From IMG/VR virus record IMGVR_UViG_3300020450_000024, positions 1 to 60,096 of that record: DNA of 60,096 nucleotides; one strand, 5' to 3'. The first letter of the stretch is position 1, and each line of letters begins with the position of its first letter. This stretch comes from a virus. The notes below the pieces were generated by a model that was given only the letters and a program-made list of their open reading frames with translations, made no database searches and had not been told where the DNA came from. Positions 1 to 60,096 of the stretch are shown here, piece by piece. A program made the position numbers and the translations under genes.

Positions 1-814
1 TGTCTCCTGCTTCTACATTAGCATATTCACTCTTGGTGTTTCTAGCACTGCCCTTACGTAAAAACTTGTCATCACCATCATCAAATACCAAACTGGATCC
101 GCCCAGCCTCATTGAGTGTATCTGTGCCTTTGCTCCTTTAGGACCGTATGCTGTTTTAGGTGCTCCTGGACTCTTGTCCAAAGGTCCTGGTGTGCTTACA
201 CCAAACACCGAACTTGGTGTTTCACGTCTTGCACTGCTTGATGTGATACCACGTATCTCGTCCGTCAACAATCCCTGTGAACTTAATACTGTGCTTTGTG
301 GACTCACAGGCTTTATAAACTGTGTAGGATCTGCCGTGCGTCCTTTTTCTGTAAGTTTGTTGTATTCCGTTACTGGTAATTTTTTGCTTTTGTTTAATTC
401 GTTGAATGTTGTGGCCGCATAGTTTCCTGATGGCACGCCAAAATTCATATAGTCATCTGGCACACAACCTATCCAATAGCCTTGGTTGATTGAACCTTCA
501 ACAAACACTACCATAACACGAGTGCCTATGTCTGGTGGTACAAACCACATACCATAACTCATCTGTGAATTTGCGTAACCTTCGTTCTTGCTGTTTGCTC
601 TGACTGTTGTTTGTCCGCCAAACAAACTTAGGTATCTAACGTGTAGGATCTGTCCTGCGGCTTCCTCATCATTACCTGATGTTGTGGTCTTTAGGATCTC
701 AACCTCAAGGTCTCCCTTGCTTAATGGATCAAGATGTGAAATGATTCTTGCTATGTAGACTCCATGTCTACGACTTAAACCACCTGCATCAACTGTACGT
801 TTTTCCTGTGCCAT
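1..814 (-). CDS. gp5: Baseplate hub protein gp5-like, N-terminal part (cut by window edge)
   Basis: The reading frame starts at the ATG on the minus strand at 814-812 and runs off the left end of the window; 271 residues are visible. The first ~110 residues look like the OB-fold domain of T4 gp5: 'HLDPLSKGDLEVEIL' near residue 28, then 'VPPDIGTRVMVVFVEG' and 'GYWIGCVPDD', the strands that form the central baseplate spike in T4-like phages. I see no lysozyme motif in the visible part, and the C-terminal beta-helix would lie outside the window. The start codon overlaps the stop of the upstream hub gene (TAATG), so the two are translationally coupled. It is the last visible gene of a four-gene baseplate operon. 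The family call is good; whether a lysozyme domain exists cannot be judged here. Confidence 0.8.
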   Translation of the reverse strand, partial: MAQEKRTVDAGGLSRRHGVYIARIISHLDPLSKGDLEVEILKTTTSGNDEEAAGQILHVRYLSLFGGQTTVRANSKNEGYANSQMSYGMWFVPPDIGTRVMVVFVEGSINQGYWIGCVPDDYMNFGVPSGNYAATTFNELNKSKKLPVTEYNKLTEKGRTADPTQFIKPVSPQSTVLSSQGLLTDEIRGITSSSARRETPSSVFGVSTPGPLDKSPGAPKTAYGPKGAKAQIHSMRLGGSSLVFDDGDDKFLRKGSARNTKSEYANVEAGD

Positions 815-3396
815 TATGTGTTCAATTCCTCATCTGTAATTTCTTCAAAGAAAGTATCGTTTTCAACTGCATCTACTGAACCGTCCGCTTTAACTTCGTT
901 GCCAACTTTGTTTTGTTTTTCACCTTCTTGATATGCGTTCGTGTCTGAATCACTTGCACTTACGTTTGTAAGTTGATTACGTCTACGTACCATATTAAGT
1001 GTTTGTTTGAATACTCCGCCTTGGAAAACATTTGTTACCTTAACAACCTGATACACTCCTGAGAATGCATTTACTTTTATTGTTTGTTCTGGAAATGTCA
1101 TTATACCTTCAGGACTAAAGTCCACTGGTGTTCTAAAGTTAACATTTACATCAACTTCTCCATTTTGATGATTTATTGAACCATCAGCATTTAAATTTAT
1201 AGTTCCGGGTAAAGGTTCTGAATTGTAATTACCCATTCCACTGTCGGCAATGTAATAAGGATCTCCCCATATCTCCATGTCCGCTGTTACTAGGTCTGAC
1301 CCACTATCTATGATAGCATTGTGGAAACGTCTAGCCACTGCCATTTCTGGAGTCTCTGGTACAGCACCCGCGGCGTCTGATTTGTTTTCAATATCTGGTA
1401 ACGCACCTGGTGTTCCGTTGTTTGGATTCTTGGTGTTACCATCTGCCTGTTTAAAGTTTGTATCGGAAACATCTTCGGCAGTACCAGATGTTTCAACCTT
1501 GTTTGTTCCTGCGTTATCAGTGTTTTTTGCAATACTTGTATAAAATGCAGTATTAATGTTGATATCAAATGAAAGCACATCTTTGTTTGCACCTGTGTAT
1601 ATGTAATTGTATGCTTTTACGCATTGCTTTTCTAATGATTCAACACCCTTTGCTGGTGCAGTAGGTGGAGCAAATTTAGAACTGTGTACCTTGTATGGTA
1701 CTACTTTATATACATATACTCTAGGAGGTCTACCTGATTTCTTTTCCTGTGCTTTGTTTGTTACATTATACACACTGGATTCTATCTTAAACCAATCCTT
1801 AAATCCATTTGCATCTGTTGGTGCATTGTGTCCTATGTTTGCACCATAGTCACTCATGATAACTAATTCTTCTAATATTTTTTGTATGGTCATTCCTTGT
1901 GGAAATTTAATTTCCATATTTTTACCAGGAATAATTTTAATCTTTCCTCTTTCAAAAATACCTTGTTCTTTGTTGTAGGTAAATTTTGCAAGACCAAAAG
2001 GTGCCGCACCCGCGGCTCCATATTCAAATCTTCCTTTTGCTACTTCTCCATTTCCAATTTGGTTAATGTTTACTTTTGCTGTTCCTCTTTGTTTAATACC
2101 TTCTGATACCTTGCTACGTAGAACAGTATAACCTAATTGTTTGCTTAGATATTCATCAAAGTTTGCAGGTACTTCACCAGTTTGTCCTGATAGTGATTCC
2201 CATGCTTCTGCTGTGTTTACAGCCTTTATGGTTCCTGCTGAACTTCCGTCATTGGAAACTGTCGCCGCATTTTCTGATTCAGTGTCGCTTGTTCCTACAC
2301 TGTTTTTGTTACTTGCACGACTTCCTTCAGTAGGAAACAAAATTACATATTCATCTGGTTCTACTACATCACCTTTTTCTTTTTGTTCAAGCAAGTGTGT
2401 GTTTAAAACTGTTGCAATACTTTTTGCTCCACTTTGACAAAGTTCTTCTATGTTTTTTCCTGATACCTGTACATCAATAGGTATTCTTTGTACCTGATCA
2501 CTGAATGCAACATCATTCCACGGTACACCTTTAACACTGTACACACTTCCAGATGCTTCTACACTAAACCCTGCATTGGTCCATTTGAAAGGCATTACCT
2601 TTCTCATTCCTAAACTACTATCTGGATACACAGGATTACCAGATGAATCCCAACCTTTAAATTCTATTATTAAAACATATGGTGCTTGTAAATAATTTTC
2701 ATGTCCTGCTTTCATTGAACAAAGTTGCAGTGTTTGTAAAAACAATCCCATTGAATAAGGTTCATGTACTTCAAATTGAAAACTTGTTGCCTGTGTATTT
2801 CTACTTTTAGGATTGGGTGCAATAAAAGTTTGTATTTCTAAATTATCAATAAAGTATTCTAACTTAATTCCATTTTGTTCGTATGCTGTACGAGCCATAC
2901 CTTTTACACCACTTGAACCTCCTGTTTTTAATAAAACATTTGCAGGATCTTTTACCCTGTATGTAGTGTCTGGATTATTAAGTTCGTCATTTGTTAAACA
3001 ACCAATAGTATAAATGTAATTGTAACTTGCAAATCTATTAAGTGCATTATCCAATGGTAAATCTAATCCAGGAACAACTTTTAAAACTTTACTTTCAACT
3101 TCTTCTTTTTTGATAGGTTCAACATTATCTCCATTCATTTGCTCTGTGTTGCCAGTTTTTGTTGCGGAGTCTTTGATTTGATTTTCTGTGTTACCTGTGG
3201 CTAATTTACTACCACCTACTGTGATGTTATCATTTTGTTTTAAATTTGGATATACTCTATCGCCGAACTCTCCAAACATTCCGAATTCAGGATATCCTAA
3301 GACTTCGTCATAAGCAGAGCCCATCTCTACTAGAATAATATCGCCTTCTACGTTCTTAGAGTTTCTAATATTCTTGTCGATTGGTTTACTAAACAT
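814..3396 (-). CDS. Large baseplate hub/structural protein (860 aa), between gp53 and gp5
   Basis: An 860-aa protein whose ATG directly abuts the gp53 stop codon and whose stop overlaps the gp5 start. It has an N-terminal segment rich in Lys, Thr and Glu, a long globular region (about residues 130-330, with 'NYIYTIGCLTND' and 'APYVLIIEFKGWDSSGNPV'), and a C-terminal region with 'GDPYYIADSGMG' and 'FRTPVDFSPEG' followed by an acidic tail. T4 gp27 (hub, ~390 aa) sits functionally next to gp5, and T4-like cyanophages carry a similarly large protein at this place. I infer a gp27-like hub subunit with extra domains, but I do not recognise a named domain. Low-complexity Thr/Asn/Gly linkers separate the domains. 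The coding region is certain; the function is inferred from gene order. Confidence 0.7.
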   Translation of the reverse strand: MFSKPIDKNIRNSKNVEGDIILVEMGSAYDEVLGYPEFGMFGEFGDRVYPNLKQNDNITVGGSKLATGNTENQIKDSATKTGNTEQMNGDNVEPIKKEEVESKVLKVVPGLDLPLDNALNRFASYNYIYTIGCLTNDELNNPDTTYRVKDPANVLLKTGGSSGVKGMARTAYEQNGIKLEYFIDNLEIQTFIAPNPKSRNTQATSFQFEVHEPYSMGLFLQTLQLCSMKAGHENYLQAPYVLIIEFKGWDSSGNPVYPDSSLGMRKVMPFKWTNAGFSVEASGSVYSVKGVPWNDVAFSDQVQRIPIDVQVSGKNIEELCQSGAKSIATVLNTHLLEQKEKGDVVEPDEYVILFPTEGSRASNKNSVGTSDTESENAATVSNDGSSAGTIKAVNTAEAWESLSGQTGEVPANFDEYLSKQLGYTVLRSKVSEGIKQRGTAKVNINQIGNGEVAKGRFEYGAAGAAPFGLAKFTYNKEQGIFERGKIKIIPGKNMEIKFPQGMTIQKILEELVIMSDYGANIGHNAPTDANGFKDWFKIESSVYNVTNKAQEKKSGRPPRVYVYKVVPYKVHSSKFAPPTAPAKGVESLEKQCVKAYNYIYTGANKDVLSFDININTAFYTSIAKNTDNAGTNKVETSGTAEDVSDTNFKQADGNTKNPNNGTPGALPDIENKSDAAGAVPETPEMAVARRFHNAIIDSGSDLVTADMEIWGDPYYIADSGMGNYNSEPLPGTINLNADGSINHQNGEVDVNVNFRTPVDFSPEGIMTFPEQTIKVNAFSGVYQVVKVTNVFQGGVFKQTLNMVRRRNQLTNVSASDSDTNAYQEGEKQNKVGNEVKADGSVDAVENDTFFEEITDEELNT

Positions 3397-3702
3397 CTAG
3401 ATTCCCAATAATCTTTTTAATTTGTCTCCCTTTGGAAGAAATATCTTCGTTCCTGATTCTAAGTCAAATATAGGATCTTTGATTGTATTCATATTACGTT
3501 GAGCAAACACCCACCATAGTTTAGGCGAGCCATACAAGTCATACGCAAGTAAGTCTGGTCTGTGATTGTACTGTGGTGCTACTTCATATAGCACATCATC
3601 TGCTTCTGCTGGAATAGGTCTAATTTTTAAAGTATCTAAAAACCCATTACCATATCCTGTGTTTCTCCATGGACTTGTATCTTTATAAAAAGCCTTAGGC
3701 AT
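3397..3702 (-). CDS. gp53: Baseplate wedge protein gp53
   Basis: A 101-aa protein, with the block 'YNHRPDLLAYDLYGSPKLWW' followed by 'FAQRNMNTIKDPIFDLESG' and 'IFLP'. This is the conserved core of the T4 gp53 family (baseplate wedge, LysM-like fold). T4 gp53 is ~196 aa; short versions consisting mainly of this core are usual in marine T4-like phages. The ATG overlaps the stop of the upstream gp48/54-like gene (TAATG), and the stop is immediately followed by the start of the 860-aa hub gene, so expression is coupled. gp53 joins wedges to one another around the hub, consistent with the baseplate neighbours. Confidence 0.9.
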   Translation of the reverse strand: MPKAFYKDTSPWRNTGYGNGFLDTLKIRPIPAEADDVLYEVAPQYNHRPDLLAYDLYGSPKLWWVFAQRNMNTIKDPIFDLESGTKIFLPKGDKLKRLLGI

Positions 3703-4565
3703 TAGATAAACCCTTTCTCTTGCGTTACATATTCACCGTTAACAAAATCAGATAAACTAAATCCTTGTACATCTGTTCTGCTGTAGATAGGTTGTACTGT
3801 AACTGTAACCTGTGATTGAACTGGTACATACGCAACTGTTCCTTTTATGTTTGCTGTATCTGTTGCGCCTTGCGTTGCTTCTGCCAAAGCACCCATGTTA
3901 GATAAATCAACTGCAATGTAATCAATTTCAGTTGGCATATCCAAAGTAAACATTGTTACAATGACAGGAACGTTTTTGAAAACATAATCACCATAACCGT
4001 TTAATTTTACTACTGGTGGAGGAGCACCTTGAAATTCTCCTTCTCCATAAAACATCTTTGTAACACTTCTTAGGTAGTGTAACATAGAAATCCAATATGT
4101 ACCTTCTGCACTTGTTTGTACAAAAAACTCTCCTGTAATTGTCATCTGATCCACAGTTGAGTTGTTGTATGCATAGAACGGATAATTATTATGTACAGGC
4201 GATATCGGCGAATAATTTGCTGTATGAGATAAAATTATAGTTGGAGTATATGGAAACGTTAATCCACTTGTTTCACGTAAAGGCTGTAACATTTTACTGT
4301 TATTGAAACTTTGTACATTAGGAATAGACAATTTGACACGCCAATCTTTTTCACCAGGAGCAGAAGCAAAACTGGCATCTGCCTTAAATGATTGCGTAGG
4401 CTCACCATTTACTGGTAATAATCGAGATCTAACATTTTTCATGAAGCCTTGTGCTGTTGAAAATATTTTTGATCCGGTTTCTTTTATCACTCCACCATTA
4501 TCACCCGATTGTTGTGTGGATATGGTGCTATTTGATATAAAGCCTTTCGTGTCCTGTCTTTCCAT
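3702..4565 (-). CDS. gp48: Baseplate tail-tube cap/initiator, gp48/gp54-like
   Basis: A 287-aa protein starting at the ATG at 4565, which has AAGGAG about 7 nt upstream. A longer frame begins 36 nt earlier (4601) but lacks a comparable ribosome site. The region after residue ~60 ('DWRVKLSIPNVQSF', 'PFYAYNNSTVDQMTITGEF', 'ISMLHYLRSVTKMFYGEGE') has the pattern of the T4 tail-cap family, tube-like proteins that sit on the baseplate hub and start tail-tube polymerisation. Gene order (followed by gp53) fits gp48 or gp54; I cannot decide between the two. It is the first gene of the minus-strand baseplate operon, with a late-promoter match at 4596-4589 giving a leader of roughly 20 nt. Confidence 0.75.
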   Translation of the reverse strand: MERQDTKGFISNSTISTQQSGDNGGVIKETGSKIFSTAQGFMKNVRSRLLPVNGEPTQSFKADASFASAPGEKDWRVKLSIPNVQSFNNSKMLQPLRETSGLTFPYTPTIILSHTANYSPISPVHNNYPFYAYNNSTVDQMTITGEFFVQTSAEGTYWISMLHYLRSVTKMFYGEGEFQGAPPPVVKLNGYGDYVFKNVPVIVTMFTLDMPTEIDYIAVDLSNMGALAEATQGATDTANIKGTVAYVPVQSQVTVTVQPIYSRTDVQGFSLSDFVNGEYVTQEKGFI

Positions 4566-4588
4566 TAAAAAACTCCTTTTGGTACAAG

Positions 4589-4596
4589 TATTTATT
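4589..4596 (-). promoter_or_regulatory. T4-type late promoter for the baseplate operon
   Basis: On the minus strand the sequence reads AATAAATACTT, one change from the T4 late -10 box TATAAATA, located ~24 nt before the gp48/54-like ATG. Its upstream end overlaps by two bases the -35 box of the early promoter on the opposite strand. Confidence 0.7.
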
Positions 4597-4623
4597 GACA
4601 AAATTATCAGAGTATATTATAAT
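4595..4623 (+). promoter_or_regulatory. Consensus sigma70 promoter for gp55
   Basis: TTGACA (4595-4600), a 17-nt spacer, and TATAAT (4618-4623): a full match to the bacterial housekeeping promoter at the best spacing. It lies 24 nt before the gp55 ATG. It should be read by unmodified host RNA polymerase, that is, early after infection. Confidence 0.9.
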
Positions 4624-4646
4624 AAGGTTTGTTTGGAGAAAAAATT

Positions 4647-5480
4647 ATGAAAAGAGTCAATTACCTTAATAATAAAGACCTTTTGAGCGAAATTCACAAG
4701 AGTAAGACCTCTTATTGCAGTTTTACTGACGATGATCATGCACAATATGACATTATATTGCCTAGTGTAGACAAAATTAACGTTAGAACTATTGCAGAAG
4801 CCAAAAGGAACAAGGCAAAAAGGTTATCACAACAAGATTATGAAAGACGTAAAGAAGCAGGCGAAAAAGTCAAACAGGCGGATTGTGCAATAGATTACAA
4901 GAAAATTAAAAAAGATGAATTAATATTTAGGATTATGACATATGATCATATCCCTGAAGACAAAGGCAGAAAGAAAAATCCGAAGACAGTAGCGGATACA
5001 AAGGAAAAATTAAACTTTCCACCATTCCAGCACTTTAAATTTACATCAACAGACAAATTAATGACTGTAGGTAAATCACACTGGGTAGGTGGTATGAGCA
5101 ATGGTAACTTCAGTAAAGATCATGGTAAGACAACTGAAAAACTTGCTCGTATGTGGATGAAACTATGTGATAGATATGCAACCAGAGGAAACGTAAGAGG
5201 CTATACTTACAATGATGAAATGAAAGGTCAAGCAATACTTCAATTAACACAGATTGGATTACAGTTTGACGAATCTAAATCTAATAATCCTTTTGCTTAT
5301 TACACGGCGGCTGTAACAAACAGTTTTGTTAGAGTAATTAATATCGAAAAACGTAATCAAAATATTAGAGATGATATTTTAGAGATGAACGATATGAATC
5401 CGTCTTTCACTAGACAAATGCAAGGATCATGGGAAAGATCGGTAAAAGAAGCATACGATAAAATTAACAAGAAAGATTGA
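4647..5480 (+). CDS. gp55: Late-transcription sigma factor gp55 with long N-terminal extension
   Basis: A 277-aa protein. The ATG at 4647 has GGAG at 4635-4638; an in-frame ATG at 4629 is less well placed. The C-terminal ~120 residues match T4 gp55, the sigma-like subunit that directs host polymerase to TATAAATA late promoters: 'MWMKLCDRYATRGNVRGYTY', 'ILQLTQIGLQFDESKSNNPF' and 'AYYTAAVTNSFVRVINIEKR' correspond to the sigma region 2-like part. T4 gp55 is 185 aa. Here ~130 extra residues precede this core, including 'YLNNKDLLSEIHKSKTSYC' and a Lys/Arg-rich stretch. The gene is driven by a consensus sigma70 promoter and followed by a second one that overlaps its stop codon. The presence of gp55 agrees with the many late-promoter motifs in the window. 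Confidence 0.88.
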   Translation: MKRVNYLNNKDLLSEIHKSKTSYCSFTDDDHAQYDIILPSVDKINVRTIAEAKRNKAKRLSQQDYERRKEAGEKVKQADCAIDYKKIKKDELIFRIMTYDHIPEDKGRKKNPKTVADTKEKLNFPPFQHFKFTSTDKLMTVGKSHWVGGMSNGNFSKDHGKTTEKLARMWMKLCDRYATRGNVRGYTYNDEMKGQAILQLTQIGLQFDESKSNNPFAYYTAAVTNSFVRVINIEKRNQNIRDDILEMNDMNPSFTRQMQGSWERSVKEAYDKINKKD

Positions 5481-5505
5481 CATTCGCAACTTTTTGTTGT
5501 ATAAT
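5477..5505 (+). promoter_or_regulatory. Second consensus sigma70 promoter, in front of gp47
   Basis: TTGACA (5477-5482), a 17-nt spacer, TATAAT (5500-5505). The TGA stop of gp55 (5478-5480) lies inside the -35 box. It gives gp47/gp46 and the genes behind them an early promoter of their own. Confidence 0.9.
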
Positions 5506-5528
5506 GTTTGTAAAGTGAGGTTCTAGAT

Positions 5529-6533
5529 TTGTTTAAAAAAGCGGCTGTATTCACGGACATACACTTTGGACTGAAGTCTAATTCAAAAGTCCATAATGAT
5601 GACTGTGAAGAATTTGTAGATTGGTATATTGAACAAGCCAAAAAAGAAGGTTGTGAAACAGGCATCTTTATGGGTGACTGGCACCACAATAGAAATAGTT
5701 TAAATGTTGTAACAATGGATTATTCTATCCGTTGTTTAGAAAAGTTAGGAAAAGCATTTGAACAGTTTTACTATTTTCCAGGCAACCATGATTTGTATTA
5801 CAAAGACAAACGTGATGTGCATTCTGTAGAATATGCAAAGCACATTAAAGGAGTAACTGTTGTAAATGAAATTTATGAAAAGGATGACGTTTGTTTAGTT
5901 CCTTGGTTGGTTGGCGAAGAATGGAAAAAAATTCCTAAGATTAAAGCAAAATATATGTTTGGACATTTCGAACTTCCAAACTTTTATATGAACGCAATGG
6001 TTCAAATGCCTGACACAGGTGAATTAAAGTCTGAACATTTTGTTAATCAGGAATATGTGTTTAGTGGACACTTTCATAAAAGACAAACACACGGCAACGT
6101 AACATACATTGGTAATCCTATGCCTCACAACTATGCTGATACGTGGGACGATGAACGTGGTATGATGATCTTTGAATATGGAGGCAAGCCAAGATACTTG
6201 AACTGGCCAGATTGTCCAAAGTATAGAACAATTAAATTAAGTGAACTTATAGATAGAAAAGATGAAATTATTGGCAGTAAAACTTATCTAAGAGTTACAC
6301 TTGATATTGATATTAGTTTTGAAGAAGCAAGTTTTATTAAAGAAAACTTTATCAATGAATACAAGTGTAGAGAAATAACTTTACTTCCAAGTCAACAGGT
6401 AGATGAGATTAACACAGATATTGATATTACAAAATTTGAAAGTGTTGATCAAATTGTTACACATGAGATAGATGCAATAGATTCTGACAATTATAATAAA
6501 CAGAAACTATTAGAAATATATGGCGAATTATGA
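5529..6533 (+). CDS. gp47: Recombination endonuclease subunit gp47 (SbcD/Mre11-like)
   Basis: A 334-aa metallophosphoesterase. Motifs in order: 'FTDIHFG' (residues 8-14, metal ligands Asp and His), 'GDWHHN' near 53, 'PGNHD' near 85, 'GHFELPN' near 154 and 'SGHFHKR' near 180. This is the Mre11/SbcD nuclease set. With gp46 it forms the T4 complex that resects DNA ends for recombination-dependent replication and degrades host DNA. The start is a TTG at 5529, with GAGG 8 nt upstream; an upstream GTG hits a stop at once. The stop overlaps the gp46 ATG (ATGA), so the two subunits are translationally coupled. Confidence 0.93.
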   Translation: MFKKAAVFTDIHFGLKSNSKVHNDDCEEFVDWYIEQAKKEGCETGIFMGDWHHNRNSLNVVTMDYSIRCLEKLGKAFEQFYYFPGNHDLYYKDKRDVHSVEYAKHIKGVTVVNEIYEKDDVCLVPWLVGEEWKKIPKIKAKYMFGHFELPNFYMNAMVQMPDTGELKSEHFVNQEYVFSGHFHKRQTHGNVTYIGNPMPHNYADTWDDERGMMIFEYGGKPRYLNWPDCPKYRTIKLSELIDRKDEIIGSKTYLRVTLDIDISFEEASFIKENFINEYKCREITLLPSQQVDEINTDIDITKFESVDQIVTHEIDAIDSDNYNKQKLLEIYGEL

Positions 6534-8305
6534 TAAAGATAAAAGACTTAACCGTTAAAAACTTTATGAGTGTGGGTAACCAAACCCAAGCAGTTGACTT
6601 CAGCAACAGACAACTTACATTGGTGCTAGGAGAAAACTTGGATCAAGGAGGAGATGATTCAGGCTCACGTAACGGTACAGGTAAGACCACAATCATCAAC
6701 GCACTATCTTATGCGTTGTATGGTGTGGCGCTGACAAACATTAGAAAAAACAATTTAATTAACAAAACTAACAACAAAGGAATGTTAGTTACACTTAACT
6801 TTGAAAAAGACAATACAAAATATAGAATTGAAAGAGGGCGTGGCCCTAACGTATTAAAGTTCTTTGTAGATGAAGAAGAACAAGAACTTACAGATGAATC
6901 GCAAGGAGATAGTCGTAAAACACAGGAGACACTTGATCAACTATTGCAAATGAGTCATGATATGTTTAAGCATTTAATTGCATTAAACACATACACAGAA
7001 CCATTCCTTGCAATGAAGCCAAATGATCAACGTGCTATTATCGAACAACTATTAGGTATTACAATACTGTCTGAAAAGGCAAACGTATTACGTGAACATA
7101 TGAAAGTTACTCGAGATAGTATTACAGAAGAAAATGCAAAAATAAATGCACAACAAGATAGCAATGAACGTGTTAAGGAAAGCATTGAAAGTTTAAAATT
7201 AAAATTAAGTGCTTGGGAACAACAACGTGAAACAAATATTAAAAAACTTGAAACTGGTATTGATGAGTTAGAACACATAGATATTGATACAGAAATAAGC
7301 AATCATGAAAAATTACAATCTTGGAATGAAACAGAAAAACATCAACGCAATCTAATCAAAGAACAAGCAACACTAGAAAGTGCATTAGGACAAACAGATA
7401 AACGTCTTGAAAAGGTAAGCAAAGAACTAGATGATCTTGAAGATGCAAAATGTTATGCTTGTGGACAGGATTTGCCTGATGAAAAAGTTGACGAAATACA
7501 GAACAAACTGCAAACAGAATATGGTGAAACTACAACATACTTAATGGAAATAAATGAAAAGGCAGAGAAAGTAAAAACAAAACTAGCAAACATTGGAGAA
7601 CTTTCTGATAAGCCTAGCACGTTCTATGAAACTGCCAAAGAAGCATATGACCACAGAAGCAATATTGAAAACTTAAAAGACGCATTAAAAAGAGCAAAAG
7701 AAGATAAAGATCCTTATACTGAACAAATTGAAGAATTACAAAATACTGCAATCCAAGAAATAAATTGGGACGAAGTAAACAAACTAACAAATCATAAAGA
7801 TCATCAAGAGTTTTTATACAAACTTCTCACAAACAAAGATAGTTTTATACGTAAGAAAATTATTGATCAGAACCTCGCATATTTAAATAATAGACTTACA
7901 TACTATCTTGATCGTCTTGGTCTTCCACATTCTGTGGTATTTAAAAATGACCTAGCAGTTGAAATAACACAGTTAGGTCAAGACCTTGACTTTGACAATT
8001 TAAGTAGAGGTGAACGTAATAGACTTATACTTGGATTAAGTTGGGCATTTAGAGATGTCTGGGAAGGACTATATCAAAACATTAACTTATTATTTGTTGA
8101 TGAACTTATTGATAGTGGTATGGATACTGCTGGTGTTGAATCTAGTTTAGCAGTTCTTAAGAAGATGGGGAGAGAAAGAGATAAAAACATTTACATCATT
8201 TCTCATAAAGATGAATTACAAGGTAGGGTAAACAATGTATTGAAGGTCATTAAAGAAAATGGCTTTACAAGTTATGCTAACGATGTAGAAGTAGTGGAAC
8301 AGTGA
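6530..8305 (+). CDS. gp46: Recombination endonuclease subunit gp46 (SbcC/Rad50-like ATPase)
   Basis: A 591-aa SMC-type ATPase. Walker A 'GSRNGTGKTT' lies at residues 45-54. Long coiled-coil arms (about 170-450) flank a zinc hook 'CYACGQD' near residue 307. The ABC signature 'LSRGERNRL' is near 491 and Walker B 'LLFVDELIDSGMD' near 520. All key motifs are present, so the protein looks functional. Together with gp47 it processes DNA ends for recombination-dependent replication. The ATG overlaps the gp47 stop; the stop overlaps the GTG of the next gene (GTGA). The length is close to T4 gp46 (560 aa). Confidence 0.95.
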   Translation: MIKIKDLTVKNFMSVGNQTQAVDFSNRQLTLVLGENLDQGGDDSGSRNGTGKTTIINALSYALYGVALTNIRKNNLINKTNNKGMLVTLNFEKDNTKYRIERGRGPNVLKFFVDEEEQELTDESQGDSRKTQETLDQLLQMSHDMFKHLIALNTYTEPFLAMKPNDQRAIIEQLLGITILSEKANVLREHMKVTRDSITEENAKINAQQDSNERVKESIESLKLKLSAWEQQRETNIKKLETGIDELEHIDIDTEISNHEKLQSWNETEKHQRNLIKEQATLESALGQTDKRLEKVSKELDDLEDAKCYACGQDLPDEKVDEIQNKLQTEYGETTTYLMEINEKAEKVKTKLANIGELSDKPSTFYETAKEAYDHRSNIENLKDALKRAKEDKDPYTEQIEELQNTAIQEINWDEVNKLTNHKDHQEFLYKLLTNKDSFIRKKIIDQNLAYLNNRLTYYLDRLGLPHSVVFKNDLAVEITQLGQDLDFDNLSRGERNRLILGLSWAFRDVWEGLYQNINLLFVDELIDSGMDTAGVESSLAVLKKMGRERDKNIYIISHKDELQGRVNNVLKVIKENGFTSYANDVEVVEQ

Positions 8306-8709
8306 TATTGGATAAGATAAAAGCACGTGGTGAAGAAATGGCTCCTTTAGAAGGACATGATAGATTACAATATCTTATTGACATTGCTAGAGAAGTAGAA
8401 CCTTTACCAGACAACGATAAGATAGATGAAAATAAAATTAGAGGTTGTGCAAGTAATCTGTGGGTAGTTGGTAAAATAAATGAAGATGGAACTATGTCAT
8501 ATAAGCACGATGCAGATGCTTGGATAACAAAAGGCACTGCAAAAGTTTTAGTAGATTTGCTTAATGGTGAACATCGAAGTGCAATAGCAGATTTAACATT
8601 AGAAAGTTTTGAAGGACTTGGTATCAGAAATTTACTTACAATGCAACGGCAAGTTGGTTTTGGCAGTCTAGTAGAAAGAATGATAGCCATAGCAAAGATC
8701 AATGGATGA
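8302..8709 (+). CDS. sufE: SufE-like sulfur acceptor protein (Fe-S cluster assembly)
   Basis: A 135-aa protein resembling SufE/CsdE along its whole length (E. coli SufE is 138 aa). The active-site loop 'IRGCASNLWVVG' places the sulfur-accepting Cys at residue 49, matching Cys51 of E. coli SufE in its GCQSQVW motif. The middle 'DADAWITKGTAKVLVDLLNG' and the C-terminal 'MQRQVGFGSLVERMIAIA' follow the family pattern. SufE takes persulfide from the SufS cysteine desulfurase and passes it to the SufBCD scaffold. The GTG start overlaps the gp46 stop, so it belongs to the early recombination operon. As a phage gene it is probably an auxiliary metabolic gene supporting host Fe-S assembly; that role is inference. 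Confidence 0.85.
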   Translation: MILDKIKARGEEMAPLEGHDRLQYLIDIAREVEPLPDNDKIDENKIRGCASNLWVVGKINEDGTMSYKHDADAWITKGTAKVLVDLLNGEHRSAIADLTLESFEGLGIRNLLTMQRQVGFGSLVERMIAIAKING

Positions 8710-8914
8710 TAATCACGACAAATTAGTTAAAGCATACTTAGAATATTTCAAGGCACATGAACAGTACATCAAGACTGGTGGCATACGTCCACGTCGTGAA
8801 ACACGCAGATGGCTTAGAGAAATACGTGATCTTGCCAAAATACGCATGAATGAAGTGCAAGACAGTTACGTAAACCGTAGAGAAGATTCCAAAAAAGACG
8901 AGCAGGACAATTAG
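8702..8914 (+). CDS. Small conserved phage protein, unknown function
   Basis: A 70-aa hydrophilic protein starting at an ATG 8 nt inside the end of the SufE-like gene. The helical pattern 'YLEYFKAHEQYIKTG' followed by 'RRETRRWLREIRDLAKIR' looks like a short helical hairpin with a basic face. Similar small proteins follow gp46 in T4-like cyanophages as I remember them, but no function is known to me. The tight overlap in a recombination operon argues that it is real. Confidence 0.65.
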   Translation: MDDNHDKLVKAYLEYFKAHEQYIKTGGIRPRRETRRWLREIRDLAKIRMNEVQDSYVNRREDSKKDEQDN

Positions 8915-8932
8915 ACCTTGGTAAGTATCCAT

Positions 8933-9358
8933 ATGCAATGGACTTACAAAGGAAAAATAGTAGAAGAATTACCCCTTGGTTGTGAAGCCTTTGTATATCT
9001 TATTACAAATACAACCAATGGACGTAAGTACATCGGCAAAAAACTCGCTAAATTCAAAAAGACTCGCCCACCACTCAAGGGCAAGATAAACAAAAGAAGA
9101 AGCAAAGTAGAAAGTGACTGGAAGGACTATTGGGGTTCTAATGATCACTTAAAAGAAGACGTAGACAAATTAGGCACTGAAAAGTTTACTAGGGAAATAT
9201 TATATATTTGTCCTAGCAGAGGCGTAGCAAGTTATTTAGAGGCAAGGGAACAATTCGAAAGAAAAGTCTTAGAAACTGATGATTACTATAATGGCATTAT
9301 AAACGTTAGAGTAGGCGGCTCAAAAATTCTTAAAGAAGCACTTAAAGGCTTAAAATAG
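8933..9358 (+). CDS. GIY-YIG family nuclease-like protein
   Basis: About 141 aa from the ATG at 8933; a TTG at 8918 in the same frame is possible but has no better ribosome site. The N-terminus 'FVYLITNTTNGRKYIGKK' is the GIY-YIG motif in a Y-L-I...Y-I-G form. It is followed by conserved Arg/Lys-rich positions and a Glu ('YLEAREQFER') that would be the metal-binding Glu of the fold. T4-like marine phages carry similar stand-alone genes after the gp46 operon. Possible roles are homing endonuclease, repair or host DNA cleavage. It is the last gene before a 400-bp non-coding structured stretch. Confidence 0.75.
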   Translation: MQWTYKGKIVEELPLGCEAFVYLITNTTNGRKYIGKKLAKFKKTRPPLKGKINKRRSKVESDWKDYWGSNDHLKEDVDKLGTEKFTREILYICPSRGVASYLEAREQFERKVLETDDYYNGIINVRVGGSKILKEALKGLK

Positions 9359-9770
9359 CAACACTGTTTGGTCGGAGTAGTTCGACTCACGTTGAGGTCA
9401 CACGGATCTTGTGATCAGATTCTCGTGCGTTGCAAGGTTGATACTAACTTAGGTATTAAAAGATCGTGGCTCTGAGAAAAAGCAACCACACCGTTAATAT
9501 ATTTTGCTTAACAAGGATATATTAATGTTCCGTAACTTATGCGAAGGCTAAGGTAGGGAGTTGACGGGTTACCGCTTCCGTACATATTATTATGTAATCC
9601 TTTTTGTTAAGATGGGACGCTTATCTCACATGATGGCTTTCTTACTTTGCCCGGCAACGGGCGAAGTATGGCTCAACTATCTACATGATAGCAGTTGCTT
9701 ACGCAACTTATTGTTTCACAGATATAGTGTTTGAGCGATAGCGAAAACACAGTTGATCTTTAGATCAACT
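9359..9770 (+). ncRNA. Candidate structured non-coding RNA region (no gene)
   Basis: About 410 bp with no credible reading frame but an unusual density of inverted repeats. 9404-9409 pairs with 9417-9422 (one wobble). 9494-9502 pairs perfectly with 9517-9525 (9 bp). 9643-9653 pairs with 9658-9668 around a GCAA tetraloop (11 bp, one G-U). 9674-9681 pairs with 9687-9697 (one bulge), in competition with 9693-9698/9703-9708. 9751-9758 pairs perfectly with 9763-9770. A GNRA-capped GC-rich stem inside A+T-rich phage DNA suggests an RNA under selection. A weak sigma70-like pair (TTGACG 9561, TATTAT 9585) lies inside. I found no tRNA, tmRNA or group I intron signature. Strand and ends are uncertain. 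Confidence 0.4.
9751..9770. terminator. Perfect hairpin between convergent genes, possible bidirectional terminator
   Basis: AGTTGATC, loop TTTA, GATCAACT, followed by TTTAAA. It lies exactly between the structured region and the end of the minus-strand gene at 9771. The U-tract is short on both strands, so termination would be weak. Confidence 0.4.
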
Positions 9771-9953
9771 TTAAACGTCCTTTAAATAATCATTAGGCAC
9801 AAGTTTTACTTCTGTGTTTATTTGATTAACGGTTCCTGTATTATGTTTTGCAGTGATAATACTATCCCTTGAAAAATAGAAGCCTAAATCTTCGGCTTTC
9901 TTCATAAATTCAAGAAATGCACTTTCTAATTCAACAACTTCTTTTTTGTTCAT
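9771..9953 (-). CDS. Small hypothetical protein (60 aa)
   Basis: A 60-aa frame on the minus strand with ATG at 9953 and a weak GTAGG directly upstream. The product has an amphipathic N-terminal helix ('KKEVVELESAFLEFMKKAED') and a beta-like C-terminus ('TGTVNQINTEVKLV'). Composition is normal for a soluble protein. A loose late-promoter-like match (ATTAAATA) lies on the minus strand at 9991-9984. I do not recognise it. It stands alone between the hairpin region and the next plus-strand operon, so it is plausible but unproven. Confidence 0.45.
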   Translation of the reverse strand: MNKKEVVELESAFLEFMKKAEDLGFYFSRDSIITAKHNTGTVNQINTEVKLVPNDYLKDV

Positions 9954-10004
9954 AACCTACTATTTGATTGTTCCATAGTTTATTATTTAATATGACCTAC
10001 TTGA

Positions 10005-10012
10005 ACTAAATA
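10005..10012 (+). promoter_or_regulatory. Late-promoter-like box before the 10041 gene
   Basis: ACTAAATAGTATT, a variant of the T4 late box plus its downstream bases (TATAAATACTATT), ending 28 nt before the ATG at 10041. Confidence 0.5.
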
Positions 10013-10040
10013 GTATTAGTTAAAAAATTAGGACTTTAGG

Positions 10041-10691
10041 ATGAAAGTACACCAAATAATTTACGAATCTACAAAAACACCCTTAAAAGAGAAGCCTGCA
10101 AGTGGGTTGGGGAACGTTGCACGTAAGGTAGGTGCTAAGGTTTTGGCTAAAGTTGGCGCAAAAAACGCCGCGGCCGGCATGGCCGGTAAGGTAGATGCGG
10201 CAGATAAAGCCAACGCACTATTCACGGATTTCAGAGCATATCTTGGACAAGTAGGTGAAAAATACGGTAATGCAGTTGATTCTGCTAGTTTACGTGACTT
10301 TTTAACTACTAAAAAGATGCCTACACAAAACATACCGCAAGACGGTGTGCTTACTAAAAAGCAAATTGATCAAGCAATTATGAAGTCAGTACAGGATTCA
10401 TACAGAGGCAAAGGCGGTATTCCAAACCAACCAGCAGGTCAAAAAGGTGCTCCTGCTAAAGGACAAGCACAAGGACAACAAGCACAAGGACAAGCGGCTG
10501 GTAACGTAGGCGGTGGTGCTCCTGCACAACAACAACAAGGTACAGGTTCAGCACAAACACCCGCTGGTAAGGCTCCGCCAACTAAAAACGGATCAACAGT
10601 AGGTAGTGCAAAAAGCATTCCACCAAGCATACAGAAACAATTAGATCAAATGAGTGCTGGTGAGAAAAAACAATTAGCGGGAATGATATAA
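10041..10691 (+). CDS. Hypothetical Ala/Gln/Gly-rich protein (216 aa)
   Basis: The start ATG has TTTAGG close upstream. Residues 1-60 are basic and Ala/Gly/Lys-rich; about 60-130 looks like a globular helical domain ('ALFTDFRAYLGQVGEKYG', 'LTKKQIDQAIMKSV'). Residues 135-185 are low-complexity Gly-Gln-Ala repeats, and a short C-terminal segment ends in 'QLDQMSAGEKKQLAGMI'. The stop overlaps the ATG of the next large gene (TAATG). Both have late-promoter context and are probably virion or assembly proteins. I do not recognise a family. The opening 'MKVHQIIYES' resembles the opening of the next gene's product only in style. Confidence 0.6.
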   Translation: MKVHQIIYESTKTPLKEKPASGLGNVARKVGAKVLAKVGAKNAAAGMAGKVDAADKANALFTDFRAYLGQVGEKYGNAVDSASLRDFLTTKKMPTQNIPQDGVLTKKQIDQAIMKSVQDSYRGKGGIPNQPAGQKGAPAKGQAQGQQAQGQAAGNVGGGAPAQQQQGTGSAQTPAGKAPPTKNGSTVGSAKSIPPSIQKQLDQMSAGEKKQLAGMI

Positions 10692-12886
10692 TGAAAATTA
10701 CTGAAGTAAACCAATTTCCAAAATCAAATAGAACTGCACAAATACTTACTGAAGGTTATAAAGATCTTACAGAAACGCAAAGAGTATATCTTGGCAGATG
10801 GGAAAAGGAACTTTGGCCGTTATTAGAAGAATTCAAAAAGGTTTCAGAAGCAAGTTTAACTGCTGACGAGATCCAAGCAATATTCCAAGGTGCAGAACAA
10901 AGAAGTGTTGCAGGTGGACAAAACAAAACTGCATTAGGTAAAGTAGGAAGTGCGGCAGGAGCCATTGCAAAACTTCCAGTAGACATTGCAAAGAAAGTAG
11001 ATGCTAAAATAAATGAACTTGGCAGAATGGCTCAGAATGCTGGTCCAGTTAAAAACATGGATCAAAAGTTTGACGAACTTAAAAAGAAAATTGAAGCAGA
11101 AAACTCAGACAGCAAGATTGTACAAGGTATTAAAAAAGTAAGTGACTGGGCAAAAGAAAATCCAGGCAAGGCAAGTATTGCCGTTGGTATCCTTACAACT
11201 GTGGCGGCATTTGCAGGTGGACCAATGGGTGGTGCGGCCGCTGGTTTGATTTTACGTTCAACAAAAGATTTATTACAAGGTGAAAAACTTTCAACAGCAG
11301 TTGGTAAGTCAGTTAAAACAGCGGCATATGGTGCTCTTGCTGGTTTGGCAATACAAGGCTTAACCGACAACATGGTTGACAACATTGCAACAGGTAGTGA
11401 AGCAGAAGCAGACGCTATGCTAGATGGTTTCAGAAAAGCCAACTTCCAAGATGCTGTCGATAGTGCAACAGCCAAAGCAGGATTTGATGCAGGTGTACTT
11501 GACGGTGCTCAGAATTTAAAAATGTCAGGTAACATTAACGGATTCTTTTACAACTATGATGTAACAATGACTAAAGAGCAATTAGCAACTTACAAAGAAT
11601 TGACTAATGCCTACTATGCGGCAGATACATTTAGTCCAGAATATTATAAAGCGGCAGGAGAGTTACACGGATGGTTATCAACAACACAGGATCAAAATGA
11701 AAGTCTAACTGCACTTGCAAAAACAATTAGAAACATTCCAAGAGATGTTTTATCAAGTGATCAATTAGAAGCGGCAACGGCTGTGTTAGACAATGCAGAC
11801 GAAGCCATTGAAAAAATTATAGACATTGGTGGACCAGCCGCGGCGGCGGCACAAGGTGCTATGCAAACAGTTGATGATAATGCAAAGGAAAAGATCAAGG
11901 CTAAACCAATTGATCCAAAAGAAAAAGAGCAATTAGAATTATCATTAAAAGGTGGCGAAGACAATCCAGCAGATGACAAGGTTGCAGTAAGAGGAACTGA
12001 ATCAGTTTCTTATGCAGATGCATACGAACACTTGTACGAACAGTACTTGGCTGAAGCACCGGCGGCAACAGCAACAGCAGATGCACAAGGCGAATTACCA
12101 TTAAACAATCCTAATACACTAGGTGCTAAAGCAGGTAGAGGTATAAAAGGTGCCTTAGGTGCAGTAGGCGGCGCAATTAAAAAAGGTGCTAGTGCAGTAG
12201 GCGGTGCAGTAAAATCAACCGCAAGAGAATTAGGACAAAAAATTACAGCGAAAAAATTAAATTCTGAATGGGAAAAGATGGGTAAACCAACTGACAGTGG
12301 TACAATTTATAACATACTTTCTTCATTTGGTATGACAGACGATGACATCAAAGCAGTAGGTACAGAAGCCAATGTTAAAATAGATTCTTCAGGACCTGCT
12401 AAACCTGTGCGTACAGATGCAACACCAGGAACAACTGCTGGACAAAAACCAGCAGACGATGACACACCGCCAGGAGTTCCATCAGACGGAACAGGTGATG
12501 CACAAGGTGGAACAGGTGATGCACAAGGTGGCGGAGACGCACCAAAAGGTGCACCGGCAGGACAGGCAAAAGATCCTAAGAACGATGGTCCATTTGATAT
12601 GCAAAAACAAACTGGTACAAACGCAGGTGTTGTGTCGGGCGACTTTGAATGGAAAGGCGCACAATGGATCAATAATAAAACAGGTAAAATTGCCGACAAG
12701 GCGACAGCCGCAAAACTTGGAAATCCTAAATTAGCAGAGTTGGCACGTGAGATTGAAAAAGCAGGAGTTGCCGATTTAGTCAAAGATCAAATAAGTGCTC
12801 CTGGAGTAAAAGCAGGTACACCTCAAGCCGCAGTGGCTAAGAAAGTAGTAAGCAAAGCCGCACAGGCTCAAGGCGCTACTGCTTAA
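10691..12886 (+). CDS. Large probable virion protein with glycine-zipper segment (731 aa)
   Basis: Start ATG overlaps the previous stop. Residues 1-150 are helical and charged. About 165-230 is a hydrophobic Gly/Ala-rich region ('AVGILTTVAAFAGGPMGGA', 'GLILRSTKDLLQG', 'YGALAGLAIQGL') like a glycine-zipper or membrane-active segment. Residues 230-400 are helical and acidic. Residues 440-530 hold two further Gly/Ala-rich patches. Residues 590-640 contain a short repeat (GTGDAQG twice) in a Pro/Asp/Gly-rich linker, before a helical C-terminus. The size, mosaic composition and late context suggest a structural or ejected virion protein, perhaps affecting the membrane during DNA entry. No named family is recognised. 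Confidence 0.6.
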   Translation: MKITEVNQFPKSNRTAQILTEGYKDLTETQRVYLGRWEKELWPLLEEFKKVSEASLTADEIQAIFQGAEQRSVAGGQNKTALGKVGSAAGAIAKLPVDIAKKVDAKINELGRMAQNAGPVKNMDQKFDELKKKIEAENSDSKIVQGIKKVSDWAKENPGKASIAVGILTTVAAFAGGPMGGAAAGLILRSTKDLLQGEKLSTAVGKSVKTAAYGALAGLAIQGLTDNMVDNIATGSEAEADAMLDGFRKANFQDAVDSATAKAGFDAGVLDGAQNLKMSGNINGFFYNYDVTMTKEQLATYKELTNAYYAADTFSPEYYKAAGELHGWLSTTQDQNESLTALAKTIRNIPRDVLSSDQLEAATAVLDNADEAIEKIIDIGGPAAAAAQGAMQTVDDNAKEKIKAKPIDPKEKEQLELSLKGGEDNPADDKVAVRGTESVSYADAYEHLYEQYLAEAPAATATADAQGELPLNNPNTLGAKAGRGIKGALGAVGGAIKKGASAVGGAVKSTARELGQKITAKKLNSEWEKMGKPTDSGTIYNILSSFGMTDDDIKAVGTEANVKIDSSGPAKPVRTDATPGTTAGQKPADDDTPPGVPSDGTGDAQGGTGDAQGGGDAPKGAPAGQAKDPKNDGPFDMQKQTGTNAGVVSGDFEWKGAQWINNKTGKIADKATAAKLGNPKLAELAREIEKAGVADLVKDQISAPGVKAGTPQAAVAKKVVSKAAQAQGATA

Positions 12887-12930
12887 ATTAATAAAATCAA
12901 TATTACTAGTATAATTAAATCTTGCATGGA

Positions 12931-13107
12931 TTAAAAGAACGGCATTTTTGTTTTTTTAGTTGTTTCTAAATTATCGTTAATAATCTTTGAAAATATTTCA
13001 CGATCCTCTGGCCCCATTTCGTATGCTTCAGACAAGGTTACACTGCCTCTCATATACCAACATATTTTACCAATGGTATGTTTGAGTTCCTTGCACTGGC
13101 CTTCCAT
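12931..13107 (-). CDS. Conserved small baseplate-region protein (58 aa) or -1 frameshift extension of the gp26-like protein
   Basis: A 58-aa protein from the ATG at 13107 (GAGG 8 nt upstream): 'GKICWYMRGSVTLSEAYEMG' then 'EDREIFSKIINDN' and a 'MPFF' end. T4-like cyanophages carry a similar short protein with a WYMRG motif behind gp26, to my memory. The open frame extends upstream without a stop to 13161 and beyond, through 'LTWPVKKILDEVRS', which also reads like real protein. It joins the gp26-like frame by a -1 shift at a slippery run (13170-13161). So the product may be a separate protein, a C-terminal extension, or both. Coding potential is convincing; the start is not settled. Confidence 0.7.
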   Translation of the reverse strand: MEGQCKELKHTIGKICWYMRGSVTLSEAYEMGPEDREIFSKIINDNLETTKKTKMPFF

Positions 13108-13154
13108 GGACCTTACCTCATCAAGAATTTTCTTGACTGGCCACGTTAAGATCC

Positions 13155-14048
13155 TTACGCGAAAAAATTTGACTGATCAAATGAAATTGGCACAGTAAAA
13201 GTTTCCGGGGCTCCTGCTTTGATTTCCTCGTCTGTTGCTTTTACAACCATAGGCTGAGTTTGAAATTTTTCCTTGTTATCATTTACGTGCTTTTTAATTG
13301 CATTGAAAACTTTTGCATCTGCACTATCAATAAATTCTGCAATATGAATTGGGTTTTTAACCGGTGTTTCATTTTGCCATTGAATAGATACAATAGCATC
13401 TTTCATAATCGCAACATTTAGTTCAGTTAATTTTTTAAAACTGTTGTTGAATAATTCTAACTTTTTCTCTGCGTCAAAATCATCATTGTTCACATTTTGT
13501 AAAAGTCTTTGTTCTTCAAAAGTTTTAATTGCCATTTCTGTAAATGTTTTATAAGAGATAGGTTTCAGTGTAACTGTAAATCCATCTATATGCATTATGT
13601 CTTCAAACTTTGCATTAATGTAAGTATCAATTAAGATCTTACAATCTACTTCATAGTCTTTTTCTATTTTAGTATTAGGTATAGTAACCTTTACTTCAAG
13701 TTTTTCACCAAAGGTAGCCATTCTAATTGCGACAAGTAAGCAATCTAAATCTACTGACGGTACTGCCCAAGCATTTTTAATTGCTGGTGCACAACTTTGT
13801 ATCACGTCTACAACTGATTGCCCATTTAAAAGTGCATCAGGTGTCTTGAACGTAAGTTCATCTTTTGCCGTCATAGAGTAGATTGGTATTTCTCCGTTTT
13901 CAGGCATATCAATAGCACCATTGGGATACCAACGTCCTTGACTAGGCAACTTCAGATAGATCTTAGGCTGTCTAAAGTGTTTCTGTAACGGATTTTGTCC
14001 CAAGGGTTGAACTGGTGTTCCTGCCTGTGGTACATTTTTATTATCCAT
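13155..14048 (-). CDS. gp26: Baseplate hub assembly protein gp26-like
   Basis: A 297-aa protein with ATG at 14048 and AGGAG a few nt upstream. Residues 25-85 carry the hallmark of the T4 gp26 family: 'RQPKIYLKLPSQGRWYP' then 'GEIPIYSMTAKDELTFKTPD' and 'GQSVVDVIQSCAP'. T4 gp26 (208 aa) is needed to assemble the central hub around the tape-measure protein; here the tape-measure candidate is the divergent neighbour at 14119. The gene has its own perfect late promoter (TATAAATA, 14091-14084 on the minus strand). Its last codons (AAT TTT TTC GCG TAA) contain two overlapping -1 slippery heptamers just before the stop, with an open -1 frame of 76 codons beyond. Confidence 0.85.
   Translation of the reverse strand: MDNKNVPQAGTPVQPLGQNPLQKHFRQPKIYLKLPSQGRWYPNGAIDMPENGEIPIYSMTAKDELTFKTPDALLNGQSVVDVIQSCAPAIKNAWAVPSVDLDCLLVAIRMATFGEKLEVKVTIPNTKIEKDYEVDCKILIDTYINAKFEDIMHIDGFTVTLKPISYKTFTEMAIKTFEEQRLLQNVNNDDFDAEKKLELFNNSFKKLTELNVAIMKDAIVSIQWQNETPVKNPIHIAEFIDSADAKVFNAIKKHVNDNKEKFQTQPMVVKATDEEIKAGAPETFTVPISFDQSNFFA
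13161..13170 (-). other. Putative -1 ribosomal frameshift site (AAATTTTTTC)
   Basis: Read in the gp26-like frame, this is A AAT TTT and T TTT TTC, both of the X XXY YYZ type. It lies two codons before the gp26-like stop. A -1 slip enters CGC GTA AGG and continues open for 76 codons to the stop at 12931, giving a ~372-aa fusion. Confidence 0.45.
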
Positions 14049-14059
14049 CTTTTTCTCCT

Positions 14060-14067
14060 GCTAAATA
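14060..14067 (+). promoter_or_regulatory. Late-promoter-like box before the tape-measure gene
   Basis: GCTAAATAAGTG, the same GCTAAATA form as at 18028, ending 51 nt before the ATG at 14119. It is divergent from the gp26-like promoter at 14084-14091. Confidence 0.45.
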
Positions 14068-14083
14068 AGTGTAATAGCATTAG

Positions 14084-14091
14084 TATTTATA
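14084..14091 (-). promoter_or_regulatory. Perfect T4 late promoter for the gp26-like gene
   Basis: On the minus strand TATAAATACTA, identical to the T4 late consensus through CTA, 36 nt before the ATG at 14048. Confidence 0.85.
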
Positions 14092-14118
14092 GAGTCTAAT
14101 TATATGGGTATTTAATTA

Positions 14119-16281
14119 ATGGCAGTACAAGTTGACATTCCAGGAGTAGGTGCGGTTATAGCCAAAAATGCGGCACAAGAGGATACACTTAAAGAAATCC
14201 TTAAAGCATTAAAGAGCCGTGGCGGTACCGGTGGCGGAGGATCTGGCGGCGGACAAGGCGCAGGAGCCGGTGGAATGGGTCCTAACATGAAGAAAGCCAA
14301 TAAGGAAACTGGCGAATTCAGTAAAAAGATTGGGGAAACAACTACACTTGTTGATGATTTTGGTAGCGGATTAAGAAAAGCAACCAAAGGATTACTAGGT
14401 TTTGCCGGAGACTTACTAGGTTCAGCATACGATTTTGGAGAAACATTACTATTCACTGGTAATAGAATGAGTGATCTAGCAGGTGCTATACCGCTTGTTG
14501 GAGGGCCTTTAGGATCTTTAGTTGGATTAGCAGAGGGACTAGTAGATAATTTTAGAAACTTATCAGAATCAGGTGCTGGATTTTCAAACAACATTTTCAA
14601 TATTGCTAGAGCGGCCGCAAATGCAGAAATGCCATTAGGAATGTTTGCAGAAACAGTAGCAAACAATTCTAATGAATTGTCAAGGCTAGGAGGCAGTGTT
14701 ACAGAAGGTGCTAAACGTTTTGGTAGAATCAGTAAAAATTTAAGAACTAGCGAACAAGATTTCTTAGGCATGGGTTATACCATGGAAGGTGTAAATGAAG
14801 GTTTAATTGCTTATACCGAAGAAATGGCAAGAAGTGGTAGATTACGTGGAATGAGTGATGCACAATTGACTCAAGGTGCAGGTGTCTACTTAATGGAACT
14901 TGACAAGTTAGCAAAAGTAACAGGTATGACTCGTAAAGAGGCAGAAGCGGCTAGGGTGCAACAGCAAGGCGATGCCAGAATGAGAAATATGATCAATAAG
15001 TTAGAAGGAAAAGCACGAGAAAACTTAACCAACAGTTTAGCATTCTTAGATAATAAAGTGCCTGGACTTTCTGATGCATTTAAAGACTTGGCAGACGGTG
15101 CCGCTCAAACTGAAGAAGGTATGATGTTAATGGCTATGGGCGGTGACGAGTTTGTTAAACTTGCACAAGAAATGGCATCAGGTGAACTTGATCCTGCAGA
15201 ACTTAACAACAGGTTGATGGAACTTGCTCCACTTATTGAAAAGAATACAAAGAATATGAGTGATGCACAGTTACAAGCACTAGAACAAACTAATCCTGCA
15301 TTATACAAAATTTTAAGTAGTAACTCAGACCTATTAGCATTAACTAAAAAAGATGCTGAAAAGATTGCAGAAGAGAATAAATCAAGAGACGGTGTAACAC
15401 AATCATTAGCACAGGTAGAACAGAACCTTGCAACTATTAGAGGTAACTTATTTTCAGCATTTTTAGAAAGTGATATATTTAAAATGGTTACTGATGCACT
15501 TGGCGATTTAATGCCTAAGACGGAAGATGTAAGTGTAATGATGGAAAAATTAAAACCTCATGTAGAATCAGTCATAGAAAGTTTTACAAAATTTGTAAAT
15601 GACTTTATGGCAGATCCCGCAGGCACGTTTGAAAAGATTGTAGATAATATCAAGACTTATGTGTCAGACTTCTTCTCAAGTATGTTTGATGGTTTAGGAA
15701 CTAAGATTGCCACAGGTATATTAGCAGGATTGTTACTAATGGTTACAGGTGTTATAACAGGACCGTTCTTAGCCATTGGAGCAGGATTGGCATTGATATT
15801 TGGTGCAGACAAAATACTAGAATTAGGTAACAAATATATTTGGGAACCAATAAAAGGTATGTTTGGTTGGTTAGGAGATTGGTTTGGAAGTTTATGGGAA
15901 TCAATAAAAGGTTTTGGTAGTAAACTTAATCCGTTAAATTGGTTTGGTGGAGATGACGAAGAACAAGAGCAAAAAGTATCAGAAGCATACGAACCTGATG
16001 CTCCTTCAATTAAAAAAGCGGCAATGTCTGTGCCAGATACTGACACAACTGTTACCAAAGTTTCCGCAGAAGATGTAGATGCGGCACTCAAAGCATCAAA
16101 AGAAAATGATAAGAAGGTCAAAGAGCAGGCCAATAAGGCAATGGCTGATTCTAACAAGTCGGTAAATACTAACGAAAGCGGTAATATGCAGTTAGCACTT
16201 TTACAAGAACAAAATGAATTGCTACGTGCATTACTAAGAACAACAAAGAGTAACACTTCGGATATGTATTCGAGTGCATAA
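14119..16281 (+). CDS. Putative tail tape-measure / baseplate hub protein (720 aa)
   Basis: The protein has a short N-terminal domain, then a Gly-rich linker (residues ~35-55), a long mainly helical body with many Asn/Glu/Lys/Leu positions, and two adjacent hydrophobic segments at about residues 525-560 ('ATGILAGLLLMVTGVITGPF' and 'AIGAGLALIFGA'). A Trp-rich stretch follows ('MFGWLGDWFGSLWESIKGFG'), then a charged C-terminus predicted to form a coiled coil ('QLALLQEQNELLRALLR'). Long helices, membrane-like segments and a position beside the gp26-like hub-assembly gene and portal fit a tape-measure protein (T4 gp29, 590 aa). I see no direct sequence match to T4 gp29, so this is a functional inference. 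Confidence 0.6.
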   Translation: MAVQVDIPGVGAVIAKNAAQEDTLKEILKALKSRGGTGGGGSGGGQGAGAGGMGPNMKKANKETGEFSKKIGETTTLVDDFGSGLRKATKGLLGFAGDLLGSAYDFGETLLFTGNRMSDLAGAIPLVGGPLGSLVGLAEGLVDNFRNLSESGAGFSNNIFNIARAAANAEMPLGMFAETVANNSNELSRLGGSVTEGAKRFGRISKNLRTSEQDFLGMGYTMEGVNEGLIAYTEEMARSGRLRGMSDAQLTQGAGVYLMELDKLAKVTGMTRKEAEAARVQQQGDARMRNMINKLEGKARENLTNSLAFLDNKVPGLSDAFKDLADGAAQTEEGMMLMAMGGDEFVKLAQEMASGELDPAELNNRLMELAPLIEKNTKNMSDAQLQALEQTNPALYKILSSNSDLLALTKKDAEKIAEENKSRDGVTQSLAQVEQNLATIRGNLFSAFLESDIFKMVTDALGDLMPKTEDVSVMMEKLKPHVESVIESFTKFVNDFMADPAGTFEKIVDNIKTYVSDFFSSMFDGLGTKIATGILAGLLLMVTGVITGPFLAIGAGLALIFGADKILELGNKYIWEPIKGMFGWLGDWFGSLWESIKGFGSKLNPLNWFGGDDEEQEQKVSEAYEPDAPSIKKAAMSVPDTDTTVTKVSAEDVDAALKASKENDKKVKEQANKAMADSNKSVNTNESGNMQLALLQEQNELLRALLRTTKSNTSDMYSSA

Positions 16282-16289
16282 GGAATAAA

Positions 16290-18026
16290 ATGAGTTGGAA
16301 GAGATATTTTACACCAGTTGAACAAGGAACAGGAACTGGAAATAATTACAGTCCAATAAATGGACGTGGGCAGGGACCAGGACCTGCAAGGTCAAACTAT
16401 TCATCATATCTTCCAGATGTATATGTAGGAAGTCCAAACCGTATTGAAAGATATGGACAATATAATGTAATGGACAACGACAGTGAGGTAAATGCCGCAC
16501 TAGATATACTTGCAGAATTTTGTTCACAAGAGAATGAACAAAACAGAACATCATTTAAAATTAACTTTAAACAAAAAGCAACTAACAGTGAAATAACTGT
16601 TTTACAAAAATACTTACAGCAATGGTGTAAATTAAACGATTTTGGAACAAAAATGTTCCGTATGTTAAGAAATGTATTCAAGTACGGTGATGCATTTTTT
16701 ATTAGAGATCCAGAAACTAAAAAGTGGTTTCATGTTGATCCAGCAAAAGTTACACGTATTATTGTAAATGAATCAGAAGGCAAGAAGCCAGAACAATATA
16801 TCATAAGAGATGTAAACTTAAACTTCAGAGAACAAGTTGCAACAACACCTTATACCACTAATGGTAACGTTACAGGAGGCGGTGACGGATACTTAACAGG
16901 CGGTGTAAGAGGTATGGTTGGAAACGCACAACAACAAAGCGGAAGTAGATTTGGCACAGAACAAAGAGAAGTAGCCATTGATGCAGAACACATTGTACAT
17001 TTAAGTTTAAGCGAAGGACTAGACAACAATTATCCTTTTGGTAATTCATTATTAGAAAGTATTTTCAAAGTTTACAAACAAAAAGAATTATTAGAAGACG
17101 CAATTATTATTTACAGAACACAAAGAGCACCTGAACGTAGAGTGTTTTACATTGACGTAGGTAATATGCCATCACACCTTGCAATGCAATTTGTTGAACG
17201 TGTTAAAACAGAAATACATCAAAGACGTATTCCTAGTTCATCAGGTGGTTCAACAAACGTAATTGACAGTGCATACAATCCTTTATCAACAAATGAAGAT
17301 TACTTCTTTCCGCAAACAGCAGAAGGACGTGGATCTAAAGTTGAAACATTACCAGGTGGTACTAATTTAGGTGAGATTGATGATCTTAAATATTTTACAA
17401 ACAAATTAATTAGAGGCTTACGTATTCCTAGTTCATATTTGCCAAGTGCGGCACAAGATGAAGGACAAAGTCAGTTTAATGACGGCAGAGTAGGTACAGC
17501 ATATATTCAAGAATTAAGATTTAACAAGTATTGTGAACGTTTACAAAACCTAGTAACAGAAGAATTTGATCAAGAATTCAAACGTTACTTACTAGAAAAG
17601 GGTGCAAATGTTGACTTTGCTATGTTTGACTTAGAATTACAGACTCCACAAAACTTTGCAAGTTACAGACAAAGTGAATTAGATAATCAACGTATTGGAA
17701 CGTTTACACAAATACAGGCAATTCCATTTATATCAAATAGATATGCAATGAAACGTTTCTTAGGTATGACAGCAGAAGAACTTGCAGAGAACGAACGTTA
17801 TTGGAGAGAAGAGAACGATGAAAATCTTAAGGCTCCTCCAACAGACGCCGCAGGTGAAATGCGTGGCGTTGGCGTAAGTGGTGCAGGTATTACTGCTGAC
17901 TTGGGTGGAACTGAAGAAGTAGATCCAGAAGCAGAGCCAGATCCAGTAGCAGGCGGAGAAGCAACACCTCCAGACACAGCAACAGGTCAACCACTAGGCG
18001 GTGGTGGCGGTACTCCACAGCAATAA
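16290..18026 (+). CDS. gp20: Portal vertex protein gp20
   Basis: A 578-aa protein; ATG at 16290 with AAGGA overlapping the upstream stop. T4 gp20 (524 aa) features are clear: 'MDNDSEVNAALDILAEFC', 'VFKYGDAFFI', 'RAPERRVFYIDVGNMP', 'YLPSAAQDEGQSQFNDGR' and 'TPQNFASYRQSELDNQR'. The dodecameric portal is the gate for DNA packaging and the base for neck attachment. The C-terminal ~70 residues are an acidic Gly/Pro/Glu-rich tail. It is followed by prohead genes in T4 order (small protein, protease, scaffold, capsid). Confidence 0.95.
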   Translation: MSWKRYFTPVEQGTGTGNNYSPINGRGQGPGPARSNYSSYLPDVYVGSPNRIERYGQYNVMDNDSEVNAALDILAEFCSQENEQNRTSFKINFKQKATNSEITVLQKYLQQWCKLNDFGTKMFRMLRNVFKYGDAFFIRDPETKKWFHVDPAKVTRIIVNESEGKKPEQYIIRDVNLNFREQVATTPYTTNGNVTGGGDGYLTGGVRGMVGNAQQQSGSRFGTEQREVAIDAEHIVHLSLSEGLDNNYPFGNSLLESIFKVYKQKELLEDAIIIYRTQRAPERRVFYIDVGNMPSHLAMQFVERVKTEIHQRRIPSSSGGSTNVIDSAYNPLSTNEDYFFPQTAEGRGSKVETLPGGTNLGEIDDLKYFTNKLIRGLRIPSSYLPSAAQDEGQSQFNDGRVGTAYIQELRFNKYCERLQNLVTEEFDQEFKRYLLEKGANVDFAMFDLELQTPQNFASYRQSELDNQRIGTFTQIQAIPFISNRYAMKRFLGMTAEELAENERYWREENDENLKAPPTDAAGEMRGVGVSGAGITADLGGTEEVDPEAEPDPVAGGEATPPDTATGQPLGGGGGTPQQ

Positions 18027-18027
18027 G

Positions 18028-18035
18028 GCTAAATA
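18028..18035 (+). promoter_or_regulatory. Late promoter 5 nt before an ATG (leaderless arrangement)
   Basis: GCTAAATA followed by 5 nt (ATTAT) and the ATG at 18041. The expected late start site would fall on or next to the A of the ATG. Confidence 0.5.
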
Positions 18036-18040
18036 ATTAT

Positions 18041-18283
18041 ATGATACTGCGAGAGTTATTTTATTTTGATAAAGAATCACTGGAACCTATAGAAGATAAG
18101 TCCTATGATGCTTCTATGGACGACAGTATCATGAAGAAAAGTGATACAAGAAAGACACGCCTAACACTACGCCAAATCAATAAGGCTCGATTAGCATCTG
18201 AACTACATAAAGAAGAGCAGGAGAAAGATTTAGATTTCGTAAGACAAATGTACGGAATTGCCGCTAATACAGCCGAGGTGTAG
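18041..18283 (+). CDS. Small head-cluster protein, possible gp67-like prohead core protein
   Basis: An 80-aa charged protein. 'KKSDTRKTRLTLRQINKARL' and 'LDFVRQMYG' are its most conserved-looking parts; similar small proteins lie between portal and protease in T4-like cyanophages. T4 has gp67 (80 aa, prohead core) at the same place, so a prohead-core role is reasonable from position and length but not proven by sequence. No good ribosome site precedes the ATG; instead a late promoter ends 5 nt upstream, so the mRNA may be leaderless. Confidence 0.7.
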   Translation: MILRELFYFDKESLEPIEDKSYDASMDDSIMKKSDTRKTRLTLRQINKARLASELHKEEQEKDLDFVRQMYGIAANTAEV

Positions 18284-18286
18284 TAA

Positions 18287-18883
18287 ATGTCAGTAGCATT
18301 CGTGCTAGGAAACGGAACAAGTCGTAAAGACATCCCATTAGAACCATTAAGACAATACGGAAAAATTTATGGTTGCAATGCAATCTATAGAACGTTTGAT
18401 TGCGATTATCTTGTGGCTGTAGATGCCAAAATGGTAATGGAAATTGCACAATCTAACTACCAAATGCGTATTCCTGTATGGACTAATCCAAATAAAACAT
18501 TTAAAGATGTAAAAGGATTAAATTTTTTTAATCCAAGCAAGGGTTGGAGTAGCGGACCTACTGCATTAGACCTTGCTACATATCATCAACATAAAACTTT
18601 TTACTTGTTAGGCTTTGATTTTAAAGGCACAACAGGTACAGGGGGCAACGAGGACAAAGTAAACAACATATATGCTGGTACGTTGAATTACAAAAATGAG
18701 AATGATAATGCTACCTACTATGGCAACTGGGAGCGTCAAACAGGCATTATTGCCCAGAGAAATCATTTAAACAGATATATACGTGTGGTTAAAGATGGGG
18801 AAGATTTTTGTCCTAAGAGTCTTAAAAAGTTTAGCAACTTTACCCATATGACTGTTACAGAGTTCTGTAAGCAGTTCATATAA
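18287..18883 (+). CDS. Conserved protein with Rossmann-like N-terminus, unknown function (198 aa)
   Basis: It begins 'MSVAFVLGNGTSRKDIPLEP' then 'YGKIYGCNAIYRTFDCDYLV' and 'AVDAKMVMEI'. The beta-strand/GNG-loop start, a following 'GCNA' and 'AVDAK' resemble DUF115/MptE-like or sialyltransferase-like folds that bind nucleotides or sugar nucleotides. 'NPSKGWSSGPTALDLATYH' and 'YLLGFDF' are further conserved-looking parts. Related proteins occur in other marine T4-like phages. It sits inside the head-morphogenesis cluster, where such an enzyme-like protein is unexpected. The function is unknown. Confidence 0.6.
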   Translation: MSVAFVLGNGTSRKDIPLEPLRQYGKIYGCNAIYRTFDCDYLVAVDAKMVMEIAQSNYQMRIPVWTNPNKTFKDVKGLNFFNPSKGWSSGPTALDLATYHQHKTFYLLGFDFKGTTGTGGNEDKVNNIYAGTLNYKNENDNATYYGNWERQTGIIAQRNHLNRYIRVVKDGEDFCPKSLKKFSNFTHMTVTEFCKQFI

Positions 18884-18945
18884 TCACATTAAGGTTTCAA
18901 AATAACGCATTTTGAGCCTATATTCCGCGTATTTTCATCATTATA

Positions 18946-18953
18946 TGTAAATA
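18946..18953 (+). promoter_or_regulatory. Late-promoter-like box before the acidic head protein
   Basis: TGTAAATATTACT, the TGTAAATA form also seen at 52574, 44 nt before the ATG at 18998, which itself has a strong GGAGG. Confidence 0.5.
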
Positions 18954-18997
18954 TTACTGACAGCCTTACCAAAAAAACACTTATAGGAGGTATTACA

Positions 18998-19990
18998 ATG
19001 GCAGATCGTAACAAATTCGAAGAAATGCTTGAGAAATTAGTTGCTGAAGACCGTAAAGGTGCTGAAGAATTATTTCACGAGATTGTAGTAGAAAAATCAA
19101 GAACAATTTATGAAAATTTATTAGCAGATGACGTGAAAGAATTAGACGTCGCTGAAGAGAAAAAAGAAGACGAAGCAGTTGACGAAGCATCAAAAGAAGA
19201 TGATGACAAAGAAGTTGACGAAGCGTCTAAAGAATCTGAAGAAGATAAAGTAGAAGAAGCATCTGATGAAGAAAAAGATGAAGAAACTACTGAAGCAACT
19301 GAAGAAGAAAAAACAGAAGAAGGTATTGAAGAGATTACACCTGAAGCACCAGCACCAGAAATGGGCGGCGATCCAGCAGATGACATGATTGATGATGTTG
19401 AAGATGCAATGGATGGCGACAAAGGTGACGAAGACAAAGGTGAAGACGACGAAGATATCGAAGATAGAGTCGTAGATCTTGAAGACGCACTTGACGACCT
19501 TAAGTCTGAATTTGAAAAAATGATGGGCGATAAGGAAGAAAAGGACGATGATGAAGATTCTGAGGAGCCTATGGGTGACATGGGTGACGAAGAAAAGGAA
19601 GATGAGGCTCTTGAGCCAACTTCCGAACTTGGAGTTGAAGAAATGCCAGTAGAATCAACTGATGAAGTTGAGGAAACTGCAAAGTCTCAAACAGAACAAA
19701 TGCGTGAGTATGTTGAAAAAGTGGCTGAGCCAAAAGGTGAAGACCATAAAGCAAAATCACCAGTAGCGGGTAAAAACGATATGGGTGGAAGTGCTTCTAA
19801 CATAGCAGGCGGTTCTGCAGAGGAAAAAGGCGGATCAGCGGCATCACCAAAAGAAGATTCAGCAGGTAACGTGAATGTTCCAGGTGGTAAAGCAAGTAAG
19901 TCTATGAAAGCAGACTCCAAAGGCCATGGTGCTGAGAAAAAAGGCGCAGGCGAAACTGGAACTGATGGCAAAAGCGTCATTGGTTCGTAA
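18998..19990 (+). CDS. Acidic prohead core / scaffold-associated protein (330 aa)
   Basis: ATG at 18998 with TAGGAGG upstream. The N-terminal ~45 residues ('FEEMLEKLVAEDRKGAEELF' then 'HEIVVEKSRTIYENLL') look like the helical segment of T4-type prohead core proteins (gp68-like) at this locus. Residues ~50-230 are extremely rich in Glu, Asp and Lys in short repeats around 'DEASKE'. The C-terminus is Gly/Ser/Ala/Lys-rich. Such highly charged, disordered proteins are typical of T4 prohead cores, which are degraded by gp21 before packaging. It lies directly upstream of gp21. The coding call is firm; the specific gp68 equivalence is inferred. Confidence 0.7.
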   Translation: MADRNKFEEMLEKLVAEDRKGAEELFHEIVVEKSRTIYENLLADDVKELDVAEEKKEDEAVDEASKEDDDKEVDEASKESEEDKVEEASDEEKDEETTEATEEEKTEEGIEEITPEAPAPEMGGDPADDMIDDVEDAMDGDKGDEDKGEDDEDIEDRVVDLEDALDDLKSEFEKMMGDKEEKDDDEDSEEPMGDMGDEEKEDEALEPTSELGVEEMPVESTDEVEETAKSQTEQMREYVEKVAEPKGEDHKAKSPVAGKNDMGGSASNIAGGSAEEKGGSAASPKEDSAGNVNVPGGKASKSMKADSKGHGAEKKGAGETGTDGKSVIGS

Positions 19991-20005
19991 TATTAGGAAC
20001 GGATA

Positions 20006-20641
20006 GTGGTGTTAAACTTACGTGAGAACTTGACATTCGACCAAGCGAAGATGGTCGTTGAAACTACTGAGAACGATAAGGGAGGCAAAGACCTTTACCT
20101 AAAAGGTATTTGTATTCAAGGTGGCGTTAGAAACGCAAACCAAAGAGTGTATCCTGTAAGCGAGATTAGTAGGGCTGTCAACACTCTCAACGATCAAATA
20201 AGCGGAGGATACAGTGTTCTTGGCGAAGTTGATCATCCAGAAGGACTTAATATTAACCTAGACAGAGTAAGCCATATGATCACAGAGATGTGGACAGATG
20301 GACCAAATGGCTATGGAAAGATGAAGATATTACCTACACCGATGGGAGTCCTAGTTAAAACAATGCTGGAAAGCGGAGTTAAATTAGGGGTCTCATCAAG
20401 AGGTTCAGGGAATGTTAGCGAAGACGGAAGCAATACGGTTTCAGATTTTGAAATCATTACTGTGGACGTAGTAGCACAACCAAGTGCTCCTGGTGCCTAT
20501 CCGACACCAATATATGAGCATTTACTAAATGCCCGTGGTGGGTATCAGGCTTTAAATTTGGCTAAAGAGGTCCAAGGCGATCAAAAGGCACAGAAGTACA
20601 TCAAAGAATCTTTAATGAATGTTATTAAAGGTTTGAAATAA
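20006..20641 (+). CDS. gp21: Prohead core scaffold and protease gp21
   Basis: A 211-aa protein starting with GTG at 20006 (AGGA 7 nt upstream). It matches the T4 gp21 prohead protease: 'NANQRVYP' (residues 43-50), 'LGEVDHPE' with catalytic His77, 'GPNGYGKMKILPTPMG' and 'GVSSRGSGN' with the catalytic Ser at 130-131. The fold is related to herpesvirus assemblins. It cleaves the scaffold and the N-terminus of the major capsid protein at motifs of the L/I-x-E type. It lies next to gp22 and gp23, as in T4. Confidence 0.93.
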   Translation: MVLNLRENLTFDQAKMVVETTENDKGGKDLYLKGICIQGGVRNANQRVYPVSEISRAVNTLNDQISGGYSVLGEVDHPEGLNINLDRVSHMITEMWTDGPNGYGKMKILPTPMGVLVKTMLESGVKLGVSSRGSGNVSEDGSNTVSDFEIITVDVVAQPSAPGAYPTPIYEHLLNARGGYQALNLAKEVQGDQKAQKYIKESLMNVIKGLK

Positions 20642-20651
20642 GGAGAACCAG

Positions 20652-21749
20652 ATGTTAGACGCTTTAAAATCACTTTTTGAAACGAATGCAATTTCAGAAG
20701 AGATCAAGAATGACATCGAAGAGGCTTGGAATGCCAAAGTTAAAGAAAATCAAATGCAAATCACTGCTGAGTTGCGTGAGGAATTTGCATCTAAATACGA
20801 ACACGATAAAGCCAACATGGTTGAAGCCGTGGAAAAAATGTTAGATGAAAAACTAAACGAAGAAATTTCAGAGTTTGCAGAAGATAGAAAAAAACTTGCT
20901 GAAGCCAGAGCAAAGTACCATGTAGCAATGCGTGAAAACGCAGACCTACTTAAAGGCTTTGTAATGGAACAGTTAGGCAAAGAAGTTTCTGAACTACATG
21001 AAGACCAAAAAGTAATGGCAAGTAAATTTGGCAAACTTGAGGAATTTGTAGTTGATGCTCTTGCAAAAGAAATTGCTGAGTTCCACGAAGACAAAAAAGA
21101 TTTGGCAGAAACGAAGGTTAGATTAATTCGTGAAGCCAAAGAACATTTAAGTAAAGTAAAACAATCCTTCATCGAAAAAGGTGCTAAAGTTGTCGAAAAA
21201 ACAGTTGCTAAAACATTGAACAATGAAATTAGTCAATTGAAAGAAGACATCGACACAGCACGTAGAAATGACTTCGGTCGTAAAATTTTCGAGACATTTG
21301 CAGAAGAGTATAGCAATTCATACATGAATGAGAAAAGCGAAACTGCAAAACTACTTAAAGTAGTTGATCTGAAGGATAAACAACTTGCGGAAGCAAAAGC
21401 GAATGCTGAGGAAAAAGCAAAATTAGTTGAAAGCAAAGATGCTGAAATTAAAAATGCTGTTGAAACCGCAAAGAGAAAAGAAACAATTTCTGAACTAGTT
21501 GCTCCTTTGAGCAAAGAACAGAAAGAGATTATGCAAGACTTACTAGAGTCAGTAGAAACTGAAAAGTTACAAGGACACTTTAACAAGTACCTTTCTGCTG
21601 TAATCGATGGCAAGTCAGTAGCAAAGAAGGCGACACTTACCGAGGCAAAAGAAATTACAGGCGATAAAGAAGAAAATAGTTCGAGTGCAAGTGATTCTGC
21701 AAAAGTTGATAATGTTGTAGATATTAGAAGACTTGCAGGATTAAAATAA
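20652..21749 (+). CDS. gp22: Prohead scaffold protein gp22
   Basis: A 365-aa, strongly helical, Glu/Lys/Ala-rich protein preceded by AAGGAGA. Opening 'MLDALKSLFETNAISEEIK' and the pattern 'EAWNAKVKE', 'ELREEFASKYEHDK' are typical of T4 gp22 (269 aa), the main core scaffold. Internal repeats of the form E-x-H-E-D-x-K occur near residues 80, 117 and 140, consistent with a long coiled coil. The C-terminus ends 'VVDIRRLAGLK', similar to the conserved end seen in cyanophage gp22 proteins. Confidence 0.9.
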   Translation: MLDALKSLFETNAISEEIKNDIEEAWNAKVKENQMQITAELREEFASKYEHDKANMVEAVEKMLDEKLNEEISEFAEDRKKLAEARAKYHVAMRENADLLKGFVMEQLGKEVSELHEDQKVMASKFGKLEEFVVDALAKEIAEFHEDKKDLAETKVRLIREAKEHLSKVKQSFIEKGAKVVEKTVAKTLNNEISQLKEDIDTARRNDFGRKIFETFAEEYSNSYMNEKSETAKLLKVVDLKDKQLAEAKANAEEKAKLVESKDAEIKNAVETAKRKETISELVAPLSKEQKEIMQDLLESVETEKLQGHFNKYLSAVIDGKSVAKKATLTEAKEITGDKEENSSSASDSAKVDNVVDIRRLAGLK

Positions 21750-21759
21750 GGAGAAAATA

Positions 21760-22923
21760 ATGTCAGAACTTTTAGAAAGTAAATGGCAGGATACAAAAGT
21801 TGCGTTGCTCGAAGGCCTAACAGGCAATAAAAAGTCTGTGATGTCCGCTACTCTAGAAAATACTAGAAAGTATTTGGCAGAGGCGGCTACTGCAGGTGCC
21901 ACAGGCGCGGGTAATGTTGCAACTCTTAACAGAGTTATCCTTCCAGTAATTAGACGTGTTATGCCAACGGTTATCGCTAACGAAATCGTAGGTGTACAAC
22001 CAATGACTGGTCCAGTTGGACAAATCCACACACTAAGAGTAAGATATGCAGATTCATTTGATGACGTAACAGCAGGCGAAGAAGCATTATCACCTTTCCA
22101 AATTGGTTTAGGTTACTCAGGTGGCGGATCCACTGATAAAGCAGACGCAACAGCAAACCTAGAAGGTACTGCTGGTAAGCGTTTAAGCATTCAGATCTTA
22201 AAACAAACAGTTGAAGCGAAAACTCGTAAATTGAGTGCTCGTTGGACTTTTGAAGCGGCTCAGGATGCACAAGCACAGCAAGGTATCGATATTGAAGCAG
22301 AAATTATGGCGGCATTAGCCCAAGAAATTACTGCTGAGATCGACCAAGAAGTTCTTAACTCATTAAGAACTTTAGCAGGTGCGGCTGAATCAGACGTTCA
22401 ATACGATCAAAATGCTGTATCAGGTACTGCAACGTTCGTGGGTGATGAACACGCGGCGTTGGCTGTAATGATCAACAGAGCGGCAAACAAAATTGCACAA
22501 CGTACAAGACGTGGTGCTGGTAACTTTGCAGTGGTATCACCGCATACGTTAACAGTTCTTCAGTCAGCAACAACTTCAGCGTTCGCAAGAACAACTGAAG
22601 GTACGTTCGAAGCACCAACTAATACTAAATTAGTAGGTACTTTAAATGGTGCAATGAAAGTTTACGTTGACGCTTATGCATCAGATACTACTGATGTATT
22701 AGTAGGGTACAAAGGAACATCAGAAGCAGATGCGGCGGCGTTCTACTGTCCTTACATTCCATTAATGTCAAGTGGCGTTGTACTTGACCCATCATCTTTC
22801 GAACCAGTTGTGTCTTTCATGACTAGATACGGATATGTTGAGTTAAACAATACTGCTTCTTCATTAGGTAATGCGGCAGACTACCTAGCAAGAGTTAGTG
22901 TAGCAAACGTAACATTCTCGTAA
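21760..22923 (+). CDS. gp23: Major capsid protein gp23
   Basis: A 387-aa protein, AAGGAG upstream. Diagnostic gp23 blocks: 'ANEIVGVQPMTGPVGQIHTL', 'QILKQTVEAKTRKLSARWT', 'FEAAQDAQAQQGIDIEAEI' and 'ITAEIDQEVLNSL'. The N-terminus contains 'RKYLAEAATAG', a plausible gp21 cleavage site after the Glu (inference). It is shorter than T4 gp23 (521 aa), mostly through loss in the middle and C-terminal half, implying a reduced insertion domain. A strong intrinsic terminator follows 18 nt after the stop, as expected for a very highly expressed last gene of a head operon. Confidence 0.96.
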   Translation: MSELLESKWQDTKVALLEGLTGNKKSVMSATLENTRKYLAEAATAGATGAGNVATLNRVILPVIRRVMPTVIANEIVGVQPMTGPVGQIHTLRVRYADSFDDVTAGEEALSPFQIGLGYSGGGSTDKADATANLEGTAGKRLSIQILKQTVEAKTRKLSARWTFEAAQDAQAQQGIDIEAEIMAALAQEITAEIDQEVLNSLRTLAGAAESDVQYDQNAVSGTATFVGDEHAALAVMINRAANKIAQRTRRGAGNFAVVSPHTLTVLQSATTSAFARTTEGTFEAPTNTKLVGTLNGAMKVYVDAYASDTTDVLVGYKGTSEADAAAFYCPYIPLMSSGVVLDPSSFEPVVSFMTRYGYVELNNTASSLGNAADYLARVSVANVTFS

Positions 22924-22940
22924 GAGATTGTAAACTTATT

Positions 22941-22970
22941 AAAAGGGCGGCTTTATGTCGCCCTTTTTTT
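22941..22970 (+). terminator. Strong intrinsic terminator after gp23
   Basis: Stem AAAAGGGCG (22941-22949) / CGCCCTTTT (22959-22967), loop of 9 nt, followed by a T run to 22970. A typical rho-independent terminator. Confidence 0.92.
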
Positions 22971-22974
22971 ATGG

Positions 22975-22992
22975 CCAAAATATCTATTTTGG
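22975..22992. repeat. Perfect 8-bp inverted repeat behind the terminator
   Basis: CCAAAATA-TC-TATTTTGG. The tight 2-nt gap makes a protein-binding palindrome (operator-like) more likely than an RNA hairpin. It lies just before a sigma70-like promoter (23015-23043). Confidence 0.5.
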
Positions 22993-23014
22993 TAAACCTT
23001 TTTGCTTTTTTCGG

Positions 23015-23043
23015 TTGCTTTTTTCTACAAACAATGTTATATT
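23015..23043 (+). promoter_or_regulatory. Sigma70-like promoter for the 23 kb candidate RNA
   Basis: TTGCTT (23015-23020), 17-nt spacer, TATATT (23038-23043). A fair match to the housekeeping promoter, placed right in front of the structured non-coding stretch. Confidence 0.5.
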
Positions 23044-23044
23044 A

Positions 23045-23294
23045 ATATTAACTTTAACACAAACTAAGAGAGTTATAAACTCTTAGCACTTGTGGCAGAA
23101 CAACCCTTCGGCAGGGGGGTAATGCACACTAAAGTCTTTTACGCGGCCAAGTGGCTAGGTTTAGGCGGAGGTGGTTGGAAGTAGATATCATATCTAAACC
23201 TTGCAAAATTCAGATGTGATCTGCTTATCGAAAGTTGGAGGTGAGTTCACAGCAAGGCCTCCCAAGTAGTGTTTTAGTTGTTCCCCTTTTTTTA
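23045..23294 (+). ncRNA. Candidate structured non-coding RNA between gp23 and the tail-fibre region
   Basis: About 250 bp without a gene and rich in pairing: CTAAGAG 23064-23070 with CTCTTAG 23080-23086; CCCT 23104-23107 with AGGG 23113-23116; AGGTTTAG 23157-23164 with CTAAACCT 23194-23201 (8 bp, enclosing GGCGGAGGTGG); TTGGAGG 23235-23241 with CCTCCCAA 23258-23265 (one bulge), enclosing a GTGA/TCAC mini-stem. A sigma70-like promoter precedes it and a CCCC-T7 run (23284-23293) ends it. The GC content is visibly above that of the neighbours. No tRNA can be folded from it by hand, and it matches no riboswitch that I know well. It could be a stand-alone small RNA or a long leader. Confidence 0.45.
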
Positions 23295-23302
23295 AATAAA
23301 TA
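23295..23302 (+). promoter_or_regulatory. Late promoter 5 nt before an ATG (leaderless arrangement)
   Basis: AATAAATA followed by TATGT and the ATG at 23308. No ribosome site exists between box and start. Confidence 0.6.
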
Positions 23303-23307
23303 TATGT

Positions 23308-23730
23308 ATGAAGGACGAATATACATCGGCCTTTTTCGACATTGTCAAGGAGGCATCCGAGACTACGGGTTATCAATTACCATTAGAAATTGAGTCCTAT
23401 GTAGTAATGCTTCTTGCTGACAAAATAGACAATCCAAATTTTTTACCAAAAACAACTTTTGCACAGGAATTATTTGAAATCCAAAATCATCGATTGAAAG
23501 GAAAAGAACTAGGAGATACTGCTCTATTTCTATCAGGTGTTTTTCCTGAATATTGTGAAAATAAGGTGTCTGTAAGTTACTTTGTTCAGATAGGTAGTAC
23601 AAGTTATACCATGTGTAGTAAACACCTACACAGCGACCTCTTTGAAGCATTAAGCGGTAATTTTAACTTCATTCGTGAGTTCATAAACGTAACAGTCCGC
23701 AAGCCTAATCCATTATTACATATTGGATAA
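23308..23730 (+). CDS. Conserved marine T4-like phage protein, unknown function (140 aa)
   Basis: The product opens 'MKDEYTSAFFDIVKEASETT', continues with 'LPLEIESYVVMLLADKID', 'TFAQELFEI' and 'ELGDTALFLSGVFPEYCENK', and ends with 'GSTSYTMCSKHL'. Proteins with this arrangement (an LGDT..F..GVFP block in a helical protein) are common in T4-like cyanophages without a known role. No ribosome site precedes the ATG; a late box ends 5 nt upstream. The stop TAA is embedded in the next late promoter (23726-23733), so the gene is a compact single-gene unit. Confidence 0.7.
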   Translation: MKDEYTSAFFDIVKEASETTGYQLPLEIESYVVMLLADKIDNPNFLPKTTFAQELFEIQNHRLKGKELGDTALFLSGVFPEYCENKVSVSYFVQIGSTSYTMCSKHLHSDLFEALSGNFNFIREFINVTVRKPNPLLHIG

Positions 23731-23733
23731 ATA
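23726..23733 (+). promoter_or_regulatory. Late promoter overlapping a stop codon
   Basis: GATAAATAC; the TAA stop of the previous gene (23728-23730) is part of the box. It drives the gene at 23837 through a ~100-nt structured leader. Confidence 0.75.
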
Positions 23734-23836
23734 CTTTTGTCATGATAGTGTGCCACATAATTTTTGGTGGACTTATGGGGACAAAACCCCGTAGCAGATA
23801 GAACCTGCATCGGACTTCTAAAAGAGGAGAAAAAAA
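23734..23836 (+). promoter_or_regulatory. Structured 5' leader of the 23837 gene
   Basis: Three small hairpins in a row: CCAC 23753-23756 / GTGG 23767-23770, GGGG 23777-23780 / CCCC 23787-23790, GCAG 23794-23797 / CTGC 23805-23808, then GAGGAG (23824-23829). A GGGAC...CCCCGT arrangement recurs in the leader at 29306-29422. Confidence 0.45.
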
Positions 23837-24283
23837 ATGGGTAGACCACTTAATAAAAAGTTTTTCGGAGAGCCAACTGCGGGTGGCAACGAAATCAAAG
23901 TAGAATTTCACAACGGTTCAGCAGTTGTGGAAGGACATATCGTTAAGCAATTAGGATCAAAAAAATTCAGAGTAGCAACAATTGGTGCTGACGACACTGA
24001 ATATGATCGTTTCTTAACAACAGGAAAATTAGCATCAGCATTGACTGGTACTGAAATGGCAATCACTGTAAAAGGTGATGATTCAGAAACATATCAAGTT
24101 TCTAAAATCGCTGGTAGAAAAGCAACTATAATTGCACCAGACGGTACAGGATCAAATGCTTTATCAGGTACGTCAGTAGCATGGAACTTCTCAACTGCAA
24201 CCAATGACGGTGCGGCGCAAGTAGAAGAAGCAGGTGACGACGATACAGCAGGTAACGATGATGACGATTTCGCAAATGCGTAA
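23837..24283 (+). CDS. Small beta-rich probable virion protein (148 aa)
   Basis: ATG with GAGGAG 7 nt upstream. The product starts 'MGRPLNKKFFGEPTAGGNEI', is rich in beta-type sequence, and ends in an acidic Asp-rich tail (residues ~130-148). Proteins starting MGRPLNKK(F/Y)FG are found in other marine T4-like phages near the capsid gene, to my memory. A strong late promoter and a structured leader indicate high late expression, so a capsid decoration or tail component is possible; no function is established. Confidence 0.65.
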   Translation: MGRPLNKKFFGEPTAGGNEIKVEFHNGSAVVEGHIVKQLGSKKFRVATIGADDTEYDRFLTTGKLASALTGTEMAITVKGDDSETYQVSKIAGRKATIIAPDGTGSNALSGTSVAWNFSTATNDGAAQVEEAGDDDTAGNDDDDFANA

Positions 24284-24294
24284 TTAGAATATAT

Positions 24295-24316
24295 TGTAGG
24301 GGAGCAATCCCCTACA
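24295..24316 (+). terminator. Perfect 8-bp intercistronic hairpin
   Basis: TGTAGGGG, loop AGCAAT, CCCCTACA. No T run follows, so it is more likely an mRNA-stabilising or partial-termination element between the highly expressed 23837 gene and the 24337 gene. Confidence 0.45.
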
Positions 24317-24336
24317 GTAACTTTAGGAATTAGAGA

Positions 24337-25302
24337 ATGTCAAAACTTGTTAATGTTGCAAACGGAAATTACAAACTAACTGTCCAGCCAGGCGGTTCCA
24401 TTACAATGGATACTGGCGTTCAACAAGGACAATTTATAATCACAGGTGACCTTCAAGTACAAGGTGACACAACTTTTGTATCTTCTGCAAACTTAACAAT
24501 TCAAGATAATGTAATAGTTTTGAACCAAGGTGAAACTGGTGCAGGTGTAAGTTTAAATACTTCAGGTATTAGAATAGACAGAGGTACATTACCAGATGCT
24601 TTACTTGTATTTGACGAAACAATAACTTACAATGAACCTGTTACACAAACAATCAAGCAAGGTGCATTTAAATTTAAAGATGAAAACAATGATAACATTG
24701 GATTCTTTCTTACACACATTGCAACAGGCGGAAGTAATTTAAATTTAATTAATCAAGGTACAGGTGTTATTAATGTATCTGGAACAGCAGACTACGAAAA
24801 CCAAGTTCAGTTTGATGATGACATTCCAAACAGAAAATTCGTAGTAGATAGAATTCAAAATGCCTTTTTAGGATTTTCAAGTCCTCAAATTACAAGCGGT
24901 GATACAGTTGTAAAAGTAACTGACATTAGTGAAGATAGTACTATATCACAAGCATTCGTAGATGTAAATGGTCAACGTACTTCTACATTCTTTGAGGAAA
25001 GAACAGAATTATTTGACATAATGGTAAAAGGTTCTACAATAAGTTCATATCTAAGTAATAGTGATCTAGTTTTAGAATCTCCAGGTACTGGAAGTATTAG
25101 AATTGATGACACTTTACATATTAATTCAACTCCAGGACTAGATGATAATACAATAGATCCTGCGGCTCCAACAGACGGTGTAAAAATATATGCCAAAGCC
25201 GAAGGTAATGGAAATACTGGTATCTATTATGTAAATAGTACTAGTGAAAGAGATGAACTAATTAGTAGAAATAGATCGCTACTATATGGAATGTTATTTT
25301 AA
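24337..25302 (+). CDS. Tail-fibre-like structural protein (321 aa)
   Basis: Begins 'MSKLVNVANGNYKLTVQPGG' and then 'LQVQGDTTFVSSANLTIQDN' and 'VIVLNQGETGAG', a beta-helix/beta-solenoid pattern that recurs in cyanophage structural proteins. The C-terminus carries 'GTGSIRIDDTLHI' and 'GVKIYAKAEGNGNTGIYYVN'. It is the first of a series of fibre-type proteins. GGAATTAGAGA precedes the ATG. Probably a short fibre or fibre-base component; the partner is unknown. Confidence 0.65.
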   Translation: MSKLVNVANGNYKLTVQPGGSITMDTGVQQGQFIITGDLQVQGDTTFVSSANLTIQDNVIVLNQGETGAGVSLNTSGIRIDRGTLPDALLVFDETITYNEPVTQTIKQGAFKFKDENNDNIGFFLTHIATGGSNLNLINQGTGVINVSGTADYENQVQFDDDIPNRKFVVDRIQNAFLGFSSPQITSGDTVVKVTDISEDSTISQAFVDVNGQRTSTFFEERTELFDIMVKGSTISSYLSNSDLVLESPGTGSIRIDDTLHINSTPGLDDNTIDPAAPTDGVKIYAKAEGNGNTGIYYVNSTSERDELISRNRSLLYGMLF

Positions 25303-25311
25303 GGAGGACAA

Positions 25312-25644
25312 ATGGCACTAGCAAATTCATTAATTGGATCAACTAACACAAATTTAGTAGTTGTACCGGCTGGAAAACAGTATGCTATTTTGACTTTAAT
25401 GGTATGTAACACTGCGGCAGAAGATCCAACAGGAAGTAATGACAGTAAATTTGATTTACACTTTGTTCCGCAAGGACAAAGTATTGGAGCAGTTAACCAA
25501 GTTTGTAAAGAAATAAATGTTACTGGTGCAGAAACATTTACTTTTGACACAGAGAAGATGGTATTAAGTGAAGGTGATTCCATTGTTGCTGTATCACAGG
25601 CTCCATTAAATTTGTCAGCAACGGTAAGTTTTTTAGAGGTATAA
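25312..25644 (+). CDS. Small beta-sandwich-type virion protein (110 aa), paralogue 1
   Basis: AAGGAGG upstream. Pattern: 'LVVVPAGKQYAILTLMVCNT', a Gly/Ser loop, 'KFDLHFVPQGQS', 'EKMVLSEGDSIVAVSQA' and a final 'SATVSFLEV'. The same plan (a 'V.P....Y....L.VCN' strand pair, a loop, 'E..VL..GD.I.....' and an ending strand) is visible in the proteins at 33141 and 47943. These look like small receptor-binding or fibre-tip/adaptor domains placed between fibre genes. Function inferred from context only. Confidence 0.65.
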   Translation: MALANSLIGSTNTNLVVVPAGKQYAILTLMVCNTAAEDPTGSNDSKFDLHFVPQGQSIGAVNQVCKEINVTGAETFTFDTEKMVLSEGDSIVAVSQAPLNLSATVSFLEV

Positions 25645-25645
25645 G

Positions 25646-26173
25646 ATGAAATTTTTAAAGGCTCAAACTACAAACACACGTGGTATCCAACACGGTAAAG
25701 GAATTTATTTCGATACCGATGAGGGTGTACGTATGGAGTCTACAAATTCATTGAATCTTCCAAGAGGTAACAATGCACAAAGACCTAACACTGCACAAAT
25801 AGGACAGATAAGATATAATACACAAGAAAATTATGTTGAATTTTATCAAGCAGGTGTTTGGAAACCAATAAGATTACAAGAGCCAACAACTATAACACAA
25901 CAAAGTTTAGGTAACGGTGACGGAACAGAAACAGTGTTTGGTGTTTTAGCAAGTGGTGATAGTGCATTTCCAGTTCCTAGTGCGGCACAAAACGTATTAG
26001 TATTAGTAGAAAACGTTTTACAATTAGCCACAACAAACTATACACTAGAACAAAGTACGTCAGGAAATTTAACAGGACCAAATCAGCCTTATGCTGATGG
26101 TTATTACATTAAATTTACACAGGCAGTTCCATTAGGTAAGCCTGTAACTGTAATTCATAACTTTGACAAATAA
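25646..26173 (+). CDS. Fibre-associated structural protein (175 aa)
   Basis: Contains 'RPNTAQIGQIRYNTQENYVE' and 'FYQAGVWKPI', the 'IRYN...(V/F)E.Y..G.W' motif that ends many fibre proteins of this phage (also in the products of 26419, 29423). A second domain follows ('VPSAAQNVLVLVENVLQLAT' then 'YYIKFTQAVPLGKPVTVIHN'). Start ATG lies 2 nt after the previous stop, with GAGGTATAAG upstream; the stop overlaps the next ATG. Probably part of a tail-fibre assembly. Confidence 0.65.
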   Translation: MKFLKAQTTNTRGIQHGKGIYFDTDEGVRMESTNSLNLPRGNNAQRPNTAQIGQIRYNTQENYVEFYQAGVWKPIRLQEPTTITQQSLGNGDGTETVFGVLASGDSAFPVPSAAQNVLVLVENVLQLATTNYTLEQSTSGNLTGPNQPYADGYYIKFTQAVPLGKPVTVIHNFDK

Positions 26174-26385
26174 TGTCTGCTAACGGTATATCACACTTAA
26201 CTTATAAAAGACAACGCCAAGAACAAAAGTTAAAACTTGCGGCAGAAAAACGTGCGGCAACAGGTAAAAGATCTAAACTTAAAAAAGGTTTAATGCCTAC
26301 TCTATACACAGCAAGTGAAAACAGCACAGCAAAGAAAAAACAAATCACAACAGGATCTTTAAAGACTGGCCGTCCTTGGACATAA
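26173..26385 (+). CDS. Small basic protein (70 aa), unknown
   Basis: Overlaps the previous stop (TAATG). Lys/Arg/Ala/Thr-rich, starting 'MSANGISHLTYKRQRQEQK' and ending 'GRPWT'. T4-like cyanophages have similar small proteins that start MSANGIS and end in GRPW at this position, to my memory. Function unknown; the conserved ends argue for a real gene. Confidence 0.65.
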   Translation: MSANGISHLTYKRQRQEQKLKLAAEKRAATGKRSKLKKGLMPTLYTASENSTAKKKQITTGSLKTGRPWT

Positions 26386-26391
26386 TATTCC

Positions 26392-26399
26392 GATAAATA
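26392..26399 (+). promoter_or_regulatory. Late promoter for the 947-aa fibre gene
   Basis: GATAAATATTAG, 19 nt before the ATG at 26419, with AAGGAG in between. Confidence 0.75.
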
Positions 26400-26418
26400 T
26401 TAGTAAGGAGTACTAAAA

Positions 26419-29262
26419 ATGAGTCTTGGAAGAATATCCGGTCCGCTTTTAAAAAGCAATTTAGAAAGACAGTCAGATTTAGCAATAGAAACTAATCTAT
26501 TGTACATAGGTCATACTGACGGTAAGATCGGTATTAAAACTGTTACTCGCCCAAGAAACTTTACTATTGATGGTACTGCAAAATTTAGAAATACAACAGC
26601 AGGACAACCAGATTTATATCTTAATAATTCATTAAATTTAGGAAATTTAACAGTAAGTACAAACGGTATTGATAGTTTAACAGGATCTATATTTTTAAAT
26701 TCTGCACAAGACATTACAGTTGGTGGATTAGCAACTAATCAAATCAAAATCACTGGCAATCAAATTTCTACTTACAACACAAATAGCAATATAGACATTC
26801 GTCCAAACGGTACAGGTACAAACGAAATTGTAACAGCAGGTAAAACTGTTACTGTTGATGGTAGCACACACGCAACAGGTAATATTACTTTTGATGGCAG
26901 TGTAATTATTGCTGGTACAGGTGACGAAGATAACTTTACAATTAACGCAGACATAGTTGGTGACCTAATACCTGATGTAGATAACACATATGAATTAGGA
27001 ACAACTGCAAAACGTATGAGTTTATATGCAGAAGAAATTACAACTAATAGTGTTTTTACAGAAAATTTAATTTACCAAGGAATTAATTTAACTTTACGTG
27101 TAGGAAACATATATGTTGCAACAAATGGATTAGATACAAATGTTGGTGATACAGTTCAAGGTCCTGTAAGAACAATTCAAAAAGCATTGAGCATTGCAAC
27201 AGCAGGACAAGTAATTAATATCGAACCAGGTGAATATGAAGAAGTATTTCCTATGGTAGTTCCAGCAGGAGTAACAATAAAAGGAAGAGATTTAAGAAAT
27301 TGTATTGTAAAACCTACCGCGGCAACTAATGACAAAGATGCTTTCTTAATAGACGGTGAAACAACTGTAACAGATTTAACAATAAAAGACTTTTACTATA
27401 ACAGTACAGACAATACAGGATACGCATTCCGCTTTAGAAGTGGTGCAAAGGTTACGTCAAGGTCGCCTTACATTATGAATTGTACCGTTATAACAAAAGG
27501 TAGTGTTACAAGTGCAAGTGATCCTAGAGGTTTTGCCCAAGGAGATGCAGGTAAAGGAGTTTATGTTGACGGAGAAGTTTGTGATCATGATACAAATGAA
27601 GCAAGTATGCTATTTCATGCCGCAACTTTTATTACTCCGGGTGTTGATGCACTTACAATGACTAACGGAGTAAGAGTTGAATGGTTAAATTGTTTTACAT
27701 ACTTTGCAAATAGAGGAATATATGCAATAAATGGGCCAGGAAGATGGAGAAGTGATTCTGTTTTAATAAAAGGTGCAGAAATAAGATCAATCGGTAGTGC
27801 CTGTGTATATGGAAATATAGGTGCAGAAGCCGATGGTGCCAACTGTTTGATGTATTTGATACAACATAACATGGCTTACGTTGGTGCAGGAAAAGAAGTT
27901 ACTAATGATAAAACTTTAATTCAACAAGCAAACGAAGTTGTAGAAGCAAATAGCGGAAATGTTTACTATCAGACTGTTGATCAAAGTGGAAATTTTAGAG
28001 TAGGTGATGACTTTTTTATTGATTTCGAAAACGGAACTACAAGCATAGATACAAGTTCTATTGCAGGAGGTTTAACAAGTCTAAAAATTACAACAGGTAC
28101 AGCAGAAACTTTTATAGATGGTTCAAAAGTACAAACAGGAAACATAAGAATTAAAAGTCCAAACACAGTTTCTAGTATTACAGGTGATATTACTTTTAAC
28201 AGTATAACAGGAACACATAATATTAATACAAGTGTAACTGCTCCTGCAATTACAACAGGCGGAAATGTAACTTTAGCAGGATCTTTAATTAAGTTAGGTG
28301 ATGATCCAGGAGATACTATTGACTTTAACACTCCATTTGCACAAGATTTAAAACCTAATCAAAACATGGTTTACAATTTAGGAAGTTCAAGTAAACGTTG
28401 GCTTACAAGTAACTTGTCACAAACTTTTGTAGATGACTTTAGAATTTATGATAATGTTATAGAACAAACTTCAACAAACGCAAATATAGAATTAAATCCA
28501 CAAGGCGCAGGAAAAGTTGTGTTTGACGATATTACAGCAGATCAAAATACAATAGCAAGTACTAATAATCAAGATATTAGACTTAATGCAAATGATTCAT
28601 TTACTATTTCAGCAACAGGATCAGCAAAATTACCATCAGGTAGTACTGCACAAAGAAAAAATACTCTTGCAGATCTAAGATACAATGCTACGTTTGGAGA
28701 ATTTGAAGGAAATAACGGCGGTACAGTGTATTTTCCTACAATGCGTGATAGTGATAGAGATACTTACATTAATTTAAATGATAATCAGTTTAGATTTGTT
28801 ACAGATAATCAGCAAAATACACTATTAAATCAACACATATTGCAAACAAACAAATTTACAAGTGATAATAAGTTTAGCATTGATGGAAATACAATTACAT
28901 CTGCTACACCTGATGCAGATATTAACTTTTTTGCTAATGGTACAGGTGGAATACCGTTTGAAGACATAGAATTTAAAGGGCAAACTGTAACAAATAAACT
29001 TAACAGTCCATTTACGTTTGGACTTGCAGATGTTTATAGTTATTTGAAGTTTGATAATCCTTATGGACTTGTAATACCAAACGGTGTAGATGCAAATAGA
29101 CCAACTAGTCCTGAGCAAGGTACTACACGTTGGAACCAAGATAAAGGATATTTAGAAACTTGGAACGGAACGCAGTGGGTTTTAGCGGCGGGCGGTGGTG
29201 CATCTGTGACGCAAGAATACGCAGAAGATATAAACTTTTTGTGGGCAACTTTACTAGGCTAA
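26419..29262 (+). CDS. Beta-helix tail-fibre protein (947 aa)
   Basis: Opening 'MSLGRISGPLLKSNLERQSD' is nearly the same as that of the 29423 product and probably forms the attachment end. Residues ~100-210 are repeated beta turns ('NGTGTNEIV...TVDG'). About 230-520 is a pectin-lyase-like right-handed beta-helix opening with a DUF1565-type 'IYVATNGLDTNVGD' / 'TIQKALSIATAGQVINIEPG' element, including 'GVRVEWLNCFTYFANRGIYA' and 'EIRSIGSACVYGN'. The C-terminus ends with 'RPTSPEQGTTRWNQDKGYLE' and 'TWNGTQWV'. It is a full-length paralogue of the next gene. It likely forms a trimeric fibre; polysaccharide binding is possible, but no catalytic residues could be assigned. Confidence 0.75.
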   Translation: MSLGRISGPLLKSNLERQSDLAIETNLLYIGHTDGKIGIKTVTRPRNFTIDGTAKFRNTTAGQPDLYLNNSLNLGNLTVSTNGIDSLTGSIFLNSAQDITVGGLATNQIKITGNQISTYNTNSNIDIRPNGTGTNEIVTAGKTVTVDGSTHATGNITFDGSVIIAGTGDEDNFTINADIVGDLIPDVDNTYELGTTAKRMSLYAEEITTNSVFTENLIYQGINLTLRVGNIYVATNGLDTNVGDTVQGPVRTIQKALSIATAGQVINIEPGEYEEVFPMVVPAGVTIKGRDLRNCIVKPTAATNDKDAFLIDGETTVTDLTIKDFYYNSTDNTGYAFRFRSGAKVTSRSPYIMNCTVITKGSVTSASDPRGFAQGDAGKGVYVDGEVCDHDTNEASMLFHAATFITPGVDALTMTNGVRVEWLNCFTYFANRGIYAINGPGRWRSDSVLIKGAEIRSIGSACVYGNIGAEADGANCLMYLIQHNMAYVGAGKEVTNDKTLIQQANEVVEANSGNVYYQTVDQSGNFRVGDDFFIDFENGTTSIDTSSIAGGLTSLKITTGTAETFIDGSKVQTGNIRIKSPNTVSSITGDITFNSITGTHNINTSVTAPAITTGGNVTLAGSLIKLGDDPGDTIDFNTPFAQDLKPNQNMVYNLGSSSKRWLTSNLSQTFVDDFRIYDNVIEQTSTNANIELNPQGAGKVVFDDITADQNTIASTNNQDIRLNANDSFTISATGSAKLPSGSTAQRKNTLADLRYNATFGEFEGNNGGTVYFPTMRDSDRDTYINLNDNQFRFVTDNQQNTLLNQHILQTNKFTSDNKFSIDGNTITSATPDADINFFANGTGGIPFEDIEFKGQTVTNKLNSPFTFGLADVYSYLKFDNPYGLVIPNGVDANRPTSPEQGTTRWNQDKGYLETWNGTQWVLAAGGGASVTQEYAEDINFLWATLLG

Positions 29263-29297
29263 AAAGAACTGCTTACTTAACTACTTTACCAAAATCA

Positions 29298-29305
29298 CAT
29301 AAATA
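29298..29305 (+). promoter_or_regulatory. Late promoter for the 1237-aa fibre gene
   Basis: CATAAATAATAG, followed by a 117-nt structured leader before the GTG at 29423. Confidence 0.7.
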
Positions 29306-29422
29306 ATAGTAATGCAACAATGGCCGACCAAGCCGTTGCAGGACAAACCGTGGTTAACCAGCGATTGGGAAGGTCAAAACAGGTTAGAGGGACATAAGTG
29401 ATCCCCGTGTTAGGAGAATAAG
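29306..29422 (+). promoter_or_regulatory. Structured 5' leader of the 29423 gene
   Basis: TGCAAC 29313-29318 pairs with GTTGCA 29335-29340, with an inner GGC/GCC (29322-29324, 29332-29334). A GGTTAACC palindrome follows at ~29352. GGG 29389-29391 pairs with CCC 29403-29405 in a GGGAC...CCCCGT context like that at 23778-23792. Then AGGAG precedes the GTG start. Confidence 0.45.
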
Positions 29423-32400
29423 GTGGCAGTTGGTCGTATTTCGGGTCCACTCTTAAAGTCAAATCTATTGCGTAATGGCGTAGATCTGGCATTTGAGACA
29501 GACCTATTATATCTAGATGTAAATAATAGCCGAGTAGGTATAAAAACCACTAGTCCTCAGCACCCATTAGACGTCAACGGTTCAGCAAGAATTACAGATT
29601 TAGATATTTTAACTCCTAACTTACCAATAGGAAATTTAACTATCGATGGAACTACAAACACAATTAGCACCACTGCTAATAGTTTAAACATCGGTACTCC
29701 AAACGCAGTAGTATATCAAAACAAGATTGTAGTTGACAATATTACACTTGATGGCAATGTAATCCAAGCAACTGATGTAAATGGTAATTTAGAATTCAGA
29801 CCACAAGGTACTGGTACAGTAAACTTCTTTGGTGATACTAATATTACAGGTAATTTACACGCAACAGGTAACATAAGTGCTGACGGAAACATAACAATAG
29901 GTGATGCAGACACTGACACACTTACTATTAATGCGGATATTGCCGGCGATTTAATACCAGATGTAACAAACACTTACGATATAGGTACAACAACTAAACG
30001 TTGGAAACATGGTTACATTAATAATCTTAACACTACAACATTAAATTCAGCAAGTATAACACTTTCAGGTATTGACCTTGTAAGCACTCCTGGTAATTTG
30101 TACTATGTTGGTACAAATGGTGATGATACTAAAACAGGAAATCACCCACAAGATCCATATGCCACAGTTGCAAAAGCATTATCAGTAGCAACAGCAGGTG
30201 ATACAGTTTACATTTATCCAGGAACTTACCAAGAAGCATTTCCTTTAACAATACCAGCGGGTGTTGCCGTAAAAGGTACAGGTTTACGTTCTGTAAAAAT
30301 TACTCCAACAGCAGTAACAAATACAAATGATGCATTTTTACTAAATGGAGAATCTACAGTTGAAGATTTAACAGTTGCAGACTACTATTATGACTCAGTA
30401 AATGATACAGGTTACGCATTTAAGTTTGCAAACAATATGACTGTAACTTCAAGATCTCCATATCTAAGAAATTTAACAGTTTTAACAAAAGGTTCTGTAA
30501 CTTCAGCAAGTGATCCTAGAGGATTTGATCAAGGAGATGCAGGTAAAGGTGCATTTTTAGATGGATCAGTTGTTAATAGTTCTAGCAGAGAAGCAGGTTG
30601 TTTATTTCACGCAGTAACATTTATTACTCCGGCGCAAAATGCCTTGCATATTAAAAACGGAACTAGAGTTGAATGGTTAAATTCATTTACATATTTTGCT
30701 GACAAAGGTATATTAGCAGAAAATGGCACAACTGGTTTGTATGGTGCAGGTAAAACTAAAGTAAAATTAAGAGATATTTCAGGAACATTTACAGCAGGAC
30801 AAAGTTTTTCTTACTTTGAAGGTGGAACATTAAGAGCATCAGGAACTATTGCAAGTGTAGATGGTGCGTATGTATTCTTAACAGGTAACATTGCTAACTT
30901 AATAGAAGCAGGTGCAAGGGTTGGTAAGTCAGTTACTGCTAATGGTAATGCACAAATAGACACTGCAATTAAAAAGTTTGGTCAAGGTTCAGTACTATTA
31001 GACGGAACAGATGATTATCTTTCAATAGCATCTAATGATGACTTTGGTTTTGGTACAGGAGACTTTGCATTTGAAGGTTGGATTTACTGTACAAACATTT
31101 CAGGCAACAGAACATTGTTTGATTTTAGAGGAGGTGCAGACGGAGACACAGCACCAACAGTAGAAATAAATGGATCAGGTGCAGTAAATTACCTAGTAGG
31201 CGGCACTCAACAAATTACAGGCGGAACTGTTGTTGTGAATACATGGCATCACATTGCAGTTTCTAGATTAAGTGGAGTCACAAGATTATTTTTAGACGGT
31301 GCAAAAATAGGAAGTGATTATAACGATACAAACAATTACGGAACAACTAAACCTTTAACAATAGGTGCAAGTCATGATGGCACAGAAGACTTTATAGGAC
31401 ACTTTGACGATATTAGAGTTTCTTCTATTAGTAGATACAGTGGTAACTTTACAGCACCAACGGCAGAAGTTGCTAATGACGAATACGTAAAATTAGTTTT
31501 AAGATTTAACGATCAAACAGATGGTAGTACAACATTTACTGATGATGGAATATATGAACAAGATATTAGATGTGGTAATGGTGCAACTGCTAAATTTATG
31601 GACTTGGTTGACTACACAGACTTTGGTGGAGAAATAAGATCAATAGCAAGTGCTTGTATCTACGGAAACTATGGAGCATATGGTAACGGTAATGGTGTAA
31701 CAATGTACCTAATTGGTACAAACTTTGCGTACATAGGTTTAGGAAAAGAAGTAGATAATGATCCAACACAGGTAATTCAAGCACAAGAAACTACAGAACT
31801 AAATGGTGCAAGAGTTTATTTCAACTCAGTTGACCACAAAGGTGATTTTAGAGTTGGTGACTTATTCCATGTTGACCAACAAACTGGTACTGTAAACTTT
31901 ACAAATGCAAACTTTAACATTGACACAACAACTGGTGTTACTTTTACAGATGGATCAAGCACAACAAACATTGATGGATCAAAAGTACAAACAGGAAACG
32001 TAAAATTAAGTTCAAACATTGTTGAATCTCTTTCAGGAGACTTAAACATTGATGCTAGTGGTAAAGTAAATTTTAATGACAACGTTAACATCACAGGAAA
32101 CTTAGATGTATCAGGTGATTTAACAATAGGTGGTAACATTACAATTGGTGATGCGGCATCGGATACAATACAAATTACAGCAGGAATTGAAAGTGACCTT
32201 GTACCAAGTGTTGATGGAGTTTACAATTTAGGTTCTGCAACAAAGCAATGGTCAAATTTACATACAGGAAGATTAAATGTAGATAGCATATCAATAGATG
32301 ACAACTATATTACAACTACAGATTCTAATTCAAACTTAGAACTTAGAGCAAATGGTACAGGTGATGTTGTTATTGATGATTTAAGATTCAACACAAATAC

Positions 32401-33136
32401 AATTAGAAATATATCAGGCGATTTAATATTAGATCCTGCTTCAGAAACAATACATTTTGATAGCACAGGAAGTATAAGATTGCCAAGTGGTACTACTGCA
32501 CAAAGACCAGGTACTCCAACTGTTGGTATGATTAGATACAACACAGATACAAATGTATTTGAAGGATACGATGGTAATTGGATAGCATTGAATGGATTGT
32601 ATGACTTAGACCAAGATACATATATTTCACCAGAAGCAACACCAGGCACAGATGATGACACACTAAAATTCTATGCTGGTGGTACATTGGTTGCTTCTGC
32701 AACAAAAGATAGATTTGATATACCAAAATTAAGTGTAGATGACATTGAAATTACTGGAGATACTATCACAACTACCGTAACTAATGGTGATTTAAACCTA
32801 GTTGCTAACGGTACAGGTGGTGTCAACGTAGAAAACTTTAGTTTTAATGCAAATACGATAACTAATAATATAAGTGGTGGTGTAACAACACTGGCACAAA
32901 CAGGCACAGGATATTTCAAAATTGAAGGCTCAGGTGGTTTCGTAATACCAACAGGGGACAACTTTAACAGACACCCGTCCCCAGTACTAGGAATGATGAG
33001 ATTTAACACTGCTGACGATAGAGTAGAAATATACGATGCAAGTAACAACTGGGTTTCAGTTGCAGGTAGTTCAGGTGCAGTTTCGGCCTTGGACGCAGAA
33101 AATATTGCAATCCAGACTGCGATTATAATGGGATAA
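29423..33136 (+). CDS. Beta-helix tail-fibre protein with inserted LamG-like domain (1237 aa)
   Basis: GTG start with AGGAG upstream. N-terminus, beta turns, DUF1565-type entry ('LYYVGTNGDDTKTGNHPQDP') and beta-helix match the 947-aa protein gene by gene. In the middle of the helix, after 'WLNSFTYFADKGILAENG', about 250 extra residues are inserted. They contain a concanavalin/LamG-type domain ('FGQGSVLLDGTDDYLSIASN', 'FAFEGWIYC', 'NTWHHIAVSRLSGVTRLFLD', 'IGHFDDIRVSSISRYSG'). The beta-helix then resumes with 'GGEIRSIASACIYGNYGAYG'. The C-terminus repeats the 'MIRYNTDTNVFEGYDGNWIA' and 'MMRFNTADDRVEIYDASNNW' motifs. The LamG insert is probably a carbohydrate-binding (receptor) module. Confidence 0.78.
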   Translation: MAVGRISGPLLKSNLLRNGVDLAFETDLLYLDVNNSRVGIKTTSPQHPLDVNGSARITDLDILTPNLPIGNLTIDGTTNTISTTANSLNIGTPNAVVYQNKIVVDNITLDGNVIQATDVNGNLEFRPQGTGTVNFFGDTNITGNLHATGNISADGNITIGDADTDTLTINADIAGDLIPDVTNTYDIGTTTKRWKHGYINNLNTTTLNSASITLSGIDLVSTPGNLYYVGTNGDDTKTGNHPQDPYATVAKALSVATAGDTVYIYPGTYQEAFPLTIPAGVAVKGTGLRSVKITPTAVTNTNDAFLLNGESTVEDLTVADYYYDSVNDTGYAFKFANNMTVTSRSPYLRNLTVLTKGSVTSASDPRGFDQGDAGKGAFLDGSVVNSSSREAGCLFHAVTFITPAQNALHIKNGTRVEWLNSFTYFADKGILAENGTTGLYGAGKTKVKLRDISGTFTAGQSFSYFEGGTLRASGTIASVDGAYVFLTGNIANLIEAGARVGKSVTANGNAQIDTAIKKFGQGSVLLDGTDDYLSIASNDDFGFGTGDFAFEGWIYCTNISGNRTLFDFRGGADGDTAPTVEINGSGAVNYLVGGTQQITGGTVVVNTWHHIAVSRLSGVTRLFLDGAKIGSDYNDTNNYGTTKPLTIGASHDGTEDFIGHFDDIRVSSISRYSGNFTAPTAEVANDEYVKLVLRFNDQTDGSTTFTDDGIYEQDIRCGNGATAKFMDLVDYTDFGGEIRSIASACIYGNYGAYGNGNGVTMYLIGTNFAYIGLGKEVDNDPTQVIQAQETTELNGARVYFNSVDHKGDFRVGDLFHVDQQTGTVNFTNANFNIDTTTGVTFTDGSSTTNIDGSKVQTGNVKLSSNIVESLSGDLNIDASGKVNFNDNVNITGNLDVSGDLTIGGNITIGDAASDTIQITAGIESDLVPSVDGVYNLGSATKQWSNLHTGRLNVDSISIDDNYITTTDSNSNLELRANGTGDVVIDDLRFNTNTIRNISGDLILDPASETIHFDSTGSIRLPSGTTAQRPGTPTVGMIRYNTDTNVFEGYDGNWIALNGLYDLDQDTYISPEATPGTDDDTLKFYAGGTLVASATKDRFDIPKLSVDDIEITGDTITTTVTNGDLNLVANGTGGVNVENFSFNANTITNNISGGVTTLAQTGTGYFKIEGSGGFVIPTGDNFNRHPSPVLGMMRFNTADDRVEIYDASNNWVSVAGSSGAVSALDAENIAIQTAIIMG

Positions 33137-33140
33137 ATGA

Positions 33141-33470
33141 ATGGCAACGTTTTTTAAAAATAAAGTAATTAAAGATGTAGGAAAACAAGCAGTAGAAGTT
33201 TATACTACTGGTGTTTCTACGAAGACTACTGTAATTGGACTTTCACTTTGTAACTTAACTGCAAGTGTGATTTCAGTTAGCATTTTAATAAGTGATGACA
33301 CATCAGTTACAGGCTATTATCTCAAAGATGTACTTGTACCACCTAACTCAACATTAAAAGCATTGAACGGTGGTGAAAAATTAGTATTGCCTGCAACAAA
33401 TATTTTATATGCACAAAGTAACATTGATGCTAGTTTAGATGTCATCATGAGTTACGTGGAGATTGTATAA
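33141..33470 (+). CDS. Small beta-sandwich-type virion protein (109 aa), paralogue 2
   Basis: Same plan as the 25312 and 47943 products: 'TVIGLSLCNLTASVISVSIL', a short loop, 'YYLKDVLVPPNSTLKALNGG' and a final 'DASLDVIMSYVEIV'. It starts 4 nt after the large fibre stop and its stop overlaps the next ATG (ATAATG), so it is cotranslated with its neighbours. Probably an adaptor or tip domain for the fibre encoded just upstream; this is inference. Confidence 0.65.
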   Translation: MATFFKNKVIKDVGKQAVEVYTTGVSTKTTVIGLSLCNLTASVISVSILISDDTSVTGYYLKDVLVPPNSTLKALNGGEKLVLPATNILYAQSNIDASLDVIMSYVEIV

Positions 33471-33931
33471 TGGCAGGGTCATTTTATGTTGGACCTAATC
33501 CAAGCGACTTAATCTTTGACGGATTAGGCGAAAGATTCTTTTACGGTTTGAGAAGAACTGATGATGGAGAATTATTTCTTGCGAAGATTGACCAACTTGG
33601 AAGTGACTCTTTAATTATAAACAAGTCTGGAGATCCAGTAAAAAATTATCCAGACTTTGAAGAAGGACATGAATTTTTTGATGGTAGAGATATCAATCAT
33701 AATTTAGTATATGAAAATTTAAACTATGAACAGTTTAGATGGGACGATGCGAATTTAGTTTACTACATTAATGATGAGGGTGAACTAGTGGTGCGTGTCA
33801 ACCAAGATGCAGACGCAGGTGCTATCAGTTATGCTGATACATCTGAAGAAGAAGATACAGGTGTATCAACAGGTTGGGACGAAACAGGATTTACATTTGA
33901 TAACAACAGTTTGACATACGATAAAACATAG
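33470..33931 (+). CDS. 'FYGLRR' family structural protein (153 aa), paralogue 1
   Basis: Contains 'RFFYGLRRTDDGELFLAKID', 'GDPVKNYPDFEEGHEFFDGR' and 'YENLNYEQFRWDDANLVYYI' then 'NDEGELVVRVNQ'. The same blocks occur in order in the 35415 product. This family lies among fibre genes of T4-like cyanophages, to my memory, with no known function. The C-terminal ~35 residues are an extra acidic/Gly-rich tail not present in the second copy. Probably a linker or clamp protein for fibres. Confidence 0.7.
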   Translation: MAGSFYVGPNPSDLIFDGLGERFFYGLRRTDDGELFLAKIDQLGSDSLIINKSGDPVKNYPDFEEGHEFFDGRDINHNLVYENLNYEQFRWDDANLVYYINDEGELVVRVNQDADAGAISYADTSEEEDTGVSTGWDETGFTFDNNSLTYDKT

Positions 33932-33943
33932 GAGCAGAGACAG

Positions 33944-35404
33944 ATGGCAAAACAAGCAGTTAACACAGGTGTTCTTCCAAATGATGGACAAGGGGATAAC
34001 CTACGTTCAGGTGCTGTAAAGATTAATAATAACTTTACTGAACTTTATACAGCACTAGGAGATGGAAGCAACCTTACAACGGTAAACAATGGTGTATTTA
34101 ATAGTGCGCCTGCGTTATCGACAGGAAGTAATAAAATAACATTTAAGTACACAGCATTTAGTGACTTACCTTCAGCAACAACATACGATGGTATGTTAGG
34201 AAAAGTAACTAACGATAGTTCTGTTTACTATGCAAATAACAATGCATGGGTAAAACTTTTAGATGTTAACAAGACCATCGGTGATTTGTCAAATGTCTCA
34301 AATACTGCTCCGACAAATGGCGATAGTCTTGTATGGGATCAAAGTTTAGGCTCATGGAAACCAGATGCAGTAACAGGTGGCGGTGGTTCGGCTAATTTTA
34401 CAGGATTATCTGACACTCCAGGAAGTTTTTCAACACATGGTGGTAAGATGATTAGAGTTAATTCTGGTGCAACAGCATTAGAATTTTCAACAGCGGTTAC
34501 AGCCTCAGAAGTTGCAAATATATCAATTGATGCTTTAAGTGATGTTGATACAACAACATCTGCTCCAAGTACTGGACAAGTTTTAAAATGGGACGGGGCA
34601 AAATGGGCACCAGCGGCTGACGTAACATCAGGCGGTGGCGGAACTGATGCTGATACACTTGATGGCCAAGATGGATCATACTACTTAAACTATAACAACT
34701 TTACAAACACACCAACACTGTTTGGTGGTGCTTTCTTAAACTTATCTGATACACCAGGTGCGTTTACAGGAGCGGCAAATAGATTTGTAAAAGTAAAAGC
34801 AGATGGAACAGGTTTAGAATTTGTAGCGGACCAATCAACAGATCAAAACTTATTTGCAACAGTGGCCGGTGATTCAGGATCAACTACTGCAAACAGTTTA
34901 ACAGACACATTAACTATTGCAGGCGGAGCCAATATTGCAACGTCAGTGACAGGTGATACACTTACAGTTGCTTTCAACGGAACACTAGGTGCAACTACTT
35001 TAGGTGCTTTATCAGATGTTGATACAGCAGGTGCGGTTGCAGGTAGTAGCATTTTTTATGATGGATCTAGTTGGGACATACAAAACGGACCAAAAATATC
35101 ATGGACAATTGGAGCCAATGGTGCAAGTGATTATACTTTTAGTGGTCCAGGATTTCCAACAACTGCAAACGATCCAGTGATTTACTTAATGCGTGGAATG
35201 ACATACGTGTTTATTAATACAACTGGAGCAAATCACCCATTTGAAATTAGAACAACAAATGGTGGATCTGCATATACTAGTGGTATTACAGGAAGTAAAA
35301 ATGGTACACAATATTTTACGGTACCTATGGGTGCACCAAATACACTTTATTACCAATGTACAATACACCCAAACATGGGTAACACGATTAATATAGTAAC
35401 GTAA
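33944..35404 (+). CDS. Tail-fibre protein with C-terminal cupredoxin-like domain (486 aa)
   Basis: Starts 'MAKQAVNTGVLPNDGQGDNL' and 'SGAVKINNNFTELYTALGD', a common fibre N-terminus in T4-like phages. The middle has 'LSDV(D/S)' and 'L(S/N)DTPG.F' repeats. The last ~110 residues resemble a cupredoxin: 'DPVIYLMRGMTYVFINTTGA', 'NHPFEI', then 'YYQCTIHPNMGNTI'. The four expected type 1 copper ligands can be placed at His431, Cys472, His475 and Met478 (C-x2-H-x2-M). The copper site is inferred. The domain may stabilise the fibre tip or bind a surface ligand. SD GGAG upstream. Confidence 0.75.
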   Translation: MAKQAVNTGVLPNDGQGDNLRSGAVKINNNFTELYTALGDGSNLTTVNNGVFNSAPALSTGSNKITFKYTAFSDLPSATTYDGMLGKVTNDSSVYYANNNAWVKLLDVNKTIGDLSNVSNTAPTNGDSLVWDQSLGSWKPDAVTGGGGSANFTGLSDTPGSFSTHGGKMIRVNSGATALEFSTAVTASEVANISIDALSDVDTTTSAPSTGQVLKWDGAKWAPAADVTSGGGGTDADTLDGQDGSYYLNYNNFTNTPTLFGGAFLNLSDTPGAFTGAANRFVKVKADGTGLEFVADQSTDQNLFATVAGDSGSTTANSLTDTLTIAGGANIATSVTGDTLTVAFNGTLGATTLGALSDVDTAGAVAGSSIFYDGSSWDIQNGPKISWTIGANGASDYTFSGPGFPTTANDPVIYLMRGMTYVFINTTGANHPFEIRTTNGGSAYTSGITGSKNGTQYFTVPMGAPNTLYYQCTIHPNMGNTINIVT

Positions 35405-35414
35405 GGAGAGTTAG

Positions 35415-35783
35415 GTGAGTGCTTTTAGTGTAGGAAATAACATACAAACTGTAAATGCAACTGTCAAAGGTGCAAGATATTTTTATGGTTTGAGAAGAAC
35501 TGACGATGGTGACTTGTATCTAATTAAAGCAGATGCTTTAAAAACTACAGACGGTGTACAAGTTAACAAGCCAGGCGATCCTATACAAAATTTACCAGAC
35601 TTTCAAAGAGGAATAGAGTTCTTTTCAGGTAGAGACGAAGAACACAACAAGGTGTATGAAAACTTGAATTATGAACAATACAGATGGGATGACAGAAGTT
35701 TGTTCTATTATGTTGATGATGAGGGTCAACTTGTTGTCAGAGTAAATGAACAATACAATTATCCTGATGGAGTAAGTCCATAA
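35415..35783 (+). CDS. 'FYGLRR' family structural protein (122 aa), paralogue 2
   Basis: GTG start with AAGGAGAG upstream. Contains 'RYFYGLRRTDDGDLYLIKAD', 'GDPIQNLPDFQRGIEFFSGR', 'YENLNYEQYRWDDRSLFYYV' and 'DDEGQLVVRVNEQ', matching the 33470 product block by block. It precedes the giant fibre gene at 35830, with only a late promoter between them. Role unknown. Confidence 0.7.
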   Translation: MSAFSVGNNIQTVNATVKGARYFYGLRRTDDGDLYLIKADALKTTDGVQVNKPGDPIQNLPDFQRGIEFFSGRDEEHNKVYENLNYEQYRWDDRSLFYYVDDEGQLVVRVNEQYNYPDGVSP

Positions 35784-35791
35784 TGTACAAC

Positions 35792-35799
35792 GATAAATA
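35792..35799 (+). promoter_or_regulatory. Late promoter for the 2208-aa fibre gene
   Basis: GATAAATACATT, 30 nt before the ATG at 35830. No strong ribosome site is visible in the leader (only GAAAGAG). Confidence 0.75.
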
Positions 35800-35829
35800 C
35801 ATTAAATTAAGTGAAAGAGTTCAGAACTA

Positions 35830-38800
35830 ATGGCCGAATTTAAACTAGATAGGATACGTTTTAGATGGAAGGGTGCATGGTCTTCAACTACTGCATACAT
35901 CAAAGATGACATTGTAAGTTATGGTGGTAAAGTTTACGTTTGTATATTTGGCCACACTTCAGTAGATGAATCAGTACCAGGTACAGACTTTTATACAGAT
36001 GCATTTGATTCAACACAACCTAAATGGACACAAATGCTTGATGGTGTATCTTGGAAAGATACATGGCAACCAGGCATATACTATAAAGTAAATGACATTG
36101 TCAAGTATGGCGGTAATTTATATCAATGTATTATTGGTCATGATTCTGCAAGTTATTCAGCACCTACTTCAGCAACAACGTATAATGTCATAACAGGATT
36201 TGACACAGTAAATTCTCCAGAAGACAGAGACTTTGTTGTTACTGTTGAAGCAGGAAGTCCTACACAGGCAGATGGTTACTTCTTCTTAGATGATGTACAA
36301 GCACCAACATTAAGTTTTGTTAAAGGAAAAACTTATACATTTGATCAATCACCAGGATCTAACGAAACATACAATAGTAAAATTCATCCATTCTATTTTA
36401 GTATTACAAGTGATGGAACAAACACCACAGGTACATATTATGAAACAGGTGTTACATATGAGTTAGATGGTACAGTAGTAAATAGAGCAAATTACGAAAC
36501 AGGATTTGCGGCGGCATCTAGTAGAAAAGTTGTTATACAAGTAGGCGCAACTGCTCCTGCAACACTTTATTATTTTTCAAATAGCAGTGCAAACAGAGGC
36601 GGAACTATTAATGTTGCAGAAGCGGCAGGTAATTTTTATCTTGCTGGCACAGAAAACAGAGTTTTAAGTTTAGTTGAAGGACACCAATACATATTTGATC
36701 AAACTGATAATTCAAATATTACATTTGGTGGACAGACACACCCATTAGTATTAAGTACATATTGGGACGGACATCACAATGGCGGATCAGTTTACGCAAA
36801 TGGTGTTACGTATCTATTAGACGGAAGTGTGGTAACACTTGCAAACTATCTAAGTGGATTTGCAACTGCTTCAGATAGAAAAGTAAAATTAATTGTTCCT
36901 AATAATCCGCCAGACAAAATTTATTACTATGATTATAATCAGGCTGACACAGGAAATAAACACAAGAATCAAGGTCAGTACTTACATTTATATGATAATG
37001 GATCGATAGGTGATACTGATATTGGTAATTGGAAAATTTTATCTGCATCAGACAACTGGAGATTTGAATGGCAACCACTTACAATTTACAGAGTAGGTGA
37101 CACAATTAGTTACGGCGGAATATTATATAGATGTGTAACTGCACATACAAGTTCAAATACTGTAACTGGATTAGAATTAGATATTGCTAAATGGAATACA
37201 GTAATAGAATCAGACAGTTGGAAAGGTGACTGGACACCTGGTACAAGATATTTCAATCATGACATTGTAAGATATGGTGGAGTAACAAAAAGATGTATTA
37301 CAGGACACGTTGCACAGGCAGATGACAACCTAGGTATTGAACCTGATGACGCTAAATGGGAAACATTAATTGATGGTATTGAATACATTGGTGAATGGAA
37401 AGCAAAAGAAGATTTAAATGTTACTGCATACGCAGGTACTAGTGCAACCTGTGTACACACATTTACAGCAGATGACAACGGTACTATATTTAAATATACA
37501 ACTGATGGTACTGTAGATACTGCCTTAACTGCAAATAAAAATTACTATTTAAGATATGTTGACGCAACAAAAATTAGTTTCCATACTAATAAAGTAGATG
37601 CAGAGTTTGGTAGAAATGCAATTAGTTTCAATGGTGATTCAACAGGTGGACAAACACTTGAAGTAAGTAAAAAAATTAAAGTTGGAGACATTCTAAGATA
37701 TGGACCAACTATATTTAGATGTACTACTGCACACGTACCAGGAACAACATTTTCAACTCAGTTCCATAGCACATGGATTCCAGGATTAGGTTTTGAGAAT
37801 CAATGGCAAGATAGTATTACATATCAACCAGGTGATATTGTAACTTATGGAGGATACAGTTATACATCATTAACAGTAAACACTGCATCGGCTCCTAGTG
37901 CAAATTTATTAGCACAGGATACAGGTGATTGGGAATTATTAACACAAGGTTACAGACTAGGAGCACAATACAATCAAGATGCTTCAACACAAGATACTGC
38001 TAGTGATTGGGGTTCAACAACTGCATACAAGACTGGTGATGTTGTTAGACTAAATGGTCATGTGTTTATTGCATTACGTGATAGCACAGGAAGTGAACCA
38101 GATGACTCTTTAACAACTACAACTTATACAGTAACAGTTGGTGCTCCAGGTAATCCACCAGGCAACAAATATTACATAGATGGAAATTTATATCCGGATC
38201 TATCATTGGTTGAAGGAAACACTTATATCTTTAATCAATCTGATAGCACTAATAATAATCACCCAATTTATATTAGTACAAAGCAAAATGGTCATCATGT
38301 TGATAGCACATACAATTATTATACACCGGGCGTTGTTTATCACTTAGACGGAACAGATTATTTAAATCCACAAGATTATGACAGTGGATTTAATGCATCA
38401 ACAGTAAGATATGTAAAATTTACTGTACCAAGAGATGCATACAAACAAGTATATCCTGTTTGTGCAAACCATTCAGGTATGTATGAGAGTGGTGTATGGA
38501 ATACAATACAATCAGGAAACAACTGGCAAACTTTAATTACAGGTGATCACTGGAGAGATTTTTGGGTTGAGTCAGATCCAGTAACTTTATCTCCAACAAA
38601 CTATTTCTTAGGTGATGTAGTAACATACGAAGGAACATTGTATAGATGTGTTAAACGTCACACTGCAACGGCATCGGGTGCAAGACCAGATCTTGACATG
38701 GACTACACTCAAGAAAATTTCTGGACAAAAGTTATACAAGGTGGATTAACAAACGTATTACAATACAGAGGTGATATAAGAACACATGACGGTACCGAAA

Positions 38801-41800
38801 CTGTAAGACAAGGAATTGGTAATCCAGGTGACGTATTAAAAGTTATAAACACTATTCCTAGTTATGAAGATTTAGGTGCAGTAGCAAATGTATTTTATGT
38901 TGCACCAAATGGTATAGATAATACTAGCACAGGTAGAGGATTATCTGATTCAGCACCATTTAAAACAGTAAAATATGCTTGTGATTATATTTTCCAAGAC
39001 GAAGCAAGTAGAGCCCCTGCAACTATTTTTGTTAAGACAGGACTTTACAAAGAACAATTACCTATTAAGGTTCCGGCAAACGTTGCTATCGTAGGAGATG
39101 AATTACGTTCTACTAGAATAGAACCGGCAAGTAGTGCATTTGAAGACCAAGATATGTTTAGAGTACGTAACGGTTGTGGTATTAGAAACATGACACTTGC
39201 AGGACTAAAAGGAAGTTTAGGAGACCCAGACACATTCCAAACAAAACGTATTACAGGTGGAGCCTTTGTTGCTCTTGATCCAGGTGACGGTCCAGGTGAT
39301 ACAAGTGTATGGGTAACAAATAAATCAACTTATGTACAAAATGTATCTACATTTGGTGAACAATGTATTGGTTTAAGAATTGACGGTGACTTACATAATG
39401 GTGGTAACAAATCTGTTGTTGCTAATGACTTTACACAAATTTTACAACAAGGTATTGGCTTCTGGTGTAGCGGAGAAGGTAAAGCAGAATTAGTATCAGT
39501 CTTTACATATTATTGTCATATAGGTTATCTATGTACTGACGGTGGTAAAGTTAGAGCAACAAATGGTAACAACTCATATGGTGACTTTGGATCAGTTGCG
39601 ATAGGATTTGATAATTCAGAAAGTCCAATCTCAGGTAAAGTAGACAACTATTCAAAAGAAGCAACTATCAGTCAAGTGTTTAATGATGAAAACCAATTGT
39701 TCACAGTTGGATATGACAACGCAGGAAATCATTATACAAGTGGTAGTGTAACAATAACAGGTTCAGGACAAAACGCCGCGGCTAAGGTTACAGAATTTAG
39801 AGACAACGGTATTATGGAAGTACGTGTGCTTGATCCAGGAGATTCAAGTATTGCAGGTGGTTCCGGTTATACTTTTGTAAACAACAGAGCACAACTTGGT
39901 GACAGTTTAAGTATTAACATTGCAAACTCTGATGTACAAAATGAAAATTATTATCTAAACAAACTTTTAACTATTGTTGAAGGTGAAGGTAGAGGACAGT
40001 ATGGTTACATTACAAGTTACGATTGGAACACAGGTGGAGTAATTTCAGGAACTGTAACAAGTGGTACTGACGCCACTAGAGTTACAGGTACTTACACAGG
40101 CAAATTAGGAACAAGTAGTAACGCACTTGCAACTGAGCCAACAGTAACAATCAATATTGATGGCACTGGTGATGCAACAATTACAGTCACAGATGTTGGT
40201 AAAGACAACCTAGCAGACGATATCATTACATACACTAACACAGACTTTGGTGGACAAGGTGCAGACATTACATTTAAAATTACTTCTGTAAGTTTAGGAA
40301 ATAAAAGAATGACGATTGCAAGACAGTCAGATGGACTTGCAGGTTTCGAACACTTATTACCTGGACAACCTATTAAGACTGTATTAGATGAAACTACTAG
40401 ATATCAAATCACTCCAAGAATTGATGTGTCAGAGCCACCATACAATGATACAAACAATAATGTGCCTTCAGGAACAGATATTAAATCAATGGCGTATCAA
40501 AAACTTGGCTCTAACAGATTAACTGTTGCTGTTGGTAATAATAGTATTATATGGTCAACTGATGGTACAACTTGGAACAATGCGGCAAGTTATACAAATT
40601 TACCTTACATTGCTGTTGCAGAAGGAAATAATTTCTTTGTAGCATTAGATAGTGCAGGTAATATTAGAAAATCAGGAGATGGTACAAACTGGTCAAGTGC
40701 AGGTACTTTACCTTCCGGAACATATAATAGTTTAGTATATGGTGATGGATATCACGTTGCTATTGCTGATAGTGATTCAAATGCTTACGTAAGTACAAAC
40801 AATGGTGATACATGGACAACTGTATCTGCAGGATTTAGTAACGTTAAGTTTCTTGCTTATGGAAATGGTAAATGGATTGCAATGAACCAAGCAGGTGATA
40901 CTTGGGAAAGTACTGATAATGGTAGTACTTGGACACAAGGTCCAGACTTAGGTAATGTACAATATGATGTTGCAAGTTTATGTTTTGGTAATGGTAGATT
41001 TGTAGCGGCGGCTTATGACTCACCAAATGATATATCAACTGTTAACAATAAATTCTTTTACAGTTTAACAAATAAAAGTACTGCGGCAGGTAGCACAGTA
41101 TGGTTAATGGGTGAAGATACTCCAGCGGCTGATAACTTTTATGTAAGTTATGCACAAGGAGTATTTGTGGCTATAAGTGCAAATGGTCAAGTATGTGTAT
41201 CTCCAGATGGTAATTTATGGAATAATAAAAATTCATTAGGCGGTGCATACAACGGAATATTTGCAGGTAGTTCAAGACAAGGCGGTCCGCAATTCTTCCC
41301 AACACAAAACGGAACTGTATCTCAATTAACAACTATTGAATATGGTGCCACTGCAAGACTTATTGCACAGGTAAAAAGTAATAGAATAAGTGAATTTACT
41401 ATTGTTGAAGCAGGATCAGGTTACACAGGATCAGCACCAACATTAAGTATTATAGATCCTGATAAACAATCATCAGTTACTTATGAAGTTAGATTAGGAA
41501 CAGGTGTATTAGGTCCATTAGAATTTACAAATAGAGGTACTGGTTATCTTAACATTGGTGTTACAGTAACTGGTGATGGATATAAAGATGAATTCCAACT
41601 AGGTGAAAAATTAGTTGTAAAAGAATTGTCAAGAGAACCTGGACCGGGTGATAACTTATACATCACAGGTATTAATGATGTTGTCTATAGTATTCAATCA
41701 GTTGCAGGATTGGCTGGTTCTGAACCTAACTTAACTGCAACATTAACAATAAGTCCAACATTAGATAGAGCAGAATCACCAAACCATGAAGAACAGTTTA

Positions 41801-42456
41801 TAATTAGACAAAAATATTCACAGGTTAGATTAACAGGACATGATTTCTTAGAAATAGGTAGAGGTGACTTGTTTACTTCTAACTATCCATTGCTTATACC
41901 AGATGAAAATTATGAAGATAAACCATTCAATGAAACTGCTCAAGGTAATGGTGGTAGAGTATTTTATACTAGTACTGACCAGGACGGTAACTTTAGAGTT
42001 GGTGAATTGTTTGAGGTTGAACAGAGTACAGGTATTGTAACACTAAACGCAAGTTACTTCCAATTAGAAGGATTGACAGAATTAAGATTGGGTGGTGTAA
42101 CACTTGGTGGTACAAATGCACTAATTAAAGAGTTTTCAAAAGACGGTACTTTTGCCGCAAATAGTAACGAAATTGTTCCAACACAAAGAGCAGTAGCGGC
42201 TTATATTGCTTCTAGAATATCAGGTGGTGGAGTAAATGTTAATGTTAACGCATTAATATCAGGTGAAGTCAAAGTAATTGGTAATCAGATTACTACAACT
42301 AGTGGAAATACGATACAAGTTCCTGTCAAAATGAATTTCCAGAAGGGAATTGACGGAAGTATGGCGGCTATGACGTACTTTACAGCGGGTGGAGTATTTT
42401 CTAATATAGATGAAGGAGATCCTACAACACCGCAGGAACAAGGGTATGGTTTATAG
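35830..42456 (+). CDS. Giant modular tail fibre (2208 aa): CBM5/12-like repeats, three cupredoxin-like inserts, beta-helix and beta-propeller
   Basis: Starts 'MAEFKLDRIRFRWKGAWSST'. About eight repeats of ~50-60 residues follow the plan 'W...W....Y..(G/N)D.V.YGG..Y.C...H', a CBM5/12 (chitin-binding-like) pattern. They are interrupted by three cupredoxin-like domains near residues ~140-245, ~265-370 and ~770-890. Only the third keeps all copper-type ligands (His811, Cys878, His881, Met884). Next comes a DUF1565-type pectin-lyase beta-helix (~1015-1400, 'VFYVAPNGIDNTSTGRGL'). Then a BNR/YCF48-like beta-propeller (~1555-1820) shows repeated 'WSTDGTTWN', 'STNNGDTWTT' and 'ESTDNGSTWTQ' motifs. The C-terminal part ('GGRVFYTSTDQDGNFRVGEL') is shared with the next gene. 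A long, receptor-contacting fibre is very likely. Confidence 0.8.
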   Translation: MAEFKLDRIRFRWKGAWSSTTAYIKDDIVSYGGKVYVCIFGHTSVDESVPGTDFYTDAFDSTQPKWTQMLDGVSWKDTWQPGIYYKVNDIVKYGGNLYQCIIGHDSASYSAPTSATTYNVITGFDTVNSPEDRDFVVTVEAGSPTQADGYFFLDDVQAPTLSFVKGKTYTFDQSPGSNETYNSKIHPFYFSITSDGTNTTGTYYETGVTYELDGTVVNRANYETGFAAASSRKVVIQVGATAPATLYYFSNSSANRGGTINVAEAAGNFYLAGTENRVLSLVEGHQYIFDQTDNSNITFGGQTHPLVLSTYWDGHHNGGSVYANGVTYLLDGSVVTLANYLSGFATASDRKVKLIVPNNPPDKIYYYDYNQADTGNKHKNQGQYLHLYDNGSIGDTDIGNWKILSASDNWRFEWQPLTIYRVGDTISYGGILYRCVTAHTSSNTVTGLELDIAKWNTVIESDSWKGDWTPGTRYFNHDIVRYGGVTKRCITGHVAQADDNLGIEPDDAKWETLIDGIEYIGEWKAKEDLNVTAYAGTSATCVHTFTADDNGTIFKYTTDGTVDTALTANKNYYLRYVDATKISFHTNKVDAEFGRNAISFNGDSTGGQTLEVSKKIKVGDILRYGPTIFRCTTAHVPGTTFSTQFHSTWIPGLGFENQWQDSITYQPGDIVTYGGYSYTSLTVNTASAPSANLLAQDTGDWELLTQGYRLGAQYNQDASTQDTASDWGSTTAYKTGDVVRLNGHVFIALRDSTGSEPDDSLTTTTYTVTVGAPGNPPGNKYYIDGNLYPDLSLVEGNTYIFNQSDSTNNNHPIYISTKQNGHHVDSTYNYYTPGVVYHLDGTDYLNPQDYDSGFNASTVRYVKFTVPRDAYKQVYPVCANHSGMYESGVWNTIQSGNNWQTLITGDHWRDFWVESDPVTLSPTNYFLGDVVTYEGTLYRCVKRHTATASGARPDLDMDYTQENFWTKVIQGGLTNVLQYRGDIRTHDGTETVRQGIGNPGDVLKVINTIPSYEDLGAVANVFYVAPNGIDNTSTGRGLSDSAPFKTVKYACDYIFQDEASRAPATIFVKTGLYKEQLPIKVPANVAIVGDELRSTRIEPASSAFEDQDMFRVRNGCGIRNMTLAGLKGSLGDPDTFQTKRITGGAFVALDPGDGPGDTSVWVTNKSTYVQNVSTFGEQCIGLRIDGDLHNGGNKSVVANDFTQILQQGIGFWCSGEGKAELVSVFTYYCHIGYLCTDGGKVRATNGNNSYGDFGSVAIGFDNSESPISGKVDNYSKEATISQVFNDENQLFTVGYDNAGNHYTSGSVTITGSGQNAAAKVTEFRDNGIMEVRVLDPGDSSIAGGSGYTFVNNRAQLGDSLSINIANSDVQNENYYLNKLLTIVEGEGRGQYGYITSYDWNTGGVISGTVTSGTDATRVTGTYTGKLGTSSNALATEPTVTINIDGTGDATITVTDVGKDNLADDIITYTNTDFGGQGADITFKITSVSLGNKRMTIARQSDGLAGFEHLLPGQPIKTVLDETTRYQITPRIDVSEPPYNDTNNNVPSGTDIKSMAYQKLGSNRLTVAVGNNSIIWSTDGTTWNNAASYTNLPYIAVAEGNNFFVALDSAGNIRKSGDGTNWSSAGTLPSGTYNSLVYGDGYHVAIADSDSNAYVSTNNGDTWTTVSAGFSNVKFLAYGNGKWIAMNQAGDTWESTDNGSTWTQGPDLGNVQYDVASLCFGNGRFVAAAYDSPNDISTVNNKFFYSLTNKSTAAGSTVWLMGEDTPAADNFYVSYAQGVFVAISANGQVCVSPDGNLWNNKNSLGGAYNGIFAGSSRQGGPQFFPTQNGTVSQLTTIEYGATARLIAQVKSNRISEFTIVEAGSGYTGSAPTLSIIDPDKQSSVTYEVRLGTGVLGPLEFTNRGTGYLNIGVTVTGDGYKDEFQLGEKLVVKELSREPGPGDNLYITGINDVVYSIQSVAGLAGSEPNLTATLTISPTLDRAESPNHEEQFIIRQKYSQVRLTGHDFLEIGRGDLFTSNYPLLIPDENYEDKPFNETAQGNGGRVFYTSTDQDGNFRVGELFEVEQSTGIVTLNASYFQLEGLTELRLGGVTLGGTNALIKEFSKDGTFAANSNEIVPTQRAVAAYIASRISGGGVNVNVNALISGEVKVIGNQITTTSGNTIQVPVKMNFQKGIDGSMAAMTYFTAGGVFSNIDEGDPTTPQEQGYGL

Positions 42457-42470
42457 GAATTTACGATAAT

Positions 42471-42478
42471 GATAAATA
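42471..42478 (+). promoter_or_regulatory. Late promoter for the 1807-aa fibre gene
   Basis: GATAAATATATT, 27 nt before the ATG at 42506, with GATAGG between. Confidence 0.75.
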
Positions 42479-42505
42479 TATTAAAGAAAGCGATAGGTTT
42501 CAAAA

Positions 42506-45500
42506 ATGGCAGAGTTTAAACTAGGTAGAATCAGATTTATATGGAAAGGTGCATGGTCAACCGGCACTCAATACTTTAAAGATGACGTTATTAGATATGG
42601 TGGACGCACATATATTTGTGTAGTAGGCCACACTGCTTCTGGCACATTTGAAACAGATCAATCTACTAAATGGAACAACCTAGCAGACGGTCAAGAATGG
42701 AAAAGTGACTGGGCATTATCAACAATTTATAAGCCAAACGATATTGTAAAATACGGAAGTTTACTATATGTATGTAACACAGGACATACATCAGCATCTA
42801 CAACAAGTGACGGACTAGAATTAGATCAATCTAAATGGGATCTTTGGACAGAAGGTTTTGATTGGAAAGGTGTTTGGGGTGTTTCAACAAGATACAAAGT
42901 TAATGACATAGTTGCTTATGGTGGTGACTTATATCTTTGTACAGAAAAACACACATCGGCGGCTTCAACTTCAGATGGATTAGAATTAGACAATGCGAAA
43001 TGGGATACTTTTGCAAGAGGTCTTGAGTGGAGAGGCAACTGGACTGCAACTACAAGATATAGATTAAATGATGTAATTAAATATGGTGGACAAGTTTATG
43101 TTTGTAACAATGGTCACACTGCGGCGGCAACCAATGCATTAGGTTTAGAAGCAAATCAGTCAAACTGGGATTCATTACACAAAGGTATAGATTACAAAGG
43201 TAACTGGGCAACTACAACAAGATATAAAGTAAACGATTTAGTTAAGTATGGTGGAGACATTTGGATCTGTAACACTTATCATACTTCGACAGGAAGTTTA
43301 GCGGCAGACGAAAGTAACTGGGCAATTTTTGTTCCAGGTTTAGAATTTGAAGACAGTTGGCAAAATAATGTAAACTATCAACCAGGTGACGTTGTTACTT
43401 ATGGTGGATATTCTTACATTTCAAAAACAAATAACTTTGCGGCAACTCCATTTAACAATACATCTAATTGGGATTTATTTACAACAGGATTTAGTTTAAA
43501 AGGAGACTACAACAACACTACAAATTATAAAGTAGGTGATGTAGTTAGAGTAGGTGGTTGGACATACTTGGCAATCGCTGATGGTGTTGGTAACAGACCA
43601 CCAGACAATACAAAATGGGATAAATTAAATCAAGGATTCTATTGGAAGAATACTTGGACAGATGGTGCATACTATGATAAAGGTGATGTTGTCAGAGGCA
43701 TTAACAATATCAACTCTTATGTTTGTGTACTTGAACATACAGCAGACCAAACTACTGCACAGAATAGACCAGACCAAGATTTATCAGGAACCAATTGGAA
43801 TCTATTAAGTGGTGGTGTTGAATCAGGTAACTTAACAACACGTGGTGACCTTGTTTACTACGGTGGTGCTGGTCCAACAAGACTTGCTATTGGTTCTCCA
43901 GGACAGGTATTAAAAGTTAATGACGCTGGTACAGATCCAGTTTGGGGTTACTTCGGTCAGATCGAAGCAGTGTACTATGTTGCACCAACAGGATTAGATG
44001 AAGATGTACCTGCTTATGGTGTTACACTTGATAAACCATTTAAAACTGTACAGTTTGGTTTACAACAAATTGAGAAAGGTGCAAGAAAACCTTTTGCAAC
44101 AGAATTATTAAGAAGAAACAAAGCATTTATTGTTGCTGAGACTTTAGCATGGGTAGACAGACAGATATCTACTAACCAAAGTCCATTTAGTGCGGCATTC
44201 ACTTATACTGCTAGTGATTGGTCAAGAGATTTAAGACACTTGTTAAATGGTGTTGAGTTTGATTTAAGTCATGGTGGTAACAGAAGATCAAGACAAGTTG
44301 CATTTAACTTCTTTAGATCAAATTCATTTAGTTATTATGTAACTAACAGTTCACTAACAACAGAGTGGGCGGCAATGTTGGCTTACATGAAAACTTTGAT
44401 TGATGATGTATTAACACAAAACACTCCAAGCACAAATTATCAAACATTAATGAGTGTTTCACCTGCAACGTTGCAAATTAAAAATGCGGCAATTACTGAA
44501 GAGCCAGGTGGACAAGCAGTTGTTAATAATTTAATTGATATTTCAAGAGATGCCATTGTGGCAAACAGTGCAACAAGCACAACTTATAATGTTACGGCGG
44601 CAACTTATGATGGTGCTACTGGAGACATGGATTTAACTATTGGTTCTCATAATTTAGCAGTAAACACAAAAATTGTTTTAAAATCAAACAGTTTAACGTT
44701 TACTTGTGATAAAGATAATAACGTATCACAAAAATCATATCCAAGAACAACTGACCCAGCATACGTTACTCCGATTGCAATTACAAGCACAACAGGCACA
44801 ACAATTAGAGTAAACGTTGGTAAAAATCCAGACGGAAATTATGCTCACACATTTGTAAGTGCAACAGCAGGTGCAGTTTCATTAGCAAGTGGCGGCGGTA
44901 TTCCAGCAGAGATTGTAGCAAATGATACACTATTTGTTAAAACAGGAACTTTCCCAGAAGTACTTCCAATGGTAATTCCAGAAAGTTGTGCAGTAGTAGG
45001 TGACGAACTACGTTCTACTAAAATTACACCAGCAGGTCAATTAACAAGTTCAGACGATACTGCATTTAGTTTATATGGTATTCTTCATATGAAATCAATC
45101 ATTGATAATATCATTCTTAATACAAGTATTACAAAACAAACAAACAATCCTTTGACACAGGATACTGCACACCCGGCAGGTGATGCCGCGGCTGTTACAA
45201 AAGCAGAAGCAGTTGTTGATGCAATACATGATTACATCAACTACAATGTTATTAGTGATTCAACAGCAGTAAACCCAACAATGTCAGGACAAATGAGTCC
45301 AAATCAAGAATTAGGTGTGCAAAATGCTGTACTTAGATTAGAAGAAAACAAAGAATTCATTGCTGAAGATGTAACAAATTACATTTTAAATACATTCCCA
45401 GGATACACTTCCTTTGATGCAACTGCTCAAGCGGCTTGTAAGAGAGATGTAAGAAGATACGTTGAAGCAGTACAGCACGATATTGTTTACGATGGAACAT

Positions 45501-47929
45501 ACATGGCAATCAGAGCAGGTAGACTTTATGCAAATAGTGTAAGTGGTTCTACACAAGAAAATATGTTCTTTGTAAGAAACGGTACAGGTATTAGAAACAT
45601 GACTGTAAGTGGATTAAATGGTACACTAGGAGTTGCAAACTCATTTGGTACAAAACGTCCAAGTGCAGGTGCTTATGTATCGTTGGATCCAGGTTGGGGA
45701 CCAGCACACGAAGATGTGTGGGTCAAAAACAAATCTTGTTATGTACAAAACGTAACAACATTTGGAACAGGATGTATTGGATTAAAAATTGACGGTGACT
45801 TACACGCAGGTGGTAACGATTCTATTGTTGCTAACGACTTTACACAGGTACTATCAGATGGTATTGGTGTATGGTGTACAAACTTAGGTAGAACAGAACT
45901 TGTTTCCGTGTTCTCATACTATGGACACATTGGATACCTAGCAGAAAACGGCGGTAAGATACGTGCTACAAACGGTAACTCATCATATGGTGACTTTGGT
46001 TGTGTTGCAGAAGGTGTAGACGCAACAGAAACTCCAATAACAGGATTTGTAGATAATAAAGCAGGCCAGGCATTAGTTGCTAACGTAACTACTGATGGTG
46101 AAAGAGTGTTAACATTAGAATACCTAAATGCTGGACGAGATTATGATCTTGGAGGTGGAACTGCAAACATAGCCATTACAGGTGAAGGGTATAACTTGGG
46201 AACAGTGACTCCTGTTTACAGAACAGGTGGTGTCATGGAAGTTAGAATGCTTGAAACAGCAACAGACCCAAGTAACTTAGGTGGTGCTGATTACAAATTT
46301 GTAAGTAACAACGCACAGATTGGTAACGCAACACAGATTACTATTTCAAACACAGATACTAACCCATCAGGTGCATTAGTAGGATTAGGAATCTTTATTA
46401 AAGCAGGACTTGGTGCAGGTCAGTATGCTTACATTGATACATACAACTCAGGTACAAAAGTTGCAACAGTAAGAAAATATTCAGATGGTACAGCAGGTTG
46501 GGATCACTTACTTGGTGAAAGTATTTTAAATTTACTTGATAGTACAACTGCATATGAAATTGAACCAAGAATTACTTTTGCGGCACCAGGTGGTGATGGA
46601 TCAAGTTCAAGCATTACTGCTTTAGGTAGAGCAACTGTTGTTGATGGTAAAATTTCACAGATTAGAATTTGGGAACCAGGACAAGGTTACACAACTGCTC
46701 CTGCAATTACAATTACTGATCCAAACAATACAGTAGACGCACCAACGCAAGTAAGAATAGGTGATGGTGTATTAGCACAGCCTACTTATGCAGGTGGTAC
46801 AAATAACGGTAGAGGACAAGCATTTGAAACTGCAAGTGCTAGTATTACTGCTACATTGACTGAAACAAATATTACAGGTATTGCTTTAAACAATCCAATT
46901 AGAGTTACAGCAAGTGGCGGACATACAGTTCAACAAGGTGCTAAAGTAAAAATTACAGAAGTTGTTGGAAGTATTCAACTTAACGACAACACATATTTTG
47001 CAAAAGTTATAGATGCAAACAACATAGATTTATTTAGAGATCCTGATTTAAATGATGGTATTGATGGTACATTAAGTGGTGCATACGGTACATATCTATC
47101 AGGAGGTAAAATAAAATACGGCGGTGGATTTAGAGATCAATTCCAATCAGGACAGTTTGTCACAGTTGTTGGAATGGCTAACAAACCAGTTGCAGGTTCA
47201 AACGTACAATTTAGTAACATAAGTGGTACAGTATTTAAAATGGTAAGTGTTACAAACTTACTAGGACAAGGACCTTACAGTGCAACTTTACAAGTTTCAC
47301 CAAACGTTGCGGTAAGTGATGCTCCGGCACACCACCAAGACACAACAATAAGAATTAGATACTCACAGGTAAGATTAACAGGACACGATTTCTTAGATAT
47401 TGGTACAGGTAACTTTGCTAATACTAACTATCCGAATATACCATTACAAAATCCTAATCCAGCAAATGAGACTAGGGAACGTGATGGAGGTAGAGTGTTC
47501 TTTACTTCAACTGACCAAGATGGTAACTTTAGAGTTGGCGGGTTATTTACAGTTGAACAAAGTACTGGGGTAGCGACCTTAAATGCAGATGCATTTAACA
47601 TTAGCGGTCTACAAGAATTATCACTAGGATCTGTAGCATTAGGTTCAACAGGTGCAACTATTAATGAGTTCAGCACTGACGGAGCGTTTGCGGCAAATAG
47701 TGATAGTATAGTGCCAACGCAAAAAGCAATTAAAACATATATCACATCACAAATAGGTGGTGGTGCTTCCACATTGAACGTTAACCAGATAACTGCTGGT
47801 TTAGTACAAATTTCCGGTCAGGAAATTACTACAACAACAGTTGTTCCGATCAATGTAAATGCAACTATGAACTTCAAGGGTGGAGTTGATGGTACGCCGG
47901 TTGCACTAAATATGTTTTTAATGGGATAA
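42506..47929 (+). CDS. Giant modular tail fibre (1807 aa), paralogue without propeller or cupredoxin inserts
   Basis: Starts 'MAEFKLGRIRFIWKGAWSTG', almost as in the 35830 product. Eight CBM5/12-like repeats follow without interruption ('WKSDWALSTIYKPNDIVKYG', 'WKGVWGVSTRYKVNDIVAYG', 'WRGNWTATTRYRLNDVIKYG' and others). Residues ~490-850 hold a DUF1565-type entry ('VYYVAPTGLDEDVPAYG') and a helical insert ('FIVAETLAWVDRQI', 'WSRDLRHLLNGVEFDL'). A beta-sandwich domain ('LTIGSHNLAVNTKIVLKSNS') precedes a second helical insert ('KRDVRRYVEAVQHDIVYD'). The beta-helix and shared C-terminus ('GGRVFFTSTDQDGNFRVGGL') follow. The two inserted domains reappear in the gene at 58638. Confidence 0.8.
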   Translation: MAEFKLGRIRFIWKGAWSTGTQYFKDDVIRYGGRTYICVVGHTASGTFETDQSTKWNNLADGQEWKSDWALSTIYKPNDIVKYGSLLYVCNTGHTSASTTSDGLELDQSKWDLWTEGFDWKGVWGVSTRYKVNDIVAYGGDLYLCTEKHTSAASTSDGLELDNAKWDTFARGLEWRGNWTATTRYRLNDVIKYGGQVYVCNNGHTAAATNALGLEANQSNWDSLHKGIDYKGNWATTTRYKVNDLVKYGGDIWICNTYHTSTGSLAADESNWAIFVPGLEFEDSWQNNVNYQPGDVVTYGGYSYISKTNNFAATPFNNTSNWDLFTTGFSLKGDYNNTTNYKVGDVVRVGGWTYLAIADGVGNRPPDNTKWDKLNQGFYWKNTWTDGAYYDKGDVVRGINNINSYVCVLEHTADQTTAQNRPDQDLSGTNWNLLSGGVESGNLTTRGDLVYYGGAGPTRLAIGSPGQVLKVNDAGTDPVWGYFGQIEAVYYVAPTGLDEDVPAYGVTLDKPFKTVQFGLQQIEKGARKPFATELLRRNKAFIVAETLAWVDRQISTNQSPFSAAFTYTASDWSRDLRHLLNGVEFDLSHGGNRRSRQVAFNFFRSNSFSYYVTNSSLTTEWAAMLAYMKTLIDDVLTQNTPSTNYQTLMSVSPATLQIKNAAITEEPGGQAVVNNLIDISRDAIVANSATSTTYNVTAATYDGATGDMDLTIGSHNLAVNTKIVLKSNSLTFTCDKDNNVSQKSYPRTTDPAYVTPIAITSTTGTTIRVNVGKNPDGNYAHTFVSATAGAVSLASGGGIPAEIVANDTLFVKTGTFPEVLPMVIPESCAVVGDELRSTKITPAGQLTSSDDTAFSLYGILHMKSIIDNIILNTSITKQTNNPLTQDTAHPAGDAAAVTKAEAVVDAIHDYINYNVISDSTAVNPTMSGQMSPNQELGVQNAVLRLEENKEFIAEDVTNYILNTFPGYTSFDATAQAACKRDVRRYVEAVQHDIVYDGTYMAIRAGRLYANSVSGSTQENMFFVRNGTGIRNMTVSGLNGTLGVANSFGTKRPSAGAYVSLDPGWGPAHEDVWVKNKSCYVQNVTTFGTGCIGLKIDGDLHAGGNDSIVANDFTQVLSDGIGVWCTNLGRTELVSVFSYYGHIGYLAENGGKIRATNGNSSYGDFGCVAEGVDATETPITGFVDNKAGQALVANVTTDGERVLTLEYLNAGRDYDLGGGTANIAITGEGYNLGTVTPVYRTGGVMEVRMLETATDPSNLGGADYKFVSNNAQIGNATQITISNTDTNPSGALVGLGIFIKAGLGAGQYAYIDTYNSGTKVATVRKYSDGTAGWDHLLGESILNLLDSTTAYEIEPRITFAAPGGDGSSSSITALGRATVVDGKISQIRIWEPGQGYTTAPAITITDPNNTVDAPTQVRIGDGVLAQPTYAGGTNNGRGQAFETASASITATLTETNITGIALNNPIRVTASGGHTVQQGAKVKITEVVGSIQLNDNTYFAKVIDANNIDLFRDPDLNDGIDGTLSGAYGTYLSGGKIKYGGGFRDQFQSGQFVTVVGMANKPVAGSNVQFSNISGTVFKMVSVTNLLGQGPYSATLQVSPNVAVSDAPAHHQDTTIRIRYSQVRLTGHDFLDIGTGNFANTNYPNIPLQNPNPANETRERDGGRVFFTSTDQDGNFRVGGLFTVEQSTGVATLNADAFNISGLQELSLGSVALGSTGATINEFSTDGAFAANSDSIVPTQKAIKTYITSQIGGGASTLNVNQITAGLVQISGQEITTTTVVPINVNATMNFKGGVDGTPVALNMFLMG

Positions 47930-47942
47930 AGGAGATAGAACT

Positions 47943-48260
47943 ATGGCAACAGGAAGACTAGGAGCCGCAGATTTGGGAGCAGGAACTAATACCACTGTTT
48001 ATACGGTACCCGCATCAACTTATGGGGTTGTGACGTGTTCAGTATGTAATAGAGGTAATAGTGCTATTTCAGTCAGAATGGCGGTTGCAAGTGCAGATAC
48101 ACCCACAAATGGCGAGTACATTGAGTACGATGTAGAAGTTTTAGCCAAGGGAGTACTAGAGCGAAGCGGTATCGTTATGGATGCTGGCAAGAAATTGGTA
48201 GTGTACTCATCTGCCGTAAACGTAAGTGCCGTTGTTTTCGGAATTGAAACAACAGCATAA
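47943..48260 (+). CDS. Small beta-sandwich-type virion protein (105 aa), paralogue 3
   Basis: AAGGAGA upstream. 'TTVYTVPASTYGVVTCSVCN', 'AISVRMAVASADTPTNGEYI', 'VLERSGIVMDAGKKLVVYSS' and a final strand 'VSAVVFGIETT' follow the plan of the 25312 and 33141 products. It sits directly behind a giant fibre gene, as the 33141 copy sits behind a fibre gene. Probably an accessory fibre component. Confidence 0.65.
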   Translation: MATGRLGAADLGAGTNTTVYTVPASTYGVVTCSVCNRGNSAISVRMAVASADTPTNGEYIEYDVEVLAKGVLERSGIVMDAGKKLVVYSSAVNVSAVVFGIETTA

Positions 48261-48262
48261 TG

Positions 48263-48270
48263 TATAAATA
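48263..48270 (+). promoter_or_regulatory. Perfect late promoter before the 48294 gene and the Cys-rich array
   Basis: TATAAATACTAAT, identical to the T4 late -10 consensus, 24 nt before the ATG at 48294. It is probably the main promoter for the genes through 52527. Confidence 0.85.
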
Positions 48271-48293
48271 CTAATAAGGATAAGGATAAAACA

Positions 48294-48620
48294 ATGGGAA
48301 GATATATAACAACCACAGGAACAGCAGGTACAGTTGTTAAAGAAGTCAACTCTACGTATCAATCAGTAGTTAATGACAGAATTCTTTGTACAACTGGCGG
48401 GTTCACTATTACACTTCCTCTTTCTACGTCATTGTTAGTTAACGACACCGTTCAGATCATTGATGTAACTGGTGTTGCTAACTCACAGAACATTACGATA
48501 GCGAGAAACGGTGCAAAAATACAGAACCTTGCAGAAAATTTAGTACTTGACGTCAACAACGTTGCAATTACACTGATTTACACAGGTGCAACTTACGGTT
48601 GGGTCATTAGTGGAACGTAA
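48294..48620 (+). CDS. Small beta-rich virion protein (108 aa)
   Basis: 'MGRYITTTGTAGTVVKEVNS', 'ILCTTGGFTITLPLSTSLLV', 'TVQIIDVTGVANSQNITIAR' and 'ITLIYTGATYGWVISG' resemble the trimeric fibre-tip domain with a 'F.I.LP....(L)..(V).I.D..G....(I)TI...G..I.........V......L.Y' plan seen in many phage fibre C-termini. Here it is a free-standing protein before the Cys-rich array. Probably a fibre-tip or adaptor protein. Confidence 0.65.
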   Translation: MGRYITTTGTAGTVVKEVNSTYQSVVNDRILCTTGGFTITLPLSTSLLVNDTVQIIDVTGVANSQNITIARNGAKIQNLAENLVLDVNNVAITLIYTGATYGWVISGT

Positions 48621-48641
48621 GAATTAGGAGAAGGAAGTACG

Positions 48642-49373
48642 ATGTCATCATTAAGAGCATTTTTAAATGACGTAGCGCCTATCAAGGGTGGGGTTACCAA
48701 CCAAGTATGGATCTACAGAAAAGATGATAACATAGGTAACGGCGGTAGATGTTGCTTATGGACCGTACCTACCGGAAAAGTAAACGTCACATTTGAACTA
48801 TGGGGCGGCGGCGGAGGCGGCGGTGGCGGATGCTGTTGTCAGTTTCCAAATAGACCAGCCTCTGGTGGAGCATACGCGATAAGAACAGTCCAAACAACAG
48901 CAGGAAATCAATATACGGTTTGTGCTGGTGGTTCTACTCCTTGTTGTTGTCACGGATGTTTAGGTGGTGACGGTTATCCAAGTTTTGTTACAGGCTCAAG
49001 TATTCCAACAACGTGTGCACCGGGTGGTTGCGGTGGCAAACAATGTTGCTTTACTGATGCTTACACTTGTCACCCAAGTTTCGTATATAGTTGCGGAACA
49101 GGTGATTGGGGACTTCCAAGAGTAACTGGAAGTGCAAAAAGATCTCAGTACTGTCACAATCAAATGTGGACATGGACTGGTGGTACACCAATATTTGGTG
49201 GACAAAGAAAAAGTAAAGACTGGTGTGCAGGTAACTTTACAAACACGGGATCGTGTTTTAGTTGTCTAGCAGAATTCCCAGGCGGTGGTGGAGGCTCAGG
49301 TGCGGCCTGTGGTAATCCATGCTGTTGGGGAGGCTGGGGACAAGCCGGCGCAGTCAAAATATCGTATAGTTAG
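48642..49373 (+). CDS. Cys/Gly-rich adhesin-like protein A (243 aa, 23 Cys)
   Basis: I count 23 cysteines in 243 residues. Order: 'MSSLRAFLNDVAP' N-terminus, 'GGRCCLWTVPTGKVNVTFEL' then 'WGGGGGGGGGCCCQ', 'TVCAGGSTPCCCHGC', several single Cys, then 'FPGGGGGSGAACGNPCC' and a final beta-strand 'GAVKISYS'. The G-rich loops flanked by Trp and Phe-Pro recall the glycine-rich motifs of T-even gp38-type adhesins and other Gly-rich fibre-tip proteins, but the Cys content is unlike them. Two paralogues at 50092 and 50842 keep the same Cys pattern. Metal binding or disulfide cross-linking after release is possible. No family is recognised. Confidence 0.7.
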   Translation: MSSLRAFLNDVAPIKGGVTNQVWIYRKDDNIGNGGRCCLWTVPTGKVNVTFELWGGGGGGGGGCCCQFPNRPASGGAYAIRTVQTTAGNQYTVCAGGSTPCCCHGCLGGDGYPSFVTGSSIPTTCAPGGCGGKQCCFTDAYTCHPSFVYSCGTGDWGLPRVTGSAKRSQYCHNQMWTWTGGTPIFGGQRKSKDWCAGNFTNTGSCFSCLAEFPGGGGGSGAACGNPCCWGGWGQAGAVKISYS

Positions 49374-49397
49374 GAAGGGAAATAGGAGACTTAAATT

Positions 49398-50090
49398 ATG
49401 CCAAATACTATAATTGAAAAAGACTTTACCTATAATATCCCTGATGATTATCTGGCGCAGACTAACAACGACAGTAAAACTGCTGAGGCGACTTTTAAAG
49501 GCCCGGATAAGATTTGGATATTTGTAGATAAAGATACAGGCAAATCTACTAGAAGTAGACTATTGCTTACAGAAGAGGAGAACGGAGCAGACTTTCCAAC
49601 TCCTGAAGATCAGTTTAAAATCGAAGTTGATTGTGCAACTGATCCTACAATATGTTCTTTATGGGATACAACTGAATGGGAAACTGTTAAAAATCAAACT
49701 CAACTAGTAGTGGATTTGCCAGATGGAACTACTTATGAGAGACCAGAACCAACAGATGTTGATCATACATATGAATTAGATGATTGTGTTTATAACATGG
49801 ACGGAACATTGTCAGCAGATGGTACAACTTACACAGGTGGTACTTGGACAATGGCTTGGAAACAACCTTGGAGTTCATGGGATGAATTAATCTTAGTAAG
49901 AAACAATTTGCTTACTGGATCTGATGCCAAAATTGCAGAAGATATGCCAGAAGCAACAAAAACAGTATGGAAAGAATACAGACAAAAGTTGAGAGACTTA
50001 CCTGCTACTTTTAAAAGAGGTACAGCAGAAGAGTTTCCAGCACACATGGTAAACTTTCCAGTAGAACCAGGCGCGGATTTAGGAGAATAA
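49398..50090 (+). CDS. Tail-fibre assembly chaperone-like protein 1 (230 aa)
   Basis: N-terminal half: 'DKIWIFVDKDTGKSTRSRLL' and 'DCATDPTICSLWDTTEW'. C-terminal half: 'RNNLLTGSDAKIAEDMPEA' followed by 'YRQKLRDLP', the R..LL..(S/T)D......P......YRQ.LRDLP signature of the phage tail assembly chaperone family (Phage_tail_APC; also at the end of Tfa-type proteins). It stands between the Cys-rich proteins A and B, so it may fold or attach one of them. The 51580 product is a paralogue. SD GGAGA upstream. Confidence 0.72.
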   Translation: MPNTIIEKDFTYNIPDDYLAQTNNDSKTAEATFKGPDKIWIFVDKDTGKSTRSRLLLTEEENGADFPTPEDQFKIEVDCATDPTICSLWDTTEWETVKNQTQLVVDLPDGTTYERPEPTDVDHTYELDDCVYNMDGTLSADGTTYTGGTWTMAWKQPWSSWDELILVRNNLLTGSDAKIAEDMPEATKTVWKEYRQKLRDLPATFKRGTAEEFPAHMVNFPVEPGADLGE

Positions 50091-50091
50091 G

Positions 50092-50832
50092 ATGGCCTCA
50101 TTAAGGACATTATTACAGTACGGTACTAGTTCAGCAGGGTCTGATCCATTAAGAAGTTTGCGAGTTTATAATACAAGTATTACATCCGCAAACAATGGAG
50201 GACAATGTTGTCAGTGGACTGCACCTACAGGAGTTACTTGGGTCGCTTTCGAAATTTGGGGAGGCGGTGGACCAGGTGCTGGTGTATGTTGTTGCCAACA
50301 AGGTTGGGCCGGTGGTAGTGGTTCTTATGCAAGACGTATTATTACAGCGTCAGCAGGTGATCAATTTACTTTATGTGCGGCAGGTACTACTTGCTGTCAC
50401 TCAAGATGTTATCCATGCAGAGGATTTCCTAGTTACGTATGTGGACCAGGCGGATTCTGTATGTGTGTATCCGGTGGAGCGGAAACGGCTTCTAAATGTT
50501 TTTGGAGTCAAGGATGTTCTTACTCAGGATGTCAACAATTTAACTGTGGTTGTGTAAACGGTGGTACATTATCATTCTGTGGTACAACAGGTGGCGGACA
50601 TGGTTCTTCACACTGTGCCTCTGATATGCACCAGTTTATACCAAGTGCACCTTTAACAGCACCAACTAGAATGTCTAGAAACGGTTGCTACAAAACACAC
50701 GGACAAGATCATGGAGATCACGGTGTGTTCCCAGGAGGTGGTGGTGCATCAGGTGTAACACACAACGAAACTTGTTATTGCGGAGCGAAAGGAATGGGCG
50801 GTTTAGTAACACTTTACTTTGCACACCCATAA
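50092..50832 (+). CDS. Cys/Gly-rich adhesin-like protein B (246 aa, 23 Cys)
   Basis: I count 23 cysteines. It keeps the framework of protein A: 'GGQCCQWTAPTGVTWVAFEI' then 'WGGGGPGAGVCCCQ', 'TLCAAGTTCCHSRCYPC', several single Cys in a Gly/Ser/His-rich middle and 'FPGGGGASGVTHNETCYCG' before the last strand. The middle is much more divergent than the ends, including His-rich 'GQDHGDHG', as expected for a receptor-contacting region. It follows the chaperone-like gene by one base and precedes protein C by 9 nt. Confidence 0.7.
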   Translation: MASLRTLLQYGTSSAGSDPLRSLRVYNTSITSANNGGQCCQWTAPTGVTWVAFEIWGGGGPGAGVCCCQQGWAGGSGSYARRIITASAGDQFTLCAAGTTCCHSRCYPCRGFPSYVCGPGGFCMCVSGGAETASKCFWSQGCSYSGCQQFNCGCVNGGTLSFCGTTGGGHGSSHCASDMHQFIPSAPLTAPTRMSRNGCYKTHGQDHGDHGVFPGGGGASGVTHNETCYCGAKGMGGLVTLYFAHP

Positions 50833-50841
50833 GGAGAAGTT

Positions 50842-51564
50842 ATGAGTAGTTTAAGACAATTTTTATTTGGATATGCAGAAGAAAAATCTGTTCCTCAAGA
50901 ACTTGCAGTATATAACACTTCTACAACTTCTGTAAACAACGGAGGTAGATGTTGTCTATGGACTGTGCCTGCAGGAACAAGTTACGCAATATTTGAATTA
51001 TGGGGCGGTGGTGCTTCAGGAGATGGTGCTTGTTGTTGTCAAATGGGATATCCATCAACTTCAGGATCATACGGACAAAAAGCATTATCAGTAGAGGCTG
51101 GTCAACAAGTTACAATTTGTGCGGCTGGAACTACTTGTTGTAGACAAAAAGGAAACTGTCAACAAGGTTATGACACTTATGTATGTAGATCAGGTAACTG
51201 GTGTGCAAGAGCCTGTGGCGGTAGAGTTATGCGTACAGAATGTTTCATGTATAGAACGTGTTATTCATGTTGTAGAATGGAATATTGTGTACACGGATAT
51301 TCAGGTATGGACTTTGGTTTAGGTGCAACACAGGCATCTTCACAGTTAAGTCAATACTGTCATGATAGAGGTAATATGTATGTAACACAAAACGTTGCAC
51401 AAGGATCACCAAGAAACGGACCTAACGGTTGTTGTGCTTGGGGTGGATCACAAGGGTTTGGACTATTTCCAGGTGGTGGCGGAATGTCAGCACAGGTATT
51501 TGGCGAGCCATGTTGTTGTGGATCACCAGGCGGTGGTGGACTAGTGTACGTGGTGTACTATTAA
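50842..51564 (+). CDS. Cys/Gly-rich adhesin-like protein C (240 aa, 23 Cys)
   Basis: Again 23 cysteines by my count: 'GGRCCLWTVPAGTSYAIFEL' then 'WGGGASGDGACCCQMG', 'TICAAGTTCCRQKGNC', single Cys in the variable middle, 'GCCAWGG', 'FPGGGGMSAQVFGEPCCCG' and the final strand. AAGGAGA precedes the ATG. N-terminus 'MSSLRQFLFGYAEE' parallels that of protein A ('MSSLRAFLNDVAP'). B and C are adjacent, so tandem duplication is the simplest origin. It is followed by the second chaperone-like gene. Confidence 0.7.
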   Translation: MSSLRQFLFGYAEEKSVPQELAVYNTSTTSVNNGGRCCLWTVPAGTSYAIFELWGGGASGDGACCCQMGYPSTSGSYGQKALSVEAGQQVTICAAGTTCCRQKGNCQQGYDTYVCRSGNWCARACGGRVMRTECFMYRTCYSCCRMEYCVHGYSGMDFGLGATQASSQLSQYCHDRGNMYVTQNVAQGSPRNGPNGCCAWGGSQGFGLFPGGGGMSAQVFGEPCCCGSPGGGGLVYVVYY

Positions 51565-51579
51565 GGATAGGTAAAAGAT

Positions 51580-52527
51580 ATGGCATTTAAACAAATTACA
51601 TTTAACTACCCTAAACCAGATGAGTATCTAGGTCAGTTTGATAACGAACAACTTCAAGGAACACATACTTATGATGGTCCAGAAGATATGTGGATTTTCA
51701 TTGACAAAGAAACTAAAAAATTGGCTCCAAGTGCTTATATGGAATATGAAGAAGGTATGGATTTTCAACCAGCACCACATTTAGAAAAAGTGTATGTTGA
51801 TTGTGATGAACATCCAATTATTTGTGCTTTACAAGAATGTGATTTTGAAGATGAACAATTAGAACAAATTACAGAAACATTACCAAATGGATCACAATAC
51901 TTAACTTACAAAGATCCACCACCAGAACACACTTACGAAAAGTTTGACATCGAATATGACTTTGATGCTAAAACATTTAAGAAAGTAGCAAGTTCTATAG
52001 AAGGTGGACGTGAACATTATCCTTGGAAACAACCTCATGTAAAATGGCCACACGTAAGAAAACATAGAAATTCATTACTAGCAGGTACTGATCACAAAGT
52101 TAAAAGTGATATGCCAAATGCTTTATCAACTGCATGGTCAACTTTTAGACAAGAATTAAGAGATCTTCCTGTAAAATATGGAGACAGTTTTGATGCTGAA
52201 ATTACAGCGGCTGGATCAGGTTATTCAGTAGATGACGAATTAAGTTTTGCAAAAGCAGATTTAGAAAACTTTATTACTGCTGATGCTATGAAAGTTACTG
52301 TTACAACTGTTGACGGTAGTGGTGCTATTACAGGCATTAAACTATCAAACAACCAAGCAATTAATGACGGTAACGATATTGTTATAGGTAGAGAAGCAAA
52401 AGAATATGCTGACGCTACATATACAACTTCAAGTGCAGGTACTGGTGCTAAATTTAAAATACATAAGTGCCAAAGATATGCGGCTTGGAAAGTCCTTTAT
52501 CCTAGTTCCCCTTGCGGAACAATTTAA
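51580..52527 (+). CDS. Tail-fibre assembly chaperone-like protein 2 with inserted beta domain (315 aa)
   Basis: Paralogue of the 49398 product: 'DMWIFIDKETKKLAPSAYME', 'DCDEHPIICALQECDFE', 'HRNSLLAGTDHKVKSDMPNA' and 'FRQELRDLPVKYG'. After this APC-type motif it carries ~100 extra residues with 'AEITAAGSGYSVDDELSFAK' and 'GTGAKFKIHKC', the 'A.I...GSGY...D' repeat that also occurs in the giant fibre at ~41409 ('VEAGSGYTG'). So a fibre-type module was added to a chaperone-like protein. An intrinsic terminator follows the stop and ends this transcription unit. Confidence 0.72.
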   Translation: MAFKQITFNYPKPDEYLGQFDNEQLQGTHTYDGPEDMWIFIDKETKKLAPSAYMEYEEGMDFQPAPHLEKVYVDCDEHPIICALQECDFEDEQLEQITETLPNGSQYLTYKDPPPEHTYEKFDIEYDFDAKTFKKVASSIEGGREHYPWKQPHVKWPHVRKHRNSLLAGTDHKVKSDMPNALSTAWSTFRQELRDLPVKYGDSFDAEITAAGSGYSVDDELSFAKADLENFITADAMKVTVTTVDGSGAITGIKLSNNQAINDGNDIVIGREAKEYADATYTTSSAGTGAKFKIHKCQRYAAWKVLYPSSPCGTI

Positions 52528-52545
52528 TAGTAAAACATTAGATTC

Positions 52546-52569
52546 AAAAGGCGCTACGGCGCCTTTTTT
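52546..52569 (+). terminator. Strong intrinsic terminator after the Cys-rich array
   Basis: Stem AAAAGGCGC (52546-52554) / GCGCCTTTT (52559-52567), loop TACG, continuing T run to 52569. Confidence 0.92.
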
Positions 52570-52573
52570 ATTC

Positions 52574-52581
52574 TGTAAATA
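52574..52581 (+). promoter_or_regulatory. Late promoter 5 nt before an ATG (leaderless arrangement)
   Basis: TGTAAATA followed by TCTGT and the ATG at 52587, squeezed between a terminator and the start codon. No ribosome site is possible in the 5-nt gap. Confidence 0.6.
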
Positions 52582-52586
52582 TCTGT

Positions 52587-53396
52587 ATGCAAACAGAAAG
52601 ACCACCAGTACGATTCGCAGGCTTACAAATGCCTGTAACACAAGAGTTGAATAAAAATAAACAAGCAATACTTGATTGTTTAGACTGGTGTAAAGATAAC
52701 AAAGTAAATTGGTTAATTACTCCTGAAGGATCACTAACAGGATATTTTCCCAATTTTGATTTAGTTGCAGAAGGTGGAGTAACAGGAATACAATCTGCGG
52801 CAACAGAACTTGTTGCAAAAGCACAAAATTTAGGAATAGGTTTAGCATTAGGCACACTTTGGGTAGACGTTGAACATAGAGGCGCAATAAGAAAAAATCA
52901 AATAAGATATTATGATCCAGAAGGATTATTTTTAGGTGCAACAAACAAACAATACATCGTAGGTGGAATGGATAGTCCAAGTAGTAGTTGGGATCAAGTA
53001 TTAGCAGATCCTCCAGGAACAACTAAAACGCATTATTGTAATGGTATTAGAACAACCGGAATGATATGTAATGATTTTTGGGGTAATGGATTTAGATTTA
53101 ATGCTCCATCTTTACCTATGTTAGCAAGTATGAATAGTGTTGAACTAATTTTACATAGTACAAACGGTGATAGAGGTAATGATCAAGATGAGATTTGGAT
53201 GGAATGGCATGACATACATCTAAGAATGATGAGTTTACAATACGGCATACCTATTATTACAGTAGATAGTTGTTGCGACAAGTACGGTAATAGACATGAT
53301 TTACCTACAAGTAGTCCAAGCGGAGTAGTTATTAACGGCAAATGGGAAGTGCAAATGCCAAGAACCGGAACTCAGATGTTCTACTGGGATTTCTAA
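52587..53396 (+). CDS. Carbon-nitrogen hydrolase (nitrilase superfamily, 269 aa)
   Basis: The Glu-Lys-Cys triad of the nitrilase superfamily can be placed: Glu47 in 'WLITPEGSLTGY', Lys121 in 'LGATNKQYIVGG' and Cys161 in 'GMICNDFWGNGF'. The length suits an amidase or N-carbamoyl-type member. The substrate cannot be told; candidates are amides, N-carbamoyl compounds or acyl-amines. It is the first gene of an enzyme cassette placed among tail-fibre genes, with a late promoter 5 nt from its ATG, hence expressed with structural genes. The catalytic residues are intact, so it is probably an active enzyme. The stop lies inside the next late box. Confidence 0.82.
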   Translation: MQTERPPVRFAGLQMPVTQELNKNKQAILDCLDWCKDNKVNWLITPEGSLTGYFPNFDLVAEGGVTGIQSAATELVAKAQNLGIGLALGTLWVDVEHRGAIRKNQIRYYDPEGLFLGATNKQYIVGGMDSPSSSWDQVLADPPGTTKTHYCNGIRTTGMICNDFWGNGFRFNAPSLPMLASMNSVELILHSTNGDRGNDQDEIWMEWHDIHLRMMSLQYGIPIITVDSCCDKYGNRHDLPTSSPSGVVINGKWEVQMPRTGTQMFYWDF

Positions 53397-53399
53397 ATA
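53392..53399 (+). promoter_or_regulatory. Late-promoter-like box overlapping the nitrilase stop
   Basis: TCTAAATAAGT; the TAA stop (53394-53396) is part of it. 29 nt follow before the ATG at 53429, with AAAGGAAA as ribosome site. Confidence 0.55.
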
Positions 53400-53428
53400 A
53401 GTATCTATATCAAAGGAAATATTAACAA

Positions 53429-54394
53429 ATGACAGATAAAAGAAGTACAGCAATTTTTATTAATGGTGGAGCAGGTAGAACTATTTCAAGTATTCCAGCA
53501 TTAGAAAAATTTAAAGAAGAAAATCCAGACGACGACTTTGTAATTGTTTGCGAAGGAGGAACAGATTTTTATAAAGGACATCCTGATCTTTTCAATAGGA
53601 CATATGATGTTTGGCACAAAAATTTATTCCAAGATAAATTAAAAGAAAGAAATTTATTAACACCTGAGCCTTATAGAGTTTTCGAATATTATAATCAAAA
53701 ATGTAATTTACATGAAGCATATGATATCGCTATTAATAATAAAGGTGTTAGAGAACTTCCTAAACCTACAATTAAATTATCTATGCAAGAAAAAATGACA
53801 GGCAAAAAACTTGTCGATGAAGTAAAACAAAAAACCGGAAAAGATAAAATTATTGTATTTCAATCCTTTGGTAGAGGTACTATAAATGACAATGGCATCA
53901 TCGGAGATCCATCAGGTAGAAGTTTTGAAGCAGAGAATACTGTCAATCTCGTAAACAAACTTTCTAAACACTTTGGTGTAATCTTCATGAGTGAAATCGC
54001 TATTGAATTTCAAAAGCACGGAGTAAAAGAACCTATTGCAATACCGCAGAATGTAGAATTAAGATTCTGGTTAGGTATTATAAATGAAGCAGATTATTTC
54101 TTAGGATGTGATAGTGTAGGTCAACATATGGCGTATGCTTTAGACAAACCTGCAACAGTTGTTGTTGGAAGCACATTTAAAGAAAATATTTCTTATCCTA
54201 ATGCTAAAGGTTTTGACGTATTAGATATGGGTGAAGGTGCTAGAGTCTACAGTCCAATTAGAATAACAATGGACGAATTATCAGACAGAACTAATGAAGG
54301 TATTATGTGGATGAATGATAAGATAGAAGAAGTAATTGTTGAAAGTTGCTTGAAAGGTGCTGGACTCAAGAAGGATGACAAAAAGAAAAAGTAG
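53429..54394 (+). CDS. GT9-like (heptosyltransferase-type) glycosyltransferase (321 aa)
   Basis: Two Rossmann-like halves as in GT-B enzymes. The N-terminus 'FINGGAGRTISSIPALEKFK' is like the 'GG.GD.....PA...L' start of LPS heptosyltransferases. The C-terminal half has 'GRGTINDNGIIGDPSGRSF' and 'YFLGCDSVGQHMAYALDKPA' then 'TVVVGST', which matches the 'D.G..H.A.A...P.V...G.T' donor-binding region of family GT9. The C-terminus is Lys-rich. It probably moves a sugar from a nucleotide donor to a surface or virion glycan. The end overlaps the start of the SGNH-like gene by ~20 nt. Confidence 0.75.
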   Translation: MTDKRSTAIFINGGAGRTISSIPALEKFKEENPDDDFVIVCEGGTDFYKGHPDLFNRTYDVWHKNLFQDKLKERNLLTPEPYRVFEYYNQKCNLHEAYDIAINNKGVRELPKPTIKLSMQEKMTGKKLVDEVKQKTGKDKIIVFQSFGRGTINDNGIIGDPSGRSFEAENTVNLVNKLSKHFGVIFMSEIAIEFQKHGVKEPIAIPQNVELRFWLGIINEADYFLGCDSVGQHMAYALDKPATVVVGSTFKENISYPNAKGFDVLDMGEGARVYSPIRITMDELSDRTNEGIMWMNDKIEEVIVESCLKGAGLKKDDKKKK

Positions 54395-55274
54395 ACTTTT
54401 CGTTTTTGGTTGTAGTTTTACTATGTATGCGTGGCCTACGTATGCAGATTTCTTAGGATACGAATTCGATCATTATGAGAACTGGGGATTTCCTGGTCTA
54501 GGTAACCGTGCAATAGCAGAAAGAGTTGCCGAATGTCACATAAAAAATAACTTTACAGAAGATGATACAATAATTGTGCAGTGGAGTACGCACATTAGAA
54601 ATGATTGGCACACGTTTAAGAGAAGTAACCTACAACGTGGAGATGCTATTAGAAATACAGAAGACATTGGTTGGAAAACAAAAGGCAGTATTTTTAATTA
54701 CATGAATAGAGAAAATTGTTATGATGACAAATGGATAGAAACTTTTTGGGACGAGCATAGTTATTTTATGCATGGACAAAATGCAATAATACTTACGCAA
54801 GGATTATTAGAAAGTACACATTGCACTTATAGAATGTTAAGCATAGGTGATATGGAAAAGTTAGGAACAGATATGCCCGACTTTCCTGGCTTCGGAGAAA
54901 CTACACAAAAGGAAGTTGATGTTTACAAAGACAAAACAGAATTACAAGTATATAAAAATATAGATAAATCTAAATGGTTAGAACCATTAGGTTTGTTTGC
55001 ATGGAAAAATAAAGAAAAACAATACACGTTTTATGACCCTAATAGCAAAAAAGATTGGGTTGAAATGCACCCTAGTCATTGGCAACATTACAAATATTTA
55101 AATGAAGTAGTTCGTCCAAGTTTGGGTCTTAAAGACAAAAATAACGATAAACAAGTTAGTACACTTAATACTTTAGATAAACTAAAAGATGAACATAAGG
55201 ACCTTTTAAGTTTTGAAAAAGGCATTTTAGAGAATATAGTTGAATATAAGCATATAGGATATTTAGGATTTTAA
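54375..55274 (+). CDS. SGNH-hydrolase-like protein (299 aa)
   Basis: Start taken at the ATG at 54375 ('MTKRKSRLFVFGCSF'); a GTG 18 nt earlier is also possible. The 'FGCSFTMYAWP' block at residues 11-21 corresponds to the GDS(L) nucleophile block with the Ser at 14. 'WGFPGLGNRAIAERV' supplies a Gly/Asn block. Near residue 232 'MHPSHWQHYKYLNE' supplies the C-terminal catalytic His of the D-x-x-H type. This suggests a lipase/acyl-esterase or acetyl-transfer enzyme of the SGNH fold, commonly acting on acylated glycans. T4-like marine phages carry such genes near fibre genes. Exact activity unknown. Confidence 0.7.
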   Translation: MTKRKSRLFVFGCSFTMYAWPTYADFLGYEFDHYENWGFPGLGNRAIAERVAECHIKNNFTEDDTIIVQWSTHIRNDWHTFKRSNLQRGDAIRNTEDIGWKTKGSIFNYMNRENCYDDKWIETFWDEHSYFMHGQNAIILTQGLLESTHCTYRMLSIGDMEKLGTDMPDFPGFGETTQKEVDVYKDKTELQVYKNIDKSKWLEPLGLFAWKNKEKQYTFYDPNSKKDWVEMHPSHWQHYKYLNEVVRPSLGLKDKNNDKQVSTLNTLDKLKDEHKDLLSFEKGILENIVEYKHIGYLGF

Positions 55275-55275
55275 T

Positions 55276-57090
55276 ATGAAAAAACCAAGTCAGTGGATTG
55301 CCGCAATAGCCAGAGGACACAACGCAGGAGTTTGTTTACTTAAAGATGGCAAAGTTATATTTTCTATAGAAGAAGAAAGATTAAGTAGACACAAATACGA
55401 TGGTGGTCCATATGCGTCTATGATGAAAATATTAGATTACACAGATAAATTAGATTATCTTGTAGTAGCACATACACAAACATTAGATGCAACAGCAGGT
55501 AGAGTAGACTTTACTGGTGATGATGTTTACACAGGACTTGCACGTAAGATGGGATTAATTGATAGAAATCCTAAATTGCTACCTAAACATCCACAGGTTG
55601 TTGACCTAAGTTATTTTCACCATAAATTACACGCCGCTTTAAGTTTTTATAATAGTGGATTCGAAGATGCAGTTGCAGTAATTGTTGATGGAGCAGGAAC
55701 TTTCTTTAATGCTAACATGGGTGGCGATCCTAATGACAGTGTTACACTTTGGGAAACAGAATCTATTTTTGATTGTCAGTATCCTGTAGACTTTAAAACT
55801 TTATACAAACATTTAGGAACAACAGGTCCATTATTAGGAGCAGAATATCAAAACTTTAGTGGAGATTTTTTTGCAGAAAAAGACAACGTTCCTGAAATAG
55901 TAATTAGTGAAACAGCAGGAATAGTAAAAACATACGAAGCAGTAACAGATTATTGTGGATTTAGTTTTATTGAAGCAGGAAAAACTATGGGATTGTTTCC
56001 ATATGGTGAACATCCTAAAGAAGTTCCTTCGTTGTTTACAAAAGGACAAACACATCCATTGAGTGATAGAAATGTTATTGTGCCAACTTATCCTAATGGT
56101 GCATTAGTAAATAGAAATTATTTTGAATTTTTAAGAGACAGACATGACCAAGATGAAGATGTAACAAAATTAAAGAATCGTAGAGATATGGCTTTTGCTG
56201 TACAAACACAAACACAAGAACAAGTTACAAATTTAATTAGAAAAGCAGTAGCAATGAGTGGTAAAAAGAATGTTGTATTAAGTGGAGGTTATGGACTTAA
56301 CTGTGTTGCAAATTATCATTACTTAGAAGCACTAAAAAATGAAGGAATTAATTTGTATGTCGAACCTGTTTCTAATGATGCAGGAACGGCCATGGGTGCG
56401 GCATTATTACAATACAGAACAATAACAAGAGATAGAACAGTAAATCAACAAGTTGATACACTATATAATGGACCAACTTACACATATGACGAAAACCAAT
56501 TTAAAGAACTAGCAGAAAAATACGAAGCAAAAATAGATGACGAAATAGAAAACGATTCAGTAGTAGAATTAATTAGAAATAAAAATATAGTTGCTATTTT
56601 CCAAGGCGGAAGTGAAAACGGACCACGTGCATTAGGTAACAGAAGTTTACTATTTGATCCATCATATGAAGATGGTAAAGATTATGTAAACAAAGTAAAA
56701 CGTAGAGAATATTTTAGACCATTTGCAGGAACAATATTAGAAGAAGATGCTCATGAATGGTTTGATTTACGGGGTATGAAAAATTCTCCAACTATGATGT
56801 ATGCAGTAAATTGTCAACCTGGCATTGCAGAAAAAATACCAAGCATAATTCACGTTGATGGTACTTGTAGAATACAAACAGTTAGTGAAAAACAGAACAA
56901 AAATTACTATGATTTAATCAAAGCATTTAAGGAAAAAACTGGACTTCCTATTGTTTTTAACACTTCCTTTAATTTAGGTGGTGATCCATTGGTTGAAACA
57001 CTGGAAGATGCACTGCATACCCTAGCAAAAAGCGACATAGAGTACCTATATTTGCCCGAATACAAGACATTGTTTACAATTTCTAACTAG
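55276..57090 (+). CDS. NodU/CmcH-type O-carbamoyltransferase (604 aa)
   Basis: N-terminal half: 'ARGHNAGVCLLKDGKVIFSI' and 'EEERLSRHKYDGG', then 'YFHHKLHAALSFYNSGF' and 'VIVDGAG', the Kae1/TobZ-like carbamoyl-adenylate domain with metal-binding His residues. Middle: 'VLSGGYGLNCVANYHYLEAL' and 'PVSNDAGTAMGAAL'. C-terminal YrdC-like-linked part near residue 440: 'FQGGSENGPRALGNRSLLFD' and 'YFRPFAGTILEEDAHEWF', then 'NTSFNLGGDPLVETLEDAL'. All blocks of the NodU/TobZ/CmcH family are present at full length. The enzyme transfers carbamoyl from carbamoyl phosphate to a sugar hydroxyl. In this cassette the acceptor is probably a glycan. Confidence 0.9.
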   Translation: MKKPSQWIAAIARGHNAGVCLLKDGKVIFSIEEERLSRHKYDGGPYASMMKILDYTDKLDYLVVAHTQTLDATAGRVDFTGDDVYTGLARKMGLIDRNPKLLPKHPQVVDLSYFHHKLHAALSFYNSGFEDAVAVIVDGAGTFFNANMGGDPNDSVTLWETESIFDCQYPVDFKTLYKHLGTTGPLLGAEYQNFSGDFFAEKDNVPEIVISETAGIVKTYEAVTDYCGFSFIEAGKTMGLFPYGEHPKEVPSLFTKGQTHPLSDRNVIVPTYPNGALVNRNYFEFLRDRHDQDEDVTKLKNRRDMAFAVQTQTQEQVTNLIRKAVAMSGKKNVVLSGGYGLNCVANYHYLEALKNEGINLYVEPVSNDAGTAMGAALLQYRTITRDRTVNQQVDTLYNGPTYTYDENQFKELAEKYEAKIDDEIENDSVVELIRNKNIVAIFQGGSENGPRALGNRSLLFDPSYEDGKDYVNKVKRREYFRPFAGTILEEDAHEWFDLRGMKNSPTMMYAVNCQPGIAEKIPSIIHVDGTCRIQTVSEKQNKNYYDLIKAFKEKTGLPIVFNTSFNLGGDPLVETLEDALHTLAKSDIEYLYLPEYKTLFTISN

Positions 57091-57101
57091 ACTGCTTTTC
57101 C

Positions 57102-57109
57102 GATAAATA
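57102..57109 (+). promoter_or_regulatory. Late promoter for the 57129 gene
   Basis: GATAAATACATAC, 20 nt before the ATG at 57129, with AAAGGGG as ribosome site. Confidence 0.75.
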
Positions 57110-57128
57110 CATACATAAAGGGGTATTA

Positions 57129-57548
57129 ATGTTTAGTTTAGATAAGTTTTTTGGCAAGGGCACTAAAGGTACAGTTTTACTTAAAAACGGTACAAATTTT
57201 AGTTATCACGGTCCCTGGAAAAAAGTTACACAAAATACTGAAATAGATAGATTCTTAGTCAATGATTTCTGTGCCGCAGAGTACACAATAGTCATTGATT
57301 TATCATCAAGTGCTAAAGAAATAATAAAAGCACTTGTGGTAGCAGGTCCTAATGATGCAAATGTTACTATATATGGTAGATCAAACCTTAATCAAGACTT
57401 ACTTACGTTAACTGCAACTGTAAATGATTCAACTGTTTCATTGATTGCAAATGCACATACATCGTCAGATAGTTCAGAATTACGCGGATCAAAGATTATA
57501 TTTTCAGCAAATTATTATCAAAACCAAAATATACCAGTAGCAGGGTGA
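57129..57548 (+). CDS. Small probable fibre-associated protein (139 aa)
   Basis: 'MFSLDKFFGKGTKGTVLLKN' N-terminus, then beta-rich sequence with 'EYTIVIDLSSSAKEIIKALV', 'DANVTIYGRSNLNQDLLTLT' and 'RGSKIIFSANYYQ'. I do not recognise a family. Its own late promoter and position between the enzyme cassette and another fibre gene suggest a virion protein. Confidence 0.6.
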   Translation: MFSLDKFFGKGTKGTVLLKNGTNFSYHGPWKKVTQNTEIDRFLVNDFCAAEYTIVIDLSSSAKEIIKALVVAGPNDANVTIYGRSNLNQDLLTLTATVNDSTVSLIANAHTSSDSSELRGSKIIFSANYYQNQNIPVAG

Positions 57549-57558
57549 AAGAGATTCA

Positions 57559-57566
57559 GATAAATA
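57559..57566 (+). promoter_or_regulatory. Late promoter for the 57588 gene
   Basis: GATAAATATGATT, 21 nt before the ATG at 57588, with TTGGAGAG in between. Confidence 0.75.
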
Positions 57567-57587
57567 TGATTAGTTGGAGAGAAAAGC

Positions 57588-58631
57588 ATGGCAATTAGTT
57601 ACAATCCCTTTGAATCAGATTACGGTTTTAAAAGTCCAGGCTTTTCTGTAGACATTAACGGAAATGTTACTCTTAGAAGTGTTACATATACATTAGAACA
57701 AGAAGAAGCGGCAGTTGATAATCAATTTATTGTTAGACAATTAGGTGCTGTTCCTTCAGCAGAATTTACTATAGATAATCAATATGTCGAAGGAACAGAA
57801 GACGTATTAGAAAATAATCCAACTCTTACATTAACACGAGGTACAACTTATTCATTTAAACTAATGACGTTACCTCAACTTACATTTAGTTTATTTTTTA
57901 AATCAGATGACAACCCTATTGTGAATTTAAGTGGCATAGGAAACTGTGCTTACTACAATGATGGTGTAAGTCATACTACAAGCGGCGAACCAGCAGTTAC
58001 TACAACAGGCGAACAAGCACAAACAAAAGCAAATGATGTAATGACACTTAATTTAAGTCCAACTGCACCTGCACAAATTTTTTATGGAAACGCAGATGGA
58101 AGTGTGTTTGGTACAATTAACACTGTTGACCCTACTATAACTGGTGTAGGTAGTTTTAGTAGTTTGCTAGTAACAGGTGATGTTACTATGCAAGGTCAAG
58201 ATGCAGATTTAGTATTTTCACCACAAGGCGCATATGGTACTGTAACAATTAATCCAGCAGGTGAAGGTACTATGAGTAACATGAATGTAAACGCATTAAC
58301 AATGACTGCTAGTGAAAATGTTACATTTAATGGTGCAAATGCTAATCTAATACTTGCTCCAACCGGTACAGGTGCTATAACACTTACTAGTTCAGCCGCA
58401 GGCACAATTAACAATATGAGCATAGGACAAACCACTCCTAAAGATGGTTCGTTCTTAAACTTAAATGCCAGTTCTGGGTTAAATAACACTGTAATTGGAG
58501 ATGTAACACCCAAGAATGCTACGTTTACATCAGCAGTTGCACAATCGACTCCAACAACGGAGTTACAGGTAACAAATAAAAAGTATGTTGACAGTAAGGC
58601 AACCGCACTAGCGATTGCATTAGGAGTATAA
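57588..58631 (+). CDS. Tail-fibre protein (347 aa) with degenerate cupredoxin-like segment
   Basis: Opens 'MAISYNPFESDYGFKSPGFS' and 'VDINGNVTLRSVTYTLEQEE'. Residues ~80-180 ('TLTLTRGTTYSFKLMTLPQL' to 'APAQIFYGNADGSVFGTI') have the strand order of the cupredoxin-like inserts of the giant fibre but lack the Cys, His and Met ligands. Then come beta-solenoid turns ('DADLVFSPQGAYGTVTINPA', 'NANLILAPTGTGAITLT') and a C-terminal 'LQVTNKKYVDSKATALAIAL', the common fibre end. Likely a shorter fibre of the same distal complex. Confidence 0.7.
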   Translation: MAISYNPFESDYGFKSPGFSVDINGNVTLRSVTYTLEQEEAAVDNQFIVRQLGAVPSAEFTIDNQYVEGTEDVLENNPTLTLTRGTTYSFKLMTLPQLTFSLFFKSDDNPIVNLSGIGNCAYYNDGVSHTTSGEPAVTTTGEQAQTKANDVMTLNLSPTAPAQIFYGNADGSVFGTINTVDPTITGVGSFSSLLVTGDVTMQGQDADLVFSPQGAYGTVTINPAGEGTMSNMNVNALTMTASENVTFNGANANLILAPTGTGAITLTSSAAGTINNMSIGQTTPKDGSFLNLNASSGLNNTVIGDVTPKNATFTSAVAQSTPTTELQVTNKKYVDSKATALAIALGV

Positions 58632-58637
58632 AAGTAA

Positions 58638-60096
58638 ATGGCTAAAAGAAAACTTAATGAATACGTATTCCAAACAGGTATTCCATTTTCTGGTAATAGA
58701 CGTCCTAATGCGTACTATCTAATTCAGAACAATGTTGAATTTATTAAAGATGAAGTACGTGCTTACATTAATGATAACATAACTAGATCATCTGCAACAC
58801 ATACGTTTTCACCTACAAATGCTACATACGATCCAACTACTGGATTAATGGTAGTAACGATTGGTGCACATAATTTATTACCAGGTGACCAAGTAGAGTT
58901 TGCTACAGGTTCTATTACATTTACAACTGCCCAAGACGGTGGTGCAACTCAATATGCTTATCCAAGAGCAACAGGTGCCGGTACAACAACAGGTTGGGAT
59001 CCATGGTATAATAGACCTGTTGTAATTACAGCAACTGATTCTACAACAATTACTTGTAAAGTTGGAAAAACATTAAACCAAACTGAACACACTTTTGTAA
59101 GTGCTACTGCAAGTTCAATTGTTAATACATTTAAAGATTATGTAAATGATAGTAATGATAAATGTGAAAGAGATATGGGTTACAACCTTATTGGAGGCGA
59201 CCCAAAAAATCCTGTACAAAATCAACCAGGCGGTTTATTATATGATTTAAGATACAACGGTAATGAACAAGGTAGATATCTTGCTTCAACATATTGGGAC
59301 GGAACTATTCCACAGATTGATGGTGATAGAAATCCTGAACGTGCGGCAAAACAATTTTGTACTTGGCTTATTCAAACTCATATATTAACAAACGTTGCAT
59401 ACACTACAAAACAAAGTCCAGTTGATACTACACAACATATTAATGAAGAATATGTTACTGAAGCAGATGCAGGTGCAAAGGTTGAAGAAATTTTAGATGA
59501 TATAATCGGAAACGTAATTTATTTTGGACTAGATAATATTCCAGCATTAGCCAATGCACAAGTTTCAAGTGTAAGATTCCCAACTAAAGTAACTTTAGAT
59601 AACGTGCTTTTAATTACAAACACTTCTACTAACGAAGTGCTGTTTAATTTTAGTGATCCAACAGCAGGTGGTGATACTCAGTATGTTACAAATTCAATTG
59701 AATTTACTCCTGGGTTTGAATATTTTAGAAAATTTTTAGAAAATACTGATACTATTACAACAGTATTTTTTGATAAGTCAACTGAAAATAGAACTTATCT
59801 TACAAACGCAAGAAAATTAATCTCAGATAATAAAGAATTTATTAAAGATGAAGCAGTTGCTTGGCTACAAGATAAAGTTGCTAACGCAACAGGTGGATCA
59901 ACTTTTGATGGATATACTTTTACAAATGCATTAGTTGAAAGAGATACAGGATCTGAGATAGATGGTTTCCTTCATGATATGCAATATGGCGGAAATGAAA
60001 AGACAAGATTACAAGGAAGTAAATTCTGGGATGGTCCTACTCCGCTTATATCAGGAACAAGAATTGCAGAAAAAGAATTAAAAGAATTTGTAAGAG
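58638..60096 (+). CDS. Large structural/fibre protein, N-terminal part (cut by window edge)
   Basis: ATG at 58638 after GGAGTATAAAAGTAA; the frame stays open for 486 codons to the end of the window. N-terminus 'MAKRKLNEYVFQTGIPFSGN' and 'RRPNAYYLIQNNVEFIKDEV'. A beta-sandwich domain ('LMVVTIGAHNLLPGDQVEFA' to 'LNQTEHTFVSATA') matches the one inside the 42506 fibre. A helical repeat follows twice ('NDKCERDMGYNLIG', 'YDLRYNGNEQGRYLA', 'WDGTIPQIDGD'; then 'FIKDEAVAWLQDKV' and 'EIDGFLHDMQYGGNEKTRL'). The same repeat is found twice in the 42506 fibre. Probably a long structural protein of the tail/fibre network. Confidence 0.75.
   Translation, partial: MAKRKLNEYVFQTGIPFSGNRRPNAYYLIQNNVEFIKDEVRAYINDNITRSSATHTFSPTNATYDPTTGLMVVTIGAHNLLPGDQVEFATGSITFTTAQDGGATQYAYPRATGAGTTTGWDPWYNRPVVITATDSTTITCKVGKTLNQTEHTFVSATASSIVNTFKDYVNDSNDKCERDMGYNLIGGDPKNPVQNQPGGLLYDLRYNGNEQGRYLASTYWDGTIPQIDGDRNPERAAKQFCTWLIQTHILTNVAYTTKQSPVDTTQHINEEYVTEADAGAKVEEILDDIIGNVIYFGLDNIPALANAQVSSVRFPTKVTLDNVLLITNTSTNEVLFNFSDPTAGGDTQYVTNSIEFTPGFEYFRKFLENTDTITTVFFDKSTENRTYLTNARKLISDNKEFIKDEAVAWLQDKVANATGGSTFDGYTFTNALVERDTGSEIDGFLHDMQYGGNEKTRLQGSKFWDGPTPLISGTRIAEKELKEFVR

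Follow-up and report, generated by a model that had tools for sequence, protein, structure and literature searches.

Comparative analysis of a gp26-like tail assembly chaperone gene with a predicted programmed -1 frameshift in an uncultured marine virus

The gp26-like gene in the window, by which we mean the whole 60,096-base stretch of viral DNA analysed here, almost certainly gives rise to two proteins of different length, the longer one through a programmed -1 slip beside its stop codon, as judged from the sequences of its relatives. Comparison of related loci shows the conserved slip site, the open -1 frame, the loss of a downstream start codon and the homology of the encoded domains. As a whole, the locus very likely belongs to a T4-like myovirus and encodes its tail assembly chaperone; gp26 and a slip-made gp26-X would both act on the tape measure protein. 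The features concerned are as follows:

13155-14048, minus strand: gp26-like tail assembly chaperone, short form (TAC-N, gpG-like), 297 aa; assigned by PF12322, phrog_150 and a structure model
13161-13167, minus strand: slippery heptamer T TTT TTC, read in the gp26 frame and kept in that phase at 270 of 273 loci (85 of 88 clusters)
13155-13160, minus strand: 6-nt spacer GCGTAA between heptamer and stem, including the gp26 stop codon
13108-13154, minus strand: predicted hairpin, candidate frameshift stimulator; folding z -2.78, mean z over clusters and helix covariation
12931-13161, minus strand: predicted extension in the -1 frame (TAC-C, T-like) of 76 codons and a stop, uninterrupted in all 85 slip-bearing clusters; alignment and four-helix model
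12931-13107, minus strand: ORF that a gene finder would call (WYMRG protein), 58 aa; its ATG is not conserved
14119-16281, plus strand: neighbouring gene in divergent orientation whose 720-aa product is a candidate tape measure protein; weakly similar to the RaK2 neighbour, in a position common to relatives

Family, fold and surroundings of the gp26-like gene

The gp26-like protein matched PF12322 (T4_baseplate) with an E-value of 1.8e-11, above the curated cut-off, and of 3.6e-13 in a second search, and it matched phrog_150 (baseplate hub) at 7.7e-16; only a single PF12322 copy was detected in the window, itself a virus record of 60,096 bases. Its structure model is confident (pLDDT 89) and matches T4-like baseplate hub assembly proteins, and a BFVD fold search with the model returned annotated tail assembly chaperones (E 0.02-0.05, probability 0.99-1.00), while neither a fold search of the PDB nor a sequence search returned a solved chaperone structure. 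Among named phages, the jumbo phages Phosso and Atu_ph07 are closest (30-35% identity), and PA5oct, PBECO4, RaK2 and others come next. The BFVD matches also included uncharacterised proteins of about 500 aa from the jumbo phages Erwinia Special G and phiEaH2 and Ralstonia RSF1 and RP12, which are, on the basis of the fold match, candidates for unrecognised tail chaperones.

The chaperone gene does not lie upstream of the candidate tape measure gene on the same strand; the two are adjacent and divergent, and the same layout was found in RaK2, PA5oct and PBECO4. The product of 14119-16281 shows weak similarity to its RaK2 counterpart, which is annotated as similar to tape measure, and also to the Phosso neighbour. 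Genes for gp46/47-like nuclease subunits, a portal, a head maturation protease and a major head protein are located near the locus. Elsewhere in the window, a Nol-like carbamoyltransferase (55276-57090, plus strand; phrog_1601, E 4.5e-161) stands as an auxiliary gene amid a structural region, and three related Cys-/Gly-rich proteins of about 240 aa, perhaps adhesins, are interleaved with other ORFs at 48642-51564 (plus strand).

The slip site

The gp26-like gene (14048 to 13155, minus strand) ends in TCA AAT TTT TTC GCG TAA. Related loci were collected by two IMG/VR scans with the proteins of the window, five with distant relatives, and from phage records, giving a set of 273 loci defined by a readable gp26 end. 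T TTT TTC stands in the gp26 phase in 270 of these; it is kept in 85 of the 88 clusters formed at 80% identity and in 13 of the 16 formed at 40%, and it persists among relatives down to 14-20% protein identity. In a single sequence the heptamer is unremarkable, TTTTTTC occurring 26 times within the whole window against 28.8 expected; it is the conservation in phase that goes beyond chance. Phe295 and Phe296 do not vary in a gp26 alignment spanning down to 14% identity, and of the 41 Phe-Phe pairs found elsewhere in these genes none is written TTT TTC (Phe codon use in the gene bodies: TTT 736, TTC 214).

The original prediction had named two heptamers, placed two codons before the stop. One of them, T TTT TTC, stood, although it ends one codon before the stop and not two. 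The other, A AAT TTT, was rejected as a slip site: the codon preceding TTT TTC is AAT in 42 clusters and GAT, AGT, ACT, CAT, TCT, CGT or TAT in 43 of the 85, so that this heptamer is not conserved.

Three loci of the set lack T TTT TTC, namely RL38J1 (T TTT TTG), Cygsa01 (ATT TTC) and L275, which carries an early stop that is perhaps an error. Variant heptamers with an open -1 frame were observed in RL38J1 and in Ochrobactrum phage OC (T TTT TTT). The gp26 ends of Vi01 (GAA ATT TTC ATT), Vibrio D506 (TCA CTT TTC AAG) and Cygsa01 (AGC ATT TTC ACC) are without T TTT TTC and share N NTT TTC A; the homologous -1 frame is open in all three, and Cygsa01 additionally has a TAATG overlap start. A single-codon slip like that of T7 gene 10 is possible at these loci.

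The -1 frame, the downstream hairpin and alternative readings

The -1 frame runs from C13161 to a stop at 12931-12933 and comprises 76 codons (13161-12934), reading RVRILTWPVKKILDEVRSMEGQCKEL...WYMRGSVTLSEAYEMGPEDREIF...MPFF, so that the frame is open as anticipated in the original prediction, and a fusion would have the 372 aa given there (296+76 = 372 aa). That prediction had also named relatives without the run, or with stops in the -1 frame, as evidence against it; the run is kept as described above, and in 85 of 85 slip-bearing clusters the frame continues without a stop for 58 codons or more past the slip, the contig ending first in one. The frame is exactly 76 codons long in 64 clusters while the zero-frame stop lies anywhere from 1 to 11 codons past the heptamer across the whole set, which suggests that the fused length is kept and not the distance to the stop. 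In several relatives, L079 and L082 among them, the -1 frame carries a stop immediately 5' of the slip site. An AlphaFold2 model of the 76-residue extension contains four helices (pLDDT 92), while a Pfam search with the extension gave chance matches only and a search of solved structures no useful match.

The window hairpin lies 6 nt past the heptamer, directly after GCGTAA, and its 3' arm overlaps a Shine-Dalgarno-like GAGGTAAGG located 5' of ATG 13107. Folding was scored as z against dinucleotide shuffles, and the 60 nt starting 5 nt past the heptamer had a mean z of -1.41 over the 85 clusters, whereas a control stretch taken from these genes scored 0.05 (Mann-Whitney p 5e-12, a value that ignores relatedness). 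The covariation of helix 13-21/52-60 (helix A) exceeded that of all 200 shuffles and all slid registers, while that of the competing register 12-19/36-43 was not above all 200 shuffles and slides. At this position other clades form their pairs from different bases, such as GGCTCTTAAC with GTTAAGAGCC in locus L069. Since RNAalifold gave no single consensus fold over the relatives, a role of the hairpin as slip stimulator is rated as probable.

The small protein might alternatively have a gene of its own, translated from ATG 13107 through reinitiation or from its own ribosome binding site, with the T run being incidental. The window and its nearest relatives do carry this ATG with GAGGTAAGG upstream, and some independent start may therefore occur additionally in some phages. 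In other relatives, however, the ATG is replaced by CTT, TTA, CTC, TAC and others; 20 of the 85 clusters have no ATG, GTG or TTG among the first 26 codons of the -1 frame, and the -1 frame of PA5oct holds no start codon over its whole length. The codons before the ATG are also conserved as protein, third positions being the most variable between slip and ATG, as in coding sequence (entropy 1.43, 1.01 and 1.63 for the three positions), and the modelled helix 9-37 of the extension passes through residue 19, where the ATG lies. The Shine-Dalgarno-like site, moreover, sits in the hairpin arm. The start at ATG 13107 was rejected as the sole source of the small protein because the start codon is not kept in relatives; a separate gene is a very improbable account of the locus, and the 58-aa WYMRG ORF is probably mainly the tail end of the fusion.

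Slippage of RNA polymerase on the T run would give a mixed mRNA population and hence both proteins, and six consecutive T do offer a run on which it could act. Six T is nevertheless short for transcriptional slippage, and the run has precisely this length in each of the 85 clusters, the T of the preceding NNT codon never having another T before it. The codon phase is fixed, the C after the run is kept and a G comes next in 83 of the 85 clusters, a pattern that tandem tRNA slippage demands, and we give polymerase slippage as little credence as a separate gene. A sequencing error or a decayed gene can create adjacent ORFs in different frames, but this is refuted by the recurrence of the frame relation in 85 clusters and also in complete genomes of isolates from several families, leaving it a negligible chance.

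With programmed -1 slippage preferred, most ribosomes would read gp26 to its own stop and make the gpG-like 297-aa protein, while a minority would slip by -1 at T TTT TTC, both Phe-tRNAs re-pairing with TTT TTT. Reading would then pick up at CGC and add 76 residues, giving a 372-aa gp26-X, gpGT-like and the equivalent of T4 gp51, and the hairpin 6 nt past the heptamer would probably boost the frequency of the slip. Both forms would coat the tape measure protein and then recruit the tail tube. The actual slippage and its rate, the part played by the hairpin and the binding to tape measure and tube are what we infer from these comparisons, and two chaperone forms acting on the tape measure are suggested by homology.

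Relation to T4 gp26/gp51 and to known systems

T4 gp26 and gp51 both match PF12322, and gp51 has 48 extra C-terminal residues past the profile match. On the columns of phrog_150, gp26 covers 14-235, gp51 13-280 and the -1-frame domain of phiAS5 236-281; phrog_634 (baseplate hub assembly catalyst) was matched by the phiAS5 and cyanophage -1 domains and by gp51. In hhalign comparisons, gp51 C-termini aligned with the Aeromonas/cyanophage -1 domains at 98% (E 9e-14) and only weakly with the window-clade extension alone (16%), while window-clade and jumbo-phage extensions aligned with each other at 98%. In each of the seven genomes bearing gene 51, PF12322 is present twice and gene 26 ends without a slip site; T4 gene 26 retains the Phe pair as TTC TTT. 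Frameshifting genomes have one PF12322 copy; the exception is SCTP-2, with a gp26 that has diverged beyond the reach of the profile. These comparisons support gp51 as a paralogue of gp26 whose C-terminal extension is homologous to the -1 domain of Aeromonas/cyanophage relatives, in line with the proposed link to the lambda G/GT chaperones through gp26 and gp51. The predicted 372-aa long product matches T4 gp51 in layout. T4 gp26 also gave a weak match to phrog_1140, the gp28 family (E 9e-4; T4 gene 28 lies at 8349-8882 of L163), and T4 gp28 may be a third chaperone paralogue.

According to a passage in Sullivan et al. 2010 (PMC3037559), cyanophage gp51 has about 20% of the usual length and gp51 is missing in Aeh1. 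The S-SSM5 'gp51' begins right after a gp26 ending AGT TTT TTC GGC TAG, and a 233,234-base record was found among the slip-bearing relatives of phiAS5. If gp51 is the shifted gp26 extension in these phages, the short cyanophage gp51 and the missing Aeh1 gp51 would both follow.

Frameshifting was reportedly found by Vladimirov, Gautam and Davidson (Virology 2022, 566:9-15) to be conserved in several T4-like groups, while T4 uses genes 26 and 51. A passage in Atkins et al. 2016 (PMC5009743) names T4 as an exception to G/GT frameshifting. As stated in two papers that cite Vladimirov, Gautam and Davidson 2022, some T4-like phages have a short gene and a fused long gene (PMC10885494), and poly-T sites are known in T4-like TAC-N genes (PMC12846349). 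The equivalent of G/GT, supposed in the original prediction to be hidden, is no longer so, having been published in 2022 for T4-like phages as cited there, and both the frameshift mechanism and the chaperone family are already known. What is added here is that the system reaches into an uncultured marine/jumbo lineage and that its site is strictly invariant, along with a candidate stimulatory stem and a deep alignment for seeking the control of the slip. A large uncultured share of T4-like phages appears to retain the frameshift lost by T4, which helps to explain why gene 51 seems shortened or missing in those phages, and in annotation both ORFs should be joined. More tentatively, and with somewhat less than even confidence, we suggest that the slip of the marine/jumbo lineage is driven by a previously undescribed hairpin 6 nt past the heptamer with clade-specific covarying pairing, and that T4-like phages have at least three routes to the chaperone pair: the tandem T TTT TTC slip, an N NTT TTC site (Ackermannviridae and relatives) and gene duplication (T-evens).

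Among known systems, T4 gp26/gp51 belongs to the same fold family, with gp51 being gp26-like with a C-terminal extension, but T4 encodes the two proteins separately and has lost the slip site. Lambda gpG/gpGT is alike in that an infrequent -1 slip close to where the first gene ends leads to a long form with a C-terminal domain; the lambda slip site is G GGA AAG. It differs in that no sequence similarity was seen, the window slip adjoins the stop and the window gene is divergent from the candidate tape measure gene. The T4-like TAC-N/TAC-NC pair (Vladimirov 2022) shares PF12322, phrog_150, the short and long forms and, as far as the citing papers describe them, the poly-T sites, whereas the lineage of the window is marine, uncultured and close to the jumbo phages, and its extension has diverged. 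The chaperone frameshift of Vandenendeviridae and Andersonviridae, as outlined in PMC12846349, likewise has a conserved poly-T site and a -1 frame open across divergent genomes, but with a GTTTTT motif and in other phage families.
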